DNA of 64,000 nt. Source: Paralichthys olivaceus (Eukaryota; Chordata; Actinopteri; Pleuronectiformes; Paralichthyidae). How positions within the stretch are numbered: the stretch's first letter is position 1; every line of letters starts with the position of its first letter. The notes beneath the pieces were generated by a model. It ran no database searches. It saw only the letters and a program-made list of their open reading frames with translations, and was not told the origin of the DNA. This document shows, piece after piece, positions 1 through 64,000 of this stretch. A program made the translations under genes and the position numbers. The DNA is taken from contig NC_091098.1 of NCBI RefSeq assembly GCF_024713975.1, positions 22,079,316-22,143,315 of the forward strand, read 5' to 3'.

Positions 1-3000
1 AGATGTGCACAGGCAACTGCAATATCAGATGAGGAGTTGGAAATGTGAAAAGCCAGGTGGTTTATTAGGTCACCTGCCAAGACATAGCTAGAAGAATTAG
101 CTTTGCCTTAAACTCAAACCTCTAACCTTCATTTCTTAAACTGATTTGCATGAAACGATTTGAGGGAAGCTCATGTTAGCAGTCTGTGCTCTGTCCATGG
201 TGCTGAAACAGTTAACGTTTCCTCAGCGGCCCTCCCCTCATCCCTGCATGTAACTCAGTGTTAAATAATTGAAACACTATTTAAAACCAGTTACCGGGTT
301 CATCAGAGCTGGATAGGTTCATTTAATTTCATCTACTAGGTGAGGATGAGGATTATTAACCTTAAGTCCATGTAATATGAATACACCGGTACATACTGTA
401 CTCTTTATCCTGTCTGGCCCATCGCTATTCAGTGTGCCCACACAAAACACACACACACACCAGGTCCATCCGTTCTTTCCTCCCATTCTGCAGCAGGCCA
501 GTGTTTGCAGGCTTCTTCCAGCAGAGAAAACACACAGTGCCCACTGCTGGACAGTATGAAATCTTCATTCACAAATGATGAAGGTCAGACTTCCAAAAAA
601 AGACAGTGGGATGTAACAAATAAACTGTGAACGCGCCTGAAGAAAGGCGATAATTAATGCACAGTGGAAAAAACACATATGTTATCACCAGACCTTTGCT
701 GTAATCAAACAAAGCTTCACTTTATTTTAGCCGTGCTGTTTGAGCTCGTATCAAAATTATGAAAAGTGTATAAATACCCCAGTAATTGCTCACAGACATG
801 ATAGCATTATTTCTTCTCTTTCTTTGCTACACTGTCATCAGTAATCCTTGATCAGCCAATCAGAGAGCCCACTATCGGTGCAGGTTTAGACTGAAGGAAG
901 TCCCAGAACACCGGATAAACAAAACAAAAACTCATCACCAGGCTCAAAACGCTATCGGGGCCAATTCAATCTGTTATCTAACCACACCGATACGCGGAAT
1001 ACACAATGAGAGCATGCACAACAAAACTAAAATGGGCTCCAGTAGTCTCTTAGTCACTCAGAGCTTATTGGAGCGCACGGGATTCAGTGTGTGAAGGATA
1101 AAACTTTACTCTTCTCCCCAAACCAGAGATAAATACACAAGTTTAAGCTGTGATCTTCATCTCAGAGAGGTGGTAGCTGGTTTGGGTTGCTCTGCCTGGA
1201 TGCTGAGGCAGCTACGCTCAGGGATGTAATGGGATACTGCAGCACTAGAGAACCGTGTGCACAGAAACTTGCCTGGAAGCATCAGGGAGTCCCGCACTAA
1301 CCTTCCCCCTTCTCTCATCTCCCTCTGCTCTTTTTGACAAGTATAACATAAGAGATCATTATAAGTACCAATCCACATGTATATCTAAAAATTATAACAT
1401 GTGAGAGACTAAAAGAGCCAAACACCAACTAAAAAAAGCAAATAACTTCTTAAGTGTTAAAACCCATCATGCCTGAATAGTAGGAGGAGAATGTTGCTGC
1501 TTACCTTCTAAGCAGGTCGCTCTTTCCTGGACAGCACGCTCTTCCCTTTCTCCACAGGCTCGGAGACACTTTGAGATAGAGAGAAAAATAATCAATCTCC
1601 TCTTACTTTCTCTTATTTCCAGTTTCAGAATGAATAAGTCAGGAGTCTAACACAGCCCCATGGACACACCTTTACTCTGTCCTCCTGTAAACTCTGCCAC
1701 ATACACACACACAGACACCCATTCAAATGTACCCCAGGACCGGAGTACCCAAATTGATAAAGATCTGTTCAGGGGAGGGATAAAAACTACACACACTCAC
1801 ACACTGCAGTTTTTTTTCTTCCCTTTCCTCTTGCCCACTCGCTCTGCTGCGTTCCCCTCCTGTCTTTGCCTAGCACTGCCTCCTGATTGGCTAAACTGCT
1901 CTTCAATAACATAAGCTCTCTTCTTTAATTGGAAGAGGGCCAGTTATGTGGTGCACCAGAAACCGTCCTCCCCAGCTCATCTCTCTCTCTCTCTCTCTTT
2001 TTTCCCCTAAGTGCCTGTGGAAAAGAATGCTGAGCTCTGCAATTTCATACGCATCGAGCAAAGAAAAGAAAAAAAAAAAAAAAGGAATGGAGGACAGAGG
2101 GAGGAGGGAAGCAGGGGAGGTGGGGGAGGACTATGTGGGAGAGAGAATGGCAATGAGTGGGGGAAAGCATCGGAGGCGAATCAGTGGACCGCAGTGGGAC
2201 AAGCAGAAGAAGCTGCATTGGGAACAAAGAGACAAGGGGGCGGCTATTAGGTGGAGTGAGGGCAGATTTGGATGCATTTTGTGCACCAGCCGCAGCATGT
2301 TGAGGTGTGACTGCAGGTCAGATGAAAGGCGATTTCCCCTGCACTCACTGCAGCGTAGCTCGGTGGCTCTGCTGCAGTGAGGAGTCTAATTGCCAGGCAT
2401 GAAGGGGGATGGGAAGGATGGAGGAGGAGGAGGAAGAGGAGGAGGAGAGAGGGGGGTTGGTTGCAGTGATGCTGAAGTACAGTCTTCCAGCCAGCCTGGA
2501 TATACAGGGAAGAAAATGGGCAGGCAGCCGCAGTGGTTAATGCCTTTTCCTCATGAATTATTCAAAGTGCCCCAAAGGAGAGTGGGAGGGTCACAGACAG
2601 CAAACTGCTGAGCCTGTTCACTGTCTCGATGCTGCTGAGGTTTATGATAATTACACATTATACAAGAGCTGAAGTGCACACTTTAACATGGTCACATGAA
2701 GTCCCCCCCCCCCCCCTTTAACTCAGATTATTTAATCCTACTATTTTAATAAATCACCTGGATTGGAGATGGTGCGGTATCCCCTCCCTGGCATCCACTT
2801 TAGTTTGGTGACATGTTAAAAGGATTTCTGGTCCTGGAGAAAATGGATGAGAGGGATTGACTTTGTGGTGTCAGTCTCCCTGCCACTCCGTCTTTTAACT
2901 CACATCTGGTCCATCCACCATGTCCCGGCTGCATTAAAGTACAATACCCAATTAGATAGATCAATAATGGACCATTCAATACCCGCAACCATCTGCAGAT

Positions 3001-3230
3001 GCTTCAATGAGCACTCTAAAAGTTATATGACGCCCAGACAGAAATGCAAATACACCGTTTGCTAAGTCAACAACATAATTGCCTGGTGGCTGAATGGGCA
3101 GACAAAGAGATATTTTAAGATCCTGCTGTGAAAGACAATTTGTAATAATAAACCAGAAAAGACGTTGATAAAACTGTGTGAACAAGTTTTTAAATAGCTG
3201 GAAACTTGTATTTTGGTGTACAGGGGAATA
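1..3230. other. No recognised gene; AT-rich flank with a purine-rich tract
   Basis: I recognise no protein here. A CA run lies near 448-460, a CT run at 1980-1999, a strongly purine-rich plus strand at about 2060-2460, and a C14 run near 2704-2717. Weak exon-like pieces on the minus strand (about 1157-1340 and 1506-1564, the latter followed by GTAAGC) are discussed under findings. The 3' end of oard1 lies just beyond the right edge. Confidence 0.5.
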
Positions 3231-3236
3231 TTTATT
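3231..3236 (-). promoter_or_regulatory. Poly(A) signal of oard1
   Basis: AATAAA on the minus strand, 51 bp beyond the oard1 stop codon, is the first such hexamer and suggests a very short 3' UTR. Confidence 0.55.
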
Positions 3237-3286
3237 TCAATATAAAAGTGCTTGATCTAAATAATTACAATAAACATTTCCATCAA

Positions 3287-6200
3287 TCATCTGCACATGT
3301 TTTCCTTCATCACTGTGGTCTCTGCTTTCACTGGGAGGCTGTAGACTGTGATGGAGATGTTTGTGTGTTTGAACACCTGCTCCAGGATCTCTGACACTCT
3401 CCTCCACTCCAGTCGATCCAGGCCACAGCCAATACTGTGGATCAGAGGTGAAAAACACAGTTTAACTGGAACAGTCACAGAAACAACACTTATTCAAATA
3501 AATTAATTGAGAAAATTGACAAATTACAAATGAATGACAAACCGAGGCATTGATATTCTCGTCACTCTGTTCTTCACACAGTGTGACTTCATGTCCTCCA
3601 GGCTCAGGGTCAGGCTGTCATAGGTGGGTTTTTGGTTGAACTTTTTCTTTGTGATCTGCAATAAAATAACAGGGATTACAATATATACACAATAATGTAT
3701 TTTCAACAAGCCTTAATTTTTCCAGGGGTGTATCAGTAACCACAGAAATAGCATTAACTCTTTACCAAGTAGTAGACGAAACGTCTGTCTCTCTTCAGCA
3801 CAGCACATTGTCCTGTCACCTTCTCTGTTTGGATAAATACAATAAAAAACATAAAAAACAAATCACAAACATAAGTGGCTCTAAATCTTCGACACCAATG
3901 CCTTGGTGAGGGGGAAACATTATAAACTAACACAGCGCAGGAGAAAACTGTTTCAACCCACAGATGTTTGTTATAAAATCTAATGGAGATTTTGTCAGCA
4001 TGAGTTTCACATAAATGTGAACTTAATGAAGCATAAGACATCAAGAAAATTTTTCCTGTTGTCACGGCTGGTGGTAGAAGCAAACAGAGCCAAGTGCAAA
4101 CACAAAGGAAAACTGAAGTTACGATGAACGCTGAAAAAGACAGAAGGGAAGCAAAACACTACTAAGACGTAACACGATAAAAGTCCACAGAATAAAGAGC
4201 ACAAAGGGACACGAACTGACAACTGGTCTGAAAGCACGGCGACAAATTATGAAAATTATGGAAGTGATGTCAGAGAAGCAGATTGGAAACACAACCAGGG
4301 CTGAGACAGGAATAATTATAAGTGTGATGTGATGGTGAAACATCCAGCTCCTGCACTCAGAACACAGAACTGTGCAAACGTTTTAGGAGCTCACTACTAC
4401 AAATCATTAATGTGATTTCTATATTACTTTTTTTATCTAGTAACAATGTTACAAAGTGCTTAACAAGAACTATTACCAAAGATATAAAAACCCAGACAAG
4501 ACAGATGAGTAAAAGAACCTTTAAAAATTGCTAAATTAACTAATAAAATGTGGCATAACCAAATATATATATAGGCTGGATCGAGCACCTGAGGTGGTAA
4601 TACGTAATGAGAGTGTGTTTTCTTCTCTCGTCTATCCAGGTTCCACCCTTCTCCTCCCTGCTCTGCTCCAAGCGGTGGTTCATGCTTGTGCCAGAATTGT
4701 TATCAAGTACTGGAGCTTGAAAGCTTTTGGAGAACCTACAATTTGTCTGCGTGTGCTGAGTGACTGTGATCAACAGGTTACTCCCTTTGTTGGGAGGGTG
4801 AATATTGTTCTCTAACTTTGGTTTAACTTGAGCTATGTTACATTGAATTTATTTGTCATGTCAGTTGCCCTTTTCACTTTTTGTTTTTGTTCTGCGATAT
4901 TGTTAATAAATTCTGTTTTGTGGGGAAAAAAATGTTTCCCCTTTCTTCCTTCCCCTTGGACATATTTCCGGTGTTACTCCCTTTATCCCCTGGGCATATT
5001 TTGGTGATGTGATGTAAGATAAGATAAGATAAGATAAAGTAAGATAAGATAATACTTTATTAGTCCCACAGTGGGGAATTCACAACATTACAACAGCAAG
5101 AGGGTATCAAACATAGACATTGGTAAAGTAATAAGTAGCATGCAAAACCTATAAATGTGGGAAATATATGAAATACACACAATTATTAACAGAATATGTA
5201 TTGTGTGAACATATGAACAGTGAAAGAGATTGCACATGAGACATGTGTTCACAGATTTTCACAGACAAAGATGTATATTGCACAATTTAAAGGTGAAAAA
5301 CCTGAGTCCTTCAGAGACCGACTGATCTAAGCTGCCCAGTGATGATGGTGTCCTGCAGGGGGTGGGACTGACTGTCCATTAGACAGCTTTGTCACCATCC
5401 TCCTCAGCCCCACCACCTCCACTGGGTCAAGCAGGTATCCCAGGACCGAGCTGGCCCTCCGGAATCAATTTATCCAGTCTCTGCCTGCAGCTGAAATGCT
5501 GCTGCCCCAGGAAACTATTACTAAGATAGTCCAGAACAATTTATTATTGTTTTATTTATTTTTATTATTTTCATTCATTCATTCTTATTTATATCGACAA
5601 ATTAGACAAACAAGTGAAAAAAATATAAACAGGAAAAAGTTACATTTATACAATGATATTTGTTATATGTATTATTTATTGTTATTTATTATATTGTAAT
5701 TTATTTAATCTCACCCCTTCTCCATAAGTCATTAATTAATAATTATCTTATATTAAACCAGCTTCCTATATATCTATAAATATATTGATTTCCTGTGCTC
5801 TATATTGTCTATAATAAAAACAATATAAATAATAGAAATAATGTAATTTACACATATATACAAACTCTTACACCTGCATACCCAAATATAAAATCAAATA
5901 TAAACACAATTTGCAGTGATATTTATAGAAAAAAATGCAGGAAGACCAACTAAGGAACAATAAATATTATGTGACCGAATACTAATAATCCCCTCTTCAT
6001 CCCTGGTGATCAACTAATCTTTGTACTTTAGGTAAACTGGGGTTTTCCAGCTAAAGCAGCAGGAAGCCAGTCAGTGTCCTGGTCTGAGGATGTCAACAGT
6101 GTTTGTGCAGATGAAGGTTTGATAAAAGTCTGACTCATTCTGCTGCTTTAACTCTGCTTCTCCTCTGAACCTGCGCTTGAACAGGACAGATATCCCAGCT

Positions 6201-6461
6201 CCCATGTGACAGTCCTCGCTGACGCAGTGAACCAGAGCCTCGTCCTCACAGCTGGAGAACAGGTTCCCCGTCACATAGCGGAGGCTGCAGCCGGCTGCCG
6301 CACACTGACCGACAGGGGGCAGCACCGCACCCTGAGATTAAAGCCCGTTAACAACACACACACGTGTAACACCTGCACCGGAAGTTAGCTGTTCTCTATG
6401 AGCTCTGATCTTGTACCTTCATTTCCAAGGTGGCAGCTGGTTCCTGAGGCGCAGACCACAT
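3287..6461 (-). CDS. oard1: ADP-ribose glycohydrolase OARD1 (macro domain), five coding exons
   Basis: This is a small macro-domain hydrolase. The family removes ADP-ribose from acidic residues (terminal ADP-ribose protein glycohydrolase) and deacylates O-acyl-ADP-ribose, in nucleus and nucleolus. The inferred exons are 6417-6461, 6139-6331, 3766-3824, 3543-3655 and 3287-3434, giving 558 nt or 185 residues; human OARD1 has 152. Family signatures are visible: [20 protein letters not shown] (ADP-ribose binding), [31 protein letters not shown] and the C-terminal [10 protein letters not shown] loop, which carries the catalytic aspartate of the family. The N-terminus ([15 protein letters not shown]) is longer than in human. 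The oddity is the exon 2 donor: the frame needs a junction at 6139, where the intron would begin ATGAGT instead of GTGAGT. All other exons are open. A polyadenylation signal (AATAAA on minus) lies at 3236-3231, about 50 bp after the stop. Confidence 0.9.
5013..5520 (-). mobile_element. 3' end of a teleost non-LTR retrotransposon
   Basis: On the minus strand the piece ends in GAATTCCCCACTGTGGG, an ACTAATAAAGT segment and then a (TTATC)n tail at about 5053-5013. This is the typical 3' end of a fish LINE family. The segment 5280-5520 looks like degraded 3' coding or UTR sequence of the same element. It lies inside the large oard1 intron 2 and is 5'-truncated. I did not assign the clade. Confidence 0.6.
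5500..6010. other. AT-rich intron sequence, no feature
   Basis: This part of oard1 intron 2 is dominated by T and A runs with short ATT repeats. No exon or recognisable repeat body was seen. Confidence 0.4.
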
Positions 6462-7331
6462 CGTCCCCGGTGAGAATGAACTTGTTGTGAGGCGAGACGT
6501 TTATTTACGAGCGGCGACAATTCAACGTCTGATAGGAAACTTCAAAACTAGCTTAACATGCGTCAGTAACGAGCCTCGGTATCAACACAGACTGGATGAT
6601 AAGAAATGTCTGACAGAATAAAACTGATATAAAGATACGAAATGAGACTTACGATGTTTTGTCGCTTCTCCTGCTTCATCTAGTTCTTCTTCTAGTGCTT
6701 CATCTGCTGCTGCTGCTTCTTCTGTCGCTTTTAAGGCGCATTACCGCCACCTTCAGCTCCGGATCATTAAATAAACTCACAATCGAAATCCCTTCAAATA
6801 TAATAATTATATCATATAATTATACTTTATCCTCAATCCTACTTTACACCCTACTCTTACTATAAACATCTGTCACCCTACCTTCTGTTCCTATTGACTG
6901 TGACAGGAATAGATGTGGAAAAAACCCTGTATCCCTTAAACACCTTACTATTACCCTCACCTGTTCTCTGTCGTCCATACTCACTCTTCCTGAAACCTTT
7001 TGGACCAAATGTAATATCTAAAGAAAGTAACCGTACGGTGTGAATTTGGTATTTATTTAGATACTGAAACGTTTTTAAAGCTGCATTTGTTTAATTGTCT
7101 ATTAGATTTCCATTGAGGTAAATGTTGTGCTGGGCTATGATGGAAATAAGGATGAGATCCTCAAACTCAGTGTAGCAGTGACACATGAAGGTATAAATAG
7201 TTTTGCCCTGACAGGTTCAACAAAACTGAAATAAATGACAGAGTTTACATCCGACAAAGTCCTGACAAGATATATAATCATCCTTTAAAAATGACAACAA
7301 CTGTGTAGAGTGTGTCGAGGGGTTCAGAATA

Positions 7332-7337
7332 TTTATT
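7332..7337 (-). promoter_or_regulatory. Poly(A) signal of guca1b
   Basis: AATAAA on the minus strand, about 190 bp beyond the guca1b stop codon. Confidence 0.5.
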
Positions 7338-7527
7338 GAACTTGTGACAGAAAACAAAAAAAGACAATAGTGTGTATCTTATGAATGCAACATCTAACAC
7401 AGACGCAGATCTACACCATTGATAAATGAATTTGAGACTGCTGCTTAGTTGTATCTTCACTAAATGTGAAACCAAAATGATGAAGCAGGTTAAGCACAGG
7501 CCAGGTACAGCAGTCCTTGCTGCAGCC

Positions 7528-8950
7528 TCAGAAGTTCGCACTGCGTCTCCTCTCGTTCATCCAGTCCCCAGGGTTGACGTCCATTTGCAGCATCTTCATC
7601 ACCCACTTGTCCCTTCGTGCTCCATCGATGAACTCATCCAGTGAGAGCTCCCCTAAGTGATGAGGGATGGTTAGTCTCTGGGTTTATTTCACCACACAAT
7701 TCTCCTTTCATCAAACAACAGACATTAACACCCCACAAAGCCATTACAGCAGCCCAACTCTGCCCTTTTAAATCATCCATGCAGCGTTTTAAGCTGTCAG
7801 AAAACTAGGGAAAACACTCACCATCTCCATTTTCATCAACCAGCTCAAATATCCGGTCAACCACTTGGTCCGGGCTCAGCAGATTGCATTCTTCATCCAG
7901 CTGACCATGGCAAGCTTTCTTCAGTCGATAGATAGACTGAGAGTGACATGAGAAGGATGTTAGTAATACTCTTGCATGCTCGCTGATCTTGAAATATTAA
8001 TTTCAATGTCTTGGACACCTTAAATATCAAAAGGTGCATATAGTGAGGATAAATAGTAAATATTACCTCCACAATTTCAAGAAGCTCTGTTTTGTCAATG
8101 CATCCGCTTCCATCTTTATCGTACATTTTGAATGTCCATTTAAGCTTATGTTCCAGTTTACCCCTCAGGACCAAGTTCAAGGCTGCAACATACTCCAGGA
8201 AATCAATGGTGTTGTCCTGCAGTGGACATGAAGGAAAAACATTCAACTGCTGTGAAGAGACACCTGGACACGATCTCTGAGTTTCACTTTGACAGACAAA
8301 ATGTTTGTATTGTAAAGTACTTAATGGAATATACTCAGTAAAAAACACAAAATAAATGGGGCTGCAACTAAAATGTATTTTCATGATCGATTAATATTTA
8401 TAATACAATAATTGATCATTTTTGTCTCCGTGAATTGTTTAGTGTATCATCTGTCAGAAATATGTAATTGTTCTAATATATTATTTAACAGGACCCAGAT
8501 TTATTTTTATAATAGACTGCCAAGAAAAACTGTTAATATTTCAAAAGCTTTTTGCTTAAAAAGAAATACTCGACCCATCAACTATCAAAACTGATGCTTA
8601 TTTTTGTCTATTAGAAATAAATAATCAATAAACTGCTGTTATGACAAATGCTTCCAATCATTGAATCTTGACTATTACCATGATAAGTGTGTCACATACT
8701 GAAGTGAAGAGTCCTTTACTTCCACACAGCAGAAGCTTGTACTTACTCCGTTCTTGTCAAAGGCTCGAAACATGTTTTCGATGTAATCTGCAGCCTCCTT
8801 GTTCTCAGTGACGCCAAAAAAGCTCTTGAACTCGTGCCTGAAGAGAGTCCCACTCGGACACTCCACAACAAACTTCTTGTACCATTCCTGCAGCTCTGCC
8901 ACGTCAATTTCCTTGTCGGGGTCACTTTCCTCACTCAGGCGCTGACCCAT
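7528..8950 (-). CDS. guca1b: Guanylyl cyclase-activating protein 2 (GCAP2), four exons
   Basis: This is a calcium sensor of photoreceptor outer segments that activates retinal guanylyl cyclases when calcium falls after light. The exons are 8747-8950, 8067-8216, 7822-7936 and 7528-7652, joining in frame to 594 nt or 197 residues; human GUCA1B has 200. The N-terminus MGQRLSEE fits N-myristoylation. EF1 is degenerate, with the family's conserved [12 protein letters not shown] stretch. EF2 has [15 protein letters not shown]3 has [13 protein letters not shown] and EF4 has [13 protein letters not shown]. The C-terminal [16 protein letters not shown] is typical of GCAP2 rather than GCAP1 or GCAP3. 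AATAAA at 7337-7332 (minus) lies about 190 bp past the stop. It runs in the same direction as oard1, about 1.1 kb upstream of that gene's start. Confidence 0.95.
8358..8610 (+). repeat. Dispersed teleost repeat ('GGGCTGCAACTAA' family), degraded
   Basis: It starts with GGGGCTGCAACTAAAATG, followed by the GATCGATTAATATTT and ATAATTGATCA blocks and a CTGTCAGAAATATG block, the order seen in a very common fish repeat. It sits in guca1b intron 1. Related ends occur near 30160, 39580, 58970-59275 and 63830. Confidence 0.5.
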
Positions 8951-9504
8951 AGTGGAGATGATATTTCTCAGGCACCTCTACAGACTGAAATGATTTCTCA
9001 CATTACATGAAACTATAAGACTTGTTGAAACTCTTTGTTAGCTTCTCTCTCTACATTACAAAATCTATAAATCTCAGTCCTCCGTTACTGAGACAGGTGC
9101 TGCAACTAAATGTGTTGCAAATCGGCAAAAACCAAAGTGATCAAAATGGCATGAAAGTCCATACAGGCTGAATAATTATTAGGCTGTCTCTTCATATCCT
9201 CTCAGAGAGTGAGGATGACACACAGGATCACATGATAAGGGATTAGAAATGGAAATAGAAACGTGTCTTAATCAATTAGTTGGCAGACAGATAATGACTG
9301 GATTTCCCTGTGCCCCTCCCTCTATCTCTACTAAATAGTGAATGTCCTGTATTTTTCCTTTATAAAAAACAATCTCTTCTGTATTTTATACAGCATCACA
9401 GTGCATCCACCAAGGCTCAACAGTCCTCTTAGACTCAATTAAGCTGCACCAAATTTCCCACACTTAAACATATCAGTCCCCTATAATATGCCTGATTTAT
9501 ATAT

Positions 9505-9641
9505 GCCTGATTTGTCCTCATTCATCAGATCCATGGATTACTTCCTGGGAAAACAGTGAAAATGTAAAATGCCTCAATGTTAAAGAAAGAGAAAAAAAAT
9601 GTTGACGGGTGAAAACATAACCTTGTTGGCAGAGGTAGCTA
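9505..9641 (-). repeat. Degraded dispersed repeat ending CATAACCTTGTTGGCAGAGG
   Basis: Blocks CTGGGAAAACAGTGAAAAT and AATGTTAAAGAAAG, then GAAAACATAACCTTGTTGG, match a fish repeat whose other end reads CCTCCGCCAAGG. A sister copy with the same inner blocks lies at about 39040-39260. Confidence 0.45.
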
Positions 9642-10639
9642 AAGATTAAAATGTGTATAAGTCAAACTTAATGTCAGATGGGTTCATGTGTGACTGTGTA
9701 AGCAGCATAAAAACACAGACTTGAGTCTATGTGGTGGAAACTACATGAATTTACTCAGGATTGAGTCAGATATGAGGGGAAGCTCACTGTGATCAGGCTT
9801 TCTTAATTCACACAAGACCAGGTAACCACGGTTACTTGTTATCTGATGAACTCAATATGTTGTTGAAACCCAAATGTAGGATCAAAGTTTTTTTTTTTTT
9901 TTAAGTGTTTCACAAAAACTAACCCAATGTCAGGTGCTGCTGCTTAGATTTTTTAAAAATCTTTTCAAAAATTGCATGAAACTTGAAACTGTATAATCGT
10001 TCAGTGGACGTGACGTTTCTGAGCAGGATGATGAATCACACAGACCTGGTGTATAGTTATGTCTGAAAGCTTTGACCTTTAGGCTCCAGGCTATTTAAGG
10101 ATAACCTGATTACTGTTTACATGGCGGCTCCAGTCTCACCCAAGTCTCTAATGAATGGTGCTGTTGTTAAATGCACTGATGATGGACGTTCAGTTACAAC
10201 CAACACACACAGACATTTTTCTACAGCAAGCCGGGGGCCATCATCTGTTTTTAAATAGAACAGCAGTGTCACTGTTCAAGGTAACAAACAGAAGCCATTG
10301 TTTACAGATGAAAGCTTGGCCTGGCCCAGGATATCTGCTGACAACAGGGACAATGATAATCTTAGCTTAGAGGTGTCAAGGCCATGTTATCCTCGCATGA
10401 TTAAAATGATTCACATCTTCTATTCTTACACAAGATGCAGCCATCACTGTTACTTCCTCTACTTTTTTTTTAGCTCCATAAAAGAAAAATGTTCAAAAGC
10501 AAGCCTGCTTACATACCCAAGAGGTTATTTACTGTCCCTACATTGTTCTGCAGTTTTTTTAGATGGATTTGCAACTCAGTATTTCCATAACCTTTCAGCA
10601 TAACTTAAAACGAGATCTGGGACAAATCTAGATTCCTGC

Positions 10640-11060
10640 AGTTGCTCCAGTGCCTTGTTTGCAGCCTTGGGGAATTCTGGCCTTGACCAATCACAGGGCA
10701 GTTCAGAGAGAGGGCGCTCGTGTTGGCTGTTCTAAGCAGCTGCGTGTACACATCCCTTCAGTGAAAAGCCTGACCTGAATCAATGGCGGAAAATCCTACA
10801 AGAACGGTCACTAATCCAGAAGAAGCAACACCTGCCAAAACAACCTTAAAACAGAAAACCTGAATTGGTCCAAAAGAAAGTCCCACAATAAACGCAGTGA
10901 AACGTGCAGGGTTCCTCTGTGCTCGTATAAAGCCTGTGTATCTTCTCCTGTTTGTCTGGTGGGAGATTCTCAGGACAGGGAGCCTCCTTCCCAAAACCTT
11001 AGTATTGAAGGTCCTGAGGTGGAGACTCAACAATCAACTCTTTTTCTAACAGTCCCACCT
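10640..11060 (+). repeat. Probable dispersed repeat with a decayed short reading frame
   Basis: The segment contains a short frame beginning MAENPTRTVTNPEEATPAKT (ATG at about 10783) that stops after about 26 residues. The segment closes with CACCTACTGCAGCTTTAA. The composition resembles a fossil transposon-derived repeat, but I cannot name the family. It is not likely to be a gene. Confidence 0.25.
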
Positions 11061-11110
11061 ACTGCAGCTTTAATATGAACTGAGCAAACTTCACTTCAAT
11101 TTTTTTAGCA

Positions 11111-11116
11111 TTTATT
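11111..11116 (-). promoter_or_regulatory. Poly(A) signal of ppp4r2
   Basis: AATAAA on the minus strand, about 860 bp past the ppp4r2 stop codon, would give a 3' UTR of about 0.9 kb. Confidence 0.45.
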
Positions 11117-11971
11117 GCTTTCCATGAATACTATGATACAAGCTCAAGCATTCAACTTCCAGCCATTATCAGTTTGACGAAGGCAGTGGACACAAGTATT
11201 ACAAGTCTACAAAATTGATTTACAGATATGTACTGTAGAAATCCTTGCTATCAAAAGGGAACAGCTGTACAACAGAGTTATGACAGAAAGTGTAAACGTA
11301 CCGTGTGTTCTGGTGTTTGATGCGGAGATGGCTACACTTGAGCCAAACCTTGAAGCTATCTAACCAAACTGGTGACGACTGGCAATATGGTGTGTTAACT
11401 TTGGCTTCATGAAGGAACAAAGCCAAACTGTGATATTTTCAAAAGGTTAATGTTAACTAATGTAACGTACTTTTAAAAAGTCAATTATCTTATGGTATGT
11501 GCTTCATTTTTTGCTTTGCATTCTTAATGGCAGTTTCCTCGTTCACCTGGAGAGAGAGACATGTTGATTGAATACAACTCAAACTGTCAGACACACCCTC
11601 TTGGAAATACATGATGAATAATGAATAATGGAATTAGGGGAACACATTAGTTATCAAGATTAAATTAAAATGCTCAGATATATAAAAAAAAAAAAAAAAA
11701 AATCAGGAAAAAAAGATTAGAAAAACTTGTAATCAACAGTTAAAAAGCAGTCTCCATATTCTTTGAATCAATTCCTTCTAGTCTAATGACCGGGCGATGT
11801 TTAGCTCTGAGCAGGCAAAACTGAAGAGGACAAAAGATCCTTCAGTGAGGAATCTCCAGGTCACACCGCTCCTGGTCCTGAAGAATAAAGGTCCACAGTG
11901 CTACAGATATACCATTGGTGTGGTATCATACAGTGTAAAATAACAAGTCAGTTGGCAGACTGGGTTTCAGA

Positions 11972-14900
11972 CTAGTCGTGCTGTTCCCCCGGCTCTATTG
12001 CAGTGTCTTTGCTGTATGAATTGTCAGCATCGCCCTCTGTTGACAAGTCAGGTGAACTACTAGCAGAAGAAGGGACCTCCTTGTTGCTGGCCGAGTCCTC
12101 TCCATCACAGACGCCGCTGCTACTCTCCGCATTGTCCTGTTCAAAGCTTGTGCTCTCCTCTGATGGAGCAGGCGGCTCAGGTTCGTCCACAGTGCTTTCA
12201 TCCTCCTTAGTGTGAACATCTCCTGTCTCAGATGAGCTTCCTTCCCTTTCAGAGGATTCTGTCCTTGTGCTTACAGGCTCTGAAGAACAAAGTGGAAGAA
12301 TTGCGCTGTTAGATTCTGAGAAAATGTTGATCTGTGGGTTTTAATAGTCATTTTAAGGATTTTTTTAATTTGAAGCAGAATGTATGAGTTGAAACATCAG
12401 TGTTAGGTGATGAGGGTAACATTTAATTCTGATAAAGCTGCTTATTATGCTGTGGTAGGAAAATATCACTGTAAGAGATAAGAAGCAATTAAAGAGATAA
12501 ACTTAAATATCACAGTTGGTGTAAAGCTGGATTTACTGTTGACTAAAGGACGTTTTAAGAGTCCCACAGTTTTTGTCAGGTTTTAATTTATACACCACTT
12601 AAGTTCATGTTGTCATTAGTCTACACGTGATGATACTGAAGATACAATTAACCTTGAACTCCACTGAAAAGGAGACCACCATTGTTCTAATTACATTCAG
12701 ATGTGCATACAAATTGGGACAATTTCAGTGAGCAGATGCTCTGTGGTGTAAAGCCTTTGTAACAATGAAAAGGAGAAGGCCTGGGAGGTGCTTTGCTCTT
12801 TAAAATCTTGATTCAGCTTCCTTTGCATTGTCTCATGCAAACTGCAGAAACTTGAAGTCCCCATGTGATGTCTCCATGTCTGCTGTAGCCCCAATATGAA
12901 GTTAAATGTTTTAATATGTAGCCTCTGTCATAACCTAAGAGCCAACGGCTTTGGTATGACCCCTTAATAGCACTTAGTGACCTCCTTCACTTCTGGTTGC
13001 ACGTCATGAATACCCTTAAGCAGAAAGTCCAGAATAAGCCCCTTGATCTAAATTTATACAATTAACAGCGACAAGACCGCAAAGACACTCAAGTTCTTCA
13101 GTTCTTGGAGAGTGATAAAGAACACAACCTGCAGAAGACTTCGCCACAGGGCTTATCAGAATGAGAATAAACACTAGTTTGTTTCATGCAAACTAAAATC
13201 ATAAGCCTGAGTCTGACTTGTTTTATTACATAAGTGTAAAACTGCTATAAAACTGTACAACAGTGTTGTGCGTGTATGCAGAGGGTTAGGTTAGCTTAGA
13301 GATTTGCCCAGGGAAAGAGCTAGGGTGACTGTTTGGCATCTGGGCAGCAGCAGCCCCCCCCCCCCCCCCCCGGTCTTTACACTTTTGTAAGGGTGCAACT
13401 AAACTACTAGATGTTAATGGATAGACAACTACCCATTAACACTCAGCACATATCCACAGTTTTGCTGCTGTTAAGTTTTAATACTTAAACCAAAGTGTGC
13501 ATGAGTTCACACTTACTGTGATCACAAGTTGTGTCACAAGACGTTCCACTTTGGTTATCTTGACCACAGGACACTTCTAAAGATTCTGGCATCTCTGACA
13601 AGCTCTCCGACTCTTGACGACAAGAGGACTCTTTTTTTCCATCTTCTGTTTCCTCCTCTTCCTTTTCATCAAACTTGAGCCTCTTGACCTCTTGCCTGTC
13701 AGCATCAGAATCCTCCTCCTCCTCGAGGTGTTTGTTTTTTGTCCCACTGTTTGGTGTTATTTCAGCCTCTGATAGCGAGGGATCACTGCAGCAATGACAG
13801 AAATGCAAGAAATCGGTTCATCGACATTTGAACCAATGTGACGGAAACAGTGCCACGTCTGTTCTCGTTACTTTCAATTACCTCATGTGTTGCTCCTCCA
13901 CCTCCTCTGTGGTTGGCTCTGGCTCTTTGCCCACTGGACAGTCAGGAAGCCCATTGGTGGAGAGCGAAGTTGACAATGACAACTTTGGTCTGTTGAGTGG
14001 TTTTGGTGTGGCTGGTCCATTTACATTTCGACTGCAAGAAAAGAAAAAGACAATTTTTCATAAACATCATAGGAGCTGATCGGCAACACTACTAAGAGTC
14101 AAATTAACAAGGAAGACTGATCTGTCGTCAATATGGTGTGATTGTCTGTTGGTTATCTGCTCTAAATTAAAATAATGATGTGAATGAGGCAAGTTTCAAT
14201 TTGTGGAAGTCAATCCCTCACAAGTATGTTGCTCCTACCTGTCTGAATATAGAGTCGAGTTACCAGGAAACATTACTCCATTCATTCTGTTTACACTGGA
14301 CGCACCGTTTTTCCTTCAAAGAAGCACAAAGGCACAAAAACAACAGCTCAGTTTAACTTTGTGTGACAACATAAGCAAGTTCAAGGTAGCTGTAAATGTG
14401 CATGAGTAGCAGGAATACTGTGTTCATCAGTGCACTTACTCTGACGTGGGATACACACAGCTGACAACCCTTACATTCTGAAATACATAAATAACAATTT
14501 ATAATTAAGAATCATTTTTTATAGCCAGTGGAGATTTGTTAAATCAGTAATCACAAGTATATCTTATCTTGAGTGAAAACACATTGTATTAATGTCTGTG
14601 GACAAAGTAGTGTGGTGTCATACTGACCTTCTCCAAACCCCTGAGAAACTTGTCTGTTCCTGTGTAGTTTCTATTGGGGTCCATCAGCAGTTCACACAGA
14701 CGCTGGATGGTGAATGGGATTCTAGAATATTTAGCAAGGAATAAATTTGAGATTAGACACACACAGCCATATCACAGCCAGGTACAACACTGCTTTGAGA
14801 AATTGCCAAAGCAGGATGCATTAGAGCAAAGAGAGGGAAAAAACTGTCTGACGCATACCACTTGGTGCTATCTGGCATTGACATGCGTCTTGTGTGGTCT

Positions 14901-17377
14901 GATCACAAGGGGACAGCTCTAAGAAAAGGTGTGAATACACCCAAGACACTCTGGGTGGCATTGAGATCCAGTTCCCCAGGCAACATTTAGTCCTCGGCCA
15001 CACTGAAGGAACGCCTACTCAAGTGGCATCCTCTGTTTAAGTCCATTTACGTATCAATTCATAGTTACCCATACTATTCAGCTGGTTGTCATATCATGTT
15101 AGCTGGCCTTGTCCACAAGGTCTGAAAATATTGACAAGTCCATAGACATATTTTACAAGTGTGTCAAACATCTTAGACAATTTGGTTTGACTGGAATACA
15201 CCAAGAACAATCTACAGAAAACTAGTAGAACTAGTAGATTTTACTGCATTTAAAAATTACATTTTAAGTAGCTGTAGAAAAAAACAACTATCCCGGTCAA
15301 TGATGAATAAATTACACCACAGAAAATTTCAGATGTGATTTTAATTCCATGATATATGAATTTGTTTTTTGTATATGTTTCATTCACTCCTAAATATCTC
15401 CTTGTGGCCATGTCTTAATTCAGTTGATAACAATACTAATAAGGACATGGAGAGGCGTTGCATTTGTGTAATTGAACTTCCTTATCACGTAATTTAATAC
15501 ATGAACTTGTGTATTTTGTTAGTAAAAGTGAGTTGTTATTATTAGATTTACTCACCCATTGTAACCATCCACTATTTTCAAGATCCTCGTCTTCATCTCT
15601 TCAAAGGGAACATACTCGACATTGGGATTATGTGAGGCTCTCTGTTCTGGTGTTGAAGCCTGGAAATCATCCATGACTTTCTCCAACTTAAACATGAAGT
15701 ACTGTTTTAACTGTGACCACAGGATCCTGGAAGGTGTTGGAAAAGCAAGTAGATATGTCAGCCACACAAAAGAATAAAAAGTCTTGGAACACATTTTTGA
15801 CAAGTAGATTTCAGTCAGACTCAGTCTGTCATCACTCACAGTGGCTGTCCTGTCTTGGCGACATGACACAGGAACTGCTCTAGTACAGGACAGGTCTCTT
15901 TCTTCGCTTTCTTCTCAAAATCTGCAATTACAAATACCCACGTGAAAAAAATGAAAAATCTGGTACACATAGTACACGAATCTGACATGAACCTAAACAC
16001 ACATGATCAACCCGTTATAGTATGAAAATACCTTTAGTACACTAGTATTTTTTTCTGTATTTACAACCGTATACATCAATAACTCTAAACTAATCAATCA
16101 GCATGATCAAGACATAGTTGAGTGGCAAAATAACTGATGTAGGAATTTAACAATTATTATAGATAGATACTTTTTTTGTAATTGTAGACAGAAGTAGTGG
16201 CAGTTATTACTTTAGGCCTGATACTATGAAACTCACAAAAAAAATCAGGCTATCAAAAAGCCTCCTGCAGGACAAGTGACAGAAAAACAATCCTGCTTTC
16301 AGTTTATAGATGAACAGTAAAACATCTCCTGACAGTCAGCTATTGACAGTGACCCTGAAGAAATGATCTTAATAGAACAGGAAATAGTCCATGTAACTGA
16401 GCATAGCAGAGAACAAAGAGATCTAAACTTATTTATTATTTGCGTTAATTTATTGACACTGACATTGCATTTCGCTCCGTGCTTTCCAGCTGAACATAAC
16501 AATTCCTATTGATATAATGTATCAATGAACATGACCTGGATCCGTGTATGGGTTAGTGAACAGGTCTTAGGGCCTCAGCGTTCAGGGGGTCTCAGGACCA
16601 AAGCCTCTGTAAGAAGTGACTGGCAACACTTCTTGTTTTTAAAGTGCTCAGTTAAAAGAATACAGACATGGAATGATTTAAAAAATACACATCATTTGTT
16701 AATTCATGTTTTTTTTAACCAAAAGTCACCATTGGCCATTTGGAGCCGATGAGCAAGAATTATAACTTTTTATTATGAATTATGACAAGAATCATGCAGG
16801 AAACTCAAATTAGGTTGAAGACCGTATTAGACTTTATGAGGGAACTGAAGTCACTCCTCAATAACAATACTTCAAGCTAACGTTGCTACAACATAAGACC
16901 ATTCAGGACTGTGAAATTTGAATTCAATAAAAGTGATTATCTTTGAAAACCCATTGTGGGAGACATGCAGACACTCTGTCAAACACCAATCTCAGTCTAC
17001 AACATGGAAAGTTACAGTGAAAGTTAGCAAGTTAGCATGTTTACGGTGTCGTTACCCAGCAACCTGTTTACATAACCGCGTCAGTGGGAGAAAGAGGATA
17101 AACTCGTTTTTAATTTAAAATAACAATATGACCAAGTTACTTCTTGTGTAAGGTGTTATCGCTGTGCTAGCCAACATTAGGCCAGGCAGAATGACACCAG
17201 TGTGCCTCTTCTAAACGCCACTCGATGATGCTAAGCTAAGCTACGTAGTTAGCAAAAGACATTACAGAGGTTTTCACACCAAAACAAACGTGAAACACAT
17301 TCGCTGACTACGAATCGCTCGCGCGGATACGCGTTAGCATCACCTTGAAACGCTTCCAGCAACGCGTCGAGGTCCAT
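11972..17377 (-). CDS. ppp4r2: Protein phosphatase 4 regulatory subunit 2, nine exons
   Basis: This is the regulatory subunit of PP4 (PP4C-R2-R3 complex), which in other vertebrates dephosphorylates gamma-H2AX and RPA2 and acts at centrosomes. The exons are 17344-17377, 15840-15921, 15556-15726, 14628-14721, 14440-14477, 14239-14313, 13882-14031, 13517-13785 and 11972-12279, giving 1221 nt or 406 residues. The conserved N-terminal half shows [59 protein letters not shown] and [14 protein letters not shown]. Then come [11 protein letters not shown] and [10 protein letters not shown]. The C-terminal half is acidic and low-complexity, with the nuclear-localisation-like [11 protein letters not shown], as in human. 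It is head-to-head with eif4e3. A C18 run at 13354-13371 lies in the last intron. The teleost copy (a or b) cannot be told here. Confidence 0.95.
13354..13371 (+). repeat. C18 homopolymer in the last ppp4r2 intron
   Basis: Reads as G18 on the sense strand of ppp4r2, preceded by a CAG run. Length-variable and error-prone. Confidence 0.8.
14722..15555. other. ppp4r2 intron 3, no feature
   Basis: An 834-bp intron of ordinary composition. The open frames within it match no known protein and lack splice context. Confidence 0.4.
15922..17343. other. ppp4r2 intron 1, no feature
   Basis: About 1.4 kb between the short first exon and exon 2. It is AT-rich with no recognisable repeat. The part near 17300 becomes CpG-rich and belongs to the promoter island. 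Confidence 0.4.
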
Positions 17378-17850
17378 TTCTGTGTCCAGTCCCTGGCAGG
17401 AAGTACTGGCTAGCTAGCAGTAGCACCAGGTAGCTAGCTAGCTAACGAGCAGAGCTAGCGGCCGCTGCGCACGCGCACCGTTACGTATGCACACTTGCGG
17501 AAGTTGCGTTTATTCAGAAATCAACACACACACAAAAAAAAAACACCTCGTAACCAGCAGGACGGAAGTGTTGGACGTTCTCACGCTGCACAACAAGTGG
17601 TTTAGTCAAAGTGAGTGTGGAGGTCGGAGGGTCGCAGGCTGTCAGCGGGCTGCGTCGCTTTTCTCCCCCCCCCCCCCCGTTGTTGTGACGGCGCAAACCG
17701 GCGGAGCGACCAATGAGTCAGCAGCTGATCTAGGTTCACTTTACCTAACCAGCCCACTGAGAGGAAACGGTGGGACGCATCTCCATCAAGAGGTCCGCTT
17801 CGTTTTATTTCTGCAGAGCGGTTCTGGTTCCTCCAGAGGCGACGCAAACA
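17378..17850. promoter_or_regulatory. Bidirectional promoter between ppp4r2 and eif4e3
   Basis: Only 473 bp separate the two start codons on opposite strands. The spacer is CpG-rich and TATA-less. It carries a perfect NRF1 palindrome TGCGCACGCGCA (17466-17477), two ETS sites (GCGGAAGT 17497-17504; CGGAAGTG 17563-17570), a CCAAT box (17710-17714) overlapping an AP-1/MARE-like TGAGTCAGCA (17714-17723), and a GCTA-rich stretch near 17410-17455. NRF1 and GABP-type ETS sites are typical of vertebrate bidirectional housekeeping promoters. That it drives both genes is inferred from the layout. Confidence 0.75.
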
Positions 17851-20476
17851 ATGGCAGTTCCCGTAGCTGCGTTACCGCTGAGCGCCTCGTCCAGCCCGGG
17901 TCTGCTGGAGCACAACATCCACATCAGCGACATGGATCTCGGGAGGATTCCAGGCGACAGTGACATCGACAACCTGCCTTTACACTCGCCGTGGACCTTC
18001 TGGCTCGACAGGTAACAACACTGCTCTCTCTTCCTCCATCTTCCAGTCAAGGGGGATGCACCTTTTTCTAATGGGAACAAAGAAAGCAGAGGATCAGGGC
18101 CCGAGGGTAAAGAAGCAGCTGTAACCCAGATCACTGGTGTTTAATGGTGTTTTAACAGAGACGCAGCTATTGTCTGTTGTAATAACACACATATAAAATG
18201 ATAGAAGTGCCTGTTGTTGTATTTGATGCAGCTTTTCAGCCTGCTTGTTTTTTCCGTGACCTACATACCCAAGTCCTTCACTTAGCAGTCTCTTAAAATA
18301 AACACAAGCACGTAATTTTGACCAACTGGCTCCAACATAATAACACAACTGGATTTCACACAAGGTCGTTTAGAGTGTATCTATCTGCCTTCACTTGTAT
18401 TACAGCAGCACAGGCTGTACAGTTATAAAAACCTGTTGATCCACTGCTCATGTGCCTGTTCTCAAAGATCATTATTTTAAAACCCGGCATTATTAGAAAC
18501 ACAGCTCCCAATTTAGCATTCCCAGCTTTGCACAAGATTGACACAGCAGAATGCAACAGACAGTTAGCATGAGCGTCATCAACCAGACGCTGCTGCGATC
18601 AAATGGGGTCAGAGTTGTTTACTGTTTACTGGCTTATTTGTCATCTGATCCCCCCCCCCCCAAAACCTGCCTGCTCATGGGCCTCTGACCTGAAAAGTGT
18701 CTGGTCAGTTTGTGAGATCTTCACAAGCTTTAGATTCAAATAATCATTAGACTCTGATTAAATGTCTGTGTTAGTCAAAGTCAACTTTATTAACATTTCT
18801 GCCATATGTACACTCGGACATAGACGGGACTGAAGTGCTGTTTCTTATAAGCAGACAGAACATTTAAGAATGCAAGTACTCAAAACAAAGTTAGCATAAC
18901 ATTAGTGCACACATAGTATGCAGTCATACGGCACACAGTGGACAGGATGACAATAGGTCAAACCAGAATAGTGCAAAATGGATTGAGAGTGTCTTTGTTT
19001 TCAGATCTCTACCAGGAACAACAGCTGCTGAGTGTGAATCAAACTTGAAGAAAATCTACACCGTGGAGAGTGTCCAGGTGAGATTCTTTTTAAAACACGG
19101 CTGCAGCTGGAGCGTGGTGTCACACGTTACTACTTTTCAGTAGAAAATTTCTTTATTCATGCACAAATCAAGATGTTGAGATGTTTATCTTCACACAGCT
19201 GAGTTGTTTGTTTTCCTCCCAAGTGCACTGAGGCCAAACCAACATGGTGTCGGAAGCCTTAAATAAAACAGTCTTATCAGGAGACACTGAATGCTTTGTG
19301 TTTCACTGATGACTTGACAATAAACCCAGTGTGGAGGATCTAGTGGACGCACTGATAGCACCCCTATATAGTGTGCATACAGGTCCTTCACATGTACAAT
19401 ATATTCAGCCTGATTCTTTTTAAGCTTGTTTTACCTCTTTTGTCTTGGTGGTTTTGTCCAATCCTCTGCCAACATGATTAGTGAATCAGCCATTGAACAT
19501 GTTGGGTCAGGATTAATAAACAAGGTTACTTCTTGTGGTTAGCAATGAGGAAAGTACTCTGTGGCTTGATATGTGAAACTGCACTCCCGGTGCCAGTAAA
19601 TGACTCAATATATTGCTCTGTTTCCCTGTTCACCTTCACTCTGGAGTAGAACTTCTGGAGAGTTTACAACAACATACCCGGTGTCTCCAGCTTACCACTG
19701 AGATGTAGCTATCATCTGATGAGAGGAGAAAGGAAACCACTCTGGTGAGTTTGGCTTAATGATTAATGAATGTAAATTGCATGTTCAGGCATAAAATACC
19801 TGATATTACTTGCTGGTTTGCACACAGGGAAGAAGAAAGCAATGCTAAAGGTGGTGTTTGGAAAATGAAAGTACCCAAAGAGAGCACTGTAAGTGATGTA
19901 TAATATTCATTATTTGCTATTTGTGTATCAGTTCTTGCTGCTGTAATGGCTCTCTTTTGTCTTCATATTTTTAGTCTTCTGTATGGAAGGAGTTGCTGCT
20001 GGCTACCATTGGAGAACAGTTCAGTGATTATTGTCCCTCAGGTAAATTTTTTCACCGCTCAGGTTTTAGCAAATAAATCATTGCTGTTATTGTTCTGTAT
20101 AATATCTGAACAATACTCTAGTTCTGAGATTCATAAAAGTCATACTCTATTGCTGTTCTTGCAGATGATGAAGTAGTCGGTGTCAGCGTCAGTGTGAGAG
20201 ACAGAGAAGACATCGTTCAGGTCTGGAATGGAAACGCTTCCTGTGCTACTGATTCAAACATCTTAGGAAGGATCTACGAGCTTCTTCCACAAATACCTTT
20301 CAAAGCAGTGTTTTACAAACGTGAGTATTTTTCTTTGAACGTTAACAATTATGTCTCAGGTTTATGTAAATGGATTGATAATAACACTACATAATATGAC
20401 ATCATTGTTCTTGTTTTCTTATATTTCAGCACATGAGCAACACCACGCTTTTGAAGGAGGTCGATCAAGACATTAG
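17851..20476 (+). CDS. eif4e3: Eukaryotic translation initiation factor 4E type 3, seven exons
   Basis: This is a class III eIF4E. It binds the mRNA cap with a single aromatic residue rather than the usual sandwich and can compete with eIF4E1. The exons are 17851-18011, 19005-19077, 19650-19744, 19828-19888, 19975-20041, 20165-20320 and 20430-20476, giving 660 nt or 219 residues. Landmarks are [93 protein letters not shown] and the C-terminal [10 protein letters not shown]. The start [11 protein letters not shown] was chosen because fish orthologues begin in this way; an upstream in-frame ATG at 17770 would add an unsupported extension. Every frame is open. Confidence 0.95.
18776..18990 (-). 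repeat. Teleost repeat related to a non-LTR 3' end
   Basis: It begins GTCAAAGTCAACTTTATTAA followed by CATTTCTGCCATATGTACAC, the reverse of a common fish retrotransposon tail (AATAAAGTTGACTTTGAC on minus). It lies in eif4e3 intron 1 just before exon 2. The family name is uncertain. Confidence 0.45.
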
Positions 20477-22710
20477 CACATTTTCTACACCCGAACCCTC
20501 CAGACACACAATATTTTTCCTTGCTTACGAACGTGTTGCGGACTGTGATACATCGGCAAATTTTGATGCTGTTGAGTTCATAGTTGCTTAATGTATCATC
20601 TTAATTACCTCAAATGGAGCCCATGTATTATGAAGCTCAGCCGATGCAGTTTCACATCTTCTGAGCACTACTGTCATTCATACTGATTTCCCAAATAACT
20701 TTTATTTTAGCTAAAAGCAAAAACAATTTTAGTTTCATTTTATCAATAGTAGTTTTTATATGTTTTTATACTGCATAGTTTTGCAAAAAACCTTTAATGA
20801 AAACAGCAGATCATTGTTTAGATGTATTAACAACAATATCATCGACCTGCAGAGCTGGAGCGCCCCTTGTCCCTGCCCCCACCCACCGTTTTAGACCTTT
20901 TTTACTTTATACTTATTGTCTGTGTTTTTAAAGGAAACACAAACTTTAAGAGCATTTGTTTGACCTTTATTTGGGCAGACAGCCAAGGAAATCTGAGTGA
21001 CGGATTTCGAGTGCTGCTTAAAGCCGTTCACGATTATGCCACCAGTGTCTCATAGAGTGGTAAAATTCAGTTTCAGCCTAGATGATGTTAATATGAATTC
21101 TCAGTTTCCTTTTCTTAGTGGGTCTGGAGCTTGTGCCTGTGTAAGTCTAAAACGGTAGCTGGCATGGCTCACACACGTGTTGGTCTAAAACAGTGGGGGA
21201 CAGAGCCTCTCTGGCTGAGTATGTGTCTGAGTCTGTACTAAAGTATATTTTGAGCAGTTTTTTGAGCACAGATAAAGCCTGGCCTCCAATATAAATACTT
21301 TTTTTTATCTATAAGTAGAGAACTAGTTCCACAAAGCAAAGCTTTACCTTAACAATACATTACAAGGCTTTTCTAGTCAGCTCTCTTCTCTGTTTTGTAT
21401 GTCACAGCCAAAACACTGTTGCCTATACAAGAGAACATAAATATTTAGTTTGCTGTAATGCTAATATGTGAACAGAAAATTGCACATTCTTTTTTAATTG
21501 TTTTCTTCGTTAGGTAATGAGTGAGTTATTAGTAGAATATGTTTTTGTCACGTTAAAATGACCTCAGTACACAAACTATCATGAGTAGATGCTGAGAAAT
21601 ATATGCAATCATTTCTATTCTGTAGATCAAACTTGCAGTGTTGTGGATGTCCCAAATAAAGCACTTTGTTTCTTACTGTAACTGTATATGACATCAGAGA
21701 GTCCCTCCAAGATTATATGGAGCTGTGGCACCTGAGACCAAATACGCTTTGGCTTTGTGTCACCTTTTTCTGATGACGTGTAAAACAGTTTTTTGTTATG
21801 AGTTATGATTTGTTTGCTTTTAGTACTAATTAATATTTTTGTATTCATATGACCTGTGTTAAAACCCTACATTCGGAAAGCAGATAAAAACTAATTATCT
21901 CATGACTCAGAGAGATCTGTCACATGGGGCACAAAAATAAACCTGTTGCTCTTTTGTGGGTATTTTAATGAGTTTGTACAATTTGTTGAGGTCATGCAAT
22001 CAGTGCAGCAGGGTCAAATCTGTGTGAAACATGTCATCAGATGGTTTTCCACTGCTGCTCCAAAACAATTTCAGTGTCCCTCAAATCCATAGCTTGTTTT
22101 CTGTGTTCTTACATGTAATGGGTTGTATATGTGTTAATGAAATTTAGGAAGTTAAAGCATTGTACAACTCACCAAAGGCGCCTTTCCTGTGTGTTTAGGT
22201 ATTAAGTGTATGACTGATGGGGTGAGAATGTCGATTATAGGCTGCAAAGAACAGAGCATAATTTCTTTAGTGGTTGTAAAAAAAAATACTGAGACATTTT
22301 AGAGTAATCTCTACAGAGATATGGAGTATGCATTGAAATGCTGCTATGATTCATCAATAAATCAAATATTTAATTATTTAAAATGCTGGTGTCTCTGCTA
22401 AAGTCAATTCACAGAGTTAGTTTTCGCACCACTGACTTTGCCAAGCTTTCTTTTGTCGTCTCTGTATTTTCCTTTTTTCATGTAATGATTTTTTAAACAA
22501 ATGCAGTACATAAATACACACAAGAGAAGAAACCACACTGTCCCCCTGCACATATACAGACCTTGTAACCGATTGTTGATCTTAGACTGTGCCTTGTGTT
22601 TACCAGCAGTTCAGAATGTTAATGTCACCTGTGTTCATGTTGGCATGTTGGACTTTTATCATGTGTCTCTGTTAAATTGTACATGTGTTTGAAAAATAAA
22701 GTCACTGAAA
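20477..22710 (+). other. Likely eif4e3 3' UTR
   Basis: Non-coding AT-rich sequence downstream of the stop. Candidate AATAAA signals occur at 21655-21660 and 22695-22700. The second would give a 3' UTR of about 2.2 kb. I saw no gene or repeat body. Confidence 0.4.
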
Positions 22711-24359
22711 GCTCTACATGTTGTTGTTGTGAATAGTTGCGTAACGAGGATATCAATACTGGGGGAAAAAGCATGTTTGATTTGGACTGTCGGACCATGT
22801 TTTTCTAGAAACTATGGCCAGGTCAGATGGTGTTCATGGGGTTGTTCATTATTTCCACTTATTGTAATTATCAAGGCATTGCATGACCGTGATAATAACA
22901 TTGTCCATACTGAGCCTTTGAAAAGCTTTGATTTCACATAGAATCAAGTCAGAAGGAAACCAATGCTTCATGACAACCAGCAAGAAAATACCTCCCTCGT
23001 GTGGCTGCCTACAAGTATTAACACTAAAAATAAGAATATAACCTTCCTCCAATACAAGGATTGTATCTGTCAACAATGAACTATAATTACTGATCATATG
23101 TAGGAAAGAAGCAAGGTTATTTTTTTGTCTCTTATCTTATTTTTTTGTTTTGTTTTGCATATGTTGACCTTAGTTGCTTATTATTAAAATGTATTTACAC
23201 AGTAAACAAGCCTATTTTGTTCCCCACTAAAGAGAAGAGCATATGCACCCCAAGATATACGTGATAACTCCTCTTCTGCAGGCTGGACAGTTCACACTAC
23301 ACAATGTCACTGATACTGTCAATCTCAAATATTTATTTTTTATATCATTACAAAAAAAAGTAAAAAAAAAAAGTATTTCCACTTTATGCTGCTTCATACT
23401 TCTACTCTGATATATTTCAGAGAGAATTATTGTATCTCAATCCACTGCATTTATTTGGCAGCTTTAGTTCCTTTAAAATGCAGATTTTAAACAATAGATA
23501 ATATAAAGGAAAAACTGTTAAAACACACTGTTAAAGATTTTAAAAGTGGTTTTGAACATTTTCGCTTCAGAAGAAGAAACTTTGTCATTTCAAATGTCTG
23601 AGTTGTTAAAAGCTTTTTCCTCTGAAGTTCTCAAATGCTTCAATGATCCATCTCACCACAAATCAAAGAGAGAAACCAGCTCTCACAATATATCTAATGT
23701 CCCTGTACATAAAACTGTTCTTCGTGTATTTTACCGTAGCTTCACTTGCTGCTTCAGTATAGGTGATCTAATAATGCCATGGAGCTTAATAAAACAATTC
23801 TATAATCGGTCTATAAAGTACTTTTATTTTAAAAATGTATCTACATTTTACTCGCCTGTACTCTGAGATTGAATGTGCTCTTGAAAATGTTTATCATGTG
23901 ACATGTTGCGCACAAAGGGTAAACAAGAAGCAGATTGTCTACTCTGGAGTTGGTAGAATAGTAAATACTACAAACAAACAACATCAATGGTGAAGGAGCA
24001 GTTTTCACACATGACCATCAGAGAATGTGCACATGATTAAGTTGAATGCCTAAGCTATAGATATAGAGTGTACAGAGTGGATGAACTGCCTTTATATGCT
24101 CTGGGGTCTGTATGGTCAGTGATACAGAGAGACATGACACCTCTATTGCACAACTTGACACTGGACTGTGAAGCCTCACTGTGGCTGTGCACTACAAGCT
24201 CTAACTTTATGTGCAATGTCAATGTAAGCATATTATTATTATTATCTTAAAATGTGTATAAAAGTTAATAACATGACTTTCTACTCTTCCTCAAATACTA
24301 ATACTAATATATATCAACAGTTCACTATAACAGAGGAGCCAATCATTTCTTTTGCCAAA
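22711..24359. other. eif4e3-foxp1 spacer, no gene seen
   Basis: AT-rich, with T and A homopolymers near 23120-23370. The open frames have no recognisable homology and no coding character. Confidence 0.4.
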
Positions 24360-24671
24360 GGGATAGTTCACCCCAAAATGAAAATGCACTCATTATTTAC
24401 TCACCACTATGCCAATGGAGGGGTGGGTGAAGTGTTTGAGTCCACAAAACACTTTTGGAGTCTCAGGGGTAAACAGCACTGCAGCCAAATCCAGTACGAT
24501 TGGGGTAAATGGTGTCCAATTCTTCAAACATAAAACAACAACAGAAAATCAATTGTATTGGATTTGGCTGCACCGCTGTTTACCCCTGAAACTCAAACAC
24601 TTCACCCACCCCTCCGCTGGCATGGTGGTGATAGACAATGAGTGAATTTTCATTTCGGGGTGAACTATCCC
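24360..24671. mobile_element. Palindromic (foldback) MITE, complete
   Basis: The ends are exact inverted repeats: GGGATAGTTCACCCC (24360-24374) and GGGGTGAACTATCCC (24657-24671). The homology continues inward (GGGTGGGTGAAGTGTTTGAG against its complement near 24595; GCAGCCAAATCCAG against TTGGATTTGGCTGC near 24560), so almost the whole 312 bp can fold into one hairpin with a loop near 24500-24550. It has no coding capacity. The same terminal sequence recurs at 55657. It lies about 290 bp upstream of the CRE in the foxp1 promoter region. Confidence 0.75.
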
Positions 24672-24965
24672 TGATATTTGATAGGATTCACTGAGGAGAA
24701 ACATATGTAATATCAGGGAATATAAAAACAACATTCAGGATTTTATGTTTTATATAAATATCAATATAAACAATGGCCTTGAGTTAATATCTTGACGTAC
24801 AGGAGAAGCCGAGCAGACGATTGACGGATGAATCATAACTAACCATAAAAAACAAAACTGATCTATTAAACAACACAAACATTTTATTTTATTTTATTTT
24901 TTTAACTTAAAAACCAAAAGAAGCGAAAATCTCTCGATGATCTCAAACAGTCCCGCGTGTCGCCA

Positions 24966-24973
24966 TGACGTCA
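24966..24973. promoter_or_regulatory. Full CRE palindrome in the presumed foxp1 promoter
   Basis: TGACGTCA lies within about 150 bp upstream of the first foxp1 exon donor, at the left edge of a CpG-rich stretch (24955-25680). CREB/ATF proteins bind this octamer; use at foxp1 is inferred from position only. Confidence 0.45.
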
Positions 24974-25019
24974 CCACTGTTTACTTTCACCTAAGCCACG
25001 CCCTCTGTTAGCAACTTGT

Positions 25020-25124
25020 GGCTAGCTCGGCTACAGGGAAGCAGCAGCAGCAGCAGCAGCTCCGAGGTTCCGCTCCTTCAGACGCCGACACGAGTCCAAC
25101 ACTGTCCGTCCGCTCCTAACTCCG
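25020..25124 (+). other. foxp1: Probable non-coding first exon of foxp1
   Basis: A GC-rich segment with a (GCA)6-7 run at 25041-25060 ends at CTAACTCCG followed by a strong donor GTGAGTG (25125). It lies in a CpG-rich island. The next acceptor in frame with foxp1 is at 27807, whose exon has a short 5' UTR before the ATG at 27822. The 5' end of this exon is not determined. Confidence 0.5.
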
Positions 25125-27806
25125 GTGAGTGAACTCCAGGTCAGCGCTCTGCTTCACTGGACGATGGCGAACCGCGGCGCTGGATCCCATTTGTGTTATT
25201 TCAGCCTGTTTTTTTAATTTGTCGTTTTCTCTCCCGAGCTAGCGCAGGGACGGGGCTGCTAGCTTTTGTTGTGCTGTTGACGTTGACGCTCCCGCATCGC
25301 TCGTCGAAAACTGATTTTCAGTCTCTTCGGCGTCGGTTTCATTGAAAGATGGTGAAGCTGTGTCATGCGTGTGTGTGTGTGTGCGTGACATGTTGAACTC
25401 CTGAACATGCGGTGCACACGTCAAGCTAAAGGCTGGACGCGGACTGCGGTGGTTTTTTTAGCGGATGTCGGGTCCATTCATATCGCGTTGGGGGCGAACT
25501 CGACGTTTCTGCGGCGAGCGAAGCTAACGTTACCTCCACGTTAACGGGGATTCACGATACATTTACGACGTTTCCCCGGCGGGAGACGTGTGTGTGTGTG
25601 TGCAGGAGATATTTGAGGCTAAGCTGCTTCACAAACAACACGGAGCCAGATCCTCAGACATTATCCGAGTTTAACACGTGATCCAACTCTCGACAGTATG
25701 AACCCTGCACGAGATGATTTTATTTTTTGAATCGTCTCACTGACGCTGAAACAGTAAATCTGAAGACAGCCCCTGAAACTTGGGTCGAATAATTGCTTTG
25801 TAATTCACGACAAACTAAGTGTGTAGGGAACCAGATCGAGACAAGGAGAAAGTTACGTGATTAAAAATGTAAAATCAAAGCTAAAAGCACTATTTATTGT
25901 GATATGTGTCTACTTTTTAAAATCAAAAATAGATCCTGTAAAACACCGAAGCAAAAACTATACATACTGAGCATAGACACAAATCTCTTTGTTTATAGTT
26001 TTCAATATTCTGCTATATATATCACATAATAAACTAATTACACTCTATAACACTCTTTTATAGCTGCCTTTATACTATTTGTATTGAATTATTTGCTTTG
26101 TTGATTAATGTCACGTGAAAGAGCTGCAGATTATGCTGCTCCTTTCTTTTGAGATTTGAGATTTTGTGTTTGCATTTAAATTGTTTTGTTCGGTCGGTGA
26201 ACTAAACATACCCTGTTAAAAATATTCACATATATATAGTACAATACATGTATATAGTTTATTGTGGTTACCTGTTTTTTTTTTTATTAAGTTCACAGTG
26301 CATGGTATCACTTCTCTTTCGAATGTATTTCCGTGATTTGAGACTTTTGGCCTTCACTAGACTACTTCGGAGATATTGACTTGTAGTGCAAGTGTAACAT
26401 CACGCATTAGAAGATAAAGACTGCGTTTAATGGGGGGGGGTGGCAGTTGTTTGCTCTTTCGGAAAGGTCTCCTCGCAGTGTTTCCCTCATTTCCTCCCCA
26501 TTCTTTATGGAGTGGTGGCCCCCGCTGCTAGAGAGTTGCCCCTGTTGTGAGAATACTTAAAAAAACAGTTTTAAAAAAATCATCATGAGCATATTATTTA
26601 GCCCATTCCTTAGACAGGTGCACTGCAACACGACTGTTCAATTATCATAATCCCACAGTAGATAATATCTGATTTCACTCGCAGTGGAACCGAGGTGGGA
26701 TGATCCCCGTGTTCAGCCTGGCTCTTACAAACCAAATCACCCCCGGCATCTTCAAAAATGCCTACAGGAAACACTGCCCTTTGTCTTCACATCTAATCCC
26801 CATCCTGAAAGCAAAAGTAAACAGTGGAAAACCTCACCAACAACCGCCTGTTTTGATTAGATAGGTTGTAGTTTCAGAAAAAACAGGAGCTCAGTTTTAA
26901 CAGTAGAAGTTCTAACTTGTGTTTGAATGACCTCGCTGCAGCTGCAGACATTAAACGGCACTCAGTTGTTTCTTGTCACTTTCAAACACATAAATGACTG
27001 AATGTTATGTCATCTGTATTTGGTTTGTTGCTTGGTTCGGACTTTATCAGTGTATACAGTAAAGCGTGATCTTATCATCATGTCAGATGCAGCCTAAATG
27101 TTGACGCGATTGATCGATCAACAGATTGATTTCAGTTTGTAAATCTGACAGTAAGGTAATCCTGAAAGTAATGATATTATCACTGAGTCTACGTGGTCAG
27201 TTTTATCTCAGGCTTTGTCCGTTGGTTTCCATCTGTGCACATTATTTGTTTGCCCACTTTGTTTACCTTTATTTATGCTGCTTAGCTTTCAGACTCAAAC
27301 ACTCTCAACCTGTATATATAATAGTCTACTTGTGCATTGTACTACCTGCCACAGCCGTTTATTGCACCACCTGGTTAATGGTAAATTGTTCCAGAAGGAA
27401 GATATGTTTGCACATAAACACAGACCCAGGGCCCCTGTGTTTACAGTAGCCATGGCAGCACTCAGTTATTCAACAAATAGACCTGTGCTTGTTCCTCTCC
27501 CACTTGTAGAAGAGAATGTTTGTCTTGGTGGGTTGGGTGATAACCGTGTAGTTCTTAACTTTTAGTGCTACGTTCTGTTCCATACAGCACAGTTACTTTC
27601 ACATAGTGAATGACTGCATTGTCAGTGCATTACAGCGACTATAGAATTCTGTTAAGTTTTCCTCGGGGCATGGTACTTGTAATTACTTGTTAAGTGATAG
27701 TTTTGTCAGTGAGTAAGCAGTATTGTGTTTGTGTTCTTCCTGTATTTCCTCATATTGTTCTGCTCTCTCCAGCTGTTTTCATTTACGCACATTTCCTTTC
27801 TCTCAG
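25125..27806 (+). other. foxp1 intron 1
   Basis: It starts CpG-rich, with GT runs at about 25370-25383 and 25590-25602, and becomes AT-rich. No coding exon or repeat body was recognised. Confidence 0.4.
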
Positions 27807-27821
27807 GTCAGTGAAGTCCAG

Positions 27822-30800
27822 ATGCATGAGTCTGGGTCAGAACCAACAAGCCACACAATTCCAGCAAGTCAAACAGAGAACGAGAGTCCTACTGAGAATG
27901 AGAGTCGACTGAGCAGCAGCCTGTCTCCTCCTCCAGAGGCTCCAAGGGTCAGTCTTCCCAGCTGCAGCTTTCTCACTCACTAGCATTGGTTTTAAACTTT
28001 TTTATTCACAAAAGAATTAGTGCATGTGATGCTGAGTCTTTGCATATTCCACAAAAAAATATCACCGTGGCGTGTAATGTGTAATTCAACATGAAATTAA
28101 TTGGCAACTCTTTTGATGGTTGATCAAGTTTTTTGGGTCATTCTCCAAACAAGATGCCCAACATTTCCTGTTTGTAGCATTCAAATTGTGCTGATTTCCT
28201 ATTTACAGTTGAACTGTTGGTCCCAAAGAGTCTTTGGCAGAATTAATCGTGTGCTCGCAAAATTATAGTGGCAGCTTTTAGTTTTTTCCTGGGACACACG
28301 TTAAGCCATCCGACACTTCTCAGTTGTGAGGATTTGCTGGTTTTCACTGTTTTCTGCTTTTCATTGGTTGTTGTTGGACAAAAGAAGCAATTATACAGTG
28401 TCACTTTGGTTTGATCTATCAGGTTTAGTGGCTCAATCACAGATTATACTTTTTTCGTGGCAGCCTTGAAATGATTCTGTTCAGAAAAGCCATTTTTACC
28501 ACTGTGCAGTTTCTTCTGTACCACACCATGCTGCTTCACAGGGGCATGTGTAAATATTTGTTCACAATGCTACGTAGTGTATGTGTTGCCCCTAACACAT
28601 CTGCTCTTACTGCACTTTACTGTGAATCATAATTAGATATGCTACATTTGATTTTATCCACAGCTGGTCTGGTCTCCTAACACCATATATTTTCTTGTCA
28701 GTCTTCTCAAACATAAAACGTAGAAGGTGATACTGAACCGAGGGCAGACAGCTTACCGATGTTTGAGAAGTTAAGCTATTTGTTTTTATACGTGTCAAGG
28801 TATTGCTGAACCTCTCAGTTTGTCTGTCTCGGTTTCTCTGAAGCTCAGTGTTTTCTATTTATGCTGGAGGGGACCACAGGAGTGGGGGGAGGTTATACTG
28901 AGGTTTGGAGGGGGAGACGGAGCACCGGCTCCTGCTGGGCCGAGCGATCTGCGTTTTATTCTTAAGTTTGTTTACACTCTCGTCATGTGGGTTAGAGGGG
29001 CACGGTTAGAATGCAAGGCAGCACATCATTGCTGAGAAGCCATATATATTTATGTTTTAGGAAGACTTGTGAATGTAGAGTGTCAGGTTTGTCCAAGTCA
29101 AACAGTTTATTTGTGAGATTATAGTCACAGAATATTTTGATCAGGATTTAACATTTGCTTTGACAAAATATCTGTTGTTGCCAAATGTAATATCTTTAGA
29201 TCTTATCTTATTAAATCTAACAAGTATAACTGCTTCTGCAAATTGTTCCTGCTTTTGGCTCGGGCCACACCCATCAGCCCACATTAGCAAGTATTAAATC
29301 TCATAAGAAGGAACATATTGTGTTTGTTTTTCAGCCAGTTTTCAGTGTTTCTATTTGCTGTCAGTCATCTCAGAGTTCACAAGACCAGTCTTGCGGGAAC
29401 AGATCAGTGTTTACACTCAGTTGCTCGCTGGTATGACTTTCAACAAAAACAACAACAGAAGATGTTTGGACTTGCTGGCTGCCATGGCAACGGGGATTAG
29501 GCAAAGGCTGTTGTTGTGTTGATGGTGTCCACAGAAAAATAGAGGGGCCAACTGGCTCTGTCTGTGGGATAGACCTATTTTCAATGCTTTGGTGGCCACC
29601 TCTGCAGCATTGAATTTCACAAGAAAGGACAAACCAGGAGGCAGTCGTCTGTTATTGTTAGCCCAGAGCCTGTGTGAAATTCACTGTCAGTTTGTTTACC
29701 CGTTTCAAAACAAGCCCCAGCCTCGGAGAGAAATGTTTGTTTGTGGATCAGGCCTTAATTAAAATACGAATCTCAAGTTCTGTTTTCGTAAACAGGCCCT
29801 GTATGCTTTTTATTCATTATTTATATCTCTGTGCAATTTTGATTACTCTGTTTATGTTTACAGTAAACATCCCTTGAGCTGTGAGGCTTGACAGTGAGGG
29901 GGGAGGGTGTGGTAATTGCTGCATTCCGAGCAGAGGATGTTGTTGTTGTTTTTGTGGCACTGGTTGTTGTTTTGGTGGAGCTCTAATTCCCCTAAGCCAC
30001 CCAGAGTTGTTGTTGTTTATGTTTATTTCATTTTTAGCAGAAAAATTGCAAATTGCAATTTTTTCTAAACTGACCAGTGAAGTAGAACAGATAAATAAGC
30101 AGAACTCTGTGTTACTATCAATTTTATTCTGAACTGGGGCAAGAGAGATAGGAGTAGAGCTACAATAATTTGTTGATTAATCAATTAGTTCAACTGTATT
30201 GACAGAGGAAGAATTATATAAGTCATTCATAGACATACAAACACATTTGAAGACTATTTTACTATTTTCTGATATTTTATACACAAATCAAATCAGGAAA
30301 GTTTAAATCACGTGTTGAAAATAACCGCAAATGTATGTTTGTAGTTTTTAGTTATCTTTCATCTGCTGTTTTATATAAATACAGTGAATTAAACACCCAT
30401 GTAAACCACCTTCGTACCCCACCTATTACCATATTGTGATATTTATGACGCTGAGTTTCTCTCCTCTCTATCAGAGCATATGGGCGAAAACTACAGTTCA
30501 GTGTGAGAACAGACTCTGTAGTGAGAGTCATTATTTAAAGAAAACCCCGTTAGAAAATGTGTTAAACTTACAGATATGACCGAGGAATCCGTTGATATGT
30601 GGCTGTTTTCCGTAATCCCCCCGCCATGATTGAAGAGACATGGTCTCTTGTTTACATGTAAATACACTGATTGTTTTTATGGAGATGGGATAGATTGGAT
30701 GTAAGTGGCACGCACACACATGGCCACATCCATTTTGTAAATTTTTTGTCACGGGGGTTGTTTGTCATCCACAGTGTTGTCCTCCTCTTCTGTGGTATGG

Positions 30801-33800
30801 ATGTGAATTCACTGTTCTATTCTGATATGCTTTTTCTTTGGATGATGCAGGTTCCAGTGTCATTGTCTGTGATGACCCCACCAGCAGAGGCACCACAGCA
30901 GCTTCAGCAGACCCCACAGCAACAGATCCTCAGTCCTCAGCAGCTCCAAGCTCTGCTCCAGCAGCAGAAAGCACTCATGTTACACCAGGTAATGTGTGTT
31001 TTATAAAAGCTTTGTGTGCATGTTTGCTCCCACTGGTTTTATTGTCAATAAACTTAAATATTCACCAACATTTCTGCAGCAACAAATTCAAGAGGTCTTC
31101 AAGAATCAGCAAGAGCAGCTAAATATGCAGTTGCTACAACAGAAGAATGCTGGGATTGTTAGCCAAGAGGTAACATTAATTCATTACAGCATTATTTTTA
31201 TCACTTCATGAATATTTGATTATTATATCAGTATTTATTATGCAGCCATGATAATCAACTCCTACTGAGTCTTTCTCAGTTCAGTAGCACTACAGGTTAA
31301 TGGATGGAATTCTTTAGACAATAACTGTAATTATTCTCATCGGGGTTAGGGTTAGTATCTTGTCCTGTCCTCGCCTGCTTTGAGTTTATTCTTCTAAGAT
31401 GCTTCACATGTTTAGATCTGACACGTAACTGCACCTGTGGTCTCACATACTTTAGTGCACACTCAAGTCCCAGCTATTGTCGTAACTCACACCTCAACTT
31501 GTGTGCATGTACTTTTGTCACCTCATCTGTCTTGACTGTTGACACACTTTGAAATTCTCTATCCACTTTCAGACTTAACTTGTACTTGCTATTGTTCACT
31601 TAACTGAAATCCAGGTCACACGAGTCAGAAAGTAGCTAAATGCACACGGCAGCAGTGTGAAATGTGCTCAGTGTGGTTTTTGTCCATTTAGATGAAAACT
31701 GAATTTCTTTGAGCAGTTTGAACACAAGCAAAGTACAGAAAGATTTTATTACAATGGTCGACAGAGAATATTCAACATAAAATGAGTGAAACAGTGAGCT
31801 TGTTTTATCTAAATAGCAACGTAAGCTCATTGATTGAACCTGACAAAGGCACATTTTCAAACCTACAACACATGTCCAGTGTGATGTTTAATGGTTCAAT
31901 ACAGGTTCTGTTATCTCATCCAGCTATGCTTGGTATGGAAAACAGAAATGGAAATCCACTGACTGACGTTCTGTCGTTTGTTCTGTCACAGCTGACAGCT
32001 CAGCAGATCGCCATCCAGCAGCAGCTCCTTCAGATGCAGCAGCAACATCTCCTCAACCTGCAGAGGCAAGGCCTGCTGTCTGTCCTTCCCACCAGCCCCA
32101 GCACAGCTCCAGGTATTCTGTCCTAAAGTTGTCACTGCATTTTCTTTTACTTTCAGGTTCAATGGTTGTAGTTCGCTAGTGTCTTGTTTGTCTTTGGGTC
32201 ACTTAAAGCAAACACTGCAAATGTGTACGTGCCATTTCAGGCTCTGAGAATGGTAGCATCCTGTCTACTAGTGGAGACACCAGAGAGTCCTCCGGTCATC
32301 AATCTACCCCCAATGGTCATCACAGTCTCCTGAAGAGGAAAGAAAGGTGCTTTAACATATACATAGAAAATGTTTCTGTCAATTTACCTTTATTTCATTT
32401 AAAAACTCATAAAGTCTAAAGAAACGTATCAGTTTCATCATGTTTCCTGAGTCTGGGATGGATCATTAATGTTGTCTTTGTTGCAGTGGGACAATGGATG
32501 AAAACACACAAACTAGCCATCCTCTGTATGGAAATGGAATGTGCAAATGGCCTGGCTGTGAGACTGTGTTTGGAGACTTTCAGGCTTTTCTCAAGTGAGT
32601 AGTCAAAGTTAACTTATTCACTTCTATCTGGACGTGCATTGAGACTATGAAGTATCTAATTATGGAAAAAATGCAAATTCGGAGGGACAAATTAAAGGAA
32701 AACCCTAAAAAGGAGAATCACCCTATTAAAAACCATTGGGAGATTTTGGACTGATGTGTCAGACAGTGCTCTGTGCAAGTTGTCCTGGCAGCTGGTGGTG
32801 GTTTAACACCCTGCTGTGACACTGCCTGTTGGTTTTCCTTTAATTTGTCACCTCTCAGTATGTTCTGTATTTTTCTCATAGGGTTTAATTATCACATCTT
32901 AAATTGGAGCTAAAAGAAATTGTGAAAATCTACTGATATGTACTTCTTACTTTTTAAATATTAAAATTATATTAATTTATTCTTCCAGCATGTTTGCTCT
33001 CTACCACACCTGTTGCCTGCACAGTAGTTTCCCTAAAGTATGTCATGATGTAAATTTGTTTCTGCAGACATTTGAACGGTGAACATATACTGGACGACAA
33101 GAGTACAGCTCAGTGTCGTGTGCAGATGCAAGTGGTTCAGCAGCTGGAATTGCAGGTATAAATTCAGTCTATTTCTCTTCAAGCTAATCCTTTAATATTT
33201 CTTTTTTATCTCAAACAAAAGGGACAGTTAACAGCAATTCACATTTATAAATATACGTATCCAGTCCTTTTCTTAAAACTACTGAAAAGTAAGTTTTCTA
33301 AAAACTCCAGGGAATGTCTGAATGTTTGCAAAATGTGTTTTCACACCAGCCCTGGAAACAGAAGTGATGTCTTCAGATAATTACACTTCTCTGGATGCCA
33401 GAAACAAACTCATTCCCACACTGAATGTCGTTTCATCATTTAACACAAGCCGTGAATTCTCTGACTCTCAACTTCTATTTCGGTCCTCTCATCTCACACA
33501 GCTGAAGAAGGACAAAGAGCGACTGCAAGCTATGATGGCTCATCTCAAGTCCTCTGAACCCAAACCCGCAGTGCAGCCTGTAAGTACCTGCCATGACTGT
33601 TTACTTCAATTAAAATAAATATTGTTTTGCTGGCACTTAAAGTGACGTTTTCCTGACTCGGCTACTTTGTGTTTTCAGGGGAATCTGGTGTCTAATGTGT
33701 CCTTCTCCCAGGCAACATTGCCCAAAGGCCTTCCTCCTATGAGCCTGTCTCAGAGTGCCACGGCACCGTCCACACCCCTGACGCCACTCTCTGAATCCCC

Positions 33801-36322
33801 TTCAGTCCTCACTCCCAATAGCATGTTCACTGGGACCCCTGTACGGAGGCGGTACAGCCGCTCAGTGAGCCAAGGTAACGGTGAGATCACGACAAACAAC
33901 TTTCAAAAATACATTTGTATTGCTGGTTTGAACTGAAACATGATTCTGGTAAGATGCACATACATGTTATTTCACATGTACGCTCATTTCATCTCTTAGA
34001 GTGATTTAAATCCTATCATATATCAGTTTCTTTCATAATTGGAAATGGTTCTTCTATGTTTCCAGTCTGTTCTGTCTGTGGATATGTATAAATAATGCTT
34101 GTTAATGTTTTTCCACAGATATAATTGATAACAAGGAGTTCTACTTGAGCACAGAAGTTAGACCACCATTCACATATGCCTCTCTAATAAGACAGGTAAC
34201 GTTTACCGTCCTTACTCAACACAGCCACAGAAATATTAAAACGCTGATGGAAACATGAATTCACAGGCAGATGTGCTCTTCATCTCTTTCAGGCGATATA
34301 CGAGTCACCCCGGAATCAGCTGACATTAAATGAAATCTACAACTGGTTCACGAGAAACTTTGCATATTTCCGGCGCAATGCAGCTACTTGGAAGGTACGA
34401 ACCTGTGAAATGTCCTTGGACATCAAAATGTGACACAGGAAAAGTGTTTTGTTGTGTTAAGATGTAACTAGGTTGATGCTAATTTAGTACTTCAGATGTG
34501 CACTGCTCCGGATCTAATTCTTTTCTTTCATCATCTTCTAGAACGCCGTCAGACACAATCTCAGCCTCCATAAATGCTTTGTACGTTTGGAGAACGTGAA
34601 GGGAGCCGTGTGGACGGTAGATGAAATTGAGTTCCACAGAAGACGGCCCCAGAAGACTGCTGGTAGTGGGTACGTGGACGTGTTCTCAGATAGAAAGTCT
34701 CTTCCCCGGCAGTATTTCACCTCGCAGGGACACACGTTGTGGATTCTTGGAAGAATTCGGTCGAACCAATGTGTGAAACATGATTTTGTGTGAAACAAAA
34801 TAGAGCCACCTCTTGTTTGTTTGCCATTTGCTCAAACCTACAAGTCGCACTAAGACTTTGGAACAACCGTGACCTCTCCCCTTGATACACCGCTATCAGG
34901 CGATCATTGAAAATATCATGTGAGGATTTTGTTTTGTCATGCTTTGTAACTATGACTCAAAACACTGACTCGTGTGGATTTCAAACAAACAGACCTGCGA
35001 TCACTGCTTCACAGTGTACAAGGCTGTTTGAGGGCTGCAGTAGACTGTGCACTGAAAGCCAGTAAACTGTATAAAGATGGATGATCACGGTTCCACCAAT
35101 ACACATAGTCGACCAACCATTTCAGTCTCAACCATCAATCGTGATGTTACTAGTTTTAAAAAAAATCAATTAACTAATTAACACCATTATTGGAAAAATG
35201 TCGTGAACGCACATCAGTGTGATGAGAACTGCTGAAATGACAGAAACCACCTCTGAGGAAACGGATTTGACTTTTTAGTTTGGCTAACATGGAGGAGGTG
35301 TGGTGCTGTCTATCTTTGTTTCCAGTCTACGAACCCGCCCTGAAGTATGACGTGGCTGTAATCTCAGGTGTCAACACATAGACCTAACTTGTTATAATGT
35401 ATTTGTGTCCTCACAGATCCATGCTGAAGAACTCTCAGAGCCGTCAGAGCTCAGCTCATCAGGTAAGAGAACATCTGTTGTTCTCAAGTTTGTTTATACG
35501 TCAGTGTCATTTAAATGTTTATAATAAGAGGCTGTTGCAGTGAAAGGTGGCTGCAGCTACATATGAAAACTGAGGACGTTTGTTTTTTCAGAGCGGTGGT
35601 CTGGACAGCTCTCACTACAGTTCAGCCTCCATAGGCAGCATCCCGCTGCACTCCCTGCCTCATGTTCTCCAAGAGCAGATGAACGGAGCCCTTGCGAATG
35701 GATCAGGATATCACAGTGACAGCAGTGCCACACAGTCCCCTCCGCAAGCTTTGTGAGTTTCACCTCCAGCCCTCTGTTCCCTGAGCTCTGCAGTGACCTG
35801 GTATTAGCGTCCACCCTGAGTGATCACACCACAAGTGGTCGGTTAACATATGTTAACGCCACAACAACGTGACCACCTCATAATGTCTGATACTTCGCTT
35901 AAATTTGTAAAATCATTCACAGCGCAGCTGGACAAGAATTCATTCAACCCCTTCTGACTCTCTCTGCATACAGAGCAGGAGACACACGCAGGACAAATTT
36001 AAATCCGGTGTCAGGTGTGAACAGATGCTGTTCACTCAGATCTCACAGGACGGATGTTAACACCAGGCCTTTGACTCAGTTACGGTTTAATATGCAATGA
36101 TGTGATTAAAAATCCTGATTGTGTGTGTTTTCTTTTAATCTGCATGGTTATGGAACCAGCATTAAAGAGGAGCAGGAGGATGAGGAGATATGTGAAAATT
36201 ACCCCTACGAATCTCCGGAGAGCACGGACGAGCACGGCCACAGCCCCGAGATGAACCAGGAAGAAGACAACAGCAGCCTAAGGAGGCACAATCTCCATCT
36301 GGATCGCATGCCTTCCCTCTGA
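27822..36322 (+). CDS. foxp1: Forkhead box P1, divergent teleost copy, 15 coding exons
   Basis: This is a transcriptional repressor. The coding exons are 27822-27947, 30851-30988, 31080-31169, 31992-32112, 32241-32346, 32487-32594, 33068-33155, 33502-33579, 33679-33874, 34119-34195, 34293-34394, 34542-34669, 35417-35462, 35592-35752 and 36160-36322, giving 1728 nt or 575 residues. There is a short Q-rich region ([17 protein letters not shown]). A C2H2 finger with [14 protein letters not shown] (about residues 205-237) is followed by a leucine zipper ([20 protein letters not shown]) that mediates dimerisation. The forkhead (about 360-445) carries [34 protein letters not shown] and [20 protein letters not shown]. 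It is about 100 residues shorter than human FOXP1, lacks the exon with ALQVARQLLLQQ, and has an unusual tail ([15 protein letters not shown]). The call rests on the finger and forkhead plus synteny with eif4e3, mdfic2 and mitf. The teleost a/b copy is uncertain; synteny with the gadusol locus suggests foxp1b. Confidence 0.9.
27948..30850 (+). other. foxp1 intron 2, no exon recognised
   Basis: In other vertebrates an additional Q-rich exon lies in this part of the gene. I looked for ALQVARQLLLQQ-like coding on the plus strand and found none. It contains a repeat end near 30155 and otherwise ordinary AT-rich sequence. Confidence 0.4.
30150..30330 (+). repeat. Degraded copy of the 'GCTGCAACTAA / GATTAATCAATTA' repeat
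   Basis: AGAGCTACAATAATTTGTTG, then ATTAATCAATTAGTT and the later ACTATTTTCTGATATTTTAT blocks match the order of the repeat also seen at 8358-8610. Strongly diverged. Confidence 0.4.
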
Positions 36323-36634
36323 CCGCGAGGTCCGAGTTCTCCGCTGCAAGTTCTCACTCACCGCCTGTGTGACTTTGTATTCCAAAAAAAAAAAAAAAAC
36401 TGCTTCATCTACATAACCAAACCACTCTGTTCTTTGGGATTTTCTTCAATATCTGCCTTTCTTATTTTCGTTCACGATCTAGTTCTTAAATCTTTCTGTA
36501 CAGTAGAGTGATATCACAGAAATTGTCTTTTCATGATTTTTCTTATTTTATATATATATATATACCTGTACACAAAAGGACCATGAAGAGCAAAGAAGCC
36601 AAAGCAAAGGGAACATCGATGATTAGCACTTCAC

Positions 36635-36640
36635 AATAAA
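36635..36640 (+). promoter_or_regulatory. Poly(A) signal of foxp1
   Basis: AATAAA about 310 bp past the foxp1 stop; a second hexamer lies at 36940-36945. Confidence 0.45.
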
Positions 36641-37701
36641 AGAAATCTCCCCTCCTTGTAGCTACTTTATGCTGAGTAGGGGACCACACTACCTGATTTT
36701 ATTTTAGTAGTCACAATATTTAAAATGTAGAGGAAGTAAAGAAAATGTTCACTGCCAACGTGATCTGATATATTTGTATTTAAAGTATAATCAATTGATC
36801 AAAAGAATACGTAACTTCTCTATGCTTGTTTTTTTTTTTAACCCCTCCCACAAACATTGTTCAAATTTGCTCTACTGGAGCTTGTAAGAGTAGATACTAT
36901 AGATTTACCATTATTGTAAACCGATGCATCTCTATGAATAATAAATTCCTCATGATAAATGTGAACACTCTGTGTCCTCTATCTACATTCATGGTCGTCT
37001 TCAGTAATGAAGTTATGGTCTGGTGATGTTTTGTTTTTTACCTGATAACAGCCCCACTTCTCTCCGTCAACGGTAATGACTTCTTAATGGAAGGTAATGG
37101 AACAAAGCAAATGTTCCGGGTGGCGAACTTTCCACTGTGGTATGTCTATTTTAACATCCTATAAATTCACCTCTGTACTATCAGCGGATGTGGTTTGAAC
37201 AATGATCATTGTGAAAACCTCTGATTGAAGATAATACATTACTCCAGGATAATTTTCTCATTGTCCCACAGAACCCAGGTGTTTGATAAGTGGCTCTAGT
37301 TCGGCCCTCCGTCGATAAAATGCCATAATTGAGTGGATCTTCTGGGCATCGCAGATTTGTAGTTGTGCTTCGTGACTGGCAAGTATTGATCGACGTGGAG
37401 TGTGCTCACAATGCGGGCGTGTGCATGATGATGGGACGTACTTGAGCTCAACCTCAGAGGGATTACAGTGTTGCAGAGGCTTCGGTTTACGCTGTTGGAT
37501 TGTTAACCAGCACAGACGGGTAATCTTCACAGCAAATTCATCTGCAGGATTATTATTATTAATGTTTTTAACCAGTTTAGTTTTTCTTGCATGATTCCTT
37601 TATATTTAACTCAAAAACAAGAGGTTGCATGAATGTTTTATTCTCTGACAAATGTTAGTCTTTAGTTGTGTTTCTCTTCTCACCACTTTGTCCTGCACAA
37701 G

Positions 37702-38895
37702 ATGACAACTCCTTCAAAGCCTCCTGTGAATGATCAGGATTATATCAAGCTTGAGGAGCTGGGAGACCATGTTTCTGATGGTAGGTCGTTCAGTTTGTTC
37801 TGCTTCTGACTAGAATACTTCATGTGGTCCCTGACCAGTGTTTGCAGGAGAGTTTATTTTTTCCTGAGAAGCTGAAATAGACCCAAATAAATAGAATCTA
37901 ATCTTATCTCTTCTTGTTGAAGTTGTATGGAGCAAATATTTTCACTTCACATCTCACCTCCCAGACTTGATGTTAATTTTACCCTGACAGATACAATGCA
38001 ATGCAAAAAAAATATTCACAAATGGTTTCAGTATTTATGTTTATGAATATCAAAACTTACTCTTACATAAAAATCTGTGCTGAAAAGATCAGAATGTATG
38101 TTGACACCTTACAAAAACAATTATCTTTAGTAATTGTACTGATTGTTATAATCATATAATAATTTGTGCATCTGTTTCCTGCTTCTTCCTTTTCAAAGGG
38201 AATGACCCCAAACCAGTGACTGGCAGTCCAACCAGAGAGACCACAGGGATGTTCGGTGTTCTCCGCAGACCAAGCACCATCTCAGAGCTAGAGCTGGACA
38301 TGGTAGAGGCCGAGCCCAGCTCCCATGATCCCCTGGGGGGCAGTGAATTGGGCGGCTCCAGCTGCTCCATGTGTTCTGACATGTTTAAGAGCAGCAGCAG
38401 CCATTTGTCATCAGATGATTCATACCAGCCGGGCACTGGAGGTACGGTTAACTGCTCGAAGGTAGAGCAGCTGATGCAGTTGAACAGAAAATAGCATGAG
38501 AATGTTTTTCTAATCATTAACAACACTATCAAATCTTGATTCATGCTTAGAGGTGCGCCACATGACACCTTCAGAGATTTGAACTTCTCTCTTTTGACCT
38601 TTTCCTCTGTTCCTCCACGTCACCACCACCAGATGACTGCGCAGCGCTCCTGCTCGCCTGTCTGTACTGTCGTTTCCACGAGTTAATGGCCCTGCTACCG
38701 GATACCTGCGAGAGGGCAGTGAGCCGCTGTTTTCCCTCGTACAAAAACATCATGGCGGCCAGTGAGTGGGATGAGCAGGGACAGGACTGCTGCGGTCACA
38801 AGCTGGAGCTGGACTGTAACTTCTTTGAGTCCTGTAAGGACGCAGGCGACCTCGTGGAGCTGGCCATGGAGATATCAGAGGTGTGCTATCGCTGA
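37702..38895 (+). CDS. mdfic2: MyoD family inhibitor domain-containing protein 2, three exons
   Basis: This is a member of the I-mfa family (MDFI, MDFIC, MDFIC2). Members carry a C-terminal cysteine-rich domain that binds and restrains transcription factors; MDFI and MDFIC have also been reported as PIEZO channel auxiliary subunits. The exons are 37702-37780, 38199-38441 and 38633-38895, giving 585 nt or 194 residues. The acidic/serine-rich middle has TISELELDMVEAEPSSHDP, GGSSCSMCSDMF and SSSSHLSSDDSYQPGTGG. The I-mfa-like domain starts at about residue 108 with DDCAALLLACLYCRFHELM, then CERAVSRCFPSY, DCCGHKLELDCNFFESC, and ends MEISEVCYR. It has fewer cysteines than MDFI and MDFIC, as I recall for MDFIC2. 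Order foxp1-mdfic2-mitf is conserved in vertebrates. AATAAA at 39278-39283 may end the transcript. Confidence 0.85.
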
Positions 38896-39039
38896 AACGT
38901 TCCCCTCTGACCTGCGATGAAACAAAAATCACCACGTTATACATTCATTTAAAATGATGCTGCTCAACTGACATTTACTTTACACCCTCGTGTTTCTCAT
39001 GCTGCATATAACAGATAACTAGAGTCAGACTCAATAGAA

Positions 39040-39260
39040 ATAACACCTCCGCCACGGCCCGAAGAAGAAGATTTAAATTCGCCATATCCAGGTTTTCATC
39101 TTGATCTGCACCCAATGGCACACACTCATAAAAGCCAGTTCCCTAAATACTTCTTTCATCAAGATGATTCATGGGAAAATGGTGAAAATCTTTATTACAA
39201 AAAAACGCCCTATTTTGCGATGTTAAAGAAAGTGATAAAAACAAAATCCTGGATCTGTCA
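39040..39260 (+). repeat. Degraded dispersed repeat beginning CACCTCCGCCACGG
   Basis: It contains ACACCTCCGCCACGGCCC, a GATCTGCACCCAATGGCA block, CATGGGAAAATGGTGAAAAT and GATGTTAAAGAAAGTG. These are the same inner blocks, in the same order, as the 9505-9641 piece, so both belong to one family with inverted ends. Confidence 0.5.
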
Positions 39261-39574
39261 GGTCACGATACCATACAAATAAAAAAAACAAAGTACAAGT
39301 ATAAGACTTTACTCAATTCCACTTTTAATACCACATTAAAAAGTGAAACGGTCCAAGGTCACACAGATAAGATTGTTTTGACTTCATATTACCATAACAC
39401 ACAGTGCTGGTACATAAACGTATCTTAACATCAACATTATTAATACTCAATCTTAAATGGTCTCCCTACACATTCCTTATGTAGTTAATGCTTCTGGTTA
39501 TTTTCTTATTATTGCTTCACTTGTGAATACGATGCATTGGCTTCATTGTAAAAAACAAATATTGTGATGGTGTC

Positions 39575-39640
39575 CCTTTGGACTTTGTTAATCAGTGATT
39601 AATTAATCCATAATGATAATAATCATCAGTTGCAGTCCTT
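39575..39640 (-). repeat. End fragment of the 'CTGCAACT / GATTAAT' repeat
   Basis: GTGATTAATTAATCCATAAT, then AATAATCATCAGTTGCAGTCC is the reverse complement of the family's left end (compare 8358). Confidence 0.4.
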
Positions 39641-40243
39641 TAATGCATGACTTATAATAATCTGATGTAAAAGTACAACTGTCAGGACATGTTTCTGCAC
39701 GATTGAGTACTTTTACTTTTCCCATAGCCGATGCTTGCAGTGTCGTACCGGTTTTTACTTTACAGTATTTTTACAGTGTGGCATTAATACTTTTACTGAC
39801 GGGTGATTTGTTGCAGGAAGTGAAGCGAGTCTGTGGGGGTGTGAGAGAACCAGCACGTTGCTGCAGTCACAGATAAGTTCATTTTATAAGGAATAAGTTA
39901 CTTTAGCCGGCTTCAACATGTGACTGAACACAGACAAAGTCTTGAAAGGCACATATCACCTACAAGTTAGACCAGTACTTATGAATTAGTCCTGTCCCTC
40001 AGTTGCCAAATAAGTCAATGCAACTGTAGGATTACCTATAGGTACACTACAATATAGTATAAAAATACAATATAATATATTATTCCTCCAGTTAAATTCG
40101 CTCTGAACTTTACTTCAACTGTACTGCAGCCCCTTCCCCCTGTCACACATTCTCCACTGACATTTTACACGTATGCTATCCTTTACACGTCACACCACAG
40201 AGTAGGCTGAGAACATTTGGCAGCGCCGGGAGTTTCAGGGACC

Positions 40244-43200
40244 ATGCTTTCACCTAACGACTGCAGCCATTCACCACAGACCAGGTTTGATCTGGTCCAA
40301 GTGAAAGGTGCATGGACCAGACAGACGGAGCAGAGGCAGGTGGCAGAGGGAAAGTTAAGTGATGCTAAAATGTAAGTACTGAATTGAAAGCGATTCATGT
40401 CACGTGTTTAAATGATTATCGTGATTTAATGTGAGAAATTATTGTATATGCTCAATGGATAATTCCTTATTATTATTAATCATAATATAATAAAACTACA
40501 TTTATAATTTGTCCGTGTTAATTTTTCCACTGTCTGCTTCTTGGTTACATGTTCATGTTCCATAAAATGGGGGGGGGGGGGGGGGTGAAATACTTTTCTA
40601 TTTTAGGCTGAGGTCACTTACATGTACATCATGTACAGCAGCTGTGGGAATGAAATACAGGGCAACAGCTAAAAATATTATTTCTAAATATCGAGTCTCA
40701 CTATGAAAACTTTCAGGACAGGTTTGATGTTTTCAGAGATATTTGTATTTGTCTTTTTGTTTTGTTTTCCCTCTGCTCTGGTTTGAAGAGGGTTAGGGTA
40801 TTTATGTGCACCTGCAGGATTCAACAAACATTTGAACTTGAAAACATTTTGACCAAATTTTATCCACAAAACAAACCGACAGATTCAAGTTTTCCTTGAG
40901 TTGATGTACTTGTGTTCAAAGTTTTGTGTGATTAACATCAAAGCACAGAATCAAACCTTCAACCAAAGTTTATAACCTTTTGTTTTTCTTTTCCTTTTGT
41001 TGCTTTATCTTAAATTATCTTCAGCCATGAGAAGAAGTCTGAGCACGGAGTCTGCTGGACAGTGATCAGCCCCATTGTGTTCACCTACAGAGTCATTCAG
41101 TGCCAAAACATTCTGGATCCCAGAAATGACACTTTGCTGTGGGGTCATTTAGGAGACGAGGAGCTTAAAGGGACCGTAGGAAACCTCAAACCTGTGAAAC
41201 GTTTTATCGTCATTGATGAAACGGTCAATCGTCTGTATGGCTCTCAGGTTAAAAGTTACTTTGAGTCCAGAGACGTTGTGTATAAGATGCTCCCTCTGCC
41301 CACCACTGAGGAGAACAAGTGTATGGAGTTAGTGACCAAGATCCTGGAGGAGGTTCATGACTTTGGAATTGACAGGCGTTCTGAACCAATCATAGCCATC
41401 GGCGGTGGGGTTTGTCTGGATGTCGTGGGCCTGGTGGCGTCTCTCTATCGCCGGAGGACTCCGTACATCCGGGTGCCGACCACGGTGCTCTCTTACGTCG
41501 ATGCCAGCGTGGGGGCAAAAACAGGGGTCAACTTTGCTGGCGGGAAAAACAAGCTGGGAAGTTACGTCCCGCCGGTGGCAACGTTCTTAGATCGCTCGTT
41601 TTTCCAAACTCTTCCGATGCGTCAGATCAGCAATGGGATTGCAGAGATGCTAAAGGTTGTTGTTGCATCATCATCGTTGCGGATTGAAAAGAGTGTTTTA
41701 ACCTGATGGTCTTGCATGTGGAAGCCGACTGATGACCAAGTGTGTAAAAACTAACCCAGACGTTAAATCCACAGCCAGCAGCCTCTGTCACATTTGATTC
41801 ATTCATTTAAACTCTGAAGCCTGTGTGTCAATAACCTTCATAAACCTGAGAAATGTACCAAAGTCAAATCAGCCCTGTGTCTTCCTGACCGGGAGGAGCT
41901 TATTCACGCCTCAATCAATCAATCAGTCAATCAATCAATCAAATCCTATTGATGTAGCTCATAATCTGGATCTGCACTGATAAAGCACAAGGGCTCCTGG
42001 GAAGAAGTCAGCAACATGTATTGGTAAAACATTTACGTGATGAAGAGGAAGAGGAGGAAAGAGAAGCTCTGTGTCATATGTCCCACGACCATGTAGAGTT
42101 AGAGCAGCAGAACTAAGAGCTGGTCCAAAGCAGACGTGAACCAGCTCCAATATAATCTCTATCAAAAAGGAAGGTTTTATTTTAAAACCATTTCAATAAC
42201 TTAAAGCTCAGCACAGTTGCACACTTGCTCAAAACATGTTTTTATAGGAAAGATTTTTAATGCCTGATTTTCTAACTGGTTTGAATGGATGTTGTTTGTT
42301 TTTGAAATCTTCTTTCCTATTTTATTTTATGTTGTTTTATTCCGATGCATTTTGTGAGGCGCTTTGTTTTAGAAGCTACAGAAAGATGCTTAGTTGCTAT
42401 AGAAATAAAGTTTTATATCATTATTACTAACTTGCCCATGTTTGCAGAATAACTTCTGAGGCTGATATAGTTGCAGTTGTTGCTGGTATGGTAGAAAAAT
42501 AAATATGCTGATGATAAAATGTATGTTGTTGCAGAAACAACTTTCTCATTGTTTCTCTTCCACTTGTCTCCATTTAACTGCTGTCACTGGTCCATTTGAC
42601 CTCAGATGGCCCTGATGAAGCACCTCGGCCTGTTTCAGCTGCTGGAGGCCGAGGGCCGGAGGCTGCTGGACACCAAGCTGCAGTCGGACGGCACCAACAG
42701 CTCTGAACGCGAAGACAGTGCCACGGCATCCACCCGAATCGCCATAGAAACCATGCTGGAGGAACTGGCCCCCAACCTGTGGGAGGATGATTTGGACAGG
42801 CTGGTGGATTTTGGTCACCTCATCAGCCCCGAATTAGAAATGGTCAAACAGAAGCTTCTGTTATGTTTCAGTTTTTTTTTAAATTCTGTGGCCTGGATTG
42901 AGAATTATACAAATCCCTGTTTTTTCTGACTGCACAGAGAGTTTTACCAGCGCTGCTTCACGGGGAGGCGGTGAACATCGACATGTCCTTCATGGTGTAT
43001 GTGGCCCACCAGAGGGGGCTGCTGACAGCGGATGAGAAGGGCCGCATCATCCGGTGCATGCTGGGACTGGAGCTGCCCGTGTGGCACCAGGACTGCACCC
43101 TGGCCCTGATACAGAAATCCCTGCAGGAGCGTTTGAGGCACTCTGCTGGTTCTCTGAGGATGCCTCTTCCCACAGGTCTGGGACAAGCAGGTAGAGTAAC

Positions 43201-43410
43201 AGACAGAAAACCTGTCCGACAACAATCTTCTGGCTCGAGTAAATAATAACGAAACAAAACGTATCTCTAATATCAAAATTGATTGATGAACACTTATCTG
43301 ATCTTACAGAAATCTTCCATGACATGATGGAGGAGAATATCCTCAGCCGAGCCTACGAGGAGTGGACCGATGAGCTCGCTCCCTCTGGGAACAAATACAG
43401 TACATGTTGA
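40244..43410 (+). CDS. 2-epi-5-epi-valiolone synthase (EEVS), five exons, intact
   Basis: This is a sugar phosphate cyclase that turns sedoheptulose 7-phosphate into 2-epi-5-epi-valiolone, the first step of gadusol (UV sunscreen) synthesis in fish. The exons are 40244-40371, 41025-41655, 42606-42842, 42938-43190 and 43310-43410, giving 1350 nt or 449 residues, all open with GT-AG borders. The NAD-binding loop GGGVCLDVVG starts at about residue 169. VPTTVLSYVDASVGAKTG and NFAGGKNKLGSY follow. The expected zinc ligands are Glu250 (EMLK), His324 (DFGHLISPELEM) and His340 (LLHGEAVNIDM); their spacing of 74 and 16 is close to 77 and 16 in dehydroquinate synthase. There is no signal peptide, so it is cytosolic. 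Location between mdfic2 and mitf matches the known fish locus. The partner MT-Ox is not in this window. A G17 run (40569-40585) lies in intron 1. Confidence 0.95.
40400..40406. promoter_or_regulatory. MITF/TFE-type E-box TCACGTG in EEVS intron 1
   Basis: GTCACGTGT lies 29 bp after the exon 1 donor of EEVS. TCACGTG is the consensus for MITF, TFEB and TFE3 as well as USF. A second, weaker CATGTGA box lies at 39917-39923 upstream of the TATA-like element. Binding is inferred from motif only. Confidence 0.4.
40569..40585 (+). repeat. G17 homopolymer in EEVS intron 1
   Basis: An uninterrupted run of 17 G on the transcribed sense. It can in principle form G-quadruplex structures and its length is likely variable between individuals or reads. 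Confidence 0.8.
41911..41946 (+). repeat. (AATC)n microsatellite
   Basis: A short CAAT-type tetranucleotide run (TCAATCAATCAATCAGTCAA and following) in EEVS intron 2. Confidence 0.8.
42335..42425 (+). repeat. Fish repeat tail (GCGCTTTG...AATAAAGTTTTAT)
   Basis: GAGGCGCTTTGTTTTAGAAG, a GTTGCTATAGAAATAAAG block and TTTTATATCATTATTA correspond to the common 3' end of a dispersed fish retroelement. It lies in EEVS intron 2. Confidence 0.45.
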
Positions 43411-44100
43411 AATACATTTAGCATTTCTGAGCAACACATGTTGATTAAATGGATCATTTCAAACTATAATTTAGTTGCAAGCAGATTTCATGGTTTGCAA
43501 ATTGCTAATGATGCATGAGAACCCACAAGTCCTCCTGTGGAGGTTTTATACACACATTCTGCCTGGACCGTTCAGTAAAACATACATGTATTTATATGAA
43601 ATACGACTCTGGAAAAAACAGAAATCATCTTTACTTTAGTTTTGTTCATGTTCCATCCACTAACAAGGAGGAGGCAGGGTTTACGAACTACACTCCAGCC
43701 AACCACTAGGTGGCGATCAAGATGTTTTTGGCTTCACTTTTTGGGAGCTGTCTTGTCGGCCATCTTTAAGAAAAGTTTCGATGGTTATAAATGCTTGGTG
43801 AGAATGATGAGATCTCAGCTGCTGTGGATGAAAAACAAGAGCTCCACCAACCTTCAAATAAAACTTTTAATATTTCTCACGACATCGTTTCCACATCGAG
43901 TACCAACGAGTTTGAGCTCACTAATCTGAAACCAGTGCGTACAGTAACAATTGCTACATTCATGTCATATAAACTGTAACATTAAGAACAGTAGCATCAT
44001 CAGCAGAGTCGTATGAACCACAGAGATGAGAACGAGCACAGGTCTGAAACAAGACAACAGGATTCTTCATTAGTGGTTTACGCCATCGTAATAACTAACA
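43411..44100. other. EEVS 3' flank
   Basis: The likely EEVS 3' UTR is followed by repeat sequence. A candidate AATAAA lies at 43857-43862, downstream of the repeat fragment. No coding sequence was seen. Confidence 0.35.
43670..43775 (+). repeat. Fragment of a dispersed percomorph repeat
   Basis: CACTAGGTGGCGATCAAGAT, then TTTTTGGCTTCACTTTTTGG and TGTCGGCCATCTTTA form a string repeated widely in fish genomes, often next to genes. The element class is unknown to me. Confidence 0.45.
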
Positions 44101-47100
44101 GTCGGTGTATTCATGGAGAAATCAGTGATGGCTTTAAATCATTTGCCGTCACCACCGCAGCCACTGTGTGTGTGTGTGTGTGACGCTGATGTTCACTCTC
44201 ATCAGTCACATTTCAGGGTTTGGATGATTTATCAGTTTCCATTAGAGTAAAAGCTGATCTGGGTTCAGTGGAAGGGGCCAAGTTACAGGTCAGGGTGTGT
44301 TGCAGCGATAAGGCTCGGGACTGGTGCGATCGTAAAGGGCCACTTATCAAATCAACATCTCTCCAGAGCTTTCAGGTCATGGTGTTCATCAGCGTCAGAT
44401 GTGACAACACAAATATTGTCATCATGCGACTGAAGATTCACATTAAGGTCATGTGATGAAGACGATGCGGCTGACAGCTCAGGGATCAGTCACTAAGTGG
44501 ATCTCCAGCTCAGATTATTGCTTGCTCACAATGTTTGAGCCTGGGTGCCATCATGTTGTAGGTTTTTTTTTTACTCACGAAGCAGAAACACAGAAACAAA
44601 GGTGCTTCACATCAGTGGTTTGTATCTGTTCATATCTTTATATAAACTTGGAGATTTGGCAACACATTTTTTGGCAGTTATCACCTTGAACTACATTCAC
44701 ACTAGTCTCAAAATTAATATTCAGTACAAACTTGGAAAAAAAACACTTTCTTCAGAGTAGAGTTTGACCTTCATAAGGAAAAAAACACAAAATGCACAAA
44801 CAAAATATAAAGAGCTCCAAATGTTTCTATGCTGAATAAGGAGGATTTTGTGAAATAAATAATCAGAACGTAAAGGAGAATTCTTTTTTTTGCAGTATTT
44901 TTAAATAAATTGTTGTTTCATCATTCTTATTTTCATATCAACATTTCCCCCTGATCAAAAGTTTCATGACAATGATGATATGAAATAAAAACAGACTTTA
45001 AAAGGCACTTTAAAATAAATGTTTCTTTACTAAATAAATACAACTCTGCTGCTGCTGCTATGGGAATAAGAATGATACATTAACAATGAACAATGATCAA
45101 TAGTCATAACTTAAGAATTTAGTGGTTTAATTGCATATTTTACTCTCTTTACTTTTATGATGATTGATTTCACAATGCTCCACCTATTTATTTTCTACTG
45201 AACACTTTGGTCTTGTGGTTTTTTTAGTGTGTCGTATACTGTATTGCTCTCTAAGGTATAACTCAGCGCTCCGCGGGTTCATCCATGAAGCACCAAACAA
45301 CAAAATAAACATCCACACAAAGTTGCATCATCAGGGTAAAATAAATGACTGTAAGGCACTTAAATTAATTAAAAAAGATCATCACTTTGTTTTAGACTAA
45401 TTCATGAGGAGATCACATTGTCGAGCCGTGACGCTGCTCTACAGGCACAACTTCAGCCATTGCATAGTTGGAGGCTGTGCTGTAACAGGGCTCTCAATGT
45501 GCGGCAGGTAGTTGTTAACGAAGGCGAATAAAAGCAACGTGTGAAAACCGCTCAAATGTACAACAACCGCACAACTTGAAGAATATACAATCTCATACAA
45601 TATTGTGTTTGCATTTGAAAAAACCCAAATACAATAGTTAGTTTATGCTTAGATACAAAAAAAAAAAGAAAACAGGCAAACAAACCACGTTTCGGTTTAC
45701 AGAGGTCGTTCCAGTGTTTTTGACAATGTCATGCATTTCATACAAAATCCCAAAGCTGTCTCCTTATACTCCGTTGCAATATAAATGTTCACATAATGGA
45801 AAAAAACAACAACATACTGAATGTGAAATGTCATCGCAGTGGTGTAAAAACAAAAACACAACAATAATTTAGGAAATGAATGGACCGTTATAAAAACTAA
45901 GAATCAATAGTATGACGATGTACTGTGTGTACTGAAATAGCATCAATTTCACCAGCTCTGTTCGTCTGATTCCTACAGACAAGAATATCATAAAAAACGG
46001 AACTGATTCATCTTTAATAAACACATCAAATATTTGTAGAATTATGTAAAAACTTGTGACAGGAGTGAAGATTCTATACGTTTTGAGAGGTTTTATTGTA
46101 AAAAAAACTTAACTTAAAGTATTTCAGTGGATTTGGCAGCGAGGAATGTTTTGGCGATGTATCTGGTGCACACTGCCGGGTCAATCAGCACTGGGTGGTG
46201 AGGCAGGCGTTGGTGAAACTTGACCTTTCTCTATCGTTCATCGTGCATCATCTCAACATTATAACACTGAATAAAAGGGTCAAATTAACTTTCACTGACG
46301 CTGATTTTGTTCATTTCAATTATCAAGGAGGAGACTTTGTTTTTTTAGCTTCAGATCGTTTATATTTTTGTGCTTTTATTTAATTACCTCAGGCTCTTTT
46401 AAAAGCCTTATTATAAATTAATTTTTTAGGGGAATGTGTACATAAAGGTACATAAAGTCCTGCTTACATAGATACATAAATAAGATCAAATCTACAAAGG
46501 ATTAATATTTGTCAGGAAGACATTTCAACTGGAAGACTGACGAAGACTAACAGCCAAAACATGTGCATAGCAATACAACATCGATGTCTACACATCTCAA
46601 TAAGGCATCAGCACATTCAAGTTCAATCTAAGACACAAGGAGTGTAAAGCACTATAGTAATAAATAGACTTTTTTTTCTTCTATTATTGCTAATGATTTA
46701 AAAAGCAGTGTTCATCTCACCACAAAATATCTACACGTCATGATTTATAACTTCCCTAGATTCTTTGGAATCAATAGAAATAAACATAATCTAGCGTCTA
46801 TCCAAAGAGAAATGCATATATATATATATATATATATATTTTTAAATACAAAAAAAACGTCTACTTTTGTACCTCATTGTCATCAAAGTATTGATTAAAG
46901 CAAACAGACTTTAAAATCAGTCTTTGAAATCAAGGGCTGAAAAGACAAAGATATAACAAAAAACACAAACCCTAACAAAATGAAGAAGACTCAACGCATG
47001 TAAACAAAAAACAAAACACAAATGAGACAAAGAGGACAGCGACTCCAGCAGCTGAGAGCGAGTTAGCTGCTGAAGGGAACAGATGCAGCAGGATGTAGTT

Positions 47101-47135
47101 GGAGATGCAGGTGAGCAGTCTTCCAGTAGGGGGTG
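44101..47135 (-). other. Likely mitf 3' UTR and EEVS-mitf tail-to-tail spacer
   Basis: No gene on either strand. Minus-strand AATAAA hexamers occur at several places, for example around 46379, 46096 and 45191, so the 3' UTR may be 0.8 to 2.6 kb. An (AT)n run lies at 46814-46840 and a GT run at about 44164-44182. miR-137-type seed matches on the mitf sense strand lie at 46684-46691 and 44515-44522. A miR-182-type 8-mer lies at 44655-44662. Confidence 0.5.
46814..46840. repeat. (AT)n microsatellite in the mitf 3' region
   Basis: About 13 AT units, about 300 bp beyond the mitf stop, followed by a T run. Confidence 0.85.
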
Positions 47136-62582
<15,447 letters not shown>

Positions 62583-64000
62583 CTGCCGGGAGGAGAGAGA
62601 AGCCAGATGAACGAGAGAGAGTAGTTGGATGTCATGGAGGAGAGGAGGGGGGGGGGGGGGTGATAGGATGGGTGAGGTAAGGAGAGGTGAAAAGAAAGAG
62701 TGATGGCAGAAAGAGGGTAAGGAGAGGTCGGACGAGGAAGGAGAGGTCAAGCAAAAGAGACGAGAGAGGGGGATGATGAGCAGGAAAAGTGGAGGAAGAT
62801 GGAAAGAGGGCAGATGGGGTAAAAGGTTAATATGATGAAAGGAAAGTGGCTGATCAAAGGACAAATTTCAACTCTCATAAAACTATTGAATTTCAGACAT
62901 TTTTTAAGCTTCCACCTTTTCAAATTTGAGAATTTGCTTCTTTTCTTTCATCTGTGATAAATCTCAGTAAATATTCATCACTGGATTTTAGACAGTAGTC
63001 AAAAGGCAGCTGCTGCAGCTTCTTCTTTACGCATCACAGAGAGGAACATACTGTATTTCATTACAACGCTGCTTCAAGTTTTCCCACTCTCTTTAAATTT
63101 AGACGGCCTCTCCCCCAGACAGAGCCCTGCGGTCCTAAAATAGAGAGACTCTGTTGAAGCAGAAGTTGTCGGGCTGAAGCCTTCATCGAGTGAGTGATCC
63201 TTTTGATAAAACTCAGCAAAACGTCTCGCCAATCCAGCTGTGCAGTAATCGCACTAATTAGCCAGCGGAGAGTCAAACACAGCTTCGGTCTGCAGCGTTT
63301 TCCTCAACATACCATAATAACCCCCCCTGCCTCTGCCTCCCCTCTGCACTGAATATAATCTCATTCTCTGACACCACACCCACTGAACTGTGCACAAGAG
63401 CAAACATTATTCTACAGTATATCATAAAACCACATTTTCCGACCGTTATCAGCAGTTAAATGAGCTTTTATTTTGTTGTTCCACTCATATCTGAAGAAAG
63501 AGCAAAAATGGTTCCTGAATAAACTAATGAACCAACAGATTTTATGACTTTTCTAGATTTAGCTGTAGCTCTTCCTTTGTGTTAGTGACTTTGGACAGTT
63601 GTGCTCCTTTCATCAGAGAAATTTCAAACACCAGTGGATCTAATGCTGGAACAGTTTTCGCCGTCAGAACTGAACCCTTTGATATTTCTCCTCCCCCCCC
63701 CCCCCCTTCATCACTGCGTGAGTGTTTTTGAGTTTCAACAAAAGAGTAGTTTCATTTCCTTTTCTCTTCTCCATTTACGTAAATAAAACTTGAACTGCAG
63801 GCAACAGGGCCATAACTGTGATTAAACTAGAGCTGAAACAAGTAGCCGATTATTTTATTCACAGGCAACAGTTTTGATTACCCAGTTATGTCTTGTTAGC
63901 TAAGTCATGTGTCATTTTTAAGCTGAAATGTAACCACTGTTACAACTTTTCACTTCTGAGATTGTACACTGAATATCTTTGTGTTTTGTCATTACAAACA
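62583..64000 (-). other. mitf intron 5' of exon 1B
   Basis: A long polypyrimidine stretch (minus strand) precedes the exon 1B acceptor, including a C14 run (62660-62647). There is a C14 run on the plus strand at 63693-63706. A repeat end of the GCTGAAACAAGTAGCCGATT type starts near 63826. No gene was seen. Confidence 0.5.
63826..63895 (+). repeat. Start of a degraded dispersed repeat
   Basis: AGAGCTGAAACAAGTAGCCG followed by ATTATTTTATTCACAGG resembles the left end of the 8358 family. The inner part was not recognised. Confidence 0.3.

Follow-up and report, generated by a model that had tools for sequence, protein, structure and literature searches.

The stretch of the Paralichthys olivaceus genome analysed here (the window, 64,000 nucleotides of contig NC_091098.1) carries, from left to right, an EF-hand gene (minus strand), PPP4R2 (minus), FOXP1 (plus), MDFIC2 (plus), EEVS (plus) and MITF (minus). 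For PPP4R2, FOXP1, MDFIC2 and MITF, both order and strands agree with the human arrangement. The EF-hand gene is represented by two pieces on the minus strand, 7893-8390, which gives the EF-hand match, and 8675-8977, which has no Pfam match. FOXP1 (32518..35753, plus) is diverged, and its model takes in the zinc-finger/coiled-coil, the forkhead and some of the C-terminal exons; the idea of a FOXP1 without a zinc finger was rejected, as the zinc finger was found by tblastn. MDFIC2 (37702..38895, plus) was read by eye as three open exons (37702-37780, 38199-38441 and 38633-38895; sum 585 nt) with an MDFI domain, and MITF occupies the minus strand from exon 2 to its C-terminus at 47136..53376, including the bHLH and DUF3371 domains. 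No FRMD4B was seen in the window, Rfam gave no match and ARAGORN predicted no tRNA.

Between MDFIC2 and MITF lies the EEVS gene, with five exons on the plus strand amounting to 1350 nt, or 449 codons plus stop, without an internal stop. Exon 1 (40244..40371) runs from the start ATG up to a gtaagt donor, exon 2 (41025..41655) encodes the N-terminal domain of the DHQ_synthase type, exon 3 (42606..42842) has the FGH ligand segment close to its end, exon 4 (42938..43190) provides the LHGEAV ligand and H400, and exon 5 (43310..43410) contains the TGA. All four introns are of the GT-AG type, those numbered 2 and 3 having weak donors (GTTGTT and GTCAAA), and a tandem-repeat scan of 38-48 kb showed a single, short TCAA array in intron 2. 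The GC content is 65% at third codon positions as against 33-38% in the introns, which is the pattern of a coding gene.

The encoded protein matches PF01761 (2.8e-32) and PF24621 (2e-17) in Pfam, and its best PDB match is 4p53, the bacterial EEVS ValA (E 3.2e-96), the next of the 16 matches following at 5.1e-64. Identical residues account for 167 of the 376 aligned with ValA, and E250, D321, H324, P328, H340 and H400 of the fish protein equal their ValA counterparts; together with the stop-free model of 449 codons, these residues confirm the first-pass annotation, which had described EEVS as open across five exons with the expected ligands. Over 31 sites of our own choosing, the two proteins agree at 20 and differ at 11. 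Equivalents of D281 and H360, which we take to be sites that distinguish EEVS, are present, so that the likeness to ValA extends from the metal ligands to these two positions, whereas ValA is part of the bacterial validamycin pathway. Among the NCBIfam models the best for this protein was aroB, at 192.6 bits and under its cut-off of 305. Animal EEVS proteins are described, in the extracts of PMC4426668 drawn on here, as agreeing with ValA at 14 fingerprint sites. Searches with EEVS as a single-protein query, which finds close relatives only, confirmed no relative in genome contigs (18 stretches matched a pattern) or in viral contigs (4 stretches).

In MT-Ox a methyltransferase domain precedes an NAD-dependent oxidoreductase domain (PMC4426668, in part). 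The MDFIC2-MITF interval (38896-47135) was scanned with Pfam in six frames, with stops read through and matches considered up to an E-value of 1, and no MT-Ox domain was found in it, either in the MDFIC2-EEVS spacer (38896..40243, 1348 bp) or in the EEVS-MITF spacer (43411..47135, 3725 bp). The matches in this interval were DHQ_synthase, DHQS_C, Fe-ADH_2 and Fe-ADH, all on EEVS exons, and three weak ones (E 0.02-0.3) below cut-offs. Fe-ADH and Fe-ADH_2, oxidoreductases by name, fall on EEVS exon 2 and are also yielded by the EEVS protein itself, and they are therefore no trace of MT-Ox. Six-frame scans at E-values up to 0.1 returned only Forkhead, FOXP-CC and MDFI from 23.9-38.9 kb, and MITF-type domains with one below-cut-off match from 47.1-62.1 kb, with MT-Ox found in neither. 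Regular expressions modelled on the motifs named in the first-pass annotation (a COMT-like motif I, IDADK and an SDR loop) had zero matches across the 64 kb; at 1-23.9 kb and 62.1-64 kb the search for MT-Ox consisted of these expressions alone. As a positive control, EEVS exons 2 and 4, but none of the other three, were picked up in the raw frames, so that a short isolated MT-Ox exon or an old relic could escape.

An intact MT-Ox is thus absent from the locus, and no relic of it was recognised. The first-pass annotation had found the flanking spacers devoid of MT-Ox, which is upheld by the Pfam scan and the motif searches alike, and had found none in the rest of the window, which stands on the domain scans over 23.9-62.1 kb and on the regular expressions at the two ends. 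It had also raised the concern of an assembly gap in the spacers; the window contains zero N bases, and hence no gap is marked.

The published teleost clusters provide the frame in which this absence can be read. In the comparison of 12 teleosts in PMC8294118, of which we draw on parts, one cluster has the order foxp1b-mdfic2-mt-ox-eevs-a-mitfa-frmd4Ba, and a second, foxp1a-eevs-b-mitfb-frmd4Bb, without mt-ox, is present according to the text in all 12 fishes except zebrafish. Both eevs-a and eevs-b have five exons, and mdfic2 is not given for the b cluster in those parts of the paper. The genes for mt-ox are single copy in each of the 12 fishes by the text, with a table note giving climbing perch two, and for 11 species eevs and mt-ox came from NCBI annotation (PMC8294118). 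These counts should be interpreted with caution, as the text assigns two eevs to all 12 fishes against its own zebrafish statement, and as the third mark for mangrove rivulus in Table 5 seems to stand in the eevs column, so that “11 of 12” may be 10 (PMC8294118).

As in the eevs-b cluster, the window holds a five-exon EEVS between FOXP1 and MITF with no adjoining MT-Ox, and the two-gene gadusol arrangement of the a locus, in which MT-Ox stands beside EEVS, is not what is found here; the window differs from the b cluster in that MDFIC2 is present at 37702-38895 (PMC8294118, in the parts describing the clusters). The first-pass annotation had taken as its premise that the FOXP1-MDFIC2-MITF interval of fish should carry MT-Ox, a premise that fails for the duplicated b locus, and of the options that it left for MT-Ox (moved, lost or lying elsewhere) the last is the best supported, given the b-locus features (PMC8294118, same parts). 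The zebrafish gadusol cluster of EEVS (LOC100003999) and MT-Ox (zgc:113054) has the same EEVS family and the same flanking genes (PMC4426668, in part). The window differs from it by the lack of MT-Ox and also by the orientation of EEVS, which here points toward MITF, whereas by the partial account in PMC6173838 the zebrafish genes lie tail-to-tail with EEVS nearer to MITF, so that EEVS there would face in the opposite direction. This difference in orientation counts against assigning the window to the b copy. A lineage-specific change in the same neighbourhood is also known from catfish, but there EEVS and MT-Ox are both reported gone (PMC6173838, in part), and here EEVS is intact.

Of the 86 positions compared in the forkhead of FOXP1, 76 agree with the FOXP1 chain 2kiu, and the FOXP4 chain 6xat agrees with 2kiu at 76 as well; two of the differences from 2kiu lie at sites that we believe to be engineered, and these alter both counts alike. 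The forkhead is therefore as far from the FOXP1 chain as this chain is from FOXP4, which fits a faster-evolving duplicate. Other fish copies of FOXP1 are generally much closer to human.

The first exons of MITF provide a second line of evidence. Exon B1b (62342..62563, minus) is open and shares 71% identity with its human counterpart across 77 positions. A diverged MITF exon-1M-like start of 11 residues (54379..54411, minus), followed by a gtatgt donor, lies 1 kb upstream of exon 2; the human M start exon carries MLEMLEY. That exon 1M might be missing altogether was suggested by a strict MLEML search that came back empty, and the idea was dropped, as a scored search found the diverged form. 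When a start codon and a donor were demanded, conditions that were set after the match was seen, no equally high score arose in 500 simulated introns, and without these conditions a second stretch (58051, minus) scored equal to the 1M-like exon. The B exon reportedly marks mitfb, according to work by Altschmied in 2002. A b-type MITF would be expected to retain B1b and to have a degenerate M start, a rule drawn in part from secondary accounts; the open B1b and the diverged 1M-like exon seen here may fit this type. Published accounts, as far as extracts of them go, have each fish mitf paralogue retaining a different alternative exon (PMC5306129, where the variable exons are placed at the 3' end) and describe Mitfa as M-like and Mitfb as A-like (PMC9363479). 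The open B1b with a diverged 1M, along with the diverged FOXP1, would point to the b locus. The 1M-like exon is still there, which counts against this assignment and means that the exon argument is not all-or-none; the presence of MDFIC2 counts against it as well.

We consider it probable that the window is the b copy (foxp1a/eevs-b/mitfb) from the teleost whole-genome duplication, that the MT-Ox copy was lost there, and that MT-Ox at the a locus serves EEVS-b. Membership of the window in the b ohnolog is in itself likely, and short of settled because MDFIC2 is present; either this small gene was overlooked in the published b clusters or it was retained by this fish. An inverted segment at the b locus, possibly arising along with the loss of MT-Ox, would account for the orientation of EEVS.

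It is unlikely, in our view, that the window is instead an a locus from which MT-Ox was deleted or moved by local rearrangement with EEVS staying behind, gadusol being lost or made via the relocated MT-Ox; in its favour, MDFIC2 separates FOXP1 from EEVS, an order shared with the a cluster given in parts of PMC8294118. An inversion with deletion would also give an EEVS orientation unlike that described for zebrafish. What speaks against such a rearranged a locus is that one would not expect a mitfa/foxp1b copy to show a diverged 1M exon beside an open B1b in MITF, or a diverged FOXP1.

Less probable still is an orphan EEVS whose product has a fate other than gadusol. Such an enzyme would be in keeping with an intact coding sequence and with the lack of MT-Ox in the window, but the scanned interval 38896-47135 yielded no other biosynthetic gene and PMC8294118, in the parts drawn on, ascribes mt-ox to its 12 fishes. 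The stronger version, in which MT-Ox was lost genome-wide, a functional EEVS was kept and its product was diverted from gadusol, we likewise regard as very improbable. Our conclusions cover the window, which offers no evidence that MT-Ox was lost genome-wide or that the EEVS product acquired a new fate; if such a loss were real, a vertebrate would have to put EEV to a new use. The least probable account is an assembly misjoin or collapse that took MT-Ox out of the sequence, against which stand the lack of N bases in the window and the order and strands of PPP4R2, FOXP1, MDFIC2 and MITF, which are those of human.

Returning to the b copy, the lack of MT-Ox would most likely be the state described for the duplicated locus, and probably an ordinary one. 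Since the window resembles the b cluster, MT-Ox is to be expected in trans, at the sister locus, and there is no need to assume a new fate for what EEVS makes. The teleost whole-genome duplication would have copied the neighbourhood, and the b copy would then have lost MT-Ox, which is the condition reported for other b clusters. The most likely product of EEVS-b is 2-epi-5-epi-valiolone (EEV), a prediction by analogy with the chemistry shown with zebrafish proteins (PMC4426668, in part): it would cyclise sedoheptulose 7-phosphate to EEV, which MT-Ox from the unlinked a locus would convert to gadusol. The b-locus identity, the position of MT-Ox elsewhere in the genome, the activity of the enzyme and the sharing of one MT-Ox are each what we infer to be most likely.

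The genome duplication would thereby account for a pathway that looks broken. One MT-Ox would be supplied by two EEVS genes, as enzymes acting in a common pathway may be encoded at separate loci. Maternal gadusol in fish is reportedly the subject of a 2023 paper. The question raised is why teleosts would retain a second EEVS gene alongside a single MT-Ox; a possible reason is control of the first step by tissue or by dosage.

The locus in the window that carries MDFIC2 (37702-38895, + strand) looks like the b locus, the second teleost copy of the cluster (foxp1a-eevs-b-mitfb, without mt-ox), for which PMC8294118 lists no MDFIC2. EEVS (40244-43410, + strand) lies tail-to-tail with MITF, an orientation that differs from the one that PMC6173838 gives for zebrafish. 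The splice donors at introns 2 and 3 of EEVS are unusual (GTTGTT and GTCAAA), and at residues 324-328 of the protein, at the end of exon 3, GHLISP corresponds to GHSFSP in the bacterial EEVS ValA, a difference that adjoins a metal ligand. The FOXP1 copy (32518-35753, + strand) is diverged, its forkhead being as distant from the FOXP1 chain (PDB 2kiu) as that chain is from the FOXP4 chain (6xat), with 76 of 86 residues identical in both comparisons. Adjoining PPP4R2 is an EF-hand gene (7893-8977, − strand), with the EF-hand match in one of its two pieces, which presumably resembles a guanylate cyclase activator.

Within MITF, a diverged start exon resembling exon 1M (54379-54411, − strand; 11 protein letters, then gtatgt) occurs in the same gene as an open exon B1b (62342-62563, − strand), possibly a case of alternative-exon decay following gene duplication.
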